Shown in pieces: positions 1-64,000 of a stretch of DNA of 64,000 nucleotides. The position numbers were made by a program, and so were the translations under genes. Origin of the DNA: Candidatus Thorarchaeota archaeon (lineage in GTDB: Archaea > Asgardarchaeota > Thorarchaeia > Thorarchaeales > Thorarchaeaceae). The stretch spans positions 49,117-113,116 of the forward strand of contig SDNP01000003.1 in the NCBI GenBank assembly GCA_004524445.1, in the 5' to 3' direction. The notes under the pieces are model-generated. The model did not search any database. It was not told the DNA's origin and was given only the letters and a program-made list of their open reading frames with translations. How positions within the stretch are numbered: position 1 is the first letter of the stretch; the number at the start of each line of letters is the position of its first letter.

Positions 1-1402
1 CAATCATTTCTTCCTCAAGATGCAAAGCGATTTTCAAAGCTAAACCCTCTTCAGCGTGCTTGGTGATAACTTGAATACCAATTGGCAAGCCGTCTGACGA
101 TGTGCCACCTCTAAACGTGACGGAAGGAAGACCAACCAGACTGTAGGGATGCGTGTAGCTCAGTAGGTCAAGTGGATTGAATGATGAATCACGAGATTCG
201 CCATGTTTGAATGCTGGAGTGGCGGACACGGGACAAATGATAGCATCATATTCATCCATGAAACGAAGGACTTGACTCCTGTATGTATCCCACTTTATAC
301 TCCAAAAGAAGAACTCGACACCCAACATAGCTTCGTTACCCTTCGATTGTTGAGATTCTTCAAGCCAATCATCAGCCAAGTCATATATCTCATCAGGATA
401 GAGCTCAACCGGCTCCGACCATTCTTGTACTTTCGGTTCAGTGCCATCTTTTATGCCTGAAGAGAATCGATTCAGCCCTCGTTCCACATTCAGAAATGTC
501 TTCGTGACTGGTGGATACTCCTCTTCCACAACCAAATCTGTTGTAACTAGTAAATCTGCAGCCTCAGAAATGACTCGTTTTATCTCTGAGTTGGGTTCAA
601 CAAAGCCATTCTCTGTGTAATAGGCAATGGTCAAGTTGTTGAGTCTTATAGTATCATGGCTATCGTATTTCATTGGTAGACATCGAGAGTCCCAGTTGTC
701 TGGCCCCATGATGACTGGAAGAACAAGTGATAGATCCCTGATGGATCGAGCCATAGGTCCGATTCGCGTTGTGTCGAGAAAACCTAAGTAAGGAGGAATG
801 GTCCCCATTCGAGAGAGCCGACCGAATGTGGGAGCAAGACCGCAAATGCCGCTGTATGATGAAGGCCATAGTATACTTCCTCCGGTATCTGAGCCAATTC
901 CAAGGAAGGACCCTCCGGCCGCTATTAGGGCAGCTTCCCCTCCACTACTTGAGCCGACAGTCTTCTCAAGATCATAAGGATTATTGGTTCGTCCATAGAT
1001 TTCGTTATTTGTCTCAAACCCTGAACAGAAGGCAGGACAGTTAGTCTTACCAACGATAATTGCGCCCGCATCCTTTAGTCTCTTGACAACACTTGCATCG
1101 GTAGAGGGAATATATCCGCGTCGCTCAGTGATTCCTCCCGTAGTTATCATGCCCTCTACTTCGATATTATCCTTCACTGTGATTGGCAGGCCAAATAAGG
1201 GGCCACCCTTGGAGGGGGCCTCATCCATCTCTTCAGCTTGAGATACGACTTGTTCCTCATTATAGTGGACAAGGGCATTTATTTTATCATTGACTTGATT
1301 TATTCTCTCAAGCAAACCTGTTACTACTTCTTTCACCGAAGTTCTTTCTTGCCGAATTAGACGCACGATTTCATAGGCGGGCAGGAACGGTAGGTCATCC
1401 AT
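1..1402 (-). CDS. Amidase-signature family hydrolase (GatA-like), C-terminus cut by window edge
   Basis: I translated this frame by hand from the ATG at 1402; it stays open to the left edge (467 codons), so the extreme C-terminus is missing. The amidase signature is complete. The catalytic Lys lies in GLPITVKDN (about residue 77), the cis-Ser in TVGSSSGGE (about 152) and the nucleophilic Ser in GSDTGGS (about 176). The family hydrolyses or transfers amide nitrogen, and includes GatA, acylamidases and indoleacetamide hydrolases. No gatB or gatC lies beside it, so a stand-alone amidase is as likely as GatA. It is divergent from the IFT52-like gene at 1469, with 66 bp between them. Family is certain; substrate is unknown. 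Confidence 0.88.
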   Translation of the reverse strand, partial: MDDLPFLPAYEIVRLIRQERTSVKEVVTGLLERINQVNDKINALVHYNEEQVVSQAEEMDEAPSKGGPLFGLPITVKDNIEVEGMITTGGITERRGYIPSTDASVVKRLKDAGAIIVGKTNCPAFCSGFETNNEIYGRTNNPYDLEKTVGSSSGGEAALIAAGGSFLGIGSDTGGSILWPSSYSGICGLAPTFGRLSRMGTIPPYLGFLDTTRIGPMARSIRDLSLVLPVIMGPDNWDSRCLPMKYDSHDTIRLNNLTIAYYTENGFVEPNSEIKRVISEAADLLVTTDLVVEEEYPPVTKTFLNVERGLNRFSSGIKDGTEPKVQEWSEPVELYPDEIYDLADDWLEESQQSKGNEAMLGVEFFFWSIKWDTYRSQVLRFMDEYDAIICPVSATPAFKHGESRDSSFNPLDLLSYTHPYSLVGLPSVTFRGGTSSDGLPIGIQVITKHAEEGLALKIALHLEEEMI

Positions 1403-1468
1403 TCACGACAGGTCTCCATTGGATACGCTTTTCATTAGCGGGTTAACAACACGATATTTGTGTGAGGG

Positions 1469-2764
1469 GTGTATTCCGCAGTTAGGTCTTTTGGAACTTC
1501 AAGATTCACAATGGGGCAAAGGGCATCCAAGGAAGCCTCATTAGTTCAAATCTTGAGTGACCTTATAACTCAGCACAGCAAGGTGAGATTATTGAGCGGA
1601 CGAAGAATGCTCATATACTTTGACCAGACCCAAAATGAGAGGGGTAGACTTGATACAACTTACTCAGAGCTACGCCAACTGCTCCGAGATAACGACTATG
1701 ATGTCGAGGCCTACACTGATTTCATGCTCCTTCCAAAAGAAATCAAGTCAGCTGGTATCATGGTATTTGGATGTCCGAACAGCTCTAAGCTTAGAAAAGC
1801 GGAGATTGCAGCACTAAAAGAATTCGTGAAGGAAGGAGGGGGACTCATGCTCCTCTCTCACTCAGGCGGGGACCGGGGACTTATGAATAACATGAGCGAT
1901 GTGTCCAAGCCCTTCGGAATAACTTTCGAAAATACCGCGATTAAAGATGACAAACATAACGATGGGCTGCCTACTATGCCTTTCATCAGGGATTTAGAGG
2001 ATCATGCGATTATGGAAGAAATTGATGAGATTCTGCTTCCATCCGGTTGCACACTGGAGGTGGAGAGCAAGGCAGAAGTCTTAGCGAAGACGGGAGGAAC
2101 AGCGGACCCACCCAGCAGACCTGTCATTGCAGTCGCCGAGCATGGGAAGGGTAGAGTGATTTGTATTGGCAGTTATGAAGTCTTCAGAAGAGGTGGTGGC
2201 TTCAAGAAAGAGGGTAACAAAACCTTTGCACTCAATGCATTTTCTTGGCTCAATAGAATGCGGTCCGCGCCTCAAAGAGCAGAAGATAGGACGAAAAATG
2301 ATTCACTACAAGAGGACAAAAGAGATTCGGGGAGCGCCGCAGTGTCAGAGGAATTTGAGAATACACTAAGAAGACTGGTGAATGCAGTATTCGATTTACA
2401 GAAGGATATCGAAACTGCCACAGAAAAAGTGGAGCGGGTGGAAAACAATATAGATGCTCTAAGAAATCAGTTTCAAGATTTTGCACAAAAAACACAAGAC
2501 CAGCTGGGCGTGATTATCCCCGCAAAGCAGTTCAAAACTGAAGATGAGAACCGGGCGGCGGACCTAGAAGCCGATATCAAATCACTGAATGCAGAATTAA
2601 AATCTGTCAAGCAGCTCCAGGATCATATCGAAGATCGACATTCATCAGGGGCAATGCCAAGGGATGCCTACGAAGAACAGGCAGAAAAATTGGCTGAGCG
2701 AGTCAAGTCTCTGGAAAAGAGAACTAAGGAGAAGAAGAAGGAGCTCGAAGACCTAGCCAAGTAG
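1469..2764 (+). CDS. IFT52/GATase-like domain protein with C-terminal coiled coil
   Basis: 431 residues from a GTG; an in-frame ATG at 1511 (417 residues) is an alternative. Neither has a convincing ribosome binding site. Residues ~45-275 look like the class-I-glutamine-amidotransferase-like fold shared by DUF4350 proteins and the N-terminus of eukaryotic IFT52. Seen are an LIYFDQTQNERGRL opening, a FVKEGGGLMLLSHSGGD strand-loop and a late GRVICIGSYEVF strand. No catalytic Cys is visible at the GATase elbow, so it is probably non-enzymatic. Residues ~300-430 are charged, heptad-like coiled coil. There is no signal peptide or membrane segment, so it is cytosolic. It converges with the membrane protein ending at 2784. 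A related domain occurs in the secreted protein at 21593. Confidence 0.75.
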   Translation: MYSAVRSFGTSRFTMGQRASKEASLVQILSDLITQHSKVRLLSGRRMLIYFDQTQNERGRLDTTYSELRQLLRDNDYDVEAYTDFMLLPKEIKSAGIMVFGCPNSSKLRKAEIAALKEFVKEGGGLMLLSHSGGDRGLMNNMSDVSKPFGITFENTAIKDDKHNDGLPTMPFIRDLEDHAIMEEIDEILLPSGCTLEVESKAEVLAKTGGTADPPSRPVIAVAEHGKGRVICIGSYEVFRRGGGFKKEGNKTFALNAFSWLNRMRSAPQRAEDRTKNDSLQEDKRDSGSAAVSEEFENTLRRLVNAVFDLQKDIETATEKVERVENNIDALRNQFQDFAQKTQDQLGVIIPAKQFKTEDENRAADLEADIKSLNAELKSVKQLQDHIEDRHSSGAMPRDAYEEQAEKLAERVKSLEKRTKEKKKELEDLAK

Positions 2765-2783
2765 GTGGTGGATCACACTACAG

Positions 2784-4391
2784 TCAATTAGGGCTCTTGC
2801 TTTTTGGAATTATTATATCCCGACCTGTTTTTTGCCTGATGTGACTAATTAGTACCCGCAGCTTCACCTTTAGGAATCGGAAGGGATATGAGATTACGGA
2901 CCAAAATGCTCCGATTTGCTTCGCAGCGAGATACCCAATGAAAATCAGAAGAACCGAAAAGAGATACACCTCGCGCGGCGGAATAAGTATTGAGAATGAG
3001 AGTGCAATCGGTACCCACAGCATGGAGCTGGAGAAGTTAATCCTAGTGTCTTTGCTTGTAATCATCTTCTGCGATGAAAATATGGAGAAGAATGGCGCGA
3101 AGAGGGTGAAATAATACTTGTACACGCCTCTGGGCCCAGCCAAGTGGACAAAGAGCATCAGTAGAAGTGTCAAGAAGAGCACTCTTCGAAGATACAATTT
3201 GTCATCCTCAGGACGCGGCTCCAGAAGCATTATGCCCATGAAAATCACAACGCCAAAGGACAGCAATATGCCCTGATAAATAACAAAATTTAGCATCTCT
3301 GCCAATAACGGGAGTTCTGCAACAACGGCAAGGACTTGCAATGTCATGGGTATGGGGTAGCCTGGAACCTCTGTAAAGGGCTCTTCGAGAGAAGAACCTC
3401 CAGCTGCGAGAAGGATTTGTGATAAAATATTTGGCTGGGCAACCAAGAAGGGAAAGAGGACTGCTAATACGAAGATAATCACGACTACAGAGCTCCTCGC
3501 AAATCCGGGAAAATCAATTGCTTGATGGAGAAAATCAAGAAGGCCCTTCTTGCTTTCAGAGATTTCAGCAGCTGATTCTTCTGGATCGGTTTCTGGGTGT
3601 GTCGTAGTACTATCTTCATTCTGTCGGGATTCTTGATCAGGCTTGTTTGGCTTAACTAGAAGATAAACAACCAAAGGAATACCTAGAAACCAAGCCATCT
3701 GCTTGAATAGAGCTGCAACGACGATTGATATGGTGCCAATATCCTTTCTTCCCTTGATGAGCATATAGAAGCCAGAAAAGAAGAAGAAGATAAAGGGAGA
3801 TGGGTTAAGCCAAGCAAAAGTGATGTGGTAGAGAATATTGGGATTAAGCAGATATGTGAGGGCTGCAACAGCTCCAATGACCTGATTCTCAGACAGTTCC
3901 TTTGCAATGCCAAAGACGGGAAATGCTGTTAGAAAACCAAAAGAAACCAATAACAATCCGATGCCCCACCCCTCTATTGGCAGCATCACGCCAATTGCAT
4001 ATAGATAGGCATACAATGGAGGAAAGATGTAGAGCCCGTTGTTGTTTTCATATCCATCCAGTACTATATGACCGAATTCTTCACAATAAGGCATAACTCC
4101 CCGAAGCATATTATGACCCCAGTGAATGTAGTAGAATGAGTAATCGGTATAACCCTCAAACTGGTAATGTATTGCGAAGCCAAGCAAATCAAAGGATCCT
4201 TCCCCTAGCCAAACACCCCGTGTTCTCCAAAGAGCAGATTCCATGTAATCCTCAATGGCGAGGGAGAAGACATTCCCCCACAAATAAAGACCGATTACTA
4301 GTACAAAAATAAAAAGCAAGTAATCTCGAAGAAAATTGATAATTTTCTGTCTGATGTGGGAGAGCTCCATGGAAAATTCTCCTTGTGGCAT
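2784..4391 (-). CDS. Polytopic membrane protein, GT-C glycosyltransferase-like
   Basis: 535 residues with roughly 10-12 hydrophobic segments. The first is at residues ~18-42 (LLFIFVLVIGLYLWGNVF). An acidic outside loop follows, then a YIFPPLYAYLYAIG motif reminiscent of the first-loop region of lipid-linked-sugar glycosyltransferases (DUF2029/GT87 type). A hydrophilic insertion rich in D, E, T and S (~255-290) splits the membrane domain. An internal start MELSHIRQ at 4370 is possible. It follows rad50 by 49 bp on the same strand, so it may be co-transcribed with the repair operon, although a membrane function would not fit repair. Family is inferred from topology and one loop motif; substrate unknown. 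Confidence 0.65.
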   Translation of the reverse strand: MPQGEFSMELSHIRQKIINFLRDYLLFIFVLVIGLYLWGNVFSLAIEDYMESALWRTRGVWLGEGSFDLLGFAIHYQFEGYTDYSFYYIHWGHNMLRGVMPYCEEFGHIVLDGYENNNGLYIFPPLYAYLYAIGVMLPIEGWGIGLLLVSFGFLTAFPVFGIAKELSENQVIGAVAALTYLLNPNILYHITFAWLNPSPFIFFFFSGFYMLIKGRKDIGTISIVVAALFKQMAWFLGIPLVVYLLVKPNKPDQESRQNEDSTTTHPETDPEESAAEISESKKGLLDFLHQAIDFPGFARSSVVVIIFVLAVLFPFLVAQPNILSQILLAAGGSSLEEPFTEVPGYPIPMTLQVLAVVAELPLLAEMLNFVIYQGILLSFGVVIFMGIMLLEPRPEDDKLYLRRVLFLTLLLMLFVHLAGPRGVYKYYFTLFAPFFSIFSSQKMITSKDTRINFSSSMLWVPIALSFSILIPPREVYLFSVLLIFIGYLAAKQIGAFWSVISYPFRFLKVKLRVLISHIRQKTGRDIIIPKSKSPN

Positions 4392-4440
4392 TGCTCATTA
4401 ATGCTTCCTCTGCATTGAGGTATTCCTTCAAATCGTTTTC

Positions 4441-6522
4441 TTACATATCCGATGACTGAACCAATTTCGCCTCACTACTAGTACCCGTCTTTGAAACATC
4501 CACAACAGGCACTCCTTCCCACCCTTGGACATCGGTGTGTGTGATGAGGAAAATCTGTCTGAAGGATTGATCATTCACTAGGTTTTGAACCACTGATTTT
4601 CTCCGGGCACTGTCCAAACCACCCAAGGGCTCGTCCAGCAAGACGCAACGTACGCGAGGTGATAATGCAGGGCTATCTTTGAGGGGGCGGATTGCGCTCA
4701 TTGTCCGACTGATACCTAACCTCAATCCTAGACTGATAGCCGTGCGGTCACCAAAGCTTAGTTGAGAGGTCTTCTTTATGGCATTATCACGAACATCTTG
4801 AATCTGGAGCTCAAGACCAGCTCCCCCGCGTCCACGACCTGGTGTTGGTACCAAATCAACACCCGAGTATTGCCCACTTGTGAACGAACGGACATAGGGG
4901 TTGGTTGCACCACGTATTATTCCTATCAATCGCTTCTGAATGACATAATCTGCTAAGAATCCACTGACTAGTTTCCGTCTGACATATTGCGAATGCTCAT
5001 GTAGAGATTTTAGGTCCTCAATCTGGGAGCCAATCTCATCCATCTCCTCAATCTTTTTCTTGGCTTCTGATATGCGTTCTTTCTCGCTATCAATCATCGT
5101 ATTTATGGATTCAATCTCGTTCTTTAGAGATCCCAATTTTGCAATCCAAGTTTCAACGAGTCGTTGAAGTTCGCCAAGCTTCTTTACTCCATGTTTGTCA
5201 AGAAGAGTTTGAAGGTCCTTTACTCCCAACTTCGCAATTGCTTTCTCCAAATCATTCCGAGCTTCTTCTACTTCTGCTTCAGCATCAGCCACATCATTCT
5301 GGTGTCTCTTGATTTGTCCAATGGCTTGGAGAGCTCTTTGGATTTCTCCCAGCCGCTTCTGTTGGGTCTGAGCTTCTCCGGAGAGCTTCTTGTTTTTCGT
5401 CTGAAGCTTGCTGATTCGCTCTTTCCCCTCTTCAATCGTATCGTGATATTCATGTAGAATATCATCGCGCTCCTCTGGTGTCAGTGGTTTTGAGCATGTA
5501 GGACAGATTGTCACATCCTTTGCTTCTTGAAGGGTTTCAATCTTATCCTTGAGGTCTCTCTCTGTTCCTCTTATTGCTCCAATCTCCCGCTCAATCTTTG
5601 ATTTCTCTTCACTTAGTTCTTCTATTCGAGCATTCACATCATCTTCATTCTTGGACAAGGTATGCAAGCGCGCTTGTACTAATTCTTCTTCTGCCGTCAG
5701 TAGACCTGCTTCCTCCAGATAGGAATCTCTAGTTTTCTTTACACTCTTCAGTTGGACCTCCTTGCGTTCTAGTTTGGAGGACATGTCCTGAATTGCATCT
5801 AAGAGATGAGGCTGAGGCACATCTTTCAGCAAATCCTCTGTGCCCTCTATCTCAGCCTTTTTCGACTCGATGGTCGCTTTATGTTCTTCAATTCGTTCAT
5901 CCATGTCTTCAATTTGCTTTTCAATCACTTCAGGTCGAACATACTTATCCTCTAAAACCCCTATGCGAGTCTTCAAGTCGTCTTCAAGATGAGATATGTG
6001 TCCGGACATATCACCAAGAATCTCAATATTATATACATCAACCAGAAGGCCTCGAAGGACCGATGCAGTAGCATTCGCAATTAGTGCTACTTCGCCTTGT
6101 CGTACAAGAAGAGTGTTTAATGCCTGCCGCAGACCCAAGTTGATAATTTCCTCGAGTTTTGACTCGACCGAGTTACTACCATCAGCAATTCGCTTCCATC
6201 CATTGACCGTATCTTGGTAGAAGACAACAGATAGCCTGCTAGCTGGATCATACGAGCGGTCTATCTTGTATTGACGACCTGCCACTTCGAACTCAACGAT
6301 GACCTTACAAAATGATGATGAGAAGCTAATCAATTCCTCGTTGGTTAGCTCAACCGCATTTGAACCCCATAGACACCATAAAACAGCCTCAAATATCGAT
6401 GACTTTCCAGTAGAGTTCGGCCCCTTGATGATAATCAGGCCGTCTGGGAGGTGGCCCTCAGTGGGCAGACGAACATCTCGGAATGGCTTGAAATTTGTGA
6501 GCTCTATGCTCAGAATCTTCAT
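4441..6522 (-). CDS. rad50: DNA double-strand break repair ATPase Rad50
   Basis: 693 residues. The N-terminal Walker A is IIKGPNSTGKSS (~34-42). Long coiled coil runs from ~180 to 335 and ~350 to 540, around a zinc hook CPTC at 340-343. The C-terminal ATPase half has the signature LSFGDR (~588, instead of the usual LSGGE), Walker B CVLLDEP (~626), the D-loop GGLD and the switch His in ITHTD (~662). Rad50 dimerises through the hook and its C-terminal lobe, gating Mre11 nuclease at DNA ends. At 693 residues it is shorter than typical archaeal Rad50 (around 850-900), so the coiled-coil arms must be short. Its ATG overlaps the mre11 stop in an ATGA (4 bp), indicating translational coupling. Confidence 0.95.
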   Translation of the reverse strand: MKILSIELTNFKPFRDVRLPTEGHLPDGLIIIKGPNSTGKSSIFEAVLWCLWGSNAVELTNEELISFSSSFCKVIVEFEVAGRQYKIDRSYDPASRLSVVFYQDTVNGWKRIADGSNSVESKLEEIINLGLRQALNTLLVRQGEVALIANATASVLRGLLVDVYNIEILGDMSGHISHLEDDLKTRIGVLEDKYVRPEVIEKQIEDMDERIEEHKATIESKKAEIEGTEDLLKDVPQPHLLDAIQDMSSKLERKEVQLKSVKKTRDSYLEEAGLLTAEEELVQARLHTLSKNEDDVNARIEELSEEKSKIEREIGAIRGTERDLKDKIETLQEAKDVTICPTCSKPLTPEERDDILHEYHDTIEEGKERISKLQTKNKKLSGEAQTQQKRLGEIQRALQAIGQIKRHQNDVADAEAEVEEARNDLEKAIAKLGVKDLQTLLDKHGVKKLGELQRLVETWIAKLGSLKNEIESINTMIDSEKERISEAKKKIEEMDEIGSQIEDLKSLHEHSQYVRRKLVSGFLADYVIQKRLIGIIRGATNPYVRSFTSGQYSGVDLVPTPGRGRGGAGLELQIQDVRDNAIKKTSQLSFGDRTAISLGLRLGISRTMSAIRPLKDSPALSPRVRCVLLDEPLGGLDSARRKSVVQNLVNDQSFRQIFLITHTDVQGWEGVPVVDVSKTGTSSEAKLVQSSDM

Positions 6523-7826
6523 TTCTCACCATCCTCCGATAGATCGATATAGGCTAGCTTCTCTTCATCTCGGTTCACAGCCTTTCTCAAAGCTTTGACT
6601 GCGACCTTTGTGAGCGTGCTTATGTCATATTGCTCATCGATATCTAGGGTTTCAACATACTCCCTGAAGTCCTGTTCAGGGTCTTCAATCAAGTATTCTG
6701 ATTCTATTTCCGGATAAGCGGTTTCCCTAAACTCTTCCTTGTCGCGTCGTATGGTCCATACCAACTGTGCCAGGTTATACTCTGAGCCCTTCGTAAAGGC
6801 TTCAAGACGAAAATTCTCCAATGCAATGGTAAGGTCCATCGGCTTAACTCTGCTCGCAGAACCTTCAAAGACTAATCTGACGCGTCCAGCAGTTGAAATG
6901 TCCCAGTCATATTTGAGGTCCTTTTCATCGAGAAAGGTTCGCACTTTATCAATCATCGTACCAACAGTATCATCAGAATCAATTGTTAGCGTTTCATTGT
7001 AGACGGGACGAACAAAGTCAAGATGAGTGGGTGTGACGTTAAGAGCGTCCTCCTCTATGTCCACCACTATGAAGCCTTTCTCATGCTTTATTTCATCAAA
7101 TCTCCAGCGTTCCGGGGAACCCGCATACCAAGCGTTCTTAGAATGTGCATGTTGTCGGTGATCGTGTCCAAGCGCAATGTAGTCATAACCCATGTCGAAA
7201 ATCGGAGAGTAAAGACTCTCATCGAGCTCCATTCCATGTGCAACAGCGATAGAAGCCTTGTCGGAAGATGGTTTCTGATAAGTCCGAATCCAGTCAATGA
7301 ATGCATCTACCAGGCCTGCAGAATCAAGAACATTCTTGTCAATATATGGAAAACAATACACATTCACTTTCTCATATTCCCTGACAAGTGGTTCCTCCAT
7401 TGCAATTGCCCGCTTCAGTTCTTGTTGAGTTGCAACTTCCAATCGAGGAACAGCCATTTTGAGAGTGTCTAAGAGGGATACCTCCAGAGTTCGATATATG
7501 CCGTGATTTCCTTCCAATATGAAAACTGGAATCTCCGTTCGCTCAGTGAAGTCCTTCAGGATCCTAATCGCGGTTTCCTGTGCGACCACGGGAGGTTGTG
7601 TGGGATTTCCTTCCCACGGAGAGTTATAGAGATCCCCCGAATGTACAACGAGTTCAACCTTTGGTTCAAGTTCTCCTATTTTTTTAAAAAGCTCTTCAAA
7701 CCGTTCGTAGAAGTCATTCTCAAGAAGTCGAGTCCTCATTTCCACCGCCCACACATTTTGCCGTACCCCTGTACCTGGCCGAGTGCCAAGGTGGGTATCC
7801 GAGATGTGAGCAATTCGAGTTGTCAT
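6519..7826 (-). CDS. mre11: DNA double-strand break repair nuclease Mre11
   Basis: 435 residues, a calcineurin-like phosphoesterase. Metal-ligand motifs appear in order: HISDTHLG (D10, H12), HSGDLYNSP (D65), EGNHGI (N107, H108), VAHGMELDES (H197) and ALGHDHRQHA (H221, H223). They are followed by YAGSPERW, which is typical of Mre11/SbcD. Residues ~265-370 fit the capping domain. The acidic C-terminus should carry the Rad50-binding helices. It makes the Mn-dependent 3'-5' exo/endonuclease partner of Rad50 that processes breaks before HerA-NurA resection. It lies 9 bp downstream of herA and overlaps rad50 by 4 bp. Confidence 0.96.
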   Translation of the reverse strand: MTTRIAHISDTHLGTRPGTGVRQNVWAVEMRTRLLENDFYERFEELFKKIGELEPKVELVVHSGDLYNSPWEGNPTQPPVVAQETAIRILKDFTERTEIPVFILEGNHGIYRTLEVSLLDTLKMAVPRLEVATQQELKRAIAMEEPLVREYEKVNVYCFPYIDKNVLDSAGLVDAFIDWIRTYQKPSSDKASIAVAHGMELDESLYSPIFDMGYDYIALGHDHRQHAHSKNAWYAGSPERWRFDEIKHEKGFIVVDIEEDALNVTPTHLDFVRPVYNETLTIDSDDTVGTMIDKVRTFLDEKDLKYDWDISTAGRVRLVFEGSASRVKPMDLTIALENFRLEAFTKGSEYNLAQLVWTIRRDKEEFRETAYPEIESEYLIEDPEQDFREYVETLDIDEQYDISTLTKVAVKALRKAVNRDEEKLAYIDLSEDGEK

Positions 7827-7835
7827 TTACATTCC

Positions 7836-9587
7836 TCATAGAATGTGTGTTTCTTCTTTGTCGCCATCTGAAGAGTAGGTATGTTTGTCACGGTTAAAGA
7901 TGTCATCAAATAATGGTATCCTTACTGGAAGTGGCATCTCTCTATAAGAGGCTGTTAGTAGTGCCTCTCCGCGAGCCATCACTCTAAACTCATTCTGAAA
8001 CCCTGAGATATTCACACTTGCATTATCTATGCATGCCTGTATTTCTCGTTCATTTCCAAGTCGAAGGTTGATTTCAGTATTCATCTGAGAGAGTATGACA
8101 TTGTCTAGAACGCTGACCTGTTGGCTCACAACGAGTAACCCAATATTGAATTTCCTACCTTGCCTAGAGATATCTTTGAAGACAGATCGACCGCGCATTA
8201 ATTCTGGATTCAGGATAGACGGAGCCTCTTCTACTGTCACAAGAATTACCGGAAGCTTTCTGGGATCACGCACGCTTGACTTGTCAGAACTCCCATCCTT
8301 GCCGTAGAAAGATCTCGCTGCAGATTTGACTCCATTGAAGAACGGATATGGGAGTCTGCTTTTACCTTGAGTGTCAAAGTCGCCAAGATTACCGCTACTC
8401 TTCAATGCACGCCGCATATCGGATAGAGTACGAGTCACTATTGTCGTAAGAAGGAATTGCTCCATATCACTCATCAGGCTCGTGTTGACCACAAGAACGC
8501 GGCCGGATTCCATGGCTTTGAAAATCTCACCGAGAATTGATTGACCAGACTCGATGAATATCGGTGACCTCTGAACAAAACTCAGGCGTCTCTGAACTGC
8601 TCGGAGGGTCCCCTTAGGATGCCCATGAGGGTCTTCATCCATCTGCAGGATTTCACCGATCCAATTCTCGTGATGTTGAGCATATTGAGCATCAATAAAT
8701 GAGTACATCTGAGATGTAAAGTCCATTATTGAGTACAAATCACGCGGCTGAATCTCACTCCACAGGATGCGAATTTGGCGGGCATATCTTTGAATCTCCC
8801 TCATTGTTGCACCAGCATGAGTTGTTAAGTAATAGAAATCGCCGAGTACGTCTGAACGAGTAGTTGGACTCATCTCTTCTACAATATGCTGAATCCCATA
8901 GTTGTCAACACCCTGGGCAAATTCATCGTGGGGGTCAATGCAGAATGCGGAGATCGTTTGGCCCTCTCCGGTTCGTTTCACTTTGAGGTTATTGTCAATT
9001 ATGGATTTGATTAGGACCATCATCAAATTACTTTTACCGGCACCTGTGGACCCGAAAATTCCCAAATGCATCGGAAGAAATTTCGATGGAATTTTTGCAG
9101 GAACATCGAGTGTTGCCTCTCCTACTTGCAAGTCCCCAACGTACATATGACCGCCTGTTTGGCTCTCAAGCATCTCCCTGACAACCTCATCAGACGTACC
9201 AGGAACGGGTCGGTATACATCAGCCAGATGATCTGGTAATCTTCGCGGAGCGCGGAATTTCCAGCCATCCTTCGTTTCTTCGGCATAACCGAGCATCTTT
9301 CCCTCAACAGAGAGAAGCATATTTCGCTCAATACCTGATAGGTACGAATCACCTTCTACCATGAGAGTGCCTGCGACTCGTGCCAAGTCATCGACTTGTC
9401 TCAAGTAATTCTCAAGCCCTAGAACCCGAAAGAAGAACACGCGCTCCTGATTATCACGAGAAGAGTAGATTAGAAAAATCTCGCCGACGCTAACATCCCG
9501 ATTCTTGCCCATGATTCCAAGATTGGTTTGGTTGCCTATGCCTAGCTTCCCGTAGTGCTCTCCGAGATTGTCCTTTTGTATTGTCAT
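7836..9587 (-). CDS. herA: HerA bipolar DNA helicase/translocase
   Basis: 583 residues from the ATG at 9587. The open frame reaches 9623, but an AGGAGAG Shine-Dalgarno at about 9599-9605, just after the nurA stop, favours 9587. An N-terminal HAS-barrel region (~1-165) is followed by Walker A GIFGSTGAGKS (~179-186) and the FtsK/HerA RecA fold. The Walker B-like segment ILVTVEEAP, the VVSQQVS sensor and the C-terminal NTEINLRLG segment follow. HerA is a hexameric ring ATPase that binds NurA to resect DNA ends. It sits immediately after nurA and before mre11, the classic archaeal resection operon order. Confidence 0.95.
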   Translation of the reverse strand: MTIQKDNLGEHYGKLGIGNQTNLGIMGKNRDVSVGEIFLIYSSRDNQERVFFFRVLGLENYLRQVDDLARVAGTLMVEGDSYLSGIERNMLLSVEGKMLGYAEETKDGWKFRAPRRLPDHLADVYRPVPGTSDEVVREMLESQTGGHMYVGDLQVGEATLDVPAKIPSKFLPMHLGIFGSTGAGKSNLMMVLIKSIIDNNLKVKRTGEGQTISAFCIDPHDEFAQGVDNYGIQHIVEEMSPTTRSDVLGDFYYLTTHAGATMREIQRYARQIRILWSEIQPRDLYSIMDFTSQMYSFIDAQYAQHHENWIGEILQMDEDPHGHPKGTLRAVQRRLSFVQRSPIFIESGQSILGEIFKAMESGRVLVVNTSLMSDMEQFLLTTIVTRTLSDMRRALKSSGNLGDFDTQGKSRLPYPFFNGVKSAARSFYGKDGSSDKSSVRDPRKLPVILVTVEEAPSILNPELMRGRSVFKDISRQGRKFNIGLLVVSQQVSVLDNVILSQMNTEINLRLGNEREIQACIDNASVNISGFQNEFRVMARGEALLTASYREMPLPVRIPLFDDIFNRDKHTYSSDGDKEETHIL

Positions 9588-9603
9588 TTGTCGATACACT
9601 CTC

Positions 9604-10881
9604 CTAAAGATTGAAGTCAGCACGGAGCGGTTCCGTTGTCTGCTTCAAGATATCACCAGTAATTTCGCGTGCGATTCGAAGATCCTCATATCCTAGCTTA
9701 CATGATTGGTGTGCGAGTGCCAAGGGAACAGGATAGCCATACCATCGAGCGTCCCGTGCCATGAATTCAAGGTCACGAAATATGAGTTTCTCATTCTTTC
9801 TGGTGGCTTTGGGGTTGTCCTTCACGAAGATATTCTCCAGCCACCAGATTCTATCAAAATCGATACGTGAAGGGCGATTGTCACCTGAAAAGCTGTAAAG
9901 ATATGGTACAGCCAGTTTAGGGGGAATATATGTTCGATCTTCGTAAATATGAAGTCCGCCTCCGGGATCCTCACTACAAGGCAGTTGGCAGAACCATTTG
10001 GCAGTATCGCCAAATTTCTCCTTAGCCATGCCTGCTATTCTATGAGCAAATGGAATAGTATGATTCTTGCTGACGGCGCAGAGTACCACCCCATTTTCTC
10101 TTGCCAACTTCGATAGTTCTCGTAGCATGAACCCGCTAGGCATAGAGGGGTACTGACGCACAAAATGCATGAAGACGGACATGGCACCATCTAGTAGTAG
10201 ATACTTGGGGTTTATTTCACTAGTCAAGACCCCACGTGCAGCAGCGTACTCAGAGACAGCGCGCAATTCTTCGTGTACGATAGGATTAGTGAGAATTTGT
10301 GCGCGCGTTATCAAAGAGCTCATGCTCTTCAGTTCAGAAATGTAGTGAGAATATCTGGATGATTTGCCAATATCCTGGAGAGATTCAATCTCATCTGGTT
10401 TGAAGTCCATAAAAAACGGAAGAATAAGTTCTGCAATGTCTTTTTGGGGATAGATGTTAGCAAGCGACTCTGATAACTTTTGTTTGGCATCCCCTCTAAC
10501 TCCAGAGTGCCAGTGCAGATCAAGATGAGGTTGCTCTCCAAGCTGATTTTCTATACGCAATCCATCTATAGGGTCAAAAAAGCTACCTTCACGTGTATTT
10601 GTATAGAGAATGCTGGTTGCCGTACTAATGATATGCACCCGGATATCATCCAAGGTGACTAAGTTATCCGAACCCGATCCGTCTATTGCAGCCACAATGA
10701 AATCTTCGTCTAATACAACATCTGAAGGATAGGTTTCAACCGAGTCCAAAAGATCTTCTTTTATTCTCAGTTCATCCTTTGCGAACTCTTCTTCATCCCT
10801 TCGATCTTGCTCATTATGAATATCCTTTATAGTATATTCCACAAGTCTTCTGAAGTTATCAGTGAGTATCTTGTCTAGCAT
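9604..10881 (-). CDS. nurA: NurA nuclease
   Basis: 425 residues, ATG at 10881 preceded by AGAGGGG. The NurA active site is visible: the first metal-binding Asp in IVAAIDGSGS (D67), the second in YLLLDGAM (~230), and a conserved C-terminal His region (PLALAHQSCKLG). NurA is a dimeric 5'-3' exo/endonuclease with a PIWI/RNase H-like core that acts in the HerA central channel. It is the first gene of nurA-herA-mre11-rad50. Confidence comes from both motif and context. Confidence 0.93.
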   Translation of the reverse strand: MLDKILTDNFRRLVEYTIKDIHNEQDRRDEEEFAKDELRIKEDLLDSVETYPSDVVLDEDFIVAAIDGSGSDNLVTLDDIRVHIISTATSILYTNTREGSFFDPIDGLRIENQLGEQPHLDLHWHSGVRGDAKQKLSESLANIYPQKDIAELILPFFMDFKPDEIESLQDIGKSSRYSHYISELKSMSSLITRAQILTNPIVHEELRAVSEYAAARGVLTSEINPKYLLLDGAMSVFMHFVRQYPSMPSGFMLRELSKLARENGVVLCAVSKNHTIPFAHRIAGMAKEKFGDTAKWFCQLPCSEDPGGGLHIYEDRTYIPPKLAVPYLYSFSGDNRPSRIDFDRIWWLENIFVKDNPKATRKNEKLIFRDLEFMARDARWYGYPVPLALAHQSCKLGYEDLRIAREITGDILKQTTEPLRADFNL

Positions 10882-10946
10882 GATGCCCCTCTTCTGGGAG
10901 ACCCCTTTCTGTATGCTGAGCCTTCAAATACTTGATACTGAGGAGG

Positions 10947-10955
10947 TCATAAAAA
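10947..10955 (-). promoter_or_regulatory. TATA-like box of the nurA operon
   Basis: The minus strand reads CTATCTTTTTATGACC here. The TTTTTATGA element lies about 66-74 bp upstream of the nurA ATG, which would put transcription start near 10924 and leave a leader of about 40 nt ending in the AGAGGGG ribosome binding site. It is the only AT-rich element in this gap. Assignment is by position and composition only. Confidence 0.4.
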
Positions 10956-11026
10956 GATAGCACTCGGAGCGGACGAGGAACATCTAGAGCAAGAAAACTG
11001 GCAATGAGTCCATGTTATTGAATGAG

Positions 11027-11055
11027 AAAAAAGGAGTGAGGGAAACTCACTCCTT
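11027..11055 (-). terminator. Perfect 10-bp hairpin plus T-run ending the 11063-11419 gene
   Basis: AAGGAGTGAG (11031-11040) and CTCACTCCTT (11046-11055) form a perfect stem with a 5-nt loop. Read on the minus strand, the stem is followed at once by a T-run (TTTTTTCTC). It starts 8 bp beyond the stop codon of the small acidic protein gene. It therefore looks like an intrinsic-type terminator that isolates this gene from the nurA operon downstream. Confidence 0.7.
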
Positions 11056-11062
11056 GCTATGT

Positions 11063-11419
11063 TTATTGGTCAAAATCGTTTTCTTCTGCCTCGAGTTCCT
11101 CAAGCTCTTTTCGCGTCTGCTCAAGTTCGGCGTCTATGTCTTCCAGCGGTAGTATATCCCCCGCCTCGTCTTTAGAATGAGTGTCCAGGGTATACATGAC
11201 GTTGAAGCCTGCCAATGTGTCGTGAATGGCATTGGCAATCTCAAGAATGGCATTGGTGATTTCAGATTCAGACATGTCCCCATCAGATTCATGTTCATAG
11301 GCGAAGTCATAAGCCCCTCTTATTGGAGAAAAGCCCATATCAAGCAATTTGTTTATTACTTGTGAAGGACTCGCCCCTTCACTGTTGAACCAAACTGATA
11401 CACGTGTAATATATGACAT
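11063..11419 (-). CDS. Small acidic protein, unknown function
   Basis: 118 residues from the ATG at 11419, which has GAGGT 8-9 nt upstream; an overlapping TTG at 11434 is less likely. I do not recognise a family. Residues 1-85 look like a compact alpha/beta domain (SYITRVSVWFNS..., then an amphipathic helix with NAILEIANAIHDTL). The last 30 residues are a highly acidic Glu/Asp-rich helix ending in DFDQ, and overall charge is strongly negative. It has its own strong terminator and no tight coupling to raSEA (67 bp upstream), so it is probably a separate gene. Cytosolic. Confidence 0.7.
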   Translation of the reverse strand: MSYITRVSVWFNSEGASPSQVINKLLDMGFSPIRGAYDFAYEHESDGDMSESEITNAILEIANAIHDTLAGFNVMYTLDTHSKDEAGDILPLEDIDAELEQTRKELEELEAEENDFDQ

Positions 11420-11486
11420 TTTAACAGACCTCAACTTTCAGAATACTACATTCGCCCTTTGAAATGCTATAAGCCTTTTCAGGTCT

Positions 11487-12572
11487 TTACTTCATTCGAG
11501 TGGCGTGCACCAAATTCGATGCATCTTCATGCTTTAGATTGTGCGCCCATGTCTTTTTGCAATCGCAGTCCAGTCGTTCAAATACTTCGGTATCTTGATG
11601 TAATGAAAAATCCCTTATAGCGCTAGCAAATGCTGCATCACATTTCCCGCAATTGTGTGTTCCACGTTCCTTCCCAGGAGCAACGGGGTCACATATGATT
11701 GGAACTATTCCTTGTGATTCCTTATGAGTTCGTTTGAGTATCTCGACAAGACTCCATAACCACGGAGGTCTGTACTCTCGATTTCTCCACAGATACTCAA
11801 CTAGGGTGTACTTTTGCACATTGACGGGATTCACCGATACAGTAGTTACACCCATTTGGATTGCATCAGTGATGGTCTTGATAGCATCGACTATGCTGTC
11901 GCGTTCTGTTAGAAAAGGGGGCTTGACCAAGACATAGGAACGAATTCCTATTCCGTGTTTGGCTGCAATCTTTTTTGCACTCTGAAAGTCTGTCAATGAA
12001 AAACCCTTGTTGATACATATATTCCGGATATCATCGTTGCTGCTTTCCAGGCCAATCCCAATCTCTATGTCGCGCCCTTCAAGAACGCTTCTGATTTGTG
12101 ACATCATTTCGTCAGAAACATATTCCGGACGAGATTCGAGCACGACTTGCACGACTCTATCATCGGCTGCAATAAGTTCAAGAACTCGTTCGAGCACATT
12201 CGGAGGAACTTCTTCGGGATCGAGAAAGCTGCCACTTGTGTATATCTTCACTGACAAGGGTGCGGATTCGCCATCAAGCTTTGACATCGCTCCTTCAAAC
12301 TGTGTAACAAGTTGTTCAGGCGTGGGGCTTCTTGTAGTACCATCAAGCAAGTAACTACACATACTGCAACCTCCAGCAGCTCCACGGGCATGTGAACATC
12401 CCACAGTGTTCAGAACAATGGATATGGCCTTACCGAATTCGTCTTTGAGTCTGGCTGTTGAAACCCACGCTGATGATGCCACACTTAGATTACCGCTTCT
12501 TCTCCGTCGAATGGAGGAACCGCGTGATTTGAGAATTTCATCCTGAACTATCTTCAGCAATTGCTCATTCAT
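11487..12572 (-). CDS. raSEA: Radical SAM enzyme RaSEA, archaeosine synthesis
   Basis: 361 residues from the ATG at 12572; a TTG at 12581 overlaps the arcS stop. It has the unusual cluster spacing C-x9-C-x2-C (C59, C69, C72) in VGCSHARGAAGGCSMC, an elongator-type radical SAM barrel and a C-terminal Cys pair region (HNCGKCDAAF, DCDCKK). Known biology: RaSEA pairs with ArcS to convert lysine-modified preQ0 at tRNA position 15 into archaeosine. ArcS is immediately upstream here with no gap, which strongly supports the assignment over a generic radical SAM call. Elp3-like proteins are the closest alternative, but no acetyltransferase domain is present. Confidence 0.88.
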   Translation of the reverse strand: MNEQLLKIVQDEILKSRGSSIRRRRSGNLSVASSAWVSTARLKDEFGKAISIVLNTVGCSHARGAAGGCSMCSYLLDGTTRSPTPEQLVTQFEGAMSKLDGESAPLSVKIYTSGSFLDPEEVPPNVLERVLELIAADDRVVQVVLESRPEYVSDEMMSQIRSVLEGRDIEIGIGLESSNDDIRNICINKGFSLTDFQSAKKIAAKHGIGIRSYVLVKPPFLTERDSIVDAIKTITDAIQMGVTTVSVNPVNVQKYTLVEYLWRNREYRPPWLWSLVEILKRTHKESQGIVPIICDPVAPGKERGTHNCGKCDAAFASAIRDFSLHQDTEVFERLDCDCKKTWAHNLKHEDASNLVHATRMK

Positions 12573-12577
12573 GACTC

Positions 12578-14536
12578 TCAACTTCTGCTATGTCTGATAT
12601 TGATGGCCATTCCGTTATCAAAGTCGCACATCTCAGCTCCAGACATCTCACTCTTCCCAACAGCAATCAAATCCCCATCACGTCCAATGATGAGAACCTC
12701 GTCTCCCGGGCGAATGATTGAATCCGCCTCACTTATACCCACAGCAAATAGCGAGCCGCCTCTCAGTTTATCGCCATCAAAGTGAACCTGATATCTATCC
12801 AAAGACAGGAGGCGTTCTCCACCCTCAAGGGTCAACGAAACATTTCCGATTTGGCTAACGAAAGTGCACATTTGTACATCATCAACTTCACAAACAATGT
12901 TCCCGTATACTTTGCCCCGGTAGCTTACATTTCCCGAAGTCACGAGTTTGCCGGCTCCTGTGCCAAATTGGAAGTCAAGTGTGGCAGACACGGTATTTTC
13001 AAGCAGTGTGGGAGTGCCACCGCGGAGCGCGTAAACATCAGCAAGATCAAGGAGAACCTCTTCAAGTGATTCCAGAGAAGATTTCCTTGTTGCAGAAACA
13101 TCATCAATTGTGTAAATAATGCTCTGACTAATATCATCCTCGGCGTCTTGCACAACCTCTTGGTAACCCCCGGAAACATGAGCAACGACTGTGGCAGATT
13201 CTGGAAACTTGGCTAGGTGTGTCGATAATGCAGATGCCGCAATCTCAATCTCTTCAGCATCCCAACTGCCAGTTACAGGAATATCGTAGTTTTTCACGGG
13301 AAAAACTCTTTCCAATGCTCGAGGAACAATACCGATTGGCGAGGACATAATCACTTCAGCCACATTCTTGCGTTTGGAACCTAAGGCACGTTCAATTGAT
13401 CTATCAAATCGTCTGTGGGACCGAGAGTCAGAATATGGCTTTCTTGCGGAGCAAGGAAGGAGAAGTACCACTTGGCAGTCCTGAGGAGGAGAATATCGTT
13501 CTACAAGCCTTTCTCTATAACGTCTTATTGCAGGAGCATTGTAGGACTCAGGTCCAATGAGAGGTTGGGGTTGGTCGCCAACAGTCGGTGTAAATTCTTC
13601 AATGAAATCATAGGCATGATAATCAACTTGTCTCAGAAGGGCTGCCAACGCAGGACGACTATGTGTACTGCCCTCAACTAGCCATCGCAACTGCCCTTTC
13701 GAATAGAAATGAACAGCTTCCGATAACTTGCTTCTGTAAATGCCCACATTATGATGCATGAGTTCTGTCATGTCAGGATGCTTTGTGTTCACCAACCCTG
13801 TTTCTGCACACCAGCGACAACTACAGTAAATGGGGTGGGATTCCTTGGACATGTTTTCCTCATGGTATGACCAAAGCCGAATGTTCCTGGATGCAGCATG
13901 CTCCGCATAGGCGATATCAAAAATATCGAATCCGAAGTAATACAAAATAGGAAACATATCAGGTTTAATGCAACCAAGTGCAATGGCAGTCCAATTTCGT
14001 GGGAGCATACTTCTGAGTCGTAGATTTTGAAGAGAGGTGGGTCCAAGATTTCCATCGAACAAGAAAGATACAGCTCTAATACCCATCTCCTGCAACTCGG
14101 GTGTCAGGATCTTCAGCTCCTGATGATGGAGTGAACCGGGTACTCGAAGAATCCAGTTATCAGGCGATGTTCCGTCTTGTAAATCTCTGAGACGGCTAAT
14201 CTGTTCTTCAAGAAGAATACGACTCGCTTCTTTGCCCAAGGTTGACATCGCTGGAAACAAAGGGGATAGAATCGGTTCTTCATCTTTGGGCAAGTCAAGA
14301 GCAATCGTATTTGCAGAGGAAACAAATGTTGGAGCAGCGATACTGAGCCCGTTGTTGGACGGTGAATCCCTACCAGGAACATAGTATTCACAATCAGTAT
14401 TAGGAATCGTTGTGGGGCCCATGAGTGCGGGGAGCTTCAACTTGCTCTTTCCCGACCTAAGATGACCTACCCGAGCAGGCCCACTATGTCCGCGTTCAAT
14501 CATATATTGCATTCTCAAGCATTCTCCATTTCTCAT
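12578..14536 (-). CDS. arcS: Archaeosine synthase ArcS (TGT-like, PUA domain)
   Basis: 652 residues. It has a TGT-like N-terminal half without the full catalytic set, a zinc site CSCRWC (~239-243), the ArcS/TgtA2-specific motif PCSARKPYS (361-369) followed by SRSHRRF, and a C-terminal PUA domain (~575-650, ending VGKSEMSGAEM). ArcS attaches lysine to the preQ0 base in tRNA, and RaSEA next to it finishes archaeosine. The start codon overlaps the upstream helicase stop (ATGA), so helicase, arcS and raSEA form one translationally coupled unit. The preQ0-inserting TGT itself is not in this window. Confidence 0.92.
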   Translation of the reverse strand: MRNGECLRMQYMIERGHSGPARVGHLRSGKSKLKLPALMGPTTIPNTDCEYYVPGRDSPSNNGLSIAAPTFVSSANTIALDLPKDEEPILSPLFPAMSTLGKEASRILLEEQISRLRDLQDGTSPDNWILRVPGSLHHQELKILTPELQEMGIRAVSFLFDGNLGPTSLQNLRLRSMLPRNWTAIALGCIKPDMFPILYYFGFDIFDIAYAEHAASRNIRLWSYHEENMSKESHPIYCSCRWCAETGLVNTKHPDMTELMHHNVGIYRSKLSEAVHFYSKGQLRWLVEGSTHSRPALAALLRQVDYHAYDFIEEFTPTVGDQPQPLIGPESYNAPAIRRYRERLVERYSPPQDCQVVLLLPCSARKPYSDSRSHRRFDRSIERALGSKRKNVAEVIMSSPIGIVPRALERVFPVKNYDIPVTGSWDAEEIEIAASALSTHLAKFPESATVVAHVSGGYQEVVQDAEDDISQSIIYTIDDVSATRKSSLESLEEVLLDLADVYALRGGTPTLLENTVSATLDFQFGTGAGKLVTSGNVSYRGKVYGNIVCEVDDVQMCTFVSQIGNVSLTLEGGERLLSLDRYQVHFDGDKLRGGSLFAVGISEADSIIRPGDEVLIIGRDGDLIAVGKSEMSGAEMCDFDNGMAINIRHSRS

Positions 14537-17157
14537 ACCAATGGCTGATATCCTTGATAATTCTCAAGGTCAGCCTTCGTTTCAGCATGTTTCAACAGGA
14601 GCTCTACGCTCTCCAGGGCACCAAACCTAAAGAGCGGCGAATTATTGTTTCCACACTGATATGAATATGTACAAAGGGGACAGCCATCAATCTTCTTACA
14701 TTCACACTTTTCAAGGATTGTCTTTGCACGCTCAAGAGCCTCTTCGAACCTACCAAAGAGTAGTTTGGAGGCGCCATTCCCCCCAGGACTCCCATCATAC
14801 ACGAATATGATACCAGAGTCCCCCATGGAAACACCTCCAATCTCTCGAGTTCCTCCACCAGTCAGCATGTCACTCGATTCGATAACAACATGCTCCAAGG
14901 CGTGGAAAGCCCCTCCATAAAGCTCGATTGGTGTTAGCTCAGGCCCAGGTTCGTGCTTCATCTTTCCTTGAAGGTAGTCGTTTATTGACTTCTTTGGCTC
15001 AGGTGCCTTAAATACAAAGCCGCGGGTCTTATACTTGTATACAATTGCTTCGCCTAAAGTATGATGACTCAGGATTTTGCCAGTGCGTGTTTCTTTCTTC
15101 ACATATCCGTGAACCGTCTGGGTCATCTCTAGAGTACAATAGGATAGTTTTGCGCCTAGTACGTTCCGTTCCTCATGTATCTCTATGATTTTTGGCATTG
15201 TTGAGTAGAGAGGCTTAGTATAGGCACTTCGGTTACCAAGAGACACCACATCAGCCTTGCCCAGCCCTTTTCGATACTTGAAATCAACACAGAGATAGTT
15301 TGAGCCACCGTGAAGGTAAATGGCTCCCGGATGAAGCTCTTGGGCAGCCATCGGCATAGAGCGTTCGCCAAGCTTCTTACGCTTCAGACGTATTTCCACT
15401 GTGTCACCAATACCTCTGATGCTATAGCTTCTCCATTGCTTGCGAGCGGTTTCGTAATCTGCGACTTGCACCTTCTCTCGATCAGTAACTCGTAGAATAC
15501 CCTCATCGACCAAGCTTTGCAATACCTTCTCTTGTCTTGGGAACATCTGCGTAGTCATCTTTCCGGTCATTGCAGCAGCAATCAACTGATATCGAGCAAC
15601 AACCTCATTGTCCGGTTCCATATATGCAGCATCAATATCTGTGAAGAATTTCTCTGGCTTATTCCTATAGAAAGAGGAGATGGGATCATTATCTCGTAGC
15701 GCAAGAACTGCAACGCTTTCCTGCCCCTTGCGTCCTGCCCGGCCAATCCTTTGTGTGAGGCGAGTTATTGATACAATTATACTCACAACACAATCCAAAT
15801 CTCCTATATCAATACCAAGTTCAAGGGTAGGAGTTGAAACAAGTACTTGCAGGTCACCTTGCCTAAATTGCTCTTCAACTTCGTTTCGATATTTCTTAGA
15901 TAGGCCTGCACGGTGGACCATCGATTTTACTCCAGTGTCTCGAAGAAGCATGTTTAGTACTTCTGCTTCAGAGTGTGTGTTTCCGAATACAAGAGTCTGG
16001 AAGTCAGCCTGGTAGAGCATTTGAACAAGATCTACAATCATGGAGTACTTACTTCTGTCACCAGGGTAGTACATCATGAAATGAATAGGGCCGCGTTTTG
16101 CACTCTCTGATTCGATGAGTTCTACTTCGGAATCAAAGATGAGGTCGCCAAATTCCTTCGGGTTTGAAATCGTAGCAGAGGCTCCTATTTTTTGAAATGC
16201 GCCACACTCAATTTGGAGGCGCTTCAGAATATAGTATATGTTAGACCCCATAGAACCGGTGTAGAGATGAATTTCATCGAGAACTACATACTTGACAGAC
16301 CTGAGTAATGGAACAAGGCGGGACCGATTCCAGCCCAAGTGATAATGCAATACATCGGGATTAGTCAACAGGATATCTGGCGGACGTTCGTATATCTTCC
16401 GTCTCTCGTGCTGTGAAACATCCCCATCAAATATTGCCGCTGAGAGTCCAGAGGCTTCGCACATTTCCTTTATTTTGTCGTATTGGTCTCTTGCCAGTGC
16501 CTTGGTGGGATACATGAGAAGTGCACGAACGCCGGGATTGAACATGGCATCTTGTATTGAGAGAAGAAGCTGTTTGATTATTGGAAGAACAAAAGCCTCT
16601 GTTTTGCCTTGAGCGGTGGGAGCTGAAATCACGACATTGCATCCATCACTTATTTTTCTAAATGCCCTCTCCTGAAAGCGATATAGCTTATTGATTCCTT
16701 TCTCACTAAGCAACTCTTTCAATCTCTGTGAGATCTTTATGTCTTCCACTGCAGTACCATAGAGTGCATCAGTTTCTTCCATAAACCGGTATGATACTAA
16801 ATAGTCCCTGCCCGTTCTCAGAATGTCTTGAAGAGAATCGGGAAGATCTGCGAGAGCTAGTCCACCATCCTGAACTAGTTTCCCGATTTGGTCTTCCGAC
16901 TGTACCCTGTCACCCGAGTATTTTGTCCTGATTCTTTTCGATGGTTTTCTGCCTTTTCTGGATATCCTGCCACTACTTGCCAATAATGTTCCTTCACTCA
17001 GAGCCTTCACATAGGCATCATACGCATCAAAAAGGTCATTCTTTCGACCGTCAATTGATATCTCCTGGTTGCACTCCCTACAACGAACTGTCCATATTGG
17101 ACCGCCTTTGAAAATATCAAGCTTAGATCCGCATTCAGGACAATGAAGGACAGGCAC
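14533..17157 (-). CDS. SF2 DEAD/H helicase with DUF1998-type C-terminus (MrfA/Hrq1-like)
   Basis: About 874 residues from a GTG at 17157; GTG 17166 and TTG 17205 are alternatives and the start is uncertain. An N-terminal zinc ribbon (LHCPECGSKLD ... VRCRECNQEI) precedes the helicase. Helicase motifs are I APTAQGKTEA, II VLDEIHLY, III SATIS, and VI QRIGRAGRKG. The C-terminal half ends in the four-Cys site CECKKIDGCPLCTYSYQCG that defines MrfA-type DUF1998 helicases. Relatives are 3'-5' helicases acting in DNA crosslink repair (bacterial MrfA, fungal Hrq1). It is the first gene ahead of arcS and raSEA and overlaps arcS by 4 bp. Confidence 0.88.
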   Translation of the reverse strand: MPVLHCPECGSKLDIFKGGPIWTVRCRECNQEISIDGRKNDLFDAYDAYVKALSEGTLLASSGRISRKGRKPSKRIRTKYSGDRVQSEDQIGKLVQDGGLALADLPDSLQDILRTGRDYLVSYRFMEETDALYGTAVEDIKISQRLKELLSEKGINKLYRFQERAFRKISDGCNVVISAPTAQGKTEAFVLPIIKQLLLSIQDAMFNPGVRALLMYPTKALARDQYDKIKEMCEASGLSAAIFDGDVSQHERRKIYERPPDILLTNPDVLHYHLGWNRSRLVPLLRSVKYVVLDEIHLYTGSMGSNIYYILKRLQIECGAFQKIGASATISNPKEFGDLIFDSEVELIESESAKRGPIHFMMYYPGDRSKYSMIVDLVQMLYQADFQTLVFGNTHSEAEVLNMLLRDTGVKSMVHRAGLSKKYRNEVEEQFRQGDLQVLVSTPTLELGIDIGDLDCVVSIIVSITRLTQRIGRAGRKGQESVAVLALRDNDPISSFYRNKPEKFFTDIDAAYMEPDNEVVARYQLIAAAMTGKMTTQMFPRQEKVLQSLVDEGILRVTDREKVQVADYETARKQWRSYSIRGIGDTVEIRLKRKKLGERSMPMAAQELHPGAIYLHGGSNYLCVDFKYRKGLGKADVVSLGNRSAYTKPLYSTMPKIIEIHEERNVLGAKLSYCTLEMTQTVHGYVKKETRTGKILSHHTLGEAIVYKYKTRGFVFKAPEPKKSINDYLQGKMKHEPGPELTPIELYGGAFHALEHVVIESSDMLTGGGTREIGGVSMGDSGIIFVYDGSPGGNGASKLLFGRFEEALERAKTILEKCECKKIDGCPLCTYSYQCGNNNSPLFRFGALESVELLLKHAETKADLENYQGYQPLV

Positions 17158-17288
17158 TAGTAACACCAAAGACAATACAATATCGCTTGCTAAGCAGCTT
17201 ATCAAACTTTGGCACTGTTCACTATTTCCGTGTACCTATGGGTTCATCAAAGCCGTGACCAAGAAACCTCAACCGAGCTAACAAAACC

Positions 17289-17322
17289 CTTTTAACGGTT
17301 GTGAATAGTTTTTTCACAACCG
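17289..17322 (+). promoter_or_regulatory. Thioredoxin promoter with perfect 10-bp dyad (probable operator)
   Basis: A TATA-like CTTTTAA (17289-17295) is followed immediately by the inverted repeat CGGTTGTGAA (17296-17305), a 7-nt spacer, and TTCACAACCG (17313-17322). From the TATA position, transcription should start near 17316-17318, inside the dyad. An AGGGAGAT ribosome binding site then precedes the ATG at 17340. A repressor bound here would block RNA polymerase. The same bases could fold as a leader hairpin if transcription starts further upstream. Confidence 0.6.
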
Positions 17323-17339
17323 ATTAGGGAGATTACATA

Positions 17340-17702
17340 ATGGTTGAAGAAATCAATTCCGATAAACTGGATAATATCGTATCCGAGAATAAAGTGGTGT
17401 TTGTAGACTGCCACGCTGTCTGGTGCGGGCCTTGTAAGGCATTGACACCAATTCTTGAAGAGCTCGATGACAAATACAGCGAAAAGGGGCTCAAAGTAGT
17501 CAAGATTGACGTGGATCAGAATCGTTCGTTCAGCGCCCAGAATCAAATCACTGGTGTTCCAAGCGTACTTGTTTTTGCAGAGGGCAAGAAAGTTGTCTTT
17601 GATGATGGACAAGGTAACAAGACTGACAAATTGGTCGGTGTGATGCCTCCTGAAGTCTATGAACAAGTAGCAGAGAATTTGCTGACAGAAGCAACGGCAT
17701 AG
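17340..17702 (+). CDS. Thioredoxin
   Basis: 120 residues with a standard thioredoxin fold. The redox motif WCGPC (in HAVWCGPCKAL, ~25-29) is preceded by VFVDCHAV, and the cis-Pro lies in GVPSVLVF. It reduces protein disulfides in the cytosol; there is no signal peptide. AGGGAGAT lies 8 nt before the ATG. It is monocistronic-looking, with its own dyad-bearing promoter upstream and a hairpin plus T-rich tail downstream. The paralogue at 17828 is only about half identical by eye, so this is not a recent duplication. Confidence 0.93.
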   Translation: MVEEINSDKLDNIVSENKVVFVDCHAVWCGPCKALTPILEELDDKYSEKGLKVVKIDVDQNRSFSAQNQITGVPSVLVFAEGKKVVFDDGQGNKTDKLVGVMPPEVYEQVAENLLTEATA

Positions 17703-17713
17703 ACGTTAAGAAT

Positions 17714-17762
17714 AACTCCGGCTCAGACCAACGCAACTGAATCGGAGTTCTCACTTTTATTT
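17714..17762 (+). terminator. Hairpin and T-rich tail after first thioredoxin gene
   Basis: AACTCCG (17714-17720) pairs with CGGAGTT (17743-17749), with an inner TCAG/CTGA pairing. The T-rich stretch CACTTTTATTTTAG follows. It begins 12 bp after the stop codon at 17702. It resembles an archaeal T-rich terminator with a weak hairpin. Confidence 0.45.
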
Positions 17763-17827
17763 TAGTTTCATAGTAGGAATATTGAATAGGTCAGCTCATT
17801 TGTTGAAATGTCATGGAGTGAAGACTA

Positions 17828-18193
17828 GTGGTAAGCGATCTTAGTCCAGAAGAGATAGAAAAGAAGATTGTAGAAACCAACATTCTGTTTGTTGATGCCT
17901 GGGCCCCATGGTGTGGGCCCTGTCTGGCATTGGGCCCGATTCTTGAAGAACTCGAAAATAAGTACGCAGACGATGATGACATTTCTTTTGTGAAGATAAA
18001 TACGCAAGAACACAGGTCATTTGCAGCTGCTAACAATATTGTTGCCATTCCTTGCGTCCTAGTGTACAAAGATGGCAAGCCTGCTGAGGTTAATGAAGAG
18101 AATCCCAGAACGGGAGAAAAACAGGTTACTGACAGAATTATCGGACTGAGACCTGCTGAATACTACGAAGACGTAATTGAACAGCTCCTTTGA
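17828..18193 (+). CDS. Thioredoxin (second copy)
   Basis: 121 residues from a GTG, with GGAGTGAAG upstream. WCGPC lies in WAPWCGPCLAL (~25-31), and the cis-Pro is in VAIPCVLVYKDG, where a Cys directly follows the cis-Pro. An acidic insertion PAEVNEENPRTGEKQ before the last helix distinguishes it from the first thioredoxin. It is followed after 11 bp by the gamma-carbonic-anhydrase-like gene and is probably co-transcribed with it. Cytosolic disulfide reductase; electron donor unknown. Confidence 0.92.
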   Translation: MVSDLSPEEIEKKIVETNILFVDAWAPWCGPCLALGPILEELENKYADDDDISFVKINTQEHRSFAAANNIVAIPCVLVYKDGKPAEVNEENPRTGEKQVTDRIIGLRPAEYYEDVIEQLL

Positions 18194-18204
18194 GGTAAGA
18201 GAAG

Positions 18205-18729
18205 ATGCCTATTCTGCCATTTGGTGACCATAACCCGACTATTGACCCACATGCCTTCATTAGTCCGCAGGCAACAATTGTTGGGAATGTCGAAATCGAA
18301 GCAAAATCTTGTGTTTGGCCTGGTGCAGTCATTCGAGGGGACCAAGCATCAGTCAGAATCGGAGAATCAACCTGCATTCAAGACAGCGTGGTTATTCATG
18401 CACATCATGAAGATAATCCGGTTATTATCGGTAACAAAACGGTCGTTGGGACAGCATCCGTTTTGCATGGAGTCTATGTCGGAGATGCCGTCAAGATTGG
18501 CGAGGGGTGTGTGATTTTTGATGGGGCTACTCTTGGCGAGGGGGTTATGATTACTAGTGGTAGTATTATCCCCTCAAATGTAGTCATTCCACCGAGGTCG
18601 CTCAATTCAGGAGCGCCAGCAGCACAAGTCAGAGAACTCTCCAGGGATGAAGTTGAAAAGCAGGCATTTCGCGCAGAAGTGATGTCTGAAGTCTTTCAGA
18701 AACTCCGTCATTGGAGAAACGCGATATAA
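18205..18729 (+). CDS. Gamma-carbonic-anhydrase-like hexapeptide-repeat protein
   Basis: 174 residues with a left-handed beta-helix of hexapeptide repeats (residues ~15-135) and a C-terminal helix. GAGGTAAGAG precedes the ATG. Gamma carbonic anhydrases bind Zn/Fe with three His. Here the first (SVVIHAHH) and third (VLHGVYVG) equivalents are present, but the middle one, normally in a GHGAxxHG context, reads GTASVLHG, so His is replaced by Thr. Zinc binding and carbonic anhydrase activity are therefore doubtful. YrdA/CaiE-type acyl-binding or scaffold roles are alternatives. Likely co-transcribed with the upstream thioredoxin. Confidence 0.85.
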   Translation: MPILPFGDHNPTIDPHAFISPQATIVGNVEIEAKSCVWPGAVIRGDQASVRIGESTCIQDSVVIHAHHEDNPVIIGNKTVVGTASVLHGVYVGDAVKIGEGCVIFDGATLGEGVMITSGSIIPSNVVIPPRSLNSGAPAAQVRELSRDEVEKQAFRAEVMSEVFQKLRHWRNAI

Positions 18730-19857
18730 TCACATGGTCTCTCGAGAAATCCTTGAGAGATTTTCACATCCGTCTTGAGTGATACGAAACACATCTGCAG
18801 TTTTGACGCTACCCGATTTTTCATGATAGAAGGTGGGATGCACAGAAAAAATCATGCCTTCTCTAAGTGACGTGGGATTTGATGAAATCAGGAGAGGTGG
18901 CTCACGCAAGTCTAGCCCGATAGAGTTACCCACAGGCCCAATTAGTTGGTAGTCAGTTTTTTCCAAATTTATTATATCGCTGACTTTCTCCATCAAGTCT
19001 GAGATTTTGACATTCGGTTTCATTTGTTTCTCAAGAAAATCACAGATTGCATGATTTTTCTTCATTATGTCTTTTTGTTTGTCTGTCGGACGAGAGGTAT
19101 GCAGCGTTCGTGCCACTTCAGCGAAATATCCAGCGTGACTCACAGTTATATCAACAAGTACGGGGGAATCCATGTCAATTCTCGCAGAAGTGGGTTGTGA
19201 AAATCGATACGGAGCTTTCAATCCGGAGAGAACAGCAGCCCTTATGCCCCTCAATTGTCCGCCGGCACTGCGCATTGCCGCCTCAATTTCAACAGATGTT
19301 TCAGACTCCGTCTTACCCGCTGCCACCACTTCCAATGCAGTTCTTAGTCCAATCTCTGCAATTTTAACAGCTTGAATAATTGCATCAATCTCCATAGCAT
19401 CCTTGACTTCGCGCATTCTCCATAGTACATTGGAGAAGTTCTTGAATCCCGCCCTCGGCAGCATTTCTTTCAGCAAATCGAATTCTTTGACAGTGATCCA
19501 TTCATGCTGAAGCCCGATCATTCCGTCTGATAGTGATTGCTCACCGACCAAGTCTACAATTTTTTCCCAAAAGGAGTGGCTATGCAACGGGTGCCATATC
19601 TGCTCGCTACTATCCTTGTAGCTGACCAATCTAGATATGAGATTCTCTTGTGCAACCAAGTCGTGTTGTGACTCGGACACCAAGAGACTTGGCGATTGAT
19701 CTACAGGGATTAAACAACCCACTGGCACATCTTGGCGCGGATTTTGATATCCAGTAAGATATTGTACATCTTGACTTCGCGTGACTATGATGGCATCTAC
19801 TTCTTCATGCTTCATGAAACGATTTAGTTTTTCCAGGCGTTGAGGGGTGAACTGCAT
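18730..19857 (-). CDS. M24-family (Xaa-Pro aminopeptidase fold) protein, probably inactive
   Basis: 375 residues. A creatinase-type N-terminal domain (~1-135) with LTGYQNPRQDVPVG is followed by a pita-bread C-terminal domain. Active M24 peptidases carry five metal ligands (D, D, H, E, E). Here the first Asp is kept (VLVD), but the second reads FAEVAR (D to E). The GHG-type His site reads GPVGNSIG (H to N), the HEPP motif reads REPP, the IEPG Glu reads VHPT, and the RIED Glu reads KTAD. Dinuclear metal catalysis is therefore unlikely; a binding or regulatory role is possible. It converges with the carbonic-anhydrase-like gene, which ends at 18729. Confidence 0.85.
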   Translation of the reverse strand: MQFTPQRLEKLNRFMKHEEVDAIIVTRSQDVQYLTGYQNPRQDVPVGCLIPVDQSPSLLVSESQHDLVAQENLISRLVSYKDSSEQIWHPLHSHSFWEKIVDLVGEQSLSDGMIGLQHEWITVKEFDLLKEMLPRAGFKNFSNVLWRMREVKDAMEIDAIIQAVKIAEIGLRTALEVVAAGKTESETSVEIEAAMRSAGGQLRGIRAAVLSGLKAPYRFSQPTSARIDMDSPVLVDITVSHAGYFAEVARTLHTSRPTDKQKDIMKKNHAICDFLEKQMKPNVKISDLMEKVSDIINLEKTDYQLIGPVGNSIGLDLREPPLLISSNPTSLREGMIFSVHPTFYHEKSGSVKTADVFRITQDGCENLSRISRETM

Positions 19858-19990
19858 TATTGATATCTCGTGATCTGCTTTTCATGGCATTGAGTCAAAG
19901 TAGCTGTTGGCTCAACAGGGGCCGATATTTTCAGACATTTAAGCTTCTCGACGAAGGAAAGGGACTAGGCAAAGCTACTAGAATGAACCA

Positions 19991-20100
19991 TGGCGGGCGC
20001 GCCAGGATTCGAACCTGGGATACCTGGCTCCGCAAGCCAGTGCCTTATACGCACCTCCCGCAGCCGAAACTACGAGGAGACCATACTAGACTACGCGCCC
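19991..20100 (-). tRNA. tRNA-Arg(GCG) with 32-nt intron in the D-loop
   Basis: The 5' end is at 20100, exon 1 is 20100-20081, the intron 20080-20049 and exon 2 20048-19991, including an encoded CCA (19991-19993). The acceptor GGGCGCG pairs with CGCGCCC, the T arm is CCAGG/CCTGG, and the anticodon stem CTGGC/GCCAG encloses loop TTGCGGA (anticodon GCG). Removing the intron gives a D-arm matching the neighbouring tRNA-Arg(CCG). The intron forms a bulge-helix-bulge: central helix GUAU/GUGC, 3-nt bulges GG^U and GU^A cut after the second base, and an inner stem CUCC/GGAG continuing CGUAG/CUGCG. The position is between bases 19 and 20, not the canonical 37/38. Confidence 0.92.
20049..20080 (-). other. 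Non-canonical tRNA intron (D-loop, between positions 19 and 20)
   Basis: The intron's 5' bulge is bases 20082-20080 and its 3' bulge is 20050-20048. The 4-bp central helix is 20086-20083 with 20054-20051. The internal hairpin pairs 20079-20076 with 20058-20055, and 20074-20070 with 20063-20059, closed by a 6-nt loop. This geometry fits cleavage by the archaeal tRNA splicing endonuclease at symmetric bulge positions. Confidence 0.85.
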
Positions 20101-20122
20101 TAAAAAGGGAGATTTGAGGAAA

Positions 20123-20130
20123 CTTATAGA
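20123..20130 (-). promoter_or_regulatory. TATA box of tRNA-Arg(GCG)
   Basis: The minus strand reads TCTATAAG, centred about 26 bp upstream of the mature 5' end at 20100. That is the standard archaeal TATA-to-start spacing, so transcription probably starts at or next to the mature end. Confidence 0.65.
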
Positions 20131-20181
20131 CTCTTCGTTCCCGAACTCAAGACACAAAAATCAATAGCACGGATAGACAGT

Positions 20182-20394
20182 CTATTTTTGAACAATTGGG
20201 GTCTCAATTGGCTCAACGACAGCCTTGCAGTTCCTTTTGCTAACCCGTAACAAATAGTCTGTAGTCTGCAAAACGAAGCTTTCCCCCTCTTCCAAATTAT
20301 CCATTACGATTCCTCCTAATGGCCCGTTAAGATATTTTGTGAAGCGGATTAACACCCCTTCCAGGCGAGCCGATCTTGATTTACTCATCCGCAT
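20182..20394 (-). CDS. Small basic hypothetical protein between two tRNA genes
   Basis: 70 residues from the ATG at 20394, with GAGG 9 nt upstream; ATG 20388 and TTG 20409 are alternatives. It starts MRMSKSRSARLEG, then has a hydrophobic/beta pattern (GVLIRFTKYLNGPLGGIVMD, FVLQTTDYLLRVSKRN). No family is recognised. The Ser/Arg-rich start and alternating strands could be a small nucleic-acid-binding domain, but that is a guess. It lies on the same strand as both flanking tRNA genes. Confidence 0.45.
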   Translation of the reverse strand: MRMSKSRSARLEGVLIRFTKYLNGPLGGIVMDNLEEGESFVLQTTDYLLRVSKRNCKAVVEPIETPIVQK

Positions 20395-20460
20395 AATGGG
20401 CAGCCTCAATCAGACTCTCATGTCGTACGGCATCTTATAAATTGCACAGAAAATGAGTGG

Positions 20461-20538
20461 TGGCGGGATCGCCCGGATTTGAACCGGGGATGACCAACTC
20501 CGGAGGCTGGTGCCTTATCCAGGCTAGACTACGACCCC
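20461..20538 (-). tRNA. tRNA-Arg(CCG)
   Basis: The 5' end is at 20538, with encoded CCA at 20461-20463. The acceptor GGGGTCG pairs with CGATCCC, the D-loop is AGCCTGGATA without an intron, the anticodon stem CCAGC/GTTGG encloses loop CTCCGGA (anticodon CCG), and the T arm is CCCGG/CCGGG. It serves as the intron-free reference for the neighbouring tRNA-Arg(GCG). Confidence 0.95.
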
Positions 20539-20558
20539 ACCTCTTGCCCGTGTAATTG

Positions 20559-20567
20559 TCTTTAAAG
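20559..20567 (-). promoter_or_regulatory. TATA box of tRNA-Arg(CCG)
   Basis: The minus strand reads TCTTTAAAG, centred about 25-26 bp upstream of the tRNA 5' end at 20538. It matches the spacing seen for the other tRNA gene. Confidence 0.55.
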
Positions 20568-20574
20568 AATTTGG

Positions 20575-21102
20575 TTAGTCCACCAAGGCGCTGATATTGC
20601 TGATCCACCAGGCACCTCTTTTGCCCGCTCTCTCGCCCCGCTCGAATTCCAGTACCTCAGTACCGAGAATTTCTTCAGCGTTTTCGTTGAGCTTGGAGAT
20701 CCTGTCGTGAATTGTACGTCTCTTAGTCTCATCATCCAGTAATTCATCTGCGAGTTCTGGAGTCGTTGCTCCCTTATGCTGAAGAAAGTAGGCGAGAATC
20801 TGTCGATCAAGGTCATCTCTGCATACTTCTTTCCGGACCTTGTCGGTCAGATCTTGTCGATAGATACTTGTTCCCCGTGCCTCTTCCAAGTGCTTAACAC
20901 GCAGCTTGAGTTCATCAACATCATCGAGTAGATCGAGAACGACTGGAGGAATCTCTTTGTCTAGGCGCCACAAAAGAGCCTCTAGAATGAACCGTTGACG
21001 TCCATTGGGTCCGGCGGCCAGATCAATTCTCTCAAGTACGTCGCGTGGAATTCGAATTCTGACATTTACAAGCTCGGTCTCATCATATTCAGACAACGGC
21101 AT
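20575..21102 (-). CDS. Transcriptional regulator: ribbon-helix-helix plus winged helix
   Basis: 175 residues. The N-terminal ribbon-helix-helix (VNVRIRIPRDVLERIDLAAGPNGRQRFILEAL, ~12-45) is split from a C-terminal winged-helix segment (DRQILAYFLQHKGATTPELADELL..., ~98-150) by a short coiled coil (~55-80). A tail rich in Arg and Gly (GERAGKRGAWW) may be the wing. A minus-strand TATA-like CTATATTTAG lies about 30-40 bp before the ATG, so the leader is very short. It is divergent from the small basic gene at 21234, which it may control along with itself. Confidence 0.8.
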   Translation of the reverse strand: MPLSEYDETELVNVRIRIPRDVLERIDLAAGPNGRQRFILEALLWRLDKEIPPVVLDLLDDVDELKLRVKHLEEARGTSIYRQDLTDKVRKEVCRDDLDRQILAYFLQHKGATTPELADELLDDETKRRTIHDRISKLNENAEEILGTEVLEFERGERAGKRGAWWISNISALVD

Positions 21103-21185
21103 ACCTCAAGTACAACTGCTACAACAAATCACTAAATATAGAATACAGGAAAAAGCCTTTCCTTCGCTTGGCACCGACGACACAG

Positions 21186-21193
21186 TTATAAAA
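21186..21193 (+). promoter_or_regulatory. TATA box for the 21234 gene
   Basis: GTTATAAAATGAG contains a near-consensus archaeal TATA element about 45 bp before the ATG at 21234. Expected transcription start is near 21215. It argues for the ATG at 21234 over the TTG at 21204. Confidence 0.55.
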
Positions 21194-21233
21194 TGAGACC
21201 CTATTGGTGCGAACTCAGAGAGAAGTGAGCCAT

Positions 21234-21455
21234 ATGGTCAACAAGATGAAAGCTCTTGAAAGAAAGAGAACAGTCCTGAGAAACAGACAAAATCCTAGCG
21301 TCATTGACTATCGCCAAATGAGACGGGCCCGAACTCTCAAGTCAAAGTACTGGTCAATGAGAAGGAAGATAGCACGGCGTAGCGTCCCACAAATTCTGAC
21401 CACCAAGAGAGACACGACCAAAAAGGAGTCCGAACTCGAAGTCATCGATGAGTAG
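21234..21455 (+). CDS. Small highly basic hypothetical protein
   Basis: 73 residues (MVNKMKALERKRTV...). It is rich in Lys and Arg, mostly helical in appearance, with RQMRRARTLKSKYWSMRRKIARR in the middle and an acidic tail (SELEVIDE). No family is recognised; the charge suggests RNA or DNA binding. A good TATA box at 21186 and divergent placement from a regulator support it as a real gene. Confidence 0.55.
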   Translation: MVNKMKALERKRTVLRNRQNPSVIDYRQMRRARTLKSKYWSMRRKIARRSVPQILTTKRDTTKKESELEVIDE

Positions 21456-21592
21456 AACTACTCCAGTCATGTGCGGTTAGTATAATATGTAGTTGATTCG
21501 GTTCACTTATTATTTGTATATAGTATCCTTCTTGCCACTGGGAAATAGCTTATCAAGGATAAGACCGACTCAGTATTCAGGCAGGTCTCAAA

Positions 21593-24004
21593 ATGTCGAA
21601 GGTCATTACATCTGCTTTACTGGTTCTTCTATTTAGTATGGTAATCGTACCTTTTGTTCCAACAGAAGGTATCCAAAAATATTCACCTGAATCATCTCCA
21701 CTGAATGTGGCAGATGAAGTGGTAGCCGGCAAGGTGCTTGTTGACGAGTCGCATACATCTCGTGGGTCTGATATGTGGACACCGGGAAATGCATCAATAT
21801 TCGGATGGATTCTGATGGAACATGGATACAATGTGTTCAATAATTTTGACCAAGCTCTTGATAGTGGACTGTTGTCAGACTATGATATACTATGTTTGTT
21901 CTTCCCCCAGATTCAACTAACATCCGCAGAAGTAACTGCAATACAGAATTTCGTTAGCAATGGAGGCGGACTTCTACTGGTTGGTGTTGACCATCGAGAA
22001 ACAGTCAGCAACTACACAGCAGCATATATGAATCCGATTTCAGAGGATTATGGCATTTCATTCAATGAAGACGACATATTGGGGAGATCTCTCAGAAGTG
22101 AGGGAGAGATTGAAGACCATTTCATTACCACAAATGTTGATTCTTTCACGTCAAATAATGACCTGCTCTATGGATGTTCATTGGATGTTACCAGTCCAGC
22201 TACAAGCCTAGGTACAATCGAGGGCGAAGATATGCTTGCAATTCATGATACGGGGACAGGAAGAGTTGTAGCTGTCGGTTCCCCCGCAACCTTCATGCAG
22301 TATTATACCGAAGAGGGTTGGCTTGTAGATGAGATGGATCATTTTGAGCTGTCTCTAAATATAATAGACTGGCTGATGCAAGGAGAACAACGTACTGTTG
22401 AACTTCCAGACCGGGCAGTAATCAAAATCGGAGATGGGCCTGATTTGAGCCCTGCCGAGTTAGAGAATTACAAGCCATTCATTGGACAATATCATGACCA
22501 TACCACCAGAAGTGATGGACAGGACAGTCCTCAAGATATGATGATTGCGATGCTTGACAACAGCTTGGATTGGAGTGTTATGACAGACCATTCTTATGAG
22601 AATGCTGCCAAGAACGGAGTCTTCGGTGGTCTTGATATGAGGGCAATGGAGCTGGAATATGGTCTCGATGTTAAGATGGTGGTTGGAGCTGAACTCTCCG
22701 CAATTCCACATACAGTTGGATTTCCGTTGACTGAGCAAATATACACCACGTCTACTCAAGATGCAGTCGATGCCATACATGCGCAGGGCGGAATCGCAAG
22801 TTTCTGTCATCCAACAATCTCACAAACCTATGTACCTGTCTGGGAGCGGATGGATGAATACGGATATGATGCATTTGAGGTGGATAACAGCGGCTTCCTA
22901 CACGGACTAGGCGAGAAGGCATATTTCATGCCGTTCTTGGGTGCCAATGACGGTCATGCTGCAAGAAAAGTCGCTACTGTCATGAACGTAGTCTTTATTG
23001 ATAATCCATCAGGTGAAGATGGCAAAGTAACCAATGATGAGCTTATAGAGGCAGTGTTAGAGAGAAGAGTTGTTGTTCTCGATAAAGTCAACAACTTGAT
23101 TCTCGGTGAAGGTATCTGGGTTGACGAGTTCCTGAATCTCTGGGACGAAGCGAATAGCACCATCCAGGCAGCTGAAGATATCATATCAGTGTTGGAGAGC
23201 GGTGATGACGGAATTTCTTTGGCTAGAAGCTATTTGGAGAAAGCGAAAGATGCGTTCGCCGATTGGAACCCATCAAGAGCTATCAAACTCGCTGAGAATG
23301 CGGTCTCTGATTTCATTCTCGGTATTGACATCACCCTTCCCGACTCAATTGGCCCGTTGAATCCAAATGCAGAGACCACTGTTAGTGTCGAGCTGGAAAA
23401 CAGACATGGATACGGGATTGAAGTAAACTGCACACCCTTCGTGACAGAGTCCTACGAATTCGACCAAGGAAGCTATGCAATTTCCGCGAGCGCCGGGACA
23501 ATAGGAACTACAGACATGACGGCACAGACATCAGCCTTCGGTTATACCTATACGATGCTCAATATTAGGGACCTTAATGAAACTGCAGATATCAGACCGA
23601 TTCTTATGGAATTCGGAGGACTCATAGAAAACATCACGGAAAGCACAGAAGCGGTTGCGGAAGGTTATGATCTCACCCTAGAGCTGTTGATGAATCGCGG
23701 CGGTTCTACAAGAATTTCCAGCGTCAAACTGGCCTTCAATGATGGAGATACCGAGCAGACCATAGATATGGAGAATCTCGGACGTAGCTATGCCGCAACA
23801 TTGGGCCCATATCCCTCAGGCACTAATGTCAGCTACACCGTAACTGTAACAGACAAGTTGGGCAACATCTATGTGATGGGAGAATATGTCGCAGATATCA
23901 CCCCAGAAGCCGCAGCACCTGACATACTACCCTTTGCTGTTGTAGGCATAGGTGTTGTAGCTCTTGTGGCAATCATAGTAGTATTCTGGAAGAAGCGAAG
24001 CTGA
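21593..24004 (+). CDS. Secreted, membrane-anchored GATase-like plus PHP metallohydrolase protein
   Basis: 803 residues. A signal peptide (SALLVLLFSMVIVPFVP, ~6-24) and a single C-terminal membrane helix (FAVVGIGVVALVAIIVVFW, ~780-798) before KKRS place the bulk outside the cell. Residues ~45-225 are a GATase-like/IFT52-like domain (FVSNGGGLLLVGVD). Residues ~270-500 are a CehA-type PHP domain with YHDHTTRSDG, VMTDHSY, ASFCHPT and NDGHAARK. A helical linker (~510-585) and two beta-sandwich domains follow. AGGT 7 nt upstream of the ATG and a TATATA at 21517-21522 fit its own promoter. Substrate unknown; phosphoesterase activity is inferred from the PHP ligands. Confidence 0.82.
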   Translation: MSKVITSALLVLLFSMVIVPFVPTEGIQKYSPESSPLNVADEVVAGKVLVDESHTSRGSDMWTPGNASIFGWILMEHGYNVFNNFDQALDSGLLSDYDILCLFFPQIQLTSAEVTAIQNFVSNGGGLLLVGVDHRETVSNYTAAYMNPISEDYGISFNEDDILGRSLRSEGEIEDHFITTNVDSFTSNNDLLYGCSLDVTSPATSLGTIEGEDMLAIHDTGTGRVVAVGSPATFMQYYTEEGWLVDEMDHFELSLNIIDWLMQGEQRTVELPDRAVIKIGDGPDLSPAELENYKPFIGQYHDHTTRSDGQDSPQDMMIAMLDNSLDWSVMTDHSYENAAKNGVFGGLDMRAMELEYGLDVKMVVGAELSAIPHTVGFPLTEQIYTTSTQDAVDAIHAQGGIASFCHPTISQTYVPVWERMDEYGYDAFEVDNSGFLHGLGEKAYFMPFLGANDGHAARKVATVMNVVFIDNPSGEDGKVTNDELIEAVLERRVVVLDKVNNLILGEGIWVDEFLNLWDEANSTIQAAEDIISVLESGDDGISLARSYLEKAKDAFADWNPSRAIKLAENAVSDFILGIDITLPDSIGPLNPNAETTVSVELENRHGYGIEVNCTPFVTESYEFDQGSYAISASAGTIGTTDMTAQTSAFGYTYTMLNIRDLNETADIRPILMEFGGLIENITESTEAVAEGYDLTLELLMNRGGSTRISSVKLAFNDGDTEQTIDMENLGRSYAATLGPYPSGTNVSYTVTVTDKLGNIYVMGEYVADITPEAAAPDILPFAVVGIGVVALVAIIVVFWKKRS

Positions 24005-24187
24005 TGCTTCGTTTCTTACCGGAAATGATAGAGTCACAGGAATCAAGTCGCCTGTCTGTACTCCATGCCTCAGCACGAAAGCAAATTTGACATGGAACCT
24101 ATACTGCAGCTAGTGTATTAGAAGAATAAAAAAGCACTTATTTGATTAATGTAGCATTAGTCATATCTACATAGAGAGGTGTGAGAT

Positions 24188-24484
24188 TTGAAATTTGTGC
24201 TATTTTATGAATCCGAGGATTTGGTAGAAGAACAGAAGAAAATGAAGCGTTTTGATGAAGTATGGAAGAATCTGGCAAAAGAGAGAGATGTGACTATGAA
24301 GCCAATAACACCACCCTTTGCGTATCCCGATTTGACAGGCGCGATTCAGTTGGTTGAGGCGGAGAACATTGAAGACATAATAGCCCTCGTATCATATTAC
24401 TATGATGTGGGACGATTCAGCGTTCAACCAATAGTAGAGATGGAGCAAGCTTTGGAGGTATTCAATAAAGTATCAGAGCTTTAA
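24188..24484 (+). CDS. Small hypothetical protein (98 aa, ferredoxin-like fold suspected)
   Basis: 98 residues from TTG 24188, supported by GAGGTG 8 nt upstream. MKFVLFYESED, a helix (LVEEQKKMKRFDEVWKN), then PITPPFAYPDLTGAIQLVEAENIEDIIALVSYYYDVGRF alternate strand-helix-strand. This resembles DUF3303-like dimeric alpha-beta barrel proteins, but I cannot confirm the family. Monocistronic. Confidence 0.65.
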   Translation: MKFVLFYESEDLVEEQKKMKRFDEVWKNLAKERDVTMKPITPPFAYPDLTGAIQLVEAENIEDIIALVSYYYDVGRFSVQPIVEMEQALEVFNKVSEL

Positions 24485-24701
24485 GGGGAATATTAGTAGC
24501 GCTTCGGCAAATGAAAGCTCCCCGTTCGGAACCGCAGTTACCCCTATGTTAGGTTCTCTGCGGTTGGATTTGCTTGGTTTCCCTTAGCTTAGAGGGACAG
24601 CAACGCTTTAGTGAAGTGATGGTTTACCTAGATGCACAGAATGTTGAATTCAAGTACAATCTGGGTGTCTGATTCGAAGACTGTGGGATGGTGCAACATC
24701 A
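24485..24701 (+). other. Intergenic 217 bp with inverted repeat, no gene recognised
   Basis: The clearest structure is AACCGCAG (24530-24537) with CTGCGGTT (24558-24565), an 8-bp inverted repeat around a 20-nt loop. A GGGGA/TCCCC pairing (24485-24523) lies upstream. It could be the 3' end of the preceding transcript or a small structured RNA. A box-C-like GTGATGG and a box-D-like CTGA also occur, but the D'/C' boxes are poor. Confidence 0.25.
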
Positions 24702-25532
24702 TTGACTAACCTTGCCGATATCATTCAATATCTTGAAACAATCGCTCCATTGGACCACGCTCTGCAGGGGGAATTACGAGGTATTCAGGTGGGTCCGCAA
24801 ACCAAGATTGAGCAATCCAAAACAACAATAAACAGAGTTCTGATCGCAACCTATCCTTCATCCAGAATCGCAGCGATGGCTAGCCAAGACAAAGCCAACC
24901 TCGTTATCTGTTATAGACCTCTCTTTGCTGCGCCAATCTCATCTCTTAGTGGAACTGACTTGGTCAAGGTGAGACTTCTTTCAAAGAATTATATCTCGGT
25001 GTATGCAATCAGTAGTTCATTTGTTGGTGCACAAGATGGTCTTAGCGACGCTCTGATACAGAAACTGGGTCTGAGGAATATCCGCGATTTCTTATCTAGA
25101 GGGGCAAAAATGGATGTAGTTCGTGCCGGGGCAATATGTACCCCGCCCGAAGAAACAAATCATTCAGGCTTCGCCAACGACATTGCGACAAAATTGGACA
25201 TAAGCAATGTGCAATTTACAGGCGATTTGGATGCTGATGTAAATCATTTAGTGGTAGTTGCTGGAAATCATTTTGGGGAAGAGGACATCTATAGGGCAAA
25301 GGAGGAGGGGGCGGATACTGCTCTCACGGGAGAAGTAATACCGGGTATCAGAAGATTAGCCCATGAAAAACAATTGAATCTTTTTGAAATCCCTCCATTT
25401 GCGACAGAAAACCCGGGTATGAATCGCCTTAGACATCAGCTTAGTTTGGAATTCTCCGACCTAAAAATAACCTACTCGGAATCGGAATCATTCACAGATT
25501 TTCTCAGGCCATATTCTGAATCCATGGCATAG
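24702..25532 (+). CDS. NIF3-like protein lacking metal-binding His residues
   Basis: 276 residues from a TTG. The NIF3 (DUF34) fold is recognisable from RGIQVGPQT, VLIATYPS, ISVYAISSSFVGAQDGLSDAL, ALTGEV and PPFATENPGM. Canonical NIF3 proteins bind two metals with an HH pair (here ICYRPLF: Y-R), a HTNLD motif (here SSSFVG) and GHYATE (here PPFATE). Only the last Glu is preserved, so this homologue has probably lost the metal centre. It could be a pseudoenzyme or bind a different ligand. Stands alone between the 24188 gene and convergent DUF89. Confidence 0.8.
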   Translation: MTNLADIIQYLETIAPLDHALQGELRGIQVGPQTKIEQSKTTINRVLIATYPSSRIAAMASQDKANLVICYRPLFAAPISSLSGTDLVKVRLLSKNYISVYAISSSFVGAQDGLSDALIQKLGLRNIRDFLSRGAKMDVVRAGAICTPPEETNHSGFANDIATKLDISNVQFTGDLDADVNHLVVVAGNHFGEEDIYRAKEEGADTALTGEVIPGIRRLAHEKQLNLFEIPPFATENPGMNRLRHQLSLEFSDLKITYSESESFTDFLRPYSESMA

Positions 25533-25546
25533 CCATTCAGCCGCCA

Positions 25547-26431
25547 TCAAGAGGGTTTGCGAATCATGACTACATTCTTGTTCTCAGCACAACCCACATG
25601 CCCTGCAACAGGAGCACACTTCGTTCTCATTATATGAACAGTGGGAGCCTTTGGCTCAAACTCAGTCATACTCTCGAAGTTTCCCATTCCTTTTGCCACG
25701 ACTAATTCTGCATTTTCTAGCATCTCCAAAAAGGATTCTGAATTGCGTTCACGATTGACCCCAATGGCAGGAGCACCCGTATCAATTACTGCGTCAGCAT
25801 AATCTGAGAGACCTACAGCTTCAGCATCTTCTCTTGTGGCATCATTTAGAATTGGGCCGCCCTTTACTACGGCATAGACTTCTGTTCCGAGTCGTTTCAT
25901 CTCTCGAATTAGAATCATATCCAAGACAACCTCTCCAGCATTATCCATCAGATACAATGCAGCATTTGCATTCTTACAGTAGTTGTAAAACGCCTCTACC
26001 TCATCAACAGCGAGATCTTCTTCCACATTGTGAACAATTTCCTTCAACTCATCAAGACTGAACTCACGACCAGATACATCGAATTCGATAGAATTAGCCG
26101 CAGCAGCAATCAAGGCAGCTTTTCTGAATTTGCTTCTTGCATCATCTTCATTATCTACAATCTGCAGTAGCTCGGGTAAGATACTCAACGCCATCTTATT
26201 GGACAGCTGCTTCAACTCTGCATAGGGGTCTTTGCCAGTCATTTTCTGTACAAGAAGATCCCTCTCGGTCCCAATATGACTGGGTACTGAGTCGGGGCCA
26301 AAATTCTCACCAAGCATTTTGAGCATCTCACGTGCAACTTCCATCTGAAGCTCAGGATCATCTGATGCCAACTTGGTCTGCTTTATTGCTCGTTCAAGAA
26401 GACAGTGGGCACACTGAAGAGATACCTTCAT
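25547..26431 (-). CDS. DUF89 (ARMT1-like) metal-dependent damage-control phosphatase
   Basis: 294 residues. N-terminal CAHC (C8, C11) is typical of the short archaeal DUF89 group. A helical domain (~20-130) leads to the metal-binding motif LMDNAGEVVLD (~166), then VVKGGPILNDATREDA, NRERNSESFLEML and VVAKGMGNFE. The family dephosphorylates damaged or over-reduced sugar phosphates and related metabolites. GGAG lies 7 nt before the ATG. It is followed 49 bp away by the triosephosphate isomerase on the same strand (upstream), in keeping with a sugar-phosphate repair role. Confidence 0.88.
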   Translation of the reverse strand: MKVSLQCAHCLLERAIKQTKLASDDPELQMEVAREMLKMLGENFGPDSVPSHIGTERDLLVQKMTGKDPYAELKQLSNKMALSILPELLQIVDNEDDARSKFRKAALIAAAANSIEFDVSGREFSLDELKEIVHNVEEDLAVDEVEAFYNYCKNANAALYLMDNAGEVVLDMILIREMKRLGTEVYAVVKGGPILNDATREDAEAVGLSDYADAVIDTGAPAIGVNRERNSESFLEMLENAELVVAKGMGNFESMTEFEPKAPTVHIMRTKCAPVAGHVGCAENKNVVMIRKPS

Positions 26432-26485
26432 GATTTTTCTCCAAGCTGTGGCGGAAACGATAGCTGAAAAACCATATGGAAGAGG

Positions 26486-27169
26486 CTACTTGAGAATAGG
26501 TCGAATTAAATCCTTGAGGACTTCTTCGGGTGAATCAGCCTTTGCTACTGCGGATGCCAATAGAACCCCCTGTGAGCCCAATTTGAGAGCAGACTCCACA
26601 TCATCACCAGAGCCAATCCCTGCTCCACAGAGTATAGCCGTCTTTTCATTGACTTTTCTGATTTGCTCGACTGTTCCGCTGATGATTTCTGGCTGAGCCT
26701 GAGATACTGAGATTCCAGTTCCAATAAGCTCTGGAGGTTCGACTGCAACAGCAGAGGGGTTCATAGTTGCAGCGGCAACGCTAACAACGGGATTATTGGT
26801 GCAAACAATCGTATAGAGATGAAGTTCCTCTGCCTTTCTGATGCTAGCCTCAATGTCGGCCAGTTGCATGCGATTCTCAGAGTGATTAAGAAGTGTGCCT
26901 GAACATCCTGATTCGACCAATGCCTCGCCCAATACATGCCCGGTAAATCGTCCTGGATCTCCAGGGGCCATATGTTGTGCGAAGACAGGAATATCTACTG
27001 CTCGCGATACACGATATAAATCGGGAGCCTGAGGGGCAACAACAATAGATACATCGAATTCCTTTGCAATTCTCTCGCAAGATTGTGCAATTAGAACTGC
27101 CTTTTCACCAGTAGCCTGAGGATATGTTTTGAAATTAATTGCAATGACAGGGAGGTCTATGTCTACCAT
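26486..27169 (-). CDS. tpiA: Triosephosphate isomerase (archaeal type)
   Basis: 227 residues from the ATG at 27169, the usual archaeal TIM length. The open frame extends 43 codons upstream, but that extension is unrelated to TIM. Catalytic residues: Asn/Lys in AINFKTY, His in LLNHSENR, and Glu in VEPPELIGTG. The C-terminal phosphate-binding loop is GAGIGSGDD. It interconverts dihydroxyacetone phosphate and glyceraldehyde 3-phosphate. With the FBP aldolase and FBP aldolase/phosphatase at 30-32 kb it makes a loose gluconeogenesis neighbourhood. GGAG sits just upstream of the ATG. Confidence 0.95.
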   Translation of the reverse strand: MVDIDLPVIAINFKTYPQATGEKAVLIAQSCERIAKEFDVSIVVAPQAPDLYRVSRAVDIPVFAQHMAPGDPGRFTGHVLGEALVESGCSGTLLNHSENRMQLADIEASIRKAEELHLYTIVCTNNPVVSVAAATMNPSAVAVEPPELIGTGISVSQAQPEIISGTVEQIRKVNEKTAILCGAGIGSGDDVESALKLGSQGVLLASAVAKADSPEEVLKDLIRPILK

Positions 27170-27251
27170 GATACTCCATCCAATATGCATGAAAGAATTG
27201 GTTCTTTCAGGAAACAGGCAGGTCTGTGCCCACCTATTAAAGTTGCTTTCC

Positions 27252-27803
27252 TTATCTGGCAGCGCCGATGAGCAATTTGAGTGTAGGTACCCTCGCATAT
27301 CCTCGTCGGTTCAGATTAGTGATTGGTTTTCGAAGCTCTATCTTAACAAACTTGCCCGGTCCCGGATCTTTGTAATACTTTAGGTAAATCTCCGAGAATT
27401 TTTCAAACGAGGGGGCATCAAGAAGTTCCTGCGTTACATCGTTTGCAATTCTAATGAATACATCCTCTTCCGGAGATGTCCCTGATTCAATTTTTACTTC
27501 ACCCATTGATTCCTTCGTAACATGGAACCTTTCGCCCATAGTCATAAATTCGAGTGAGAAATGATCAGGCGCCTCAATGCTATCTGCCCAAACGGGTTCT
27601 GTCAGCAAATACTTGAGTCGATCTTGTAGAGATGAATGGTAGGGAATAGTTTCAGCGGGGGTACTAGGCGCCTCTTGCTGTGGCAGTTCAGGTTCAGCAG
27701 GTGTTTCTTCTTCTACCTCATCTTCCTTTTCTTCTACTTCGGCCTCTTTTTCTTCTTTCTCGTCTTCTTCCTTCTTTCCGAGTCCTAATAATCTTCTTAG
27801 CAT
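27252..27803 (-). CDS. Hypothetical protein: acidic N-terminal tract, SCP2-like C-terminal domain
   Basis: 183 residues from the ATG at 27803, with GAGG 9 nt upstream; ATG 27818 is an alternative. MLRRLLGLGKKEE is followed by a Glu/Lys repeat tract and a Pro-rich spacer to ~65. A folded domain (~70-183) contains FSLEFMTMGERFHVT, EDVFIRIANDVTQELLDA and FEKFSEIYLKYYKDPGPGKFVKIEL, a pattern resembling SCP2/sterol-carrier proteins. The family call is tentative. It sits between the tpiA gene and a ribbon-helix-helix regulator on the same strand. Confidence 0.6.
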   Translation of the reverse strand: MLRRLLGLGKKEEDEKEEKEAEVEEKEDEVEEETPAEPELPQQEAPSTPAETIPYHSSLQDRLKYLLTEPVWADSIEAPDHFSLEFMTMGERFHVTKESMGEVKIESGTSPEEDVFIRIANDVTQELLDAPSFEKFSEIYLKYYKDPGPGKFVKIELRKPITNLNRRGYARVPTLKLLIGAAR

Positions 27804-27933
27804 CGTGGTATTCCTCATTTTTTGTCCGATTGAGTAGCAGTTCAAATTCTATTGTCAATCATGAATCTTCATTAATTATGGAGTTGGAATTGCTCACACA
27901 AAAACATACTTCAGTTGTACTCACTGAAGAATT

Positions 27934-28164
27934 CTACTTGACTGGCTGTATTTTTGATGTGGCTTCAAGAGGGGATAATTTATCCAGCTGCGCCACCAGT
28001 GGAACTGTGCTTGTTCTAGTATTCTGCCCCCAAAGCTCATCTACGAGAAGGTCTCGAATGGCAATTCGAATGACTTCTGACCGATTTGGATACATGCCCT
28101 CGTTAATCAACCTGTCAACACCTTCAACATACGATTCAGGCATGCATATCGTTACGACTTTCAT
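27934..28164 (-). CDS. Ribbon-helix-helix (CopG/NikR-type) regulator
   Basis: 76 residues from the ATG at 28164; a TTG three codons upstream is less likely. MKVVTICMPESYVEGVDRL is the DNA-contacting beta strand and first helix, and PNRSEVIRIAIRDLL is the second helix, the defining ribbon-helix-helix core. The C-terminal 30 residues (VPLVAQLDKLSPLEA) lack the NikR metal-binding His set, so no metal sensing is implied. Target unknown; the flanking gene at 27803 or itself is possible. Confidence 0.82.
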   Translation of the reverse strand: MKVVTICMPESYVEGVDRLINEGMYPNRSEVIRIAIRDLLVDELWGQNTRTSTVPLVAQLDKLSPLEATSKIQPVK

Positions 28165-28246
28165 GTAGACCAACTTCGTGAAGGAGCTTATTCGTAATTA
28201 AACGGTGTCTGATTGCTGTGGGTACTGGGGTAATACTAGGTCACAT

Positions 28247-29290
28247 TTATGGAGTTTCAAGGACTATTTTTCCAAATTGTTCACCATTTTCTAGGATTTT
28301 GTGGGCTTCGCTAGCCTTTGATAAGGGCAAAGTTCGGTCAATGACGGGCTTTAGTTTGCCTGCCCATATTAAGTCCAGTACATCGCGTAATTCAGAACGG
28401 CTAGCCATGGTACTGCCCAGAATCTCCAACTGATTCCAAAACACAAGGTTAACATTTGTTACAGCTTTTTGACCTGAAGTTGCTCCACAAGTAACCAAAC
28501 GACCGCCCTTTTTCAGACTACGAAGGCTCTTCTGCCAAGTCGCTTCTCCAACAGAGTCGAAAACGACATCCACACCACGTGAATTAGTCTTGCTCCATAT
28601 CTCCTTATGGAAATCTGGCTTGTCGATGTAGTTTATGCCATAATCGGCACCCATTCTTTCAGCTTTTTTGAGTTTTGCATCCGATGAGCTGGTTACAAAG
28701 ACTGTTGCTCCGGTGACTTTTGAGATTTGCAGTGCTGCAAGAGCTACACCGCCCCCAATTCCGATAATGAGTACTTTTTGACCTGGCTTCACTCTAGCTT
28801 TAGTTATCATTAATCGCCACGCAGTCATGAAAGTCAATGGCACAGCGGCAGCTTCTGAAAAAGTTAGATCCACAGAATCAGGAATGGGTATTATATTCTC
28901 ATGATGGATCCCAAATAGCTCAGCATAGCCCCCTCTAACATGTTCTCCGATAATCTGAAAATCGGGGCATAGCGATTCCTCTCCTCTGATGCAAGCGTGA
29001 CAACTACCGCAGGATAAAGCCGGATCAACTATGACTCGTTGGCCTTCTTTTATGGATGACGGCACTTGTTCACCCGTTTCTTTGACAACTCCTGATATGT
29101 CGCTTCCAAGAATATGAGGCATCTCTAACTCGATTCCCGGAATGCCATTCCTTACAAAGAGGTCCAGATGATTCAGTGCCACTGCTTTTACATCGATTAT
29201 AACGGAGTTAGGTTGAACCTTGGGTTCCTCTATCTCTGTGTATTCTAATACCTCGGGTCCACCGTGTTTGTGAAATAATGTCGCCTTCAT
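28247..29290 (-). CDS. Zinc-type MDR alcohol dehydrogenase/quinone-reductase-like
   Basis: 347 residues, MDR superfamily. GroES-like domain with ILGSDISGVV (the catalytic-zinc His-Glu pair of classical ADH is replaced by S-D). The structural-zinc loop CGSCHACIRGEESLC (~94-108) is intact. The Rossmann domain has IIGIGGGVALAALQ (~175-188). Loss of the HE pair suggests it is closer to quinone or enoyl reductases than to a zinc alcohol dehydrogenase. GAGGTGTCACA precedes the ATG and a TATA-like CTATATTC lies about 30 bp upstream. Confidence 0.85.
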   Translation of the reverse strand: MKATLFHKHGGPEVLEYTEIEEPKVQPNSVIIDVKAVALNHLDLFVRNGIPGIELEMPHILGSDISGVVKETGEQVPSSIKEGQRVIVDPALSCGSCHACIRGEESLCPDFQIIGEHVRGGYAELFGIHHENIIPIPDSVDLTFSEAAAVPLTFMTAWRLMITKARVKPGQKVLIIGIGGGVALAALQISKVTGATVFVTSSSDAKLKKAERMGADYGINYIDKPDFHKEIWSKTNSRGVDVVFDSVGEATWQKSLRSLKKGGRLVTCGATSGQKAVTNVNLVFWNQLEILGSTMASRSELRDVLDLIWAGKLKPVIDRTLPLSKASEAHKILENGEQFGKIVLETP

Positions 29291-29415
29291 TGTGACACCT
29301 CAAATTAAAGAATATAGGTAGAGAACAACAAAAAAGGCTTTCATATAGTATTCCAGCATCAACTGTGGGATTTCAGCTTTCACCAAAGATAAAACCAACC
29401 GATTTCTGATAGAAC

Positions 29416-29712
29416 TTGGTGAAAACTTTGGGAAAAGGCGGAAAAGTTCGAGCTAGTCACATACTGGTTGATAAGCACAGCAAAGCACTTGATATCATCA
29501 AGAAAATACAAGAGGGCGAAAAATTCGAAACCATGGCAAAGAATCACAGCGAATGTCCATCTAGGAAAAAGGGTGGGGATTTAGGCTGGTTTGGGCGTGG
29601 TCAGATGGTCAAGGAGTTTGAGAGAACAGTCTATGATATGAATGTCGGACAAATGACTCATGAGCCAGTAAAGACAAAATTTGGCTATCATGTCATAAAG
29701 AGAACTGGTTAG
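29416..29712 (+). CDS. Parvulin-type peptidyl-prolyl cis-trans isomerase
   Basis: 98 residues from TTG 29416 (GTG 29419 equally possible; no ribosome binding site). A single PpiC domain: VRASHILVDKHSKA, FETMAKNHSECPSRKKGGDLGWFGRGQMVKEFE, and KTKFGYHVIKRTG. It catalyses proline isomerisation during protein folding. No signal peptide, so a free-standing cytosolic parvulin, which is uncommon but known in archaea. Confidence 0.92.
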   Translation: MVKTLGKGGKVRASHILVDKHSKALDIIKKIQEGEKFETMAKNHSECPSRKKGGDLGWFGRGQMVKEFERTVYDMNVGQMTHEPVKTKFGYHVIKRTG

Positions 29713-29786
29713 AATATATTCTAACGACCTCCCTTAGAATACCTATGAAAGGGGGACGAGAAGGTCCCACCTTTCCTATACGGTCT

Positions 29787-30938
29787 CTATTCAGCTGAAC
29801 CAGATGTGTCCTTGCTCTTATCTTCCGGGACTATTTCTTCTTCTGAGAATCTAGCGGCACATTTGTCCAATACTCGTGGAAGGGTAGTATACTCCATTGA
29901 TGCTTCTTCAAGTCTGTGACCCGGTTCGAAAGGTCCGATTCGTCGAAGGTAATCGGCTATCTCCATAGCACGCTGCCGAGTTATATCAAAGGCAACATCC
30001 TCAAACAGATCAACAGGTCCGACGAGTGACCCATTGCAGACCTGGAAACCAAGACCAATAACTCTGGGCGGACCATCAAAGCGTGTGCAACGTGAGTCTT
30101 TGATTGCAACAGGCATCAGTGGACCAACGTGAGAACCTCTCATCCAACCAGCCACAAGATGTGGGAGGGTGAATGCTTCAAGTACCTCGCCCATAGCAGG
30201 GAGTCCTGAGTGCGCGCGAACTATAGCTACAGGGTCGTCCTTCCCTACGTACTTGCCAGCTACCATGTGGAGTTTGTCAGTACTGACAGATGCTGTTATC
30301 ATGCCGTCATTTCGGTAGACTTTCTTGATCGTATATCTGCTCGTACTACCCAAGAGAGCCAAAACATCGTACATTTCAGCAGGGCATTTCATTTCGATAA
30401 AGCAGGGAATCTCTTTTTTGATGTCCTGGATAACGAACGAAAATCCTCCATGCAAGTTGGGATCAATGACTAATCCTGCAGTGTTGAAGGGGTCAGCAAA
30501 TATCCTAAATAGCGGGTAATTGAAGGCACCCGGGTCCGTCTTGTCCGCCATAAAGATAGCAATAGGTTCCGATTTCCTCTCAGTGATAGTCATTTCAGCT
30601 GATCCAGGGCCCATACCCTTGACATTCCCGCTGAAGGTGTCTGATAGGAGGTCCTGACCTGCGGCATATATTTTATGCTCTCTCCCCATTTCTGCACATT
30701 TCATAAATGTGTCCCATGCAAGTTTATGAATCTCTTCGTTATCCTCACCCTTGAAGTGGGTCATAATCAATTCAAGGTCGTCACCAGCGTGAGTGACATA
30801 GAAATCATTAATGATCTTCTTCTCGGCTGCTTCTTTCATTTCCTTTCGAGCAAATTCCAAAATGAAATCGGGAACAATAACATGTCCAGCTAGAGAGCCA
30901 ATGTCTGCCTTGATTACGCTGATTGTAGTTTCAACCAT
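29787..30938 (-). CDS. fbp: Fructose-1,6-bisphosphate aldolase/phosphatase (bifunctional)
   Basis: 383 residues, the type V FBPase of archaea. It makes fructose 6-phosphate directly from triose phosphates. Family hallmarks: ISVIKADIGSLAGH at the N-terminus, HAGDDLELIMTH, LLSDTFSGNVKGMGPG, MADKTDPGAFNYPLFRIFADPFNTAGL, and a late GPPRVIGLGFQ. The Mg-binding Asp cluster is represented by D12 and the DD pair near residue 53. A terminal acidic/Ser tail follows. It lies about 170 bp downstream of FBP aldolase on the same strand, with its own AT-rich promoter between them. Confidence 0.95.
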   Translation of the reverse strand: MVETTISVIKADIGSLAGHVIVPDFILEFARKEMKEAAEKKIINDFYVTHAGDDLELIMTHFKGEDNEEIHKLAWDTFMKCAEMGREHKIYAAGQDLLSDTFSGNVKGMGPGSAEMTITERKSEPIAIFMADKTDPGAFNYPLFRIFADPFNTAGLVIDPNLHGGFSFVIQDIKKEIPCFIEMKCPAEMYDVLALLGSTSRYTIKKVYRNDGMITASVSTDKLHMVAGKYVGKDDPVAIVRAHSGLPAMGEVLEAFTLPHLVAGWMRGSHVGPLMPVAIKDSRCTRFDGPPRVIGLGFQVCNGSLVGPVDLFEDVAFDITRQRAMEIADYLRRIGPFEPGHRLEEASMEYTTLPRVLDKCAARFSEEEIVPEDKSKDTSGSAE

Positions 30939-31046
30939 TTTATAATTGCTCCAATCCTTGTCCGTTGAGAGCCTTTTCCCGTTCTCTCACAAGAGCGGGC
31001 AGCGGAGGAAGCTAATAGAACTTTCGACTCCTGACGTTTTCAAAGG

Positions 31047-31084
31047 CCCCTAAGTTGACAGGGGTATTATACAGCTATATAATA
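31047..31084 (-). promoter_or_regulatory. Inter-operon signal between fba and fbp: hairpin and AT palindrome
   Basis: TATTATA (31065-31071) and TATAATA (31078-31084) form a 7-bp dyad with a 6-nt spacer, and CCCCT/AGGGG (31047-31051, 31060-31064) form a small hairpin beside it. Read on the minus strand, this begins about 25 bp past the fba stop and lies about 110-150 bp before the fbp ATG. It may serve as the fba terminator and the fbp promoter. Distance to the ATG is long, so confidence is low. Confidence 0.35.
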
Positions 31085-31109
31085 GTGTCGTCATTCTTGC
31101 AATGTGACC

Positions 31110-32003
31110 TTATTTTATCTCTAGCATGAGACCTTTCAATCTATTCGTAATATCAAGTGCATCTTCCCACTCTCTTTGCCAGACATTGCGACCAAATATT
31201 AGACCAGTAGCACCCTGTTCAAGGCAGACTTTTGCCCGATGTAACAGGTCCTCATCACTAATCTTGCTTCCACCAGAGAAGAGAACTTTTGTACGTCCAG
31301 CCGATTTTATGACCTTTCTAACGCGTCCTTCATAATCTAGCTCAAGGCTATCGTAAGGGGCAGGTTGATCATTACGAGTTTCTGGGTCATCTTCAGGCAC
31401 ATTTAACTTGACAATGTCGGCACCCAACTCATTTGCCACTCTAGCTGCATAATCGACTGCATAGAGTGAGTCGCGACCCCCTTTCTTGGCTATTGCTGAG
31501 CCCCGAGGATAGGACCACATGATAATCGGCATACCATATCTCTCAGCTTTTTTCTTTACTTGTCTAAATTGCGTGAAATCTGCAACCTGATTTGGACTTC
31601 CTACATACAAGGTATACCCAACAGCATCAGCACCAATCCTCACTGCATCTTCAACAGAGCCAGTCATTGGTGATAGTGCATTGTCATCAGAGGGAATTCT
31701 TGTTTTGCCGTTTATCTTAAGGACAATGGGCACGCTTCCCGCATACTTCCTCGCATATTTCTCAGCAAGTCCCAAGTGCAGAGCAATACCAGAGAATCCA
31801 CCCTCCTTTGCCAGTCTAAACTGGAAATCGGGGTCTTCAGAAACAGGATTTGGGAAGAAGTCCACCGGACCGTGCTCCATTCCTTGATCAATTGGGAGAA
31901 TGAGAAGATGACCATTCCCCGGTCCATGTTCATACATCATTCTGTGCAGCCGCACGCGTTTCCCTAGATTCAGCTGCTCCATTTCATCCAGAAGGTCCGT
32001 CAT
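31110..32003 (-). CDS. fba: Class I fructose-bisphosphate aldolase (archaeal DhnA type)
   Basis: 297 residues, Schiff-base TIM barrel. LPIDQGMEHGP (~37-47), IVLKINGK, GYTLYVGSPNQ, the Schiff-base-region strand ADIVKLNVPEDD, and the phosphate-binding LFSGGSK and GATGLIFGRNVWQRE motifs are all typical of archaeal FBP aldolase/DhnA. It cleaves fructose 1,6-bisphosphate to triose phosphates. It overlaps functionally with the downstream bifunctional FBP aldolase/phosphatase, so this copy likely serves glycolysis or sugar synthesis. TAGGTAAG precedes the ATG. Confidence 0.94.
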   Translation of the reverse strand: MTDLLDEMEQLNLGKRVRLHRMMYEHGPGNGHLLILPIDQGMEHGPVDFFPNPVSEDPDFQFRLAKEGGFSGIALHLGLAEKYARKYAGSVPIVLKINGKTRIPSDDNALSPMTGSVEDAVRIGADAVGYTLYVGSPNQVADFTQFRQVKKKAERYGMPIIMWSYPRGSAIAKKGGRDSLYAVDYAARVANELGADIVKLNVPEDDPETRNDQPAPYDSLELDYEGRVRKVIKSAGRTKVLFSGGSKISDEDLLHRAKVCLEQGATGLIFGRNVWQREWEDALDITNRLKGLMLEIK

Positions 32004-32100
32004 GTTATCTTACCTACAGAATGCTCTGCTCATTTCCCTTATGAATGATTAGACCATTGATACTAGCATCAATTATGATGCAAAAACCACAAATTGCACG

Positions 32101-32955
32101 GTGACAATGGAAGAGTGTGTGAGAGATATGCCTGAAAAGAGAGTATCTGCAGATAGACCAGTCACCCAGGAAAGAGAACAATACCATCTTGAGGTCAAGG
32201 AGGGAGATGTGGCTTCGACAGTTATAGTCCCAGGCGACCCGGGGCGAGTTGAGAAGATAAGCTCCCAATGGGACGAGGCCTCAGAAGTTGCCAGACACCG
32301 ACAATTCGTCACTCATACTGGAAAATACAAGAATGCGCCAATCTCAGCATGTTCAACAGGAATTGGAGGGCCAGGCGCAGCGATTGTAGTCGAAGAGCTT
32401 GCCAATGTTGGCGCGCGTAATTTTCTCAGGGTAGGGTCTACTGCCACCTTAAAGCCCGATATCGAAATTGGTGATTTGATTATTTCCACGGGAGCTGTTA
32501 GGTTAGAGGGAACGAGCAGGCAATATGTTCGGCAAGAGTATCCAGCAAGTCCGTCATACGAGTTCATTCTAGCACTGATTGAAGCAGCCGAGTCACTCGG
32601 TGTCACTTATCATCTTGGACTATCTGCATCCACAGATTCCTTCTACTTGGGACAGTCGCGTCCCGGGTTCCAAGGATATACCCAGAGTTTCAGTGAACAA
32701 CTAATCACGGATTTGACCAAAGCTAACGTTGCGAACTTCGAGATGGAGGCAGCAACTATATTCACTCTAGGCAACATTTACGGATTCAGAACTGGTGCAG
32801 TTTGTGCCGTATATGCTAATCGTGTTAGAAATGAGTTTGAGGTAAAAGGCGAGAAAGATGTGATTAGATGCGGAAATGAAGCTGTTAAGATTCTTCATGA
32901 AATGGATGAAGAGAAAGGCGATAAGGAGAAGAAGTACTGGATGCGCGGTCTCTAG
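32101..32955 (+). CDS. udp: Uridine phosphorylase-family nucleoside phosphorylase
   Basis: 284 residues from GTG 32101; ATGs at 32107 and 32128 are possible and the homologous region begins near the latter. NP-1 family signatures: VIVPGDPGRVEKI (phosphate loop), CSTGIGGPGAAIVVEEL, RVGSTATLKPDIEIGDLII and the substrate-binding FEMEAATIFTLG. It phosphorolyses uridine, or another nucleoside, to base and ribose 1-phosphate. Divergent from fba with 97 bp between starts. Confidence 0.9.
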   Translation: MTMEECVRDMPEKRVSADRPVTQEREQYHLEVKEGDVASTVIVPGDPGRVEKISSQWDEASEVARHRQFVTHTGKYKNAPISACSTGIGGPGAAIVVEELANVGARNFLRVGSTATLKPDIEIGDLIISTGAVRLEGTSRQYVRQEYPASPSYEFILALIEAAESLGVTYHLGLSASTDSFYLGQSRPGFQGYTQSFSEQLITDLTKANVANFEMEAATIFTLGNIYGFRTGAVCAVYANRVRNEFEVKGEKDVIRCGNEAVKILHEMDEEKGDKEKKYWMRGL

Positions 32956-32966
32956 TAGATTATGCT

Positions 32967-34781
32967 CTACTTCCCAACGTAGTAGTATTCATTCGCCGCC
33001 TTCTGTTGCTGATCAAGCTGAGAACCCTCCTTGTTGACTCGAGGTCTTCCTGTCTGAGGATCTCGTCGGAATGTGACTCCCATCTGGGATAAGAAGGCAT
33101 TCATACCCTTTCGCAGGGTCATGACTTGTGAGGCTCTGCCTTTCTTCCCAGGAATGCCATCAAAGACCACCATACTATCGCTCAAATAATCAGCCATGAG
33201 AATTGAGTGCTCTACAACAAATGCAGTTCTCAATTTATCTTGGACAAGTTTGCGTATAGCGCGCGAGGAAGCCAGACGCTGTTCAATGTCCAAGAAGGCA
33301 GATGGTTCATCCAGGAGGTAAATGTCCGCGTCCCTCGCAAGACATGCAGCTATTGCGGCTCGCTGTAATTCTCCACCACTGAGGTCTGCAACACCATGAT
33401 CAATAAGATGCTCCAGACCAAGTCTTCGAATCACCGTGGTCTTGAAATCCGCAGTGTCTACGTTGTTACCGCCAGCCTCGCGCAAATACATCCGCACAGT
33501 CCCAGGGTAGTTCTGCTCGATGTACTGAGGCTTGTAACTCACCTTCAACTCGAAACCAGTAGCGGTCTGCGTTGGAACCTCACCCACGTCTGGCTCTAAT
33601 ATACCTGCCAACATCTTTACGAAGGTTGTCTTGCCAATACCATTAGGTCCCAGAATTCCTACAATCTGACCCTTTTTCACACTGCCACCTTGAACTTCTA
33701 GCTCGAAGTCCTCAAACTGCTTCTTCATATCTTGGTACTCGAGCAGAGTCTTTGCTCCAGCAAACTCATTATCTTGTGCGGTCATACCTTTGAAAGAAAT
33801 GGAAGTGTCTCTGAATCGCATATTTTCGTCTGGAATATACCCATCGAGGAATATATTAATGCCAACTCTCGTTCCATGTGGATGGGACACTATTCCGTAT
33901 ACACCGGGATCACCGTAGAACATGCAAATCAAATCTGATACGTAGTCCAAAATAGAGAGGTCATGCTCCACAACTACTACTGTCTTGCCCATCTCTGAGA
34001 GTTCTCTTATGGCTCGGCCGACGCGGAGTCGTTCTCGGACATCAAGATATGCAGTCGGTTCATCGAAGAAGTACACGTCGCCTTCACGTATGATCGCTGC
34101 AGTAATAGCAACTCGCTGTAATTCCCCACCGCTTAGAAACTTAATAGGTCGTTCCCAAATATCAGTTAGATTCATTGTTGTCTTAAGCTCATTCAACCGT
34201 CCTGAGGAATCAGCGCTCTCAAGTAATTCATGAATCGGTTTGTCTGCAATCGATTCCATTTTGGGAAGTTCGGTTATTGTCTGAGGTTTGTGAATTGGTG
34301 TGATTTCATTTGACCTGATTTTTTCGAAAAATGGTTGAAGTTCAGACCCTCGGTATTGTAGAATAATCTCATCCCAATCGGGAGGATCATCAATTCGTCC
34401 AAGGTTTGGTTTCAATTCCCCGGCCAAGATTTGAATTGCAGTTGTCTTGCCGACTCCATTGGGTCCTATCAAGCCCAAGACCTTTCCTTCTTTGGGAATA
34501 GGCATCCTAAATAGCTCGAATCCATTGACACCGAAACGGTGTGTACCATCGCTTTTCAACTTCTCAGGCAGGTTAACTACTGTAATGACATGGAAGGGAC
34601 ATTTTTTAACGCACATAGCAGCGCCTGAACAGAGCTCCTCAACGATAATAGGGGGTTTATCAGGCCCGTCTGGAAAAATGACTGTTTCATCTCCAGTTCT
34701 AACTCTGGGACAAAATCGTCTGCACTCATGATTGCAATCTGTTGGTCTGCATCGTTCACGGTCAATAACAGAGATACGCAT
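32967..34781 (-). CDS. rli1: ABCE1/RLI ribosome recycling ATPase
   Basis: 604 residues. The N-terminal Fe-S domain contains C11, C16, C20, C24 (RCRPTDCNHECRRFCP) and a second CxxxxxCxxxCP set in LCSGAAMCVKKCPF. Two ABC cassettes follow, with Walker A GPNGVGKTT and GPNGIGKTT, signatures LSGGELQR in both, and Walker B YFFDEPTAYLD and YLLDEPSAFLD. It splits the ribosome after termination with aRF1/Pelota. Universal and single-copy in archaea, so a good phylogenetic marker for this contig. Confidence 0.97.
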   Translation of the reverse strand: MRISVIDRERCRPTDCNHECRRFCPRVRTGDETVIFPDGPDKPPIIVEELCSGAAMCVKKCPFHVITVVNLPEKLKSDGTHRFGVNGFELFRMPIPKEGKVLGLIGPNGVGKTTAIQILAGELKPNLGRIDDPPDWDEIILQYRGSELQPFFEKIRSNEITPIHKPQTITELPKMESIADKPIHELLESADSSGRLNELKTTMNLTDIWERPIKFLSGGELQRVAITAAIIREGDVYFFDEPTAYLDVRERLRVGRAIRELSEMGKTVVVVEHDLSILDYVSDLICMFYGDPGVYGIVSHPHGTRVGINIFLDGYIPDENMRFRDTSISFKGMTAQDNEFAGAKTLLEYQDMKKQFEDFELEVQGGSVKKGQIVGILGPNGIGKTTFVKMLAGILEPDVGEVPTQTATGFELKVSYKPQYIEQNYPGTVRMYLREAGGNNVDTADFKTTVIRRLGLEHLIDHGVADLSGGELQRAAIAACLARDADIYLLDEPSAFLDIEQRLASSRAIRKLVQDKLRTAFVVEHSILMADYLSDSMVVFDGIPGKKGRASQVMTLRKGMNAFLSQMGVTFRRDPQTGRPRVNKEGSQLDQQQKAANEYYYVGK

Positions 34782-34826
34782 TCCGGGGTCAACACCAATA
34801 CTGATTCAAAGAGGTTGAGCTCTCAC

Positions 34827-34838
34827 CGCTTTATAGCG
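34827..34838 (-). promoter_or_regulatory. Palindromic TATA element of rli1
   Basis: The bases CGCTTTATAGCG contain the minus-strand TATA CTATAAAG centred about 50 bp before the rli1 ATG at 34781, flanked by CGCT/AGCG arms that make a near-perfect palindrome. A TATA in a palindrome could also fire on the plus strand towards the weak ORF at 34939. Confidence 0.45.
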
Positions 34839-34938
34839 ATTTGGCTAGATGATTTCTCGGTCGTATCCAATATAGGAACTATGGCACCATTGCAAAACCT
34901 TTTGTTGCCAATAAACAAGGTCGAGTTGGGCCGTAAAA

Positions 34939-35184
34939 ATGGACATCATCAATCGATTCCTAGGATTATTTGGTATCAATAGAACAGCAATGACCGGGGC
35001 CATGAGTGAGAAATCGGATCTGAAGGCCCAAATCGATTTTCTCAGGAATAGGCTCTTCATGAAAATAACAGGACGACGATTAACATCTCATGATATCAGC
35101 AGTCTGTCCCGCAATCAAAAGAATCTCGATAACTTGCACAGACTCTCTCCAGCAAGAAGACTAAGGAGAGGCACCCTAGAATAA
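34939..35184 (+). CDS. Small hypothetical basic protein (weak)
   Basis: 81 residues, MDIINRFLGLFGINRTAMTG..., with a hydrophobic start and an Arg/Lys-rich helical body (LKAQIDFLRNRLFMKITGRR ... SPARRLRRG). No family is recognised and no good ribosome binding site is seen. It fills an otherwise empty 550-bp gap between rli1 and the YkgJ gene. The remaining bases 35185-35318 show no gene. Confidence 0.4.
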   Translation: MDIINRFLGLFGINRTAMTGAMSEKSDLKAQIDFLRNRLFMKITGRRLTSHDISSLSRNQKNLDNLHRLSPARRLRRGTLE

Positions 35185-35332
35185 GCCCTATGACTCTCAG
35201 CACGGGATGATGACAGCAGTAGAGGGGAAAATACGCCTCATCAGCGTGATGACCGATAAACCGCAATCTGACCGTACTTTGTGAAATCAGAGAGGGAATG
35301 TATTCTGCTACAATATCTGGAGGTTTGACAAT

Positions 35333-35743
35333 CTGAGTCCTTTTCGATGCAATCATGATGGGTCATGTGATAGAGTCAGGCTGTGTTGCATAGATACAGA
35401 GATGACTTTGACGATGGCAGATATTAACCGAATCAGAAGATTGGGATATGATCCTGATGACTTCATGAAGATTGCAGAAGACGGATTCGCTGAGCTTCGG
35501 AATATTGATGGTTGTTGTTACTTTTATGATGTTGAATCTGCAAGCTGCAAGGTTTATCAACACAGACCCGAGGGCTGCAGGTATTACCCGATTGTATATG
35601 ACATGGCTTTAGAGAAATGTGTTGTTGACAATGAGTGCCCGTCTGGCTCAACCATATCACAAGATGAGATTGATTCGATCTGTCTGGTGGTTAAGAGACT
35701 TGTAGAAACGTTAGTGAGTGAGGCAAGGAATGTTGAGAGATAG
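35333..35743 (+). CDS. YkgJ-family cysteine cluster protein, probable CTG start
   Basis: 136 residues if it starts at the CTG at 35333, which follows a strong GGAGGT (35319-35324) by 8 nt. The first conventional start is the ATG at 35402. That would delete the leading cysteines of the YkgJ motif, seen upstream in the same open frame as SPFRCNHDGSCDRVRLCC. The rest of the motif follows: GCCYFYD, ASCKVYQHRPEGCRYYP and KCVVDNECP. There is no ATG, GTG or TTG in frame between 35333 and 35402, and a TGA lies at 35282. YkgJ proteins bind zinc or Fe-S; function unknown. It overlaps the PHP gene by 14 bp. Confidence 0.78.
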   Translation: MSPFRCNHDGSCDRVRLCCIDTEMTLTMADINRIRRLGYDPDDFMKIAEDGFAELRNIDGCCYFYDVESASCKVYQHRPEGCRYYPIVYDMALEKCVVDNECPSGSTISQDEIDSICLVVKRLVETLVSEARNVER

Positions 35744-36587
35744 GGCAGATTTGCATCTGCATTCGAATTATTCGGACGGAGTTCAAAGCCCGACTGAGAT
35801 CATCAGAAGCGCGGAGAAGATCGGATTAGCGGGCATAGCTCTGACTGACCATGATACCCTGGACGGGCTCAGTGAGTTTATGACTGCAACAACATCGAAC
35901 TCTTTGAAGCGAGTTCCTGGTGTCGAAATCAGCACTGAGACGGACGGACGTGAGGCGCACGTATTAGGGTATCATGTTCCGGAGAAACCTGTGATGCTCC
36001 TCAAGGAGCTACATAATCTTGCAAGAGCGCGGCAGAGAAGGATTCCGAAGATGGTAAACAAACTCCAAGAGCTTGGGTACGATATTAGTCATGCTGAAGT
36101 TCAAAATGCGCTTCGCAATGCGTCGAGCCCGGGGAGACCCCATGTTGCCAGACTGCTCGTAAAGAAAGGATTGGTAGATTCTGTGGAGGAAGCATTTGGC
36201 AAGCTTTTGGGGGCAGGAAAACCCGCATATGTTAGGAAGGAAAGGATGGATACAAAGAGGGCGATCCTACTATTGAGAACGGAAGGAGCTGTACCCGTTC
36301 TCGCCCATCCGCTCACTATTCCAAATGCTAATCTTAGAGAACTCTTCATTGAACTATTGGGAATCGGACTTGAGGGGGTTGAAATCGAATATGATTATGG
36401 TCATCTTGATGTGAAACGGAAGAAGAAAGATGTAAGAGATGCTATGGAGGGTCTGGACCTGATAGTAACTGGTGGAAGTGACTCACATGGTGAACCCTCC
36501 CACGGTCATATCGGAGATGTCACAGTGCCTGTATCGGTCATTGATGAGTTACATGAGGCAGCCAGGCGGATAAGAAAAAGTGGGTGA
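35730..36587 (+). CDS. PHP-domain phosphoesterase (TrpH/RNase AM-like)
   Basis: 285 residues from the ATG at 35730, with GAGG 6 nt upstream; a GTG at 35718 is the alternative. Metal-binding PHP motifs: DLHLHSNYSDG, ALTDHDTLDG, GVEIST, SPGRPHVA with insert ~130-190, VLAHPLTI and GGSDSHG. Close relatives hydrolyse 3',5'-nucleoside bisphosphates or trim RNA 5' ends. It is embedded between YkgJ and Mut7-C genes with overlaps on both sides, an arrangement consistent with an RNA metabolism operon. Confidence 0.9.
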   Translation: MLRDRADLHLHSNYSDGVQSPTEIIRSAEKIGLAGIALTDHDTLDGLSEFMTATTSNSLKRVPGVEISTETDGREAHVLGYHVPEKPVMLLKELHNLARARQRRIPKMVNKLQELGYDISHAEVQNALRNASSPGRPHVARLLVKKGLVDSVEEAFGKLLGAGKPAYVRKERMDTKRAILLLRTEGAVPVLAHPLTIPNANLRELFIELLGIGLEGVEIEYDYGHLDVKRKKKDVRDAMEGLDLIVTGGSDSHGEPSHGHIGDVTVPVSVIDELHEAARRIRKSG

Positions 36588-36595
36588 GCCTCATC

Positions 36596-37084
36596 ATGGA
36601 TCGCTTCATTATCGACGCAATGCTTGGCAGACTCGCACTCTGGTTAAGGCTTGCAGGTGTCGACACAATATATGAAACAGACCTCGAAGATGATAGAATA
36701 ATAAAGATAGCTGCATCTGAAAACCGAACCATTCTCACCTCTGATGCCAACCTCAATCAAAGAGCAATGAAAGAAGGAGTCCAAAGCATGTTGGTGAGAG
36801 GGGCAGTGGACTATAGAATTGCGAAAATATTCCATGAATTCAACATTTCGCCGGAAGTGGATCCTGATGAGGCGAGATGCTCAAAATGTAATGGAGAGCT
36901 CGTAAAGATATCTACAGACGAAAAGAGCAAGATTCGCGAGTTCGTGCATAAACAGACCTATGACCACTATGACGTTTTCTGGTACTGTCCTGATTGTGAT
37001 GCAGTATATTTCCAGGGGGGTTATTGGGATAACATTCAGAAATACATGGAACATATCTCCCGACTAATGGAGGCCATGGACTAA
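36596..37084 (+). CDS. Mut7-C RNase-domain protein with zinc ribbon
   Basis: 162 residues from the ATG at 36596, with GGGTGAG 8 nt upstream; a GTG at 36584 overlaps the PHP stop. The PIN-like Mut7-C fold shows IDAMLGRLALWLRLAGVDTIYETDLEDD (catalytic Asp near start), RTILTSDANL and SMLVRGAVDY. A zinc ribbon follows, with CSKCNGEL and WYCPDCDAVYF, and the tail has the typical GGYWDNI motif. Probable ribonuclease. Third gene of YkgJ-PHP-Mut7-C. Confidence 0.88.
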   Translation: MDRFIIDAMLGRLALWLRLAGVDTIYETDLEDDRIIKIAASENRTILTSDANLNQRAMKEGVQSMLVRGAVDYRIAKIFHEFNISPEVDPDEARCSKCNGELVKISTDEKSKIREFVHKQTYDHYDVFWYCPDCDAVYFQGGYWDNIQKYMEHISRLMEAMD

Positions 37085-37105
37085 GCTGAGATAGAGAACA
37101 GGAGC

Positions 37106-37558
37106 CTATTCTATTTCGCGAACTGAGATGTTGTATTCGATGGGGATGCAGTCCTTTGTTGAACGTGTTAATGGACAGTATTTTTTTGCCTGTTCAATGC
37201 AACGCTCACCGAGGTAAAGATCATCCTCAGCAACAACTACTTCTCCAGTGATTTCGAATTTGGAGATCGAATAGCCTGAACCATCGAATTGAACCAGCAA
37301 CCTCCCATGAAGATTGAAAGAAATGAGATTGAGATTTGACATTCGCTGGATATCGAGAAATGTATTGTTGATACAACCCAAAATCCCTGCAATGAATAAT
37401 CTATAGGGGCACAAGCCTTGACCTCTACCACCGTAAACCTTGGGAGTATCGAAGATTAATTCATTATCCCGCAGTGTGGCTGTGCCTCCCGTCTTTCCAT
37501 CCCACTCAGTACTGGCCATATACTCCATTTTTTCTGGATATTTAGACTTGAGATTCAT
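37106..37558 (-). CDS. OsmC/Ohr-family peroxiredoxin-like protein
   Basis: 150 residues from the ATG at 37558, with GAGGAC upstream; the open frame continues 42 codons further but overlaps the divergent dehydrogenase promoter. OsmC fold: YRLFIAGILGCINNTFLDI with the first Cys on the central helix and AKKYCPLTRSTKDCIPI with the second (CPL) near the C-terminus. The pair fits thiol-dependent reduction of organic hydroperoxides. Starts lie 125 bp from the divergent dehydrogenase. Confidence 0.85.
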   Translation of the reverse strand: MNLKSKYPEKMEYMASTEWDGKTGGTATLRDNELIFDTPKVYGGRGQGLCPYRLFIAGILGCINNTFLDIQRMSNLNLISFNLHGRLLVQFDGSGYSISKFEITGEVVVAEDDLYLGERCIEQAKKYCPLTRSTKDCIPIEYNISVREIE

Positions 37559-37682
37559 AGGGAGGTCCTCGGATGGGGCGATTCCCGCTAGAGCATAAGC
37601 ATTTTGGTTGATACGATTTGCTAGCAAGTCATTTAAACCAGATGGGTCGTCCTTCCCATGTGTGAATGCGATGGGTCGGCGC

Positions 37683-38714
37683 ATGAAAGCTGCAATGTTC
37701 TACGATATTGGAGATGTACGATACGAAGAAACAGATGTTCCTCAAATTGGAAGAGGTGAACTGCTTATTCGTATCGGGAAGGCATTGACCTGTGGGACAG
37801 ATGTTAAGACCTACAAGAGAGGACATCCACTTCTCCTGAGAAAGACTCCAGCTTTGTTTGGTCATGAATATGCTGGTGTAGTTGAGGAAACGGGGGAAGG
37901 TGTGGAGCAATTCGAACCAGGAATGAGAGTTGTTGCGACGAACTCGGCACCTTGTGGAAGTTGCTTTTTTTGCAAAAGAAATAGTCCAAATCTCTGCAAG
38001 CAACTCAAGAATACCCTGGTGAATGGAGCATTTGCAGAATACATCCGGGTTCCTGAACCGGTTGTTAAATGGAATACGCACCAGATACCTGATTCTCTAC
38101 CATTTGAACAAGCGGCATTAACAGAGCCCCTTGCATGCGTAGTTCATGGAATAGAAGAGGCGGGCATAGAAGTTGGGGACACAGTTGCCGTCATTGGAGC
38201 CGGACCAATAGGGCAGATGTTGATCATGCTCGCTAAAAAGAGAGGTGCATCTACTGTAGTTGCTTCAGACCTAGCAGAACTTAGACGCAGTATGGCAACC
38301 AAGGCGGGCGCAGACATTATTATTGATCCAGCAAGGACAAACCCAATCGAAATTGTCAGAGAAGAAACCTCTGGATACGGAGCAGATGTTGTAATAGAGG
38401 CGGTCGGTCTTCCTAGCACTTGGGAACAGGCAGTCAAGATGACCAGAGATGCAGGAACAACGGTTCTCTTCGGGGGTGCTGCCACAGGCACTACGTTTGA
38501 GGTGGATACAGGACGCTTCCATTACGGACAGCTCACCATTAAGGGAGTCTTTCATCTGAAGCCAAAGCATGTGGAGCAAGCATTAAGCCTGCTGAAAGCA
38601 GGGGATATAGACACGGATATCTTGATTTCAGATGAGATGCCGCTCAGCAGAATTACTGACGCGTTGGAGATGATGGGAGAAGGCAAGAGTATGAAAATTG
38701 CAATTCTTCCCTGA
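37683..38714 (+). CDS. Zinc-dependent MDR dehydrogenase (sorbitol/threonine dehydrogenase-like)
   Basis: 343 residues from the ATG at 37683 (MKAAMFYDIGDVRYEE); 25 upstream codons in the open frame are not conserved-looking. Catalytic zinc ligands are present: C in ALTCGTD, HE in LFGHEYAG and E in LTEPLAC. The structural-zinc loop CGSCFFCKRNSPNLC is complete, and the NAD(P) Rossmann motif is VIGAGPIGQM. It is thus a true zinc polyol or amino-alcohol dehydrogenase, unlike the MDR at 28247. The Toprim gene follows with 25 bp spacing or an overlap. Confidence 0.9.
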   Translation: MKAAMFYDIGDVRYEETDVPQIGRGELLIRIGKALTCGTDVKTYKRGHPLLLRKTPALFGHEYAGVVEETGEGVEQFEPGMRVVATNSAPCGSCFFCKRNSPNLCKQLKNTLVNGAFAEYIRVPEPVVKWNTHQIPDSLPFEQAALTEPLACVVHGIEEAGIEVGDTVAVIGAGPIGQMLIMLAKKRGASTVVASDLAELRRSMATKAGADIIIDPARTNPIEIVREETSGYGADVVIEAVGLPSTWEQAVKMTRDAGTTVLFGGAATGTTFEVDTGRFHYGQLTIKGVFHLKPKHVEQALSLLKAGDIDTDILISDEMPLSRITDALEMMGEGKSMKIAILP

Positions 38715-38739
38715 TGATTCGTTGAAGGAGCAGGATTCA

Positions 38740-39171
38740 TTGGAATATCGAAGCGAAGAAAAACTCGATGAGAATGAGCGGGAACTCATCGATCTTTTTA
38801 GTTCATTAGATGAAAGGTTTGAGCCAATGGTAGTCCTAGTGGAGGGGAAGCGAGATGAGCAGGTTCTAAGAGATCTTGGAGTTAAAGCACCAATAATCCG
38901 TACTCAGTCTTGGAGAAGCAGGGTACAGCTATTCAGGCATATTGAGAGAATGGTCGAAAATAAGCGGGGCGTTGTTATACTAACAGATTTTGATAGAGAG
39001 GGCAAAGAAATCAAAAAAGAAATTGCCAAAGAATTGCAAATTCTGAAGATTCCATTATTGACACAAGCACGGAGAGAAATAGGAAAAGCAATGGGAAATT
39101 ATCGTTGCATAGAGGAACTGGTTGCGCTGTTCAAGAAGAAAGATTCTCCGGTACCTGCAAGTGACCTTTGA
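38740..39171 (+). CDS. Small Toprim-domain protein (RNase M5/primase-like)
   Basis: 143 residues from TTG 38740, chosen because AAGGAG lies 9 nt upstream; TTG 38698 and TTG 38722 are alternatives. The Toprim core is complete: the Glu strand MVVLVEGKRDEQVLRDLG and the DxD strand VVILTDFDREGKEI, followed by a helix and LLTQARREIGKAMG. These small archaeal Toprim proteins are related to RNase M5 and OLD-type nucleases, acting on rRNA or DNA. Its 3' end overlaps the convergent hydrolase gene by 41 bp. Confidence 0.82.
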   Translation: MEYRSEEKLDENERELIDLFSSLDERFEPMVVLVEGKRDEQVLRDLGVKAPIIRTQSWRSRVQLFRHIERMVENKRGVVILTDFDREGKEIKKEIAKELQILKIPLLTQARREIGKAMGNYRCIEELVALFKKKDSPVPASDL

Positions 39172-40963
39172 GAAGTTGCCAATACTTTCTGAACAAGGAT
39201 TCAAGAATTAACATTACTGGAACTGCAAGAAGCAGGAGAAATGTTGCAGGTCCGGCATATACTGTCAATAACTCTCCAGAAACAGCAAATACTCCAGCGA
39301 AAAAGAAGTATGCAATTGATAGAGCAATCAAAAGGGGAATCCAGACAATGACCGTCAATTGCAGCGGTATCCCGTGACGCGTAGATGACAATGCAATGAT
39401 GAGAGAAAACAGAATGATGATGAGAGAGAGAAACCATCCGCTCAAACCAAGGAAATTCCCAAAAATCTCCATGAAATCCAACAGGGAGATTTCAACTCGC
39501 CCACTGATTCCAAAGTAAGGAAGTAGAAAACCGGATACCATCATGACGATACCGACAAGGATGGGGAGTTCTCTGACTGTTTTTGCTAGGGTTGGATGCC
39601 ACCCCGTCATCTTACTAATTGCAACTAGTCCCAACCCAGACAGTAGGCTAATGAGAGGGACGATGAAACTCCCGCCTCGAGCAATATGAATCCCTGATGA
39701 GGTATAGATGATGCCGTCCCTCATTCCACTCACAAAGAAAGAGATTTTTCCTATGTGAGTTGGAACTAAGTCAAAGATGAAACCATTGGGGGTTTTTTCC
39801 ATCTCAGATATTTGCCAAGGTGATCCAGGATCACCCGTCCGCCAACATACACTCAATGGCAAATCTGAAGTAACGTTAGCGGATATCCTCAAGGTCCAGC
39901 CATAGATTGAAATCTCTTCTCTTTGAGTAACAGTAATTGTTGGGTATTCCTCATCGTTTGCAAAGATGGAATTAACCCACTCTATGATCACAGAAGTCCA
40001 AGTGGGGTCAATGAAATGACCTGAATTAGGTAACAAACTCAAAGTGAGCGGAGCAGATATTGCATGAATCGTATCATGAACGCATAATAGAGGAAAGAAT
40101 GGGTCATTGGTACCCGCAAACATAAGCACAGGGGTTGTGAGTTGCCTAGCATATGCAATTGGATCGAACCATTTGATAGCGTCATTTATTGTCTTTGAGT
40201 CCAGTTTTTCATCAGGAAGAAACAAGCTATTCAGGAATGTCCCGGAACGAAGAGATTCATTTAGATTACCTGCTGCAATCATTGGCACCGAACCATCAAC
40301 TCGTTCATCTATGGCTGACAGAATAATAGACTGGATTCCACCCATAGAGCCTCCAGCAACAATCACATCTGAAACAAAGGGGAGTGAATCCAATAGAGTC
40401 ACAGCTCGGGCTGCTGACCATACAGAGTGATAGAGATGAGCAGACTCGGGACCGGAAGATACATCCAAAAAAGTATCGGAGTTCAGAGGAGGATAGGCAG
40501 TAGATTCTCCAGAATCAGGTGCGTCAATTGCCATGGCAATGATTCCAGCTGCTGCAAGGTCATTCATTATTCCCATGAAGGTGGAGGAACTGCTACCGTA
40601 CCCATGAAGGATTAGGATAGCAGGATGAGTTCCGGTTTGATTCGCTTGTCTGGCGACCGTCGAATGTATTCTTACTTCAATCGAATTAATCTCATCGCTT
40701 CGGTAGGTGAATTGCCACCTTTCAAGAGCTACTTGCGTTGATTCTGTTTCATGGATGATGACCGAAGTTGATATGTTAGTAATATCAAGTGGCTCATCTT
40801 CTGCCGGCCCGAGATCCCAAAAGTCGGTTTCATGATAATCGGAGGATGCAGGTAGAGAATGCCGTATCGGATATTGATTCCCAATCCAGAATATTAGGGA
40901 TATCACTGAACCAAGAAAGACGAGTAGGACTAGGGTCAATGCTGCTGCTTGATTTCTGTTCAT
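39131..40963 (-). CDS. Membrane-anchored alpha/beta hydrolase with C-terminal polytopic domain
   Basis: 610 residues. An N-terminal membrane helix (~7-28) leads to an outside alpha/beta hydrolase. The oxyanion region is ILHGYGSSSS (~118), the nucleophile elbow GGSMGG (S206), with an acidic residue in AGTNDPFF and His in NSGHFIDP. A beta-sandwich segment follows (~335-430), then about five membrane helices (~435-595). Acetylxylan-esterase/CocE-like peptidases and esterases are the nearest fold relatives. It sits 17 bp downstream of the ABC ATPase gene and is the last gene of the FtsX operon, so it probably acts at the envelope with that transporter. Confidence 0.8.
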   Translation of the reverse strand: MNRNQAAALTLVLLVFLGSVISLIFWIGNQYPIRHSLPASSDYHETDFWDLGPAEDEPLDITNISTSVIIHETESTQVALERWQFTYRSDEINSIEVRIHSTVARQANQTGTHPAILILHGYGSSSSTFMGIMNDLAAAGIIAMAIDAPDSGESTAYPPLNSDTFLDVSSGPESAHLYHSVWSAARAVTLLDSLPFVSDVIVAGGSMGGIQSIILSAIDERVDGSVPMIAAGNLNESLRSGTFLNSLFLPDEKLDSKTINDAIKWFDPIAYARQLTTPVLMFAGTNDPFFPLLCVHDTIHAISAPLTLSLLPNSGHFIDPTWTSVIIEWVNSIFANDEEYPTITVTQREEISIYGWTLRISANVTSDLPLSVCWRTGDPGSPWQISEMEKTPNGFIFDLVPTHIGKISFFVSGMRDGIIYTSSGIHIARGGSFIVPLISLLSGLGLVAISKMTGWHPTLAKTVRELPILVGIVMMVSGFLLPYFGISGRVEISLLDFMEIFGNFLGLSGWFLSLIIILFSLIIALSSTRHGIPLQLTVIVWIPLLIALSIAYFFFAGVFAVSGELLTVYAGPATFLLLLAVPVMLILESLFRKYWQLLKGHLQVPENLSS

Positions 40964-40980
40964 TTATCCCCGCACCGCAT

Positions 40981-41994
40981 TCATACAGTGCTTCCGCAGT
41001 TGGGGCATATGAATTTGCCTTGTGGTATCTCTTCCCCACAGACTCTGCAGGTAATGACCTTTTTGACCCGCATAGTGTCACTCATATCCTCTTTGTGTGG
41101 CACGAGAATGAATCTATCATCTTCAAACGAAATTCTGAATTGTGATGGGTTTCCAGCCAACTCAAGAAGATCAGTTGGCATGGGCAACCTGTAGTTGTTA
41201 TCAAGCCTAACGACCCTCGTGGCTCCAAGAGTGTCAAGGTCGATGCCCATTCGATGGAATCCCGAAACGATGCCGTCGCGTATCTCCACCGTGATGTCCG
41301 CCATTGAGGCGACCTGCTGGCTGTGGGTTACAATAAAGAATGATGTCCCAAGGGTATCATTCAGTTCCTTGAACAACTCCAAAATCCGTTGAGCTGTTTC
41401 AGGGTCAAGGTCGCCAGTCGGCTCATCGCATAAAACTAAGCCCTTCCCTTCTGTATCTATTAGGTTTACAAGTGCACTGGCAATGGCCACTCTTGATCGC
41501 TCACCGCCACTCAAGGTGGTGGCTTTGTTCCGTTTTCTCTCTTCTAAGCCAACCAATTTAATCAATCGATTGACACGGTCAGTTCTAACCTTCTTAGGAA
41601 CACCAGCGATTCGAGCGGCAAGTTCTACATTTTGCCATGCATTGAGATGAGGCAGCAGATTGTTAACTTGGAACACAAAACCAATGAAAGAACGCCGTGC
41701 CTCGGTAAGTACACGTTCAGGGATCTTGGTGATATCCTTACGGAGATTAGCCCAGTACACCTTTCCAACTGTGGCTTTTGTTATTCCTCCGATGATATTT
41801 GTCAATGTAGTTTTGCCTGAACCGCTTGGTCCGACCACACACATTATCTTCCCTTCAAGAATTTGCAGAGACACACCACTCAGTGCAACAGTTTCTAATT
41901 CATTTGTCTTGTAAATCTTATAGACGTTCTCAGCGCTGACAACCACATCATCAGGATAGTCACTGTAAATGTCGATTTCCTCTGCAGTTGTCAT
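40981..41994 (-). CDS. ABC transporter ATPase with AbrB-like and zinc-ribbon C-terminal extension
   Basis: 337 residues from the ATG at 41994. The LolD/MacB-type ABC cassette (~10-235) has Walker A VVGPSGSGKTT, the Q-loop GFVFQVNNLLPHL, signature LSGGERSR, Walker [14 protein letters not shown] and switch VTHS. Beyond the usual end, residues ~255-300 resemble a SpoVT/AbrB-like swapped hairpin (VRLDNNYRLPMPTDLLELAG). The tail is a zinc ribbon with CRVCGE and CPNCGS. Such a tail is unusual for a MacB-like ATPase. It drives the adjacent FtsX permease (gene ending 42092). Confidence 0.9.
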   Translation of the reverse strand: MTTAEEIDIYSDYPDDVVVSAENVYKIYKTNELETVALSGVSLQILEGKIMCVVGPSGSGKTTLTNIIGGITKATVGKVYWANLRKDITKIPERVLTEARRSFIGFVFQVNNLLPHLNAWQNVELAARIAGVPKKVRTDRVNRLIKLVGLEERKRNKATTLSGGERSRVAIASALVNLIDTEGKGLVLCDEPTGDLDPETAQRILELFKELNDTLGTSFFIVTHSQQVASMADITVEIRDGIVSGFHRMGIDLDTLGATRVVRLDNNYRLPMPTDLLELAGNPSQFRISFEDDRFILVPHKEDMSDTMRVKKVITCRVCGEEIPQGKFICPNCGSTV

Positions 41995-42091
41995 ATGAAC
42001 ATCAATCCACACCCATCTTGGCTTTCAGATAAGGTTATTGAGCTAAGCATTCTGCACATCTTTGCTTCTTTATCCATTCTTTGCATGTTAA

Positions 42092-45010
42092 TCACAAATT
42101 CCTGAGAGCCTTGGCCGGATCTACTCTCCCAGCCCGTTTGGCGGGGATATAACAGCTAGCCAACATAACAAGGCTCTCCAGTGATATGATGACTATCAGC
42201 ATAGCAATTGGAAATGATAGGACCGCTGCTAGTACTGGAGAGAAAGGTGAAACGCCAAAGGTGAGGATGCTCATAGCGTACCCGAAGAGGAACCCAAGAA
42301 TCAAACTGATAGAGATGGCCGCGACCACAGAGCCGGCAAATTCGCCAAAGACCATGCTGACAACTTGCTTCTGCGTACTACCTATTGCTCTAAACAAGGC
42401 ATACTCCTTACTACGTTCACTCACTGAGGATCCAAGGAACAGAGCAATTGCCGAAAGCCCCATAGCAGCACATAGAGCAAATGAGATTACAGTTAATCCT
42501 TGAATGCCTGACAAGAATAGCTGCAGCGAATATGATTGTGTTGAGATATCATATGTTTCAACAGTGAAGACATGAGTGTTCTTCTCTTCTGAGAGATTCT
42601 CAATGATAGGAGTTACATCTGCAAAGCATACTGTATCCACCAAAAACAGCTCCGCGCTATCTATGCTACTTCTCTCCGAGAGAAAGTCAAGGTTCACCAG
42701 AGCAAAGCCGCCTTGTCCCGCTTGGAATCCAAACTGTGCAGCAAACGAGGGGCCGTCGATTTCTTGTGTTGAAGCAATCCCAAAAGCTGGAGCGCTCTTC
42801 ATAATTCCGACGATTTTGAATGATGACAATAACGTATCTTCAATGCCCCCATAGTAGACCAAGACCCCATCTCCCGTCGTCTTATTCCACAGGCTTGCAT
42901 AATATTGACTTATTACAATCCCGTTATCAGTCTGACTTAGTTCCATCAGAATTGAATCAGAAGAATTGCCAACAAAGCTACCCTCTGAGAAACGACCTAT
43001 ATTGAGATATCGGATTGGATCAATACCCTCCAGGAAGAATCGGTTAGTAGATACTTGACCCCATGTCTGCATAACGGGGGTCGCATCTATGACGCCTGGA
43101 TATGACTTCAGGGTTCTGTTGAAATCGAACGGCTTGGGTTCACATTCAATGCGCATGTCAGCACCTATGGCGTAGGCTAACTCGTTATCTACCGTTGCTT
43201 GGAAGCTGGATGTCTGAACCAGCATCATTGTTGTCGTGGTGAGAGTCAAGGTAAGAATTACCAGCAGTGGAATAAATTGGCCCTTGCGTTTCCTTAGACT
43301 TTGGCTCAAATATAGACTCTTTTCACCCAAGAGGAAGCTTGTGCTTCCAGACACGCGGGCGGTGAAGTGACGCATTGCACGAGAACCAAAATATGAAGCG
43401 ACAAACAACAGCAAGGTTGCAATTAGAGTCTCGAGAATTGCCATCATGCCTATAGGGGGAACTAATGTTGGCATCAATAATAGTGCAGAAAGAGTGAATC
43501 CAAGCCCAATGCCATATCTCCATCCATTCCCAGTGTCAGCAACCTCATCGGGTTGATTATCCATTGGCTGCCCGACTTCAGATACATCAATTCGTCTTGC
43601 AACATGGAGCAGGTAGGTCGCAGGGAGATACATAGCAATCACTGCTGCAATTATCAATCCAAGACTAGGCATAGTAAGATGCGTGATGTAATCCATAAAC
43701 ACTCCAATATCAAAGACAAATAATCCCGTAGAGGATCCGATTAATGGACCCATCACTAGCGAGAGACCAATACCAATCAAAAGACCAGTTAGAGCAAGAA
43801 ACAGAGATTCCCACATGAATGTAGAAAATACTTGGTTGTAAGATGCGCCCTTAGCCCTGAGAGCGCTGATTTCTCCCTTTCGGCGCGACACTGCAGCTTC
43901 TGATGTGAATACTGTCAGCATAAGGCTCATGATCAATACGGGGAATGCTACAATCGTCAGAATTTGGCTATCTAGGTAAGTCTGTATCTGGGCATCCAGT
44001 TCCCATATATCAAGCAGGCCGCTAACTTGATACGCAGGAAACTCTTCCTCAAATTGTGACTTGAAAGTTATGAGATTGTCAGCGAAATTCTCAGAACCTC
44101 TGGCAATTAATTCGCTCTCAGACGCGCGGACAAGGATGGAGGATTTAAAGTACCCCCAATTTGCAATCTCTTCTGTTTTTTCTTCGCCTATTTCACTGGA
44201 GAGCACAATTACTGAGTCCTCAATTCCGAGGACGGATTCAGCAAAACCTAGAGGATCCCAATTCTTGCGCATGACGGAAACGAATGCATTCCCAATCTGT
44301 GAGTTTAGGTCCTTGATGCTGTAAATGCCTGCGATTGTTAGGTTATGAGCGGGTTCAACGTTTAGCTCTTCACGAGAACGTAATTGCCCTGCTCTCTGTT
44401 CATGAGCAATAATGTCGATGTCCACTTCATCTCCAATCTCAAGTTCGATGTCTAGTACATCTTGTGTATAAGATATGAACCCCTCAGATACAAGCAGCTC
44501 TCCATGATTTAGGGTGAACTTACCTGTGTAATCGAATTCCCGTGACCAATACCCGAGTATCTCATTATTGGTCAGAATCACGCGACCATCCTTAACTCCT
44601 TCTGCATAGTTGTATTGATAGCTACCATATGCATCATAGTACTCCCAATCCGGAAAAGTATCGTTTGCCAAAACGCCCACTGTCGAAACAACACGATGGA
44701 CTGCATCCGTTAGAGGATGATCTTCTGCACTCTCTATTATGCTATCAAGCAGTCTCCTATCATACAGGGCATTTGGCTTCAAGCGAAGAGACATTTGATA
44801 CGTATTCTCTTCGAAGTAACTTGTAACAACTAAGGTTGTACCCGTATTGGACCACACGAACACAGTGGTAGGCAGCGCAATTCCGATGGCCAGGACTAAC
44901 GCAATACCCATATTTCGAGTGGGATATTTCGTTATGGAAGAGAGGGCATATGACAGAGACCATGTTGAGCTGCCCTTCATCCGTCGTCGGGGGTTTGTTG
45001 TTTTCGCCAT
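42092..45010 (-). CDS. FtsX/MacB-type ABC permease (large, duplicated domain)
   Basis: 972 residues. Membrane helix ~35-55, a large extracellular domain (~60-345), three helices (~350-475), a second helix near 505-545, another outside domain (~600-815) and three C-terminal helices ending in the FtsX signature AKRAGRVDPAKALRNL. The two FtsX repeats give about ten membrane segments, as in LolC/E-like and archaeal lipoprotein- or surface-protein-type permeases. TGAGG overlaps the upstream stop and sits 8 nt before the ATG. Partner permease is the neighbouring 962-residue protein. Confidence 0.9.
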   Translation of the reverse strand: MAKTTNPRRRMKGSSTWSLSYALSSITKYPTRNMGIALVLAIGIALPTTVFVWSNTGTTLVVTSYFEENTYQMSLRLKPNALYDRRLLDSIIESAEDHPLTDAVHRVVSTVGVLANDTFPDWEYYDAYGSYQYNYAEGVKDGRVILTNNEILGYWSREFDYTGKFTLNHGELLVSEGFISYTQDVLDIELEIGDEVDIDIIAHEQRAGQLRSREELNVEPAHNLTIAGIYSIKDLNSQIGNAFVSVMRKNWDPLGFAESVLGIEDSVIVLSSEIGEEKTEEIANWGYFKSSILVRASESELIARGSENFADNLITFKSQFEEEFPAYQVSGLLDIWELDAQIQTYLDSQILTIVAFPVLIMSLMLTVFTSEAAVSRRKGEISALRAKGASYNQVFSTFMWESLFLALTGLLIGIGLSLVMGPLIGSSTGLFVFDIGVFMDYITHLTMPSLGLIIAAVIAMYLPATYLLHVARRIDVSEVGQPMDNQPDEVADTGNGWRYGIGLGFTLSALLLMPTLVPPIGMMAILETLIATLLLFVASYFGSRAMRHFTARVSGSTSFLLGEKSLYLSQSLRKRKGQFIPLLVILTLTLTTTTMMLVQTSSFQATVDNELAYAIGADMRIECEPKPFDFNRTLKSYPGVIDATPVMQTWGQVSTNRFFLEGIDPIRYLNIGRFSEGSFVGNSSDSILMELSQTDNGIVISQYYASLWNKTTGDGVLVYYGGIEDTLLSSFKIVGIMKSAPAFGIASTQEIDGPSFAAQFGFQAGQGGFALVNLDFLSERSSIDSAELFLVDTVCFADVTPIIENLSEEKNTHVFTVETYDISTQSYSLQLFLSGIQGLTVISFALCAAMGLSAIALFLGSSVSERSKEYALFRAIGSTQKQVVSMVFGEFAGSVVAAISISLILGFLFGYAMSILTFGVSPFSPVLAAVLSFPIAMLIVIISLESLVMLASCYIPAKRAGRVDPAKALRNL

Positions 45011-45019
45011 TATTTTTCC

Positions 45020-47908
45020 TCATAGATTTCGTAGTACTATAGCAGGGTCAGTCTTTGATGCCTGTACTGCTGGCCAATAAGCCCCTGCAATCATGGCACC
45101 GATTTCAATTAGTAAGACAGTGGTAAGGAATCCTATCGGGAATGAGATGACTGCTTGGAGAACTCTAGCAAAAGGACTCATCGAAAAGACCACTGCACTC
45201 ATGACATATCCAAATATTGTCCCTAGCACCAGACTCAGTGTTAGAGACGCAAAGACGATACCAGAAAACTCCGACAATACCACACGAACAATTTGGCTCT
45301 TTGATCCACCTACTGCTCTAAGAATGGCATAGTCCCGTTTTCTCTCTCGAACAACTGAACCGAGGAATAATGTCAGAGCGAACATGCTTAGAATCATTGA
45401 CATAGCAAATCCAATTGAGAACAACCCTTCTACTGTGCTAAGGAATAGTGCGGTTCCAAACGAGAACCGATCCAATTCAAAAGACTCCGGAGTGGTTGCA
45501 GAAACGCCTGGAAGGTCATTTAATGCTCGCAAAACCAAATCCTGGTCAGTTACACAAACCAAGTCAGCAAGAAATAGATTCGCAGTAGATATCTCAGTTC
45601 TCTCAGATATGTAATCAATATTGGCAATTGCAAATCCAGAGTATCTAGCCTGGAAACCAAACGCCGGCCCCAGCCTTGATGGAGGTATATCTTCTGCTGA
45701 TGCATATCCAAAACCAGGAGCACTCTGCACCAGACCGACAACTTGGAGACTGACATATACTGCTTGAAGTCTACCACCAATACGAAGATTCAGGTTATCG
45801 CCAATGGTTTTATTCCATCTGGTAGCGTGATAGTTGCTCAGTATAATACCATTCGGAGTGGATGAGAGCCGCGATAGGAGGAAGCCTGAATCCTCTCCAT
45901 AGAAACTGGAGGAGTCGAATTTCCCAATCAGCGAGTATTCAATAGCATCTACGGCTTCAAGTGTCATACGTTCGGTTCCAAGTTGGGCCCAGGTCCTTAG
46001 AATTGGAGTTGCTCGGTTAACACCGGGATACTCCTCCAATGCTTCTCCAAACGAGAATGGCCTGGAGGTAGTCCCCACCCGCAAATCAGCACCAAGGGCG
46101 TAGGAAATCTCTTTCTGCAGATCTGCTTGAAAGCTCTCTGCTTGAACAGTAAAAGCAATTGTGGAGGAGAGGGTCAGAGATAGAACAACCATCAGCGGTA
46201 CAACTCGTCCTTTTCTCATCCTGAGATTCCCAGATGAAATCATATTCTTTTCACCAAGAAGAAATGAGAGGCGGGAGGTGAATTTGGCAAAGCCCACTCG
46301 GGTGATTCTTGATCCATTATAAGATAGAAAGAACCAAGCTGCAGTACCTAGACCGATTTCCACCAGTAAGAGAATAGGATTTCCCGGAACAAATAGAACC
46401 GCGGCCATGACCAGCCCCAGCAGGACTGCTGAAGCTCCGATTGTGAAGCCATAGGCAGGTTGCTCGGATGTTTCAGTATCTGCAGTCTCCATAAGTTGGC
46501 TTCCTATCTCGGTTAGAGCTGCATTTCTAGCAGAATTCAAGATGAATAGCAACGGAGGAAGAATGCATACCAGAATAGTAGTAAAAATGCTCTGGGGATT
46601 GAGAACAGTTTGTGATAGATAGTAGGAGTAGATTTCCCAATCAAAGCTCATGAAACCCGTTGCAGCAGGAATGAGTGCGGCAAATAGCATACTCAGAATA
46701 AGACCGAGAGCTACACTAATTGATGCAATTATGATTGATTCAGCGAAGAAGATCCCGTATATCTGACGGGAACTGGCACCCTTTGATCTTAGAGCGCTGA
46801 CCTCAGTCTTTCTGGTCGCCATGAAGGTGTCTGCAGCAAATACTGATAGAAACAACGCAAGAATGAAAATAGGCAGATTGAGCAAAGCCAGAGGCATAGT
46901 TTGGATGTAAGTATCAACAAGATTCTGGAGGTACAAAACCTCATCCAACCCTTCAACAACAACAGAAAATTGTTCCTCAATTCGAGTCTTCAGCGTTATA
47001 AGATTCTCAGAAATGATTTCTAGTCCCGCAGCAACAAGAGAGCTGCTGGATGCCCTGATGAAGGTTTTTGCCCCAAAGAACCCAACTTCAGGCAGACCGC
47101 CTGTATCCACAGCACTTGAAAGCACCATTATACTATCGCGAATACCGAGGACAGGGGCATCATAATTGACATAATCGTAATTGCTACGCCGTTGCGATGG
47201 AAAAGCGGTCTCTATTATGGAGTTGTATCCCTCAATCTCGTATATTCCAACAATAGTCAACGAATCAAGGCTTGTTCTGGCCATATCGCCAATAATACCT
47301 TCAGTACCTGTTGGGCGCCGAGTCAATAGTTCTACACTTATTGTTGAGTTCACTGTCAGTGTCTGCCCAAATACCTCATACACATAGTTAACAAACTGCG
47401 TTGAAACCAAAGCCTTGTCATCACTCAACGCGAATCTTCCTTCAACCTCGAATTGGCCTTTGGATTGTTCAAGGAATTCATTGTCTACAAAGATAACCTC
47501 ACAGTCCTTGATTCCATTGGTATATATTGGGAGATCCAGCCCGTATGCAGTATCATCAGGGAGCTGAGTACCATAGACCAATCCAACTGTTGAATTTATT
47601 CTTGTTGTGCTATCAACGAAATCACTGCTAGAGGCATACAACGAGGCTGCGTCAACAGACTCGGTTTGTCCTGGTGCATTTGTAAGAAGTAATTGGAATG
47701 CATTTTCATCAAAGTATTCCTCTATACTCACTTGTACTCCGGTATCAGCCCAAATCATAGCTGAACCAATAAGAGAAAACCCGAGGCTGAGAGTTAGTGC
47801 GAGACTCAATGCCCTAAATGGAAATGCCCTCATAGAGCTCAGGGCATATGAGAATGAGTAAGCACGATTACCGGGAAGCTTGCGGTAATTCCGTTTTCTA
47901 TCAGCCAA
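45020..47908 (-). CDS. FtsX/MacB-type ABC permease (paralogue)
   Basis: 962 residues from TTG 47908, chosen because GGAGGG in the end of the upstream ATPase gene lies about 9-10 nt before it; a longer frame to 48004 would overlap the ATPase by 92 bp. Same architecture as the next permease: FtsX repeat, outside domain, FtsX repeat, ending PAVQASKTDPAIVLRNL. Signature near-identical stretches include LALLNLPIFILALFLS, SALRSKGASSRQIYG and FLLGEKNMISSGNLR. The pair is probably a heterodimeric permease made by duplication. Confidence 0.9.
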   Translation of the reverse strand: MADRKRNYRKLPGNRAYSFSYALSSMRAFPFRALSLALTLSLGFSLIGSAMIWADTGVQVSIEEYFDENAFQLLLTNAPGQTESVDAASLYASSSDFVDSTTRINSTVGLVYGTQLPDDTAYGLDLPIYTNGIKDCEVIFVDNEFLEQSKGQFEVEGRFALSDDKALVSTQFVNYVYEVFGQTLTVNSTISVELLTRRPTGTEGIIGDMARTSLDSLTIVGIYEIEGYNSIIETAFPSQRRSNYDYVNYDAPVLGIRDSIMVLSSAVDTGGLPEVGFFGAKTFIRASSSSLVAAGLEIISENLITLKTRIEEQFSVVVEGLDEVLYLQNLVDTYIQTMPLALLNLPIFILALFLSVFAADTFMATRKTEVSALRSKGASSRQIYGIFFAESIIIASISVALGLILSMLFAALIPAATGFMSFDWEIYSYYLSQTVLNPQSIFTTILVCILPPLLFILNSARNAALTEIGSQLMETADTETSEQPAYGFTIGASAVLLGLVMAAVLFVPGNPILLLVEIGLGTAAWFFLSYNGSRITRVGFAKFTSRLSFLLGEKNMISSGNLRMRKGRVVPLMVVLSLTLSSTIAFTVQAESFQADLQKEISYALGADLRVGTTSRPFSFGEALEEYPGVNRATPILRTWAQLGTERMTLEAVDAIEYSLIGKFDSSSFYGEDSGFLLSRLSSTPNGIILSNYHATRWNKTIGDNLNLRIGGRLQAVYVSLQVVGLVQSAPGFGYASAEDIPPSRLGPAFGFQARYSGFAIANIDYISERTEISTANLFLADLVCVTDQDLVLRALNDLPGVSATTPESFELDRFSFGTALFLSTVEGLFSIGFAMSMILSMFALTLFLGSVVRERKRDYAILRAVGGSKSQIVRVVLSEFSGIVFASLTLSLVLGTIFGYVMSAVVFSMSPFARVLQAVISFPIGFLTTVLLIEIGAMIAGAYWPAVQASKTDPAIVLRNL

Positions 47909-47912
47909 AGAA

Positions 47913-48695
47913 TCAACCCTCCACCGCAGTGTCCTTTTGATCCCGTACTGTATCCGAAGGACGCGACTCAACATCGACCCCACTTGCTCTGAAGAACTCG
48001 CCAATAAGTTCGTCGACCAATTGTCCGTCCCTAAGCAACAGGATTCTATCAGCCATTCTTGCGGTTTCTGGATCGTGCGTGACTGTGATAACTGCTCGAT
48101 TCTCCCCTTTAGCCAAGTCCCTCATGAGTTTGATAATCTCTCCACCGGTCTTGTGATCCAAATCGCCAGTCGGCTCGTCGCATAGCAGCACAGTCGGATT
48201 ATTTGCCAGTGCACGAGCCAGGGCGACCCGCGACCGCATTCCGCCTGAGAGTTCATGTGGCATATGGTGAGCACGGTGGTCCACACCAACTGCTTCAAGA
48301 AGTTTTATCGCACGCCCGTATCGCTCTTTGGCACGCACTTCATCCAGGAGCATAGGAACTTGCACATTTTCTATTGCAGAAAAGATAGGAAGAAGGTGTT
48401 GGTCCTGGAACAGCACACCGATGTTATGACGCCGCATTTCCGACATGTCTTCATCATTGAGCTTGGTTATCTCGACCCCATTCACTATGATCTCGCCAGC
48501 TGTGGGGCGATCAAGCCCACCTATGAGATTCAAAAGGGTGGTCTTCCCGGAACCGCTTGCTCCAACGATGGCAACGAATTCACCTCGGTTAACGGCTAGG
48601 TCAGTACCTCTGAGTACTTTGATGATTCTTCGACCATCTTCAAATTCTCGATAGAGGTCTATACATTGTACTGCAACATTGCTGTCCAAGGGCAT
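47913..48695 (-). CDS. ABC transporter ATPase (LolD/MacB type)
   Basis: 260 residues from the ATG at 48695 ([11 protein letters not shown]), which has AAGGAG 5 nt upstream; upstream codons belong to the promoter region. Walker [13 protein letters not shown]-loop [12 protein letters not shown], signature LSGGMRSR, Walker [13 protein letters not shown], switch VTHDPE. First gene of the operon ATPase-FtsX-FtsX-ATPase-hydrolase, with a TATA-like CTTAAAAA about 35 bp before the ATG. Unlike the second ATPase it has no C-terminal zinc ribbon. Confidence 0.93.
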
Positions 48696-48807
48696 TTTGC
48701 TCCTTCCAGCTTGACGAACGCAACTGATTTTTAAGCTTACTACAATAGCAACGTAAAACAGCGGAATTCGGAAACTATAACTGACCTTGCCTTTCGACAC
48801 AGTCAGT

Positions 48808-50811
48808 ATGAGAAGGAGAATGCTTGCCGTTTTGGTCGTTTTCGTTGTTATAGCCTCAACCACATCATTTTCTGATGTCACACCTCCAAACGAAATTGAA
48901 GCCGAAAAATTGCATTCTCTTGATCATGTATTGGCTCAGGGTGAAACGCTTGATGTCTACAACATATGGAGCTCGGTTTATTCCGCCATAAGCCAATCGA
49001 ACATCCAATCAATCACTAAGACAATATCTGAAGACTATGAGAACCGTATCTGGTACCCCTTGCATAAAGAGGGTTCTGATCCACTCATTGGGGCGTGGAA
49101 CTATGTTAATTCAACCCTCAAATCGTATACAAACAATGAACTGGGATTTAGGTTTGTGACGGAAGAGAAGACGCTTGTTGCGATACAGCAGGGAACTGAT
49201 CCACATTCGGCACCAATAGTGTTTGCAGCAAACATTGCAGGCCGGTATTCTCCGGGCGCAAACATGTGGGGCGCGGCGGTAGGCGCCGTCCTAGAGATTT
49301 CTCGTGTACTCCATAGCTACAACTTCACCAACGATGTCTACTACGTGCTCGTAAACGCCTATTCCTCTACATACGGTGTAGTATCGGGAAATCTAGGTAT
49401 TCAGAGCCTCATAGAGCACCTAAATGAAACTGGGACCAAGCCGTCTGCACTATTCTGGTTTGACCGTCTTCTCTACAGGGATAGCGGAGAAGTGCTGGGC
49501 GATATGGTTCCCCTTCACTACGATACGCTTGAGAGTGGATTCGGTTCCGAAGAGCTCGTTGTACAACTGGCGGAACAGGCCTCAACTAGAGTTGGGAGTG
49601 GGAGAGTCTTTGCTATTCATGAACCGGGTTCATACTTCTGGTCAGGAACGGGAGCGGCGGAGGCATGGGTACGAGGAACTCCCGGCTTCTCATTTTCGCA
49701 GTATAGCGCAGGTGGTTTGGGAGGAGGATCAAATGACCAGTGGGATGCCACAATATATGATTACTCGCAGGCAAGAGAAGCGGCGGGAGTTGCAGCCTGT
49801 GTAGCGGCATTTCTCGGAAACATGGGCAATGGCAAGAAGCCCCAATTCTCTGGCTCAAATAGCATTGCAGTCGATGCTAGCAGGAGGTATAGTGTCCCTG
49901 TATCGGGTATGTCATTTCTGAACGCCACAATCATATGGGTGGCTAACACTACGCTAAATGCTGAAATCATCGATCCCTTTGGTACGTCTGTTTATTCGGT
50001 AAACGAATCTGACGGGCCTATTGACATAGAGTACTTACCGGTAACCAAAGGCGTGCATAACATAACGGTAGAGAATCCGGGCAATGAATCAGCAATAATT
50101 CAATACACATTCTCACACTGGCATGATTATGACCAAGATAATCTAGATGACCATGAAGAGTTCATTTTTGGAACGAACTCACTTTCAGAAGACTCTGATA
50201 ATGACTTGCTTCGGGATGACTTGGAACGGGATTTAGGTACCGACCCCAGAAATGCAGACACTGATTCAGATGGTGCAATGGATGGCATAGAGTATATCAT
50301 TGGGTCTGACCCGCTCATTCAAGACACAGACTCTGACGGTATTCTCGATGGTGAAGAAATCGAACTGGGGATGAATGCCACAAGCAACGATACGGATGGC
50401 GATGGGCTCTTAGATGGATATGAGCTCAGAGAGTTGGGAACTGACCCACTATCAAATGACTCGGATTCAGATGGCCTCACCGATTATGACGAGGTTATGA
50501 TTTACATGACTGACCCTTTATCGCCTGATACCGATGGAGATGGGTTGAGTGACCTCTTCGAGGTATTGAATGGTCTTGATCCTCTATCGACTGATACTGA
50601 TGGAGATGGTTTATCCGACGCATATGAAGTCGAACACTGTCTAAAGCCCTTCGACCCGGACACGGATGGAGATGGCATCCCTGATGGTCTTGATTGGGCC
50701 CCCAGAGAGCACTGGATAGCGACTTTGCCAATTATGGGCCTTGGATTATTCACAGCTGCAATAGTGGTTTTCTTGCTCAAGAAGCGCCAGGAGTATCTAC
50801 AGGGTGGATAA
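48808..50811 (+). CDS. Secreted pseudo-M28 protein with thrombospondin type 3 repeats, membrane-anchored
   Basis: 667 residues from ATG 48808. Signal peptide (MRRRMLAVLVVFVVIAST). Residues ~40-360 have an M28-aminopeptidase-like fold (AAVGAVLEISRVLHSYN), but the zinc His/Asp motifs are lost (the usual GHYDS is absent and GANDNxSG reads GANMWGAA). A beta domain (~370-440) follows, then about nine DxDxDG calcium loops (~445-635) such as DTDGDGLSD. A membrane helix (~640-662) ends KKRQEYL. The protein is therefore outside, anchored, and rigidified by calcium. Divergent from the FtsX operon and paralogous to the next gene. Confidence 0.85.
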   Translation: MRRRMLAVLVVFVVIASTTSFSDVTPPNEIEAEKLHSLDHVLAQGETLDVYNIWSSVYSAISQSNIQSITKTISEDYENRIWYPLHKEGSDPLIGAWNYVNSTLKSYTNNELGFRFVTEEKTLVAIQQGTDPHSAPIVFAANIAGRYSPGANMWGAAVGAVLEISRVLHSYNFTNDVYYVLVNAYSSTYGVVSGNLGIQSLIEHLNETGTKPSALFWFDRLLYRDSGEVLGDMVPLHYDTLESGFGSEELVVQLAEQASTRVGSGRVFAIHEPGSYFWSGTGAAEAWVRGTPGFSFSQYSAGGLGGGSNDQWDATIYDYSQAREAAGVAACVAAFLGNMGNGKKPQFSGSNSIAVDASRRYSVPVSGMSFLNATIIWVANTTLNAEIIDPFGTSVYSVNESDGPIDIEYLPVTKGVHNITVENPGNESAIIQYTFSHWHDYDQDNLDDHEEFIFGTNSLSEDSDNDLLRDDLERDLGTDPRNADTDSDGAMDGIEYIIGSDPLIQDTDSDGILDGEEIELGMNATSNDTDGDGLLDGYELRELGTDPLSNDSDSDGLTDYDEVMIYMTDPLSPDTDGDGLSDLFEVLNGLDPLSTDTDGDGLSDAYEVEHCLKPFDPDTDGDGIPDGLDWAPREHWIATLPIMGLGLFTAAIVVFLLKKRQEYLQGG

Positions 50812-50858
50812 CTTGTGAATGCTTCAGTGACCGCGGCATGCAGATGCTGGGTTGGCAA

Positions 50859-50867
50859 GCTATTTAA
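50859..50867 (+). promoter_or_regulatory. TATA box of the second TSP3 gene
   Basis: GCTATTTAATCGG lies about 30 bp before the ATG at 50893, inside the upstream part of the open frame. The TATA position, with AGGGG just before the ATG, supports 50893 as the start rather than GTG 50815. Confidence 0.5.
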
Positions 50868-50892
50868 TCGGACTCGAATTCAAAGGGGCAAG

Positions 50893-52923
50893 ATGAATGC
50901 TCAGAGACTTCGGGCGTTAGCTGTTGGTGTTGCCCTATTTCTTACACTGGGTCAGCTATTAGCGTATAGTGGATTCGCTCAACCAATTGATTCAGTTGGG
51001 GATAGAAAGAAGCCCGAAGGACACAGCGTACTCTCCGGTCAGTCAATAGCAAATATGACAGAGATTTTTGAATCTGTCTGGGACGAAACCTCTGAATACA
51101 GTCTCGGAAATCTAACCAAAGAGCTCACTGAGCAATATCCTAGTAGAATTTGGGACTCACAGAACCCCGACGACTTAGAACCAAGTCAGAATCTTATTGA
51201 CGCGTGGTGGTGGGCAAATGAAACCCTGCTCAATTACACCGATAACGAGCTTGGTTTCAAACACGTGACAGAATATGAATCGCTTGTTGCAATTAGGAAC
51301 GGAACCGGACCAGCACCCCGTCCCGCAATTGTCGTATCAGGAATGATTGACTCCGACAACAATCCTGGAGCGAATGACGCGGGTATAAGCGTAGCCGCAG
51401 TTCTTGAATTGGCACGAGTCATTAATGATTATGAGCTGAATTTCGACTTGTATCTTGTATTGATCAACGGTGCACACATCGAAGAAGATGTGGATTTGGG
51501 AGGCAGAGCACTCGTTGAGTGGTTAGAGGAGAATGAGGTAAAAACCTATACTACTTTCGCATTTGATAGGTTGCTCTTCCATAGATCCCAATATGTCTAT
51601 GGCAATCTCATTTCTTTGAGAAGCTTCAGCAAAAATGAGTTGTATCATCAAAATAGCTGGATTCCTGATTTGATGATAGATCTATCGTCAACATTTGGAC
51701 ATTCTTGGATTCAACAAGTTGGCGACCTCGATACCGCAGAACGTTCACTTGCTTTTGAGATGTGGCAAGTAGGAAGACCAGCAATTCATGTTGCACAGGG
51801 TTTCTTCCCTGATCCCTACGCAAGTTCTGAAGATGACACTTGGGATCGTCAATATTATAGCTTTCAGAAACCGAAAGAAGCGGTCGCGATAGTAGCCTGT
51901 GTTCTTGCCAATCTAGCGATGATAGAAGTGGATACTGCGGGCTATCGATACTACCAAGGGGCTCTTTACCCAACGAATATTTCCAGTCATACCTTCACTG
52001 TATCAATATCCAGCTTTGTAAATGTGAGCTTGAGTTGGATAAATGACACGACCATGCAGGCAAGTATCATCGAGGATGAATCGGGATCAGTGGTATATCA
52101 GCGCATCGAGTCTGACGGTTTCATTCAACTAAAATACCTCTCAATGAATGTAGGACCTCACAAAATCCGCATTGAAAATATTGGGACCAACGGAACACAA
52201 TTTTGGCTCAATTTTACCCAGTTAGAGGACTTTGATGGGGACACTTTGTCTAACCATTACGAGTTTTTGCTGAATACTAGTCCTTTCTTTTTGGATAGCG
52301 ATTTTGATGGCTTGGATGATGATTTTGAAGTGAGTTTGGGTTCAGATCCAACAGAGGCAGATTCTGACGGCGATGGGGCTCTAGATTACTATGAATACAC
52401 AACAGGCTCGAGCCTCTTACTCACCGATACTGATTCGGATGGAATCTCTGACGGACAGGAAGCGGAACTCGGAACGAGTCCAATAAAGGTAGATACCGAT
52501 GGAGACGGGATTAGCGACTTTGATGAATGGCAAGTATACCACACAGATCCGACGCGAAAAGATACCGACGGTGATGGCCTTGATGATGGGTTTGAAATTG
52601 AATTTGGCCTTGATCCCTTATCCCCAGACACCGATGGTGACTCCTTAAGCGACCTCTTTGAGGTTCTGAATGGCCTTAATCCTCTATCGCCTGATACTGA
52701 TGGAGATGGTCTATCCGATGCCTATGAAGTTGAGTACTGCCTATCGCCAACAAACCGAGATACGGATTTTGATGGGTTGCCCGATGGAATCGATTGGGAT
52801 CCACATGAACACTGGATTTCAGTGGTGGCACCCGTGGGATTGCTCAGTATCATCATGTTAGCAGTCATCTACAGCCTCATGAAGTATGACATCTATACAC
52901 GCATGGATGAACAAGAGGATTGA
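50893..52923 (+). CDS. Secreted pseudo-M28 protein with thrombospondin type 3 repeats (paralogue)
   Basis: 676 residues from ATG 50893. Signal peptide (LRALAVGVALFLTLGQLLAYSG). M28-like core: GMIDSDNNPGANDAGISVAAVLELARV keeps the Asp of GAND, but the first ligand His (GHYDS) is Met, so it is probably not an active aminopeptidase. Nine calcium-loop repeats (DSDFDGLDD ... DTDFDGLPD), then a membrane helix (~645-665) and a charged end. The last three repeats (positions 52660-52742) are almost the same DNA as the upstream paralogue (50551-50641), a sign of recent duplication or gene conversion. Confidence 0.85.
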   Translation: MNAQRLRALAVGVALFLTLGQLLAYSGFAQPIDSVGDRKKPEGHSVLSGQSIANMTEIFESVWDETSEYSLGNLTKELTEQYPSRIWDSQNPDDLEPSQNLIDAWWWANETLLNYTDNELGFKHVTEYESLVAIRNGTGPAPRPAIVVSGMIDSDNNPGANDAGISVAAVLELARVINDYELNFDLYLVLINGAHIEEDVDLGGRALVEWLEENEVKTYTTFAFDRLLFHRSQYVYGNLISLRSFSKNELYHQNSWIPDLMIDLSSTFGHSWIQQVGDLDTAERSLAFEMWQVGRPAIHVAQGFFPDPYASSEDDTWDRQYYSFQKPKEAVAIVACVLANLAMIEVDTAGYRYYQGALYPTNISSHTFTVSISSFVNVSLSWINDTTMQASIIEDESGSVVYQRIESDGFIQLKYLSMNVGPHKIRIENIGTNGTQFWLNFTQLEDFDGDTLSNHYEFLLNTSPFFLDSDFDGLDDDFEVSLGSDPTEADSDGDGALDYYEYTTGSSLLLTDTDSDGISDGQEAELGTSPIKVDTDGDGISDFDEWQVYHTDPTRKDTDGDGLDDGFEIEFGLDPLSPDTDGDSLSDLFEVLNGLNPLSPDTDGDGLSDAYEVEYCLSPTNRDTDFDGLPDGIDWDPHEHWISVVAPVGLLSIIMLAVIYSLMKYDIYTRMDEQED

Positions 52924-53050
52924 ACCCTTTTCAGGACGCAATCTGCGATATTCCATGTCAAGAGCCAATTGCACCGAGCATGAAATCACTAGTCATATAG
53001 AGCAGATTGAATGCTCTGTACAGAGGAAGACAATCTTAGAGGGTTGAATA

Positions 53051-53929
53051 ATGGAAACGACCAGAGTTGGACAGAGAGGCGTAGTATTTTCATTTACCGA
53101 ACCGTTCCTGACAAATGTATATGTCATTTTGGGAGGAAATAGGACCTATATTTGTGACACATTCTGTGGTCCTGATTCTATGACTGATTTGATGGCGTGG
53201 TTGAGCGAAAATGAGAACCCTGCCGAAGAGATGATTATCTTCAATTCGCACGCAGATTACGACCACATCTGGGGAAATTGCCTGTTCAAAAGCACAATTG
53301 TAGGTCACAAACTATGCCGCGAGAGGGCTATCAGAGAAGGGGAAGAGGCACTTGAGAAGTATGGTTCTCACACCCAAGGACAGGTAAAGGTGATTCCACC
53401 CAATCTCGTGTTTGAGGATAGTGTGAGATGGACGGATGACGGAGTGATGTTCTTTCATACGCCGGGACATACAGAAGACTCTGCATCATGTTATGATGAG
53501 AGAGATCAGGTCCTATTTGTTGGTGACAATGTCGAACATCCTTTACCCTACCTGAACACCTTGGATTTCCAGACCTATCTGAATACGTTGGATTCTTACA
53601 GGAAAATGGATTGGATGGTCTTAGTCACGGGCCACGATGCAGTTCAAACGGATTCCACACTCCTTTTGACAAATAGAGAGTATATTTCACAGATGATTCA
53701 GTGGGATGTGGATGTCTTTGAGTTGGACGATGATGCCCTCAAAATCCATGTCTACAATCTGTCCAAACTTACTTTAGATTTAGTACAGGGAAAAATCGAG
53801 AGAAAAATAGGTGAACACTTCGCTGAAGTCATGATGAAAATAGCCCAAGCTTCAGATTTGGAAATTGATGATAAATCGATGAAAAGACTCCGAGATGTAG
53901 CAAGTGAAACTCAAGCCAATCGCCTGTAG
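53051..53929 (+). CDS. Metallo-beta-lactamase-fold hydrolase
   Basis: 292 residues. MBL motif NSHADYDHIWGN: His-Ala-Asp-Tyr-Asp-His, where the second His of HxHxDH is Asp, a variant common in this subfamily. It is followed by HTPGHTEDS (third ligand), the bridging Asp in VGDNVEHP and the last His in VTGHDAV. GAGGG 8 nt upstream. The C-terminal ~80 residues are helical and acidic (KIHVYNLSKLTLDLVQGK). Substrate unknown; likely cytosolic. Confidence 0.88.
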   Translation: METTRVGQRGVVFSFTEPFLTNVYVILGGNRTYICDTFCGPDSMTDLMAWLSENENPAEEMIIFNSHADYDHIWGNCLFKSTIVGHKLCRERAIREGEEALEKYGSHTQGQVKVIPPNLVFEDSVRWTDDGVMFFHTPGHTEDSASCYDERDQVLFVGDNVEHPLPYLNTLDFQTYLNTLDSYRKMDWMVLVTGHDAVQTDSTLLLTNREYISQMIQWDVDVFELDDDALKIHVYNLSKLTLDLVQGKIERKIGEHFAEVMMKIAQASDLEIDDKSMKRLRDVASETQANRL

Positions 53930-53969
53930 CAAAATACTCATCTTGTAATAAGAAAGAATTCAAAGAACC

Positions 53970-54833
53970 ATGAAGGACATCGAAGTCGAGAATTTCAGTC
54001 TCAAAGCATCAGTGGAATGTGGACAGACTTTCAGCTGGAAGAGGGCCGGAGCAGGTTACGTAAACGCGGATGTTGGACAGGTTATTTACGTTGAGCAACA
54101 GGATGATGTTCTCTATTACGAAACCTCTGATTTTTCCATGAATGTTGAGAGGCTTCTGAGGCTTGACGACCCGCTGCAAGACATTCAACGAGAAATCAAC
54201 AAGGATAGTCTCATACAGAAAAGCATCCAATATGCACCGGGCTTACGCATTGTCAACGACCCTTTCTACCCCTGTCTCATCTCCTTCATCTCTTCCACGA
54301 GAAAGAACATACCTTCGATAAAGAGGATTCTCGATAATCTCAGAGAACGCTACGGCACTCGATTCGATTTCCGAGGTGCCTCATATTATGGAATGCCCAC
54401 CCCCGAACAAATGAGCAATGTGACGGTACAAGACCTGAGGAGATGTGAACTGGGTTACCGTGCCAAGTTCATTAGACGCTCAACAGAAGCAATTCTCACT
54501 GGAGAGACGCAGCCGGACAGAATTGCAGAGATGCCATATGAAGAAGCTCATTCTGAGTTGAAGAAGCTGCATGGGGTTGGAAACAAGGTGGCAGATTGCG
54601 TCTGTCTCTTTTCACTGGGACACTTGGAAGCGTTCCCCATAGATGTTTGGATAGAAAGGGCAATTAAACAACAGAATGATATCTTCGAGGGGGCGGGAAA
54701 ATCTTATGCGAAGAAATCGGAGGCAGCAAGGAAATACTATGGCAAGTATGCTGGATATGCTCAGGAGTATCTCTATTTCTATACACGCAGCACCTATGAC
54801 ACCAATCAGTTTGGAAAAGAAAAGCATTGTTGA
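53970..54833 (+). CDS. ogg: 8-oxoguanine DNA glycosylase (OGG1 type)
   Basis: 287 residues. OGG1 N-domain (KASVECGQTFSWKR, ~10-23) precedes an HhH-GPD core: DLRRCELGYRAKFI, then LHGVGNKVADCVCLFSLG with the catalytic Lys after GVGN, and the Asp in FPIDVWIERA. It excises oxidised guanine and nicks the strand as a bifunctional lyase. It lies 40 bp after the MBL gene and is convergent with priL, in a stretch rich in DNA repair genes. Confidence 0.93.
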   Translation: MKDIEVENFSLKASVECGQTFSWKRAGAGYVNADVGQVIYVEQQDDVLYYETSDFSMNVERLLRLDDPLQDIQREINKDSLIQKSIQYAPGLRIVNDPFYPCLISFISSTRKNIPSIKRILDNLRERYGTRFDFRGASYYGMPTPEQMSNVTVQDLRRCELGYRAKFIRRSTEAILTGETQPDRIAEMPYEEAHSELKKLHGVGNKVADCVCLFSLGHLEAFPIDVWIERAIKQQNDIFEGAGKSYAKKSEAARKYYGKYAGYAQEYLYFYTRSTYDTNQFGKEKHC

Positions 54834-54900
54834 TAGAGCATCTTTGATTTCATGTACTCGCATCTCTTACTAGACTGAGTTAGAAAGGACTTAATCCGCT

Positions 54901-56022
54901 TCAGAAACTCTGTTTCTTTTCCTTCTTTTCAGCATACCAAGAACGGTTCTCCACGTCGTTCGATATCTCCCACGCGCGGGTCTGATAGAACTGTAGCGGA
55001 TGGAGAATGTATTCGCATAGTGGGTCGAAGGCAGCACCCAAGTAGACGGGGCATAGCGTATTTCCCTGCATCTTTTGACAGCTAGGAGGTGTGTACCCCT
55101 CTCCGCCCTTTGAGGCAATATGATGAACTTGGTATTTCGCTAGTTGACCACCACCAAAATCAGGAGCAGGCTGAAAAACGCTCAAGACCTCCTCCTCGGT
55201 CATACCGATTTTCAGCAGAAAGGCGGCGAGAGCGAATCTAGCCTCATGAGAGAGATTCTTCCCTTGGACCGAATCGGAATGCATCTGGGCCATGCAGGGT
55301 GGAAACGCAGAAACCATATTCTCAGTAATTTCGATAGGTCGCGTACTCCGAATCTTGCTTTTCAGCTCGCTCTCAATCCGTTGAATTTGCAGGGTCAAAT
55401 TGCTAGGCAGGCTCGGAATGTTGATGGAGCTATCAAGTATTAATTTTTTAAATTTCCCCGAGATTAATCGATTCAACTCGGACTGCTTTATTGCCAACCA
55501 CCCATCCTTGACATGTCTATTGACCAGTTTCCATTCGGCAGAATGAAATGAGGGGGCAACCTCGAGATAATTCTCAAATCTGATATCAAGGTCAAACGTT
55601 CGAATGTGATATGGTAACTTTGCCTTGTGGGTTCCCTCACCTATTGGTTTTATGCCCCAATCAAAGGAATCGCTGGCGAGACGGATAACAAAATCAGCTG
55701 GTTCTTTGCGCAAATGTTTGTTAACCATCTTTGACTCAGCTTCGGCTTGGTACATCTTCAATCGAGGATTGCCTATCTTTTCAGTCATTATTCTTGCAGT
55801 CTGATAGATTAGATGGTCGTACTCGTGATTCGTGTTGACTGTCTGAATCTCTTCCTGATCTAGGGCTGCTAAGACCCTGTTTGCTGCCTCCTCCACAACA
55901 TACTCTCCCTCTCGAGTTTCAATTCTCTCAATGAGCTCCTCTATGTCTTTTGCGATGTTTCTGGTGGCTAGTCTGGATTCTTTTGAGAACGGATATCTCA
56001 GAAGTTGGAGTCTTGTCGGCAG
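54901..56022 (-). CDS. priL: DNA primase large subunit PriL, probable CTG start
   Basis: 373 residues when started at CTG 56022. The conventional start is GTG 55896, which yields only 331 residues and truncates the family's N-terminal helix. The extra residues, read by me in frame, are LPTRLQLLRYPFSKESRLA..., and RYPF is a known PriL N-terminal feature. GAGGTG (56035-56030) lies 7 nt before the CTG and an in-frame stop lies just before it. The Fe-S domain cysteines are in AFPPCMAQMH, PPSCQKM, GNTLCPV and DPLCEYI. PriL with PriS makes RNA primers for replication. The catalytic small subunit is not in this window. Confidence 0.9.
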   Translation of the reverse strand: MPTRLQLLRYPFSKESRLATRNIAKDIEELIERIETREGEYVVEEAANRVLAALDQEEIQTVNTNHEYDHLIYQTARIMTEKIGNPRLKMYQAEAESKMVNKHLRKEPADFVIRLASDSFDWGIKPIGEGTHKAKLPYHIRTFDLDIRFENYLEVAPSFHSAEWKLVNRHVKDGWLAIKQSELNRLISGKFKKLILDSSINIPSLPSNLTLQIQRIESELKSKIRSTRPIEITENMVSAFPPCMAQMHSDSVQGKNLSHEARFALAAFLLKIGMTEEEVLSVFQPAPDFGGGQLAKYQVHHIASKGGEGYTPPSCQKMQGNTLCPVYLGAAFDPLCEYILHPLQFYQTRAWEISNDVENRSWYAEKKEKKQSF

Positions 56023-56068
56023 TTATTCACACCTCTTATCGATGACGGGTATCTCGCCACTTGAGTAT

Positions 56069-56269
56069 TTAGTTTTCAAAGGTAAGCTGGTAGCTGTCAT
56101 GACCTCTACCGTAGAAATGATTTCCGCATGAAGCACAACTGAATGTTCGAATACCACGAATTCGGCACCACTGTTCCAGTACTCTGTGAATTTTTTCGCT
56201 ACCAGACTTGGGGCACTTTAGCTCAGCATCATCATATGCCCATTGTGAATTATAGCAGTCAGGTGGCAT
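56069..56269 (-). CDS. Small zinc-ribbon protein
   Basis: 66 residues. C-terminal half has a zinc-binding layout: CPKSGSEKIHRV, EQWCRIRGIRT, SCASCGNHFYGRGHDSYQL. An earlier Cys at position 5 may not be a ligand. It is a likely real gene because its cysteines are regularly spaced and it fills the gap between priL and the methyltransferase on the same strand. It may be a small DNA/RNA-binding adaptor; no family recognised. Confidence 0.6.
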   Translation of the reverse strand: MPPDCYNSQWAYDDAELKCPKSGSEKIHRVLEQWCRIRGIRTFSCASCGNHFYGRGHDSYQLTFEN

Positions 56270-56283
56270 TGTAATCTACTCTG

Positions 56284-56949
56284 TTAATCTGCTCCATGCC
56301 TTTTTACTCCCGACAATATCCCTCGGAATGAATGAGTTTTTCTATGTCGTACCTCCTCAAAGCCAGCTTCGAGAAGGAGGTCATGCAAGTCATCAAGAGA
56401 ATTCTTGCACATGTGTGGGTAGCGTGCTCTCGCCTGTGATTCATCCATACCCTGTTCGATCATAGCTTGAACGAAGGCCTCGGGTTTTCCAGAAATGAAA
56501 TCAAGTAACACATACTCGCCATTTGGACACAGGGTTCTCTTGACGCGTTCTAGTAGCTTAAGTGGGTTTTTAACTTCATGAATCACGTACCCACTAAACG
56601 CTAGGTTGATGACCGACGATTCTAGTTCTATTTGTTCGTCGTCAAAATCTGTCTTCTGAAGGGCAATCTTGTTTTGTGGTAGAACAGTTAGCAAGAATTC
56701 CTCTGCTTGTGACAGCATCTCACCGCTTTCATCGAACCCATAGACCGCGGTCGCTCCGAGCTTCTTGACCGAATCAACCAAAAACAATCCCGGTCCACAT
56801 CCAAAGTCTGCTACAACATCAGGATGAGGATTACGGATGATATCGCAGAATGCGGACCAAAAATCTACACCATAACGGCGATTATATGATTCTGCGAGAC
56901 TTTGAACACGTTCTGGGTCGGCCCAATCAGCTTTTGCCAAATTGTCCAT
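56284..56949 (-). CDS. SAM-dependent methyltransferase (class I)
   Basis: 221 residues with a Rossmann methyltransferase fold. Motif I VVADFGCGPGLFLVDSV, acidic loop AVYGFDES, motif IV-like NLAFSGYVIHEVKNPLKLLERVKRTL, then EYVLLDFISG. The C-terminus ends with RKTHSFRGILSGVKRHG. The substrate is not deducible. ATG is 2 bp after the stop of the upstream thioredoxin-like gene, so translation is probably coupled. Confidence 0.88.
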   Translation of the reverse strand: MDNLAKADWADPERVQSLAESYNRRYGVDFWSAFCDIIRNPHPDVVADFGCGPGLFLVDSVKKLGATAVYGFDESGEMLSQAEEFLLTVLPQNKIALQKTDFDDEQIELESSVINLAFSGYVIHEVKNPLKLLERVKRTLCPNGEYVLLDFISGKPEAFVQAMIEQGMDESQARARYPHMCKNSLDDLHDLLLEAGFEEVRHRKTHSFRGILSGVKRHGAD

Positions 56950-56951
56950 TA

Positions 56952-57488
56952 TCAGCTTCTTCCTAAAATCAAGTCTGCTCTCAGAAGGAGATCAGACAGT
57001 TCGCCCAGACTCTGACGCAGAATTTCGGAATCACTATAGAGCTGCCTGAGTTCTTCTCGTTTCTCATCAAGTGAGAGGTCTTTCTCATTAATTATTTGGT
57101 AAACGGCATTTGGACGCTCTGCCCACCGACATAATTCCATGAGTTCAGTACTCAGGAACAAGACAACAGGGGTCTTTCTCTTGCCATTTATTCGGTAATT
57201 CTGATGAAACCGAGCATGCTTATCACTATCTAGCACCCTGACCTCAACATGTGGGGAATACGAAGCCATTCTAGCAATGACGGGGAGATTACCTGCAGTA
57301 TCATTGCATCTGTCAGTACCAATTACCAGAATTTTGATATCATGTTGTATACTTGATAGAAGATCCTCATCTTGCTCATCTAGCATGATATCATCATATC
57401 TTGCTTTCATCAATTCTACATGTTCTCTAGCAGTTTCAAGGAATTTCTCATATTCGATGGCCTCATTCCATTCTGAGATTTCAGTCAT
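56952..57488 (-). CDS. Thioredoxin-fold protein with single active-site-region Cys
   Basis: 178 residues from ATG 57488 (MTEISEWN); GTG 57497 is possible. KILVIGTDRCNDTAGNLPVIARMA lies where thioredoxin has its CxxC, but only one Cys is present. KTPVVLFLSTEL contains the cis-Pro strand. The last ~50 residues are helical. A related uncharacterised thioredoxin-like family (about 180 residues) is known in archaea. Redox activity would need a partner thiol. Immediately upstream of the methyltransferase. Confidence 0.72.
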   Translation of the reverse strand: MTEISEWNEAIEYEKFLETAREHVELMKARYDDIMLDEQDEDLLSSIQHDIKILVIGTDRCNDTAGNLPVIARMASYSPHVEVRVLDSDKHARFHQNYRINGKRKTPVVLFLSTELMELCRWAERPNAVYQIINEKDLSLDEKREELRQLYSDSEILRQSLGELSDLLLRADLILGRS

Positions 57489-57661
57489 GCTTTTCACTTC
57501 AATTATTGATTTAGCAGAATTCTACCGGAGGAACCGGTGCAAAGACATTGGTTTTGGATGAATAAAAGGGTTTTCTGATGACACCCAGGACCTTTTAGTT
57601 CCTTGATAGGTAGCAAGAAAACCCATAAAATCAATATAACTTCTGGGGAGTGAGAGCTCCC

Positions 57662-58354
57662 ATGGCAATGAATCCGGTGGACTGTATTCTTCAAGAATTA
57701 ATGAAAAGAGCCGATATTGAACAAGCAAGAAATATAGCTAGATACCTCAAAATGCCCGTGCATAGTGTATTTGGTGTCAAGCTGCCTTTCATCCATAAAG
57801 CGGTCGACAAATGTACGAAAGAAGTCGATACAAACGGACTAATTCAAATTATGCAAGAACTGTGGAAACTTGGAAAACATGAAACGAGAGTAGCAGCAAT
57901 TGACGTTATGAAAAAATATGCCAAGGAGGGCGATGTCAAGACCGCCTTGAAGATAGCCTCAGAATGGATTGAAGAAGTTGATACATGGGCGCATATGGAC
58001 CCACTGGGATCTAATTGTATCGGAACTCTTCTACTCCGAGATTCAGGCATAGAGAACATTCTACAGGACTGGGCATCAGCAGAGAACTTCTGGCGACGTC
58101 GTGCATCTATTCTTCCGTACCTGCATCTATCCAAGAAGACCGTCTATAAAGGGGAGTTCGCAGAGAGAATATTGGGAGCCATCAAGCCACATATTGACGA
58201 TGAGGAATTCTTTGTTGGGAAGGCGGCGGCATGGGTTTTACGCGAATTCAGCAAGAGAGAACCTGAGAGGGCCGGAGAGTTCATTAGAGAAAATAGGAAT
58301 AAGATGACATCTTTGGTTTTGAGAGAAGGAAGTAGAAAATTAGAGGATATTTAG
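57662..58354 (+). CDS. AlkD-type HEAT-repeat DNA glycosylase
   Basis: 230 residues from ATG 57662; GTG 57650 is the alternative. HEAT-like repeats with the AlkD motifs VFGVKLPFIHKAV, ELWKLGKHETRVAAIDVMKKY, WAHMDPLGSNCIGTLL (catalytic-region Trp/Asp), FWRRRASILPYLHLS and KAAAWVLREFSKREPERAGEF. The family removes bulky or charged alkyl-purine adducts without flipping the base. A TATA-like CATAAAATC lies about 40 bp before the ATG. Co-directional with the DUF763 gene 72 bp downstream. Confidence 0.9.
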   Translation: MAMNPVDCILQELMKRADIEQARNIARYLKMPVHSVFGVKLPFIHKAVDKCTKEVDTNGLIQIMQELWKLGKHETRVAAIDVMKKYAKEGDVKTALKIASEWIEEVDTWAHMDPLGSNCIGTLLLRDSGIENILQDWASAENFWRRRASILPYLHLSKKTVYKGEFAERILGAIKPHIDDEEFFVGKAAAWVLREFSKREPERAGEFIRENRNKMTSLVLREGSRKLEDI

Positions 58355-58383
58355 ACGCGCAATACTTTCGGCAATCTGTTGCG

Positions 58384-58392
58384 CTTATTTAA
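58384..58392 (+). promoter_or_regulatory. TATA box of the DUF763 gene
   Basis: CTTATTTAACC sits about 40 bp before TTG 58427. A start at about 58413-58417 would leave a leader of roughly 10-15 nt holding AGAGG. It argues against the longer frame start at 58379, which lies upstream of this box. Confidence 0.5.
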
Positions 58393-58426
58393 CCGGACGA
58401 ACATATCTAATCAGAGGCAGCAAGAC

Positions 58427-59548
58427 TTGAAACGCTCGGGCATAGCAGATCTCAAACTACATCCCGGCAAGGCACCCCATTGGCTAGTCAAGCGAATGAT
58501 TCCTATGGCTAGTGCTTTATGCGAATTCATAGTAGATGAGTATGGCACTCTCGAACTCCTGAAGCGACTTTCAGATCCTGTGTGGTTTCAAGCTCTCTCT
58601 AATGCTCTCGGATATGATTGGGATTCCAGCGGTAGCACTACCGTCACTTGTGGAGTTTTGAAGGCTGCCTTGAGCTTCGAGAAGCATGGGATGATTGGGG
58701 CCGGGGGCAAGGGCATAGCCTCAAGAAAAACACCAGGACAACTTCGTGCGCTAGAGGACTACGGTCTAGATGGCGCAGGGCTTGCAGAGACTAGCAAGGC
58801 CGTCGCCAAAATCGACAATGCAGCCCTACAAGACGGATACAACCTCTATCAGCATGTCTTCTTCGTTGACGGAGATGAAAACTGGACAGTTGTGCAACAA
58901 GGTATGGACCAACAATCTGATGATGCACGGAGGTATCACTGGACGTCAGAGGCATTTCATGGCTTCATTGAGGAACCGCACACTGGCATGATCTCCAGAG
59001 ATGTCAAGAAGTCCACCCTTGATATGACTTCGAAAGAATCAGAGGAGTGCCGGAAGACATCACTGGATGTTGCTAAAGAGGGGGAATTGCGCGTTCGTCG
59101 TCTCTTCAATGATATCAAATCATACGGGAAGACAACCTTGATACCTTGGATTGAAGGTATGGATCAACCAACCGAACTTCCGTCGTACAAGGTGATACCA
59201 CACCGGATGGAATGGGGAGCAGTACGTGCAGCCTATGAAGCTAATCCTAACGATTACGAACAACTCATTCTCATGGAGGGCATGGGGCCTGCAACTGTCA
59301 GAGGCTTATCACTCATATCCGACCTTATTTTTGGTGACGAACCATCATGGTCAGACCCTGTCAGGATGACTTTTGCTTTCGGAGGAAAGGATGGCGTGCC
59401 GTTCCCGGTCCCTCGCAAGGCATATGATGAGGCAATCTCATTCTTGGAGAGGGTCTTGGAAGACGCTAAGCTTGGCCGTAGAGACCAAGTGGTGGGACTG
59501 AGAAAACTCAGGAAATTTTCTCCACCGGTTATACGAAATGGTAGCTAG
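58427..59548 (+). CDS. DUF763 family protein with helix-hairpin-helix segment
   Basis: 373 residues from TTG 58427, selected because DUF763 proteins begin close to a (R)xGxADLxLHxGKAPxWL motif, seen here as LKRSGIADLKLHPGKAPHWL, and AGAGG lies 9 nt upstream. DUF763 core: AVAKIDNAALQDGYNLYQHVFFVDGDENWTVVQQG and EEPHTGM. Near the C-terminus LMEGMGPATVRGLSLISDLI looks like a helix-hairpin-helix of DNA-binding type. Function unproven; neighbours suggest DNA repair. Confidence 0.85.
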   Translation: MKRSGIADLKLHPGKAPHWLVKRMIPMASALCEFIVDEYGTLELLKRLSDPVWFQALSNALGYDWDSSGSTTVTCGVLKAALSFEKHGMIGAGGKGIASRKTPGQLRALEDYGLDGAGLAETSKAVAKIDNAALQDGYNLYQHVFFVDGDENWTVVQQGMDQQSDDARRYHWTSEAFHGFIEEPHTGMISRDVKKSTLDMTSKESEECRKTSLDVAKEGELRVRRLFNDIKSYGKTTLIPWIEGMDQPTELPSYKVIPHRMEWGAVRAAYEANPNDYEQLILMEGMGPATVRGLSLISDLIFGDEPSWSDPVRMTFAFGGKDGVPFPVPRKAYDEAISFLERVLEDAKLGRRDQVVGLRKLRKFSPPVIRNGS

Positions 59549-59555
59549 AACTGAA

Positions 59556-59608
59556 ATCCCACACGAAAGGCCGTGCGGGATAAATCTCTTGATTGGAGTC
59601 ATTTTTTT
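59556..59608 (+). terminator. Hairpin and T-run after the DUF763 gene
   Basis: ATCCCACACG (59556-59565) pairs with CGTGCGGGAT (59572-59581), 10 bp with one A-C mismatch and a 6-nt loop. A run of seven T at 59602-59608 lies 20 nt further on. It begins 7 bp past the stop codon. Confidence 0.55.
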
Positions 59609-59683
59609 CCGCAAATTTGCCAGTCAAGAAGTTAAATTGATGGATAGAAGTACTCATAAACCCTTGTTTATTATAGTTAATTG

Positions 59684-60475
59684 ATGGATATGAGTGATAG
59701 AACGATCACTGACTTGTGTTTCGGAATAGAAGACCAAACAGCCATAGTGACAGGAGCGTCATCAGGGCTTGGAGTCACATTCGCAGAAGCCCTCGCTGAA
59801 GCTGGGGCAAATGTGGCAATCTGCGCACGAAGATATGAGAAACTGAAAAATGTAGCTGATAGAATAGAACAAGAAACAGGTTCCAAAGTTTTGCCTGTTG
59901 AAGCGGACGTTACTATAGAAGAAGATGTAGAGAAACTCGTCAAAACCACAGTAGACGAATTTGGATCACTAGAGATTCTAGTTAATAATGCAGGAATTGC
60001 AGCTATGGAAGAATCAGTTAAAATGCCCATCAAGACCTGGAGAAAAGTTATCGATGTGAATCTTACTGGTGTCTTTCTTGTTTCAAGAGTGGCTGCCAAA
60101 GAGATGATGAAAAACAATTATGGCAAGATAATCAATATTGCCAGCATCTATGGTCAAGTAGGAGACCGATTTCATGCAGCACCGTATTATGCATCAAAAG
60201 CCGCAGTCATAAACCTCACAAGAGCTCACGCAATCGAATGGGCAGAATATCAAATCAATGTCAATTCAATTTCACCAGGATTCTTCCCGAGTGAGATGAC
60301 AGAGGATATCTTCGAAAATGAGGAAACTCTTGAATTAATCAAGTCTAGGACAGCTCTTGGACGCACCGGAAAGCCCTTTGACCTCAAGGGAGCCGTCATC
60401 TATTTGTCGTCTCCGGCAGCAAACTATGTCACCGCCGAGAATATCAATGTAGACGGTGGATGGACAGCTCTGTGA
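59684..60475 (+). CDS. Short-chain dehydrogenase/reductase (FabG-like)
   Basis: 263 residues from ATG 59684; ATG 59690 is possible. Classical SDR: cofactor loop IVTGASSGLGVTFAEALAEAGA (TGxxxGxG) with CARR specifying NADP, NNAG, and the catalytic Ser in INIASIYG with YYASK (Tyr, Lys). A TATA-like TTTATTATAG (~59667-59676) lies only about 10-15 bp before the start, so the mRNA is probably leaderless. Substrate not deducible. Confidence 0.92.
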   Translation: MDMSDRTITDLCFGIEDQTAIVTGASSGLGVTFAEALAEAGANVAICARRYEKLKNVADRIEQETGSKVLPVEADVTIEEDVEKLVKTTVDEFGSLEILVNNAGIAAMEESVKMPIKTWRKVIDVNLTGVFLVSRVAAKEMMKNNYGKIINIASIYGQVGDRFHAAPYYASKAAVINLTRAHAIEWAEYQINVNSISPGFFPSEMTEDIFENEETLELIKSRTALGRTGKPFDLKGAVIYLSSPAANYVTAENINVDGGWTAL

Positions 60476-60628
60476 TATCTCTGGCTTAAGAATGGTAATT
60501 AATGAGCGGCGAAGACTGGCGGATTAAGCCATGTCTTGCGTCGCATTTCTATCGAGATACGTCTGAAATGTTATGTCTATAGTCTTAATACCCACGTTGT
60601 CTATAGTGTGTTTTAGTGGGATTGAACC

Positions 60629-62359
60629 TTGAAAAGAGATGTATCAATAGTCATAGCCGGTGCGGCAGGACAAGGGATAGAAACGGTCGCTGATTTCATG
60701 GCAACCGTTCTCAAACTGTCTGGATATCATGTCTTTGTGACTCGTGAATTCATGTCTAGGATTAGAGGAGGAACCAACTCACTCCAGATTCGAATTTGCT
60801 CTGAGAGGACAGCAGCATATGTTCGACGCACAGATCTTCTCGTACCGTTGACTGAAGATGCAATACCTCATTTACGTAAATATCGAAGGACCCAAGAAGA
60901 CACCCAGTTCTTAGGCGAGGAAGGTATTGTAGGAGAGCAAGCAGGCGTTGACCCAGATAATGTCATTAATGTTGATTTCTCTGGAATTGCGAAGGAAGTG
61001 GGTGGAAAAATATATTCCAATACGGTAGCGGCAGGAGTCATAACCTCTCTCTTTGGTGTAAATCTGGATATTGTTCGGGATTACCTCGAAAGAAGATTCG
61101 GTGACAAAGGAGAAGATGTTGTCAACGAAAACATCGATGCCTACAATAGAGGAGTAGAAATTGGGAATCATCTGCAGCAAGAGGGCAAGCTCAACTATAA
61201 AGTCGAAAAGAAAAACAAAGTGAAAGATGACATCCTAATCAGTGGAACTGAATCAATCGGGTTAGGTGCTATTGCAGGAGGATGTAATTTCATTGCATCA
61301 TATCCAATGTCCCCCTCGACAGGCCTTCTTGTATTCCTCAGTCAACAATCGAAAGAGTTTGGGATAGTTGTTGATCAAGTTGAGGACGAAATCTCAGGAA
61401 TAAACAAGGGACTGGGCGCGTGGTATGCTGGTGCACGAGCTATGATAACGACTTCGGGAGGTGGCTTTGCTCTTATGTCAGAAGGGCTGAGTCTTGCAGG
61501 AATGACGGAGACTCCTATGGTACTCCATGTTGCACAGAGACCCGGTCCTGCAACTGGGCTCCCAACAAGAACCGGGCAGGAAGACTTGAAACATGTGCTG
61601 GGGGCAGCACACGGGGAATTTCCAAGGATTGTCTTGACACCGGGAACCTATGAAGATGGATTCTATCTCACACAGAAAGCATTCAATCTGGCAGACAAAT
61701 ATCAGGTCCCAGTATTTGTGCTAACAGACCAGTTCTTTGTGGATTCTTCCTACAACATTCCTCAGCTTGATATATCTAATCTCAAGGTAGAGAAGCATAT
61801 TGTCAAGACAGACCAGGGCTACCAGAGGTACGCTATTACTGAAGACGGTATTTCTCCACGGGGAATCCCGGGTTTTGGTGACGGTTTTGTTCGCGCCGAT
61901 AGTGACGAACACGATGAAAACGGTCATATCACCGAGGACATGAACCTCCGCATCGAGATGGTCAATAAGCGATTACACAAGAAGATTGAAGCCATCAAGG
62001 AGGATTATATCTACCCCGAGCTGGTCGGAAGCGAGGACTACAAGACTCTGGTGGTTGCCTGGGGATCAAATTACTATGTTGTCAAGGAAGCCCTAGATAA
62101 ATTGGATTTGGATGATGTTGCGCTTTTGCATTTCAAACAGGTATATCCACTACCTTCGGATTTGAAGGAACACTTCGAAACAGCAGAACAGATTCTAGCT
62201 GTCGAAAACAATGCAACGGGACAATTCTGCGACCTCCTGTTGACTGAGCTAGGAGTGAGCATATCACAAAACGATAGGCTCTTGAAATATGATGGATTAC
62301 CGTTCCCAGTTGAGATGGTCACGGAATTTATTGAAGAAGCTACAAAGAGGAGGCGATGA
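60629..62359 (+). CDS. 2-oxoacid:ferredoxin oxidoreductase, fused gamma-alpha subunit
   Basis: 576 residues from a TTG. The gamma domain (~1-190) has [18 protein letters not shown] and [12 protein letters not shown]. The alpha pyrimidine-binding domain (~200-576) has [24 protein letters not shown], the catalytic Glu region [32 protein letters not shown] and [28 protein letters not shown]. It oxidises a 2-oxoacid, probably 2-oxoglutarate or a branched-chain 2-oxoacid, to an acyl-CoA, reducing ferredoxin. The ATG of the beta subunit overlaps its stop by 4 bp. Confidence 0.94.
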
Positions 62360-63246
62360 ATTTGGATGCTAAGGATTACGAGATAATGGATAGCGTTGGT
62401 TATGATATTGCGTGGTGCCCAGGATGTGGGAACTATCCGCTACGAAAAATCATGCAGTCTACACTGGCAGAACTGGAATTGAAACCCACTGAGGTAGTGA
62501 TGGTGTCTGGCATTGGACAAGCAGCAAAAATCCCGCATTACCTCAATGTCAATTTCTTTAATGGTCTTCATGGGAGAGCACTACCGCCGGCGCTTGCTAT
62601 CAAGGCTGCGAATCCTGAATTGACAGTCATTGCGGAGAGTGGCGATGGATGCATGTATGGTGAGGGCGGTAATCACTTCGTGCATACGATTCTGAGAAAT
62701 CCTAACATCACCGTGATCGTACATGATAACATGGTGTATGGACTCACAAAGGGACAGGCATCGCCCACAACTCAACAAGGATTTGCTACACCAGTTCAAC
62801 CAGCAGACAGAGGAGGATGGACGAACAAACCGTTCAATCCCGTGGCATTGGCTATCTCCATGGATGCTTCGTTTGTTGCCCGAGCATTTGTTGGTGACCG
62901 GGACGAATCTAAAGGGATTCTAAAGAAGGCAATTAGCCACAAGGGTTTTGCTCTCGTGGATGTCTTTCAACCCTGTGTCACCTACAACAAATTGAACACG
63001 TTCAAGTGGTTCAAGGATAATACGTACTATCTTGACGAATCACATGATGTGAGGGATCCAACTGCAGCGTTAGAAAAGGCCATGCAGTCAGACAAGCTCC
63101 CCCTGGGCGTCTTCTACACCAATCCCGATAGAACGACTTTCGAAGACGATTCCGGGGTCTATGATGAGAATGAGAGTCCATTGTACAAGCGAGAAGTGGA
63201 TGGCAAGAAATTGCTGGAATTGATTCGCTCAAAGGCGAAGACGTGA
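62356..63246 (+). CDS. 2-oxoacid:ferredoxin oxidoreductase, beta (TPP-binding) subunit
   Basis: 296 residues. The TPP motif is [39 protein letters not shown] (~27) is the beta-subunit zinc/Fe-S-type Cys signature. [10 protein letters not shown] and [22 protein letters not shown] are typical. The three-gene order, gamma-alpha fusion, beta, ferredoxin, indicates one enzyme of the KGOR/VOR class. Overlaps the alpha gene by 4 bp. Confidence 0.94.
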
Positions 63247-63275
63247 ATCCGATAAAACATCAGAGTTGAAGAAAC

Positions 63276-63494
63276 GTGGCTGACAGAGTGAAATTTGAGG
63301 ATGGCGAAGCTTGGGTAACAATCGACATGGACCTCTGCGCAGGTATTGCTGCATGTGTTGATGTCTGTCCTGTTGAATGCTACAAGCTGGTTGATGGGAA
63401 GGTCAACGCAGATAGGATTGGCGAGTGCATAGAGTGCCTTGCATGCGAGAATATTTGTCCCGAAGAGGCAATTCTAGAGCACTTCGCATGGTAG
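63276..63494 (+). CDS. Small ferredoxin, delta-like subunit of the oxidoreductase
   Basis: 72 residues from GTG. The first cluster motif reads CAGIAACVDVCPVEC: the normal CxxCxxCxxxCP pattern has its second Cys replaced by Ile (C21, I24, C27, C31), so that cluster is likely [3Fe-4S] unless C35 substitutes. The second motif CIECLACENICP is complete. It follows the beta subunit by 29 bp and should carry electrons from the two-gene catalytic core. Confidence 0.9.
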   Translation: MADRVKFEDGEAWVTIDMDLCAGIAACVDVCPVECYKLVDGKVNADRIGECIECLACENICPEEAILEHFAW

Positions 63495-63566
63495 ACAACG
63501 GCTATCGAGAGTCTGTGATGATGTTTTTATCAGACCAAAGAATGAGATTAACTGGAGGCCCCCGTT

Positions 63567-64000
63567 ATGCTTGTGGTTGAGGACTTCAATGATACTGTGA
63601 AATGCATAAAGACTGCAACAATTCAAGACGGGGAGCCAATCATGTGGGTCTATTCCTACTTGGCACACGATGTAATGTTTGATGCAGGATGCGCTAATGC
63701 TGCGAGTGATTTTAAACGAATCAAGAACGAGTACGATATATCGAGAATCTTCATCTCCCATGCCCATGAAGACCACTTTGGAGGACTTTCAGTTCTTGCT
63801 GACAAATGCGAGGTCTTTGCACCAAAATTGGCCCATGATGAACTAATGCATCCCACAGAACTCGACGAATTCTTTCAATTTGTTTGGGGGCAGCCAAAAG
63901 GAATTCAGTCCGTAAACGATATGCCAAAGTCATTTCAAGTGCAAGAACTAAACTTCAAGGTCATTGAGCTGCCTGGTCACCATCAGCATATGGTTGGATT
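63567..64000 (+). CDS. Metallo-beta-lactamase-fold hydrolase, cut by right edge
   Basis: Hand translation from ATG 63567, with GGAGG 8 nt upstream, gives MLVVEDFNDTVKC... and stays open to the window end (144 codons). SHAHEDHFGGL is the HxHxDH zinc motif, and LPGHHQHMVG near the edge is the next His ligand. Weak TATA-like TTTTTATC is at about 63525. The C-terminal half is outside the window; function unknown. Confidence 0.85.
   Translation, partial: MLVVEDFNDTVKCIKTATIQDGEPIMWVYSYLAHDVMFDAGCANAASDFKRIKNEYDISRIFISHAHEDHFGGLSVLADKCEVFAPKLAHDELMHPTELDEFFQFVWGQPKGIQSVNDMPKSFQVQELNFKVIELPGHHQHMVG

Follow-up and report, generated by a model that had tools for sequence, protein, structure and literature searches.

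A CTG codon as the probable start of the primase large subunit gene in a Thorarchaeota genome, and the recurrence of CTG starts in its lineage

Where does the large subunit of DNA primase (PriL) begin in a Thorarchaeota genome whose priL reading frame lacks a usual start codon ahead of its N-terminal segment? Standard gene callers do not use CUG starts, and in the window, by which we mean the whole 64,000-nucleotide stretch of DNA analysed, the standard ORF listing holds a single, 331-aa form of priL that starts at GTG 55896, although the frame is open from a CTG at 56022 down to the stop at 54901. A sequence-only reading of the window had proposed that the usual starts truncate the N-terminus of PriL and that the CTG is the probable start, with GAGGTG 7 nt upstream, a TAA before it and 42 following codons free of ATG, GTG and TTG; all of these positions proved correct, and the listing indeed offers only the shortened protein. 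The features concerned are as follows.

54901 to 56022, minus strand: priL, DNA primase large subunit, 373 aa, coordinates including the stop; PF04104 match at E=1.6e-26
56020 to 56022, minus strand: CTG, very probable start codon of priL; 34 of 41 relatives have ATG, TTG or GTG at the aligned position, and two more have CTG; an in-frame TAA adjoins it upstream
56023 to 56025, minus strand: in-frame TAA stop, which rules out any start farther upstream of the priL CTG
56030 to 56035, minus strand: Shine-Dalgarno GAGGTG, 7 nt upstream of the priL CTG; pairs with CACCTC of the genome's own 16S 3' end (duplex -9.7 kcal/mol)
55897 to 56022, minus strand: N-terminal 42 codons of priL (LPTRLQLLRYPFSKES...), missing from the standard annotation and conserved in relatives
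55894 to 55896, minus strand: GTG chosen by gene callers, internal Val43 of priL; the column holds mixed Val/Ile codons in 41 relatives
56069 to 56269, minus strand: small ORF of 66 aa upstream of priL, which stops 46 nt short of the priL CTG; weak zinc-ribbon match

The priL start region and its product

Read on the minus strand, the start region runs GATAA GAGGTG TGAATAA CTG CCG ACA AGA, the spacer TGAATAA occupying 56029-56023, and the 42 codons between CTG 56022 and GTG 55896 encode LPTRLQLLRYPF…. The own 16S rRNA gene terminates in CACCTCCT (the anti-Shine-Dalgarno, L038), and therefore GAGGTG can pair with it; a duplex as strong as this one lies upstream of ~1.4% of random window positions. 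Taken alone, the 42-codon open stretch is weak evidence, being expected by chance in about 13% of cases if codon frequencies are equal, and it is because of homology with relatives that the CTG start goes beyond chance. With regard to the small upstream ORF, relatives show a similar ORF end, DDY(R/Q)PTF*, ahead of their priL, and the two genes may form a conserved operon.

The identity of the product is well supported. The PF04104 match reaches 93.7 bits (cut-off 22.4), positions 6-214 of the family profile align with residues 4-208 of Saccharolobus PriL 5of3_B (E=4e-13), and the solved Saccharolobus structures matched by this profile comprise 5of3_B, 1zt2_B and 5ofn_B. The Fe-S cluster cysteines C243, C315, C324 and C336 do not vary across ten aligned orthologues, and the partner subunit PriS is encoded in the same genome (PF01896 at G000:C33:19823-20416). 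The segment containing RYPF, which had been called typical of PriL, occurs in practically every Thorarchaeota PriL, and [KR]YPF stands a few residues past an ATG or GTG in most of the other archaeal PriL recovered (Thermoplasmata, Methanomassiliicoccales, Thermoprotei and others).

This N-terminal segment also bears on the possibility that translation starts at GTG 55896, yielding a 331-aa PriL that would lack its first helices and leaving the homology upstream as decaying sequence. The standard ORF rule leads to that codon, and a 4-nt GGAG lies 8 nt upstream of it; however, residues 1-42 retain the invariant positions Y10, F12, S13, R17, A24, D26 and L30, and the NCBIfam PriL profile scores the 373-aa form at 201.5 bits and the 331-aa form at 190.7, all of these NCBIfam scores lying under the curated thresholds, which is not surprising in a divergent lineage. 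Moreover, the GTG column reads ATT 11, GTG 9, GTT 7, GTA 5, GTC 5, ATA 2 and ATC 2 in the 41 relatives, and thus is an ordinary aliphatic Val/Ile position and no start column. A start at GTG 55896 can be regarded as next to negligible.

The start column among relatives

Relatives of priL were gathered as 80 loci by means of an alignment query, a single query with the window protein having returned none, and every family relative for which the N-terminus of priL was recovered carries the segment. In 41 Thorarchaeota priL genes, the window included, the codon aligned with CTG 56022 is TTG in 15, ATG in 11, GTG in eight, CTG in three and another codon in four; in nearly all genomes it lies nine codons ahead of YPF, and the Leu codons of this column are CTG and TTG only. 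The three nearest orthologues have ATG exactly at the position of the window CTG (MSTRLQLLRYPF, MATRLQLLRYPF, MATELQLRRYPF), and GTG 55896 falls outside the start column. The comparison with orthologues that had been suggested as a check therefore finds the RYPF region conserved behind a normal start. On the position of the CTG, its homology, its Shine-Dalgarno site, its recurrence and the constraint on the codon itself, all of which are directly observed, we conclude that priL very probably starts at CTG 56022 and encodes a PriL of 373 aa, CTG being a minor but evolutionarily retained start in Thorarchaeota.

The priL of G003 (Thorarchaeota isolate A361) has no ATG, GTG or TTG before LRYPF and carries CTG in the start column behind GGAGGT (duplex -11.2 kcal/mol); G015 and G024, which are sisters of G003, have TTG there. 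In G064 the CTG has a Shine-Dalgarno site of -10.0, and an ATG without such a site follows four codons downstream. The mean Shine-Dalgarno energy is -10.3 kcal/mol for these three CTG-column genes (window, G003 and G064) as against -7.2 for the ATG priL. A CTG in the priL of genus g9 (L004, L006) is one residue off the column with a weak Shine-Dalgarno, and was excluded from the CTG count. As a separate observation, the priL of another Asgard genus (L049 = G055, L046 = G039) shows ATA/ATC ATT near its likely start, behind GGAG, which may be another near-cognate start.

The N-terminal segment might instead be translated by way of some other event, such as a frameshift from an overlapping GTG, initiation at another in-frame near-cognate codon, or a leaderless start. 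A short GTG-initiated frame (GTG AAT AAC TGC) does overlap the priL CTG, and codon 8 is a second in-frame CTG, but this codon has no Shine-Dalgarno (0.0 kcal/mol), the first CTG alone sits in the family-wide start column, and a frameshift would require an event of which there is no sign of conservation. Such routes are thus very improbable in comparison with initiation at CTG 56022.

CTG starts in other genes

The window comes from a MAG of 64 contigs, which alone represents its genus among the genomes searched, so that this one site, considered alone, could be an error of base calling or assembly, with a wrong first base in place of a true ATG, TTG or GTG; a single substitution would be enough, and ATG is what the nearest relatives carry there. 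Against this stand the CTG codons in the priL of G003, where there is no canonical alternative, and of G064, and, as described below, those at the start columns of a second window gene and of a gene family in 23 genomes; errors are not expected to converge on CTG behind strong Shine-Dalgarno sites. An error at this site is accordingly rated as improbable.

35333 to 35743, plus strand (35333-35740 without the stop): gene for a CxxCxxCC protein, PF03692, with an apparent CTG start; GGAGGT at 35319-35324, 8 nt upstream of the CTG

This second gene opens with CTG AGT CCT TTT. Its start column in 26 anchored relatives, the window gene counted, reads TTG 18, CTG 3, GTG 3 and ATG 2, again with CTG and TTG as the only Leu codons. 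The next canonical codon is ATG 35402, and a start there would lose 23 residues and with them all four motif cysteines.

The most extensive case is an AP-endonuclease-2-like gene (PF01261) on the same contig, outside the window (L075:1093-1932 = G000:C57:21093-21932). Its start column, anchored six codons before the GPAGYP motif, holds CTG in 23 of 36 genomes, ATG in nine, TTG in two and other codons in two, the CTG being spread over about ten genera while the flanking columns vary freely. The Leu codons of this column are NTG in 25/25, with no CTC, CTT, CTA or TTA; CTG and TTG make up 38% of the Leu codons in these genes, which gives a chance of about 2e-11 for independent draws, a figure that relatedness makes less extreme. 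Shine-Dalgarno sites are on average about equally strong at both kinds of start (-9.3 at CTG vs -9.1 at ATG). In about half of the rows a canonical codon, mostly GTG, is found three codons upstream of the CTG, within reach of the Shine-Dalgarno so that the two overlap, and is itself preceded by only a weak site; in L226 and L243 the Shine-Dalgarno is separated from the CTG by a stop, and therefore an upstream start is ruled out there. For both genes anchored counts replaced the automatic column picks, which had fallen on this third codon upstream in the AP-endonuclease-2-like gene and on an invariant internal Met in the CxxCxxCC gene. Since the AP-endonuclease-2-like CTG occurs in 23/36 genomes, with strong Shine-Dalgarno sites and NTG-only Leu codons, sequencing error is excluded as a general explanation. 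The CTG start proposed for priL is well supported, whereas its handling as a lone oddity is not, the gene being one case of a CTG-start class that recurs in the lineage.

For a wider search, orthologous ORFs were compared across three genomes: about 113 kb of the contig that holds the window, 339 kb from G003 and 400 kb from G015. Where a Shine-Dalgarno site had no canonical start within reach, CTG was enriched at functional spacing more than any other codon (16 placements, OR 3.2, p=1e-4, related genomes being treated as independent in these statistics). In a wider sample, extended by further stretches of G000 and G020 as well as by two other Asgard genomes, CTG again came top but more weakly (27 placements, OR 1.9, p=0.002 uncorrected for the 61 codons). 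The enrichment behind Shine-Dalgarno sites was absent within gene interiors, and the two other Asgard genomes showed none, with one case. After filtering to remove shadow ORFs, ortholog-defined start columns with a Shine-Dalgarno comprised ATG 88, TTG 50, GTG 26, CTG 5, ACG 3 and ATA 3, which suggests that CTG-started genes may amount to very roughly 1% in Thorarchaeota. Judged from the alignments, then, CTG interchanges with ATG, TTG and GTG at homologous positions of several genes and is the commonest start of one gene family.

Candidate ATA, ACG and ATC starts are not claimed, being too few or too ambiguous. Two G015 genes can be mentioned in this regard, g15|+|142334 and g15|-|223409, in which a possible ATA start, following GGAGGTGGA, and a possible ACG start, following AGGAGGAAGA, correspond to ATG or GTG of relatives in the alignments. 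Furthermore, a KsgA-like rRNA methyltransferase gene, an assignment read from sequence alone, has a CTG after AGGTGAT in G003 (C21, minus strand, g3|-|328157) and in G015 (g15|-|332606), and the first 29 codons of the G003 ORF include no canonical start.

Start strength, mechanism and known systems

At the priL CTG, the GAGGTG Shine-Dalgarno would position the 30S subunit and Met-tRNAi would read the near-cognate CUG by a first-position mismatch, tolerated like those of GUG and UUG, so that Met would be the first residue of PriL. This first residue, the relative efficiency of the start and any role in PriL dosage are what we infer from the arrangement. As for dosage, ATG makes up 30% of priL start columns (11/37 NTG) and 95% of those of priS, whose alignment of 40 rows (L097-L126, L286-L295), with the column picked automatically, reads ATG 37, TTG 2 and CTG 1 (Fisher p=2e-9 for 11/37 vs 37/39). 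PriL may therefore be translated less than PriS, which would amount to a possible translational control of the dosage of the primase subunits. We lean, with some reservation, towards the broader reading that CUG is a regular fourth start in Thorarchaeota, employed with a strong Shine-Dalgarno in about 1% of genes and long conserved in some, and that the weak NTG starts of priL hold PriL synthesis below that of PriS.

A 2020 review gives the start codons of archaea as AUG, GUG and UUG, with CUG not among them (PMC7531240), and our search of the open-access literature turned up no mention of Asgard CUG starts. In a survey of triplets of close genomes, Belinky et al. (2017) reconstructed about 69,000 ancestral starts and saw only 4 of them switch to CUG; the survey was built on annotations, which rarely allow CUG (PMC5622118). 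The Thorarchaeota cases resemble those rare starts in that CUG replaces AUG, GUG or UUG at homologous positions, but differ in that CTG persists in one family over about ten genera and also serves several other genes. They likewise resemble the GUG and UUG starts of archaea and bacteria, sharing a near-cognate NUG together with a Shine-Dalgarno, and here CTG swaps with TTG, GTG and ATG. In eukaryotes, CUG is considered the strongest near-cognate start (PMC11706245); eukaryotic CUG initiation uses scanning and context, whereas the Thorarchaeota CTG is accompanied by a strong Shine-Dalgarno, and an evolutionary link is not claimed. What is new here is CTG as a conserved choice within the known range of non-AUG initiation.

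The AUU start of infC in E. coli is a weak and regulatory start in an essential gene. The two cases are alike in the weak start of an essential gene, although for priL the evidence extends to a bias towards weak starts. In practical terms, gene callers limited to ATG, GTG and TTG would misplace such starts, as in priL, where 42 residues of an essential replication protein are lost, and some proteins of relatives are probably annotated too short. Moreover, the conservation of a CUG start in archaea closely related to eukaryotes offers a way to approach start-codon stringency (aIF1, Met-tRNAi) among the Asgard lineages, for which the AP-endonuclease-like gene provides a natural series of ATG and CTG starts.

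Some features of the translation RNAs were noted along the way. About half of the Rfam-matched tRNA loci of the window genome (L305, L311-L322, L324) went unrecognised by ARAGORN, suggesting that many of its tRNAs contain introns; among the first 30 tRNA loci ARAGORN called no Met-tRNA, about half giving no call, probably owing to introns. The 16S rRNA at L038:3100-3160, as well as in L137, L144, L154 and L155, carries an inserted hairpin, some 30-40 nt long, that separates helix 45 from the anti-Shine-Dalgarno CACCTCCT; most relatives lack this hairpin, which resembles a small intron or an expansion immediately ahead of the anti-Shine-Dalgarno. Finally, the 16S rRNA of G015 (L141) carries an insertion in the loop region of helix 45, after GTAGCGG, which is likely an intron.
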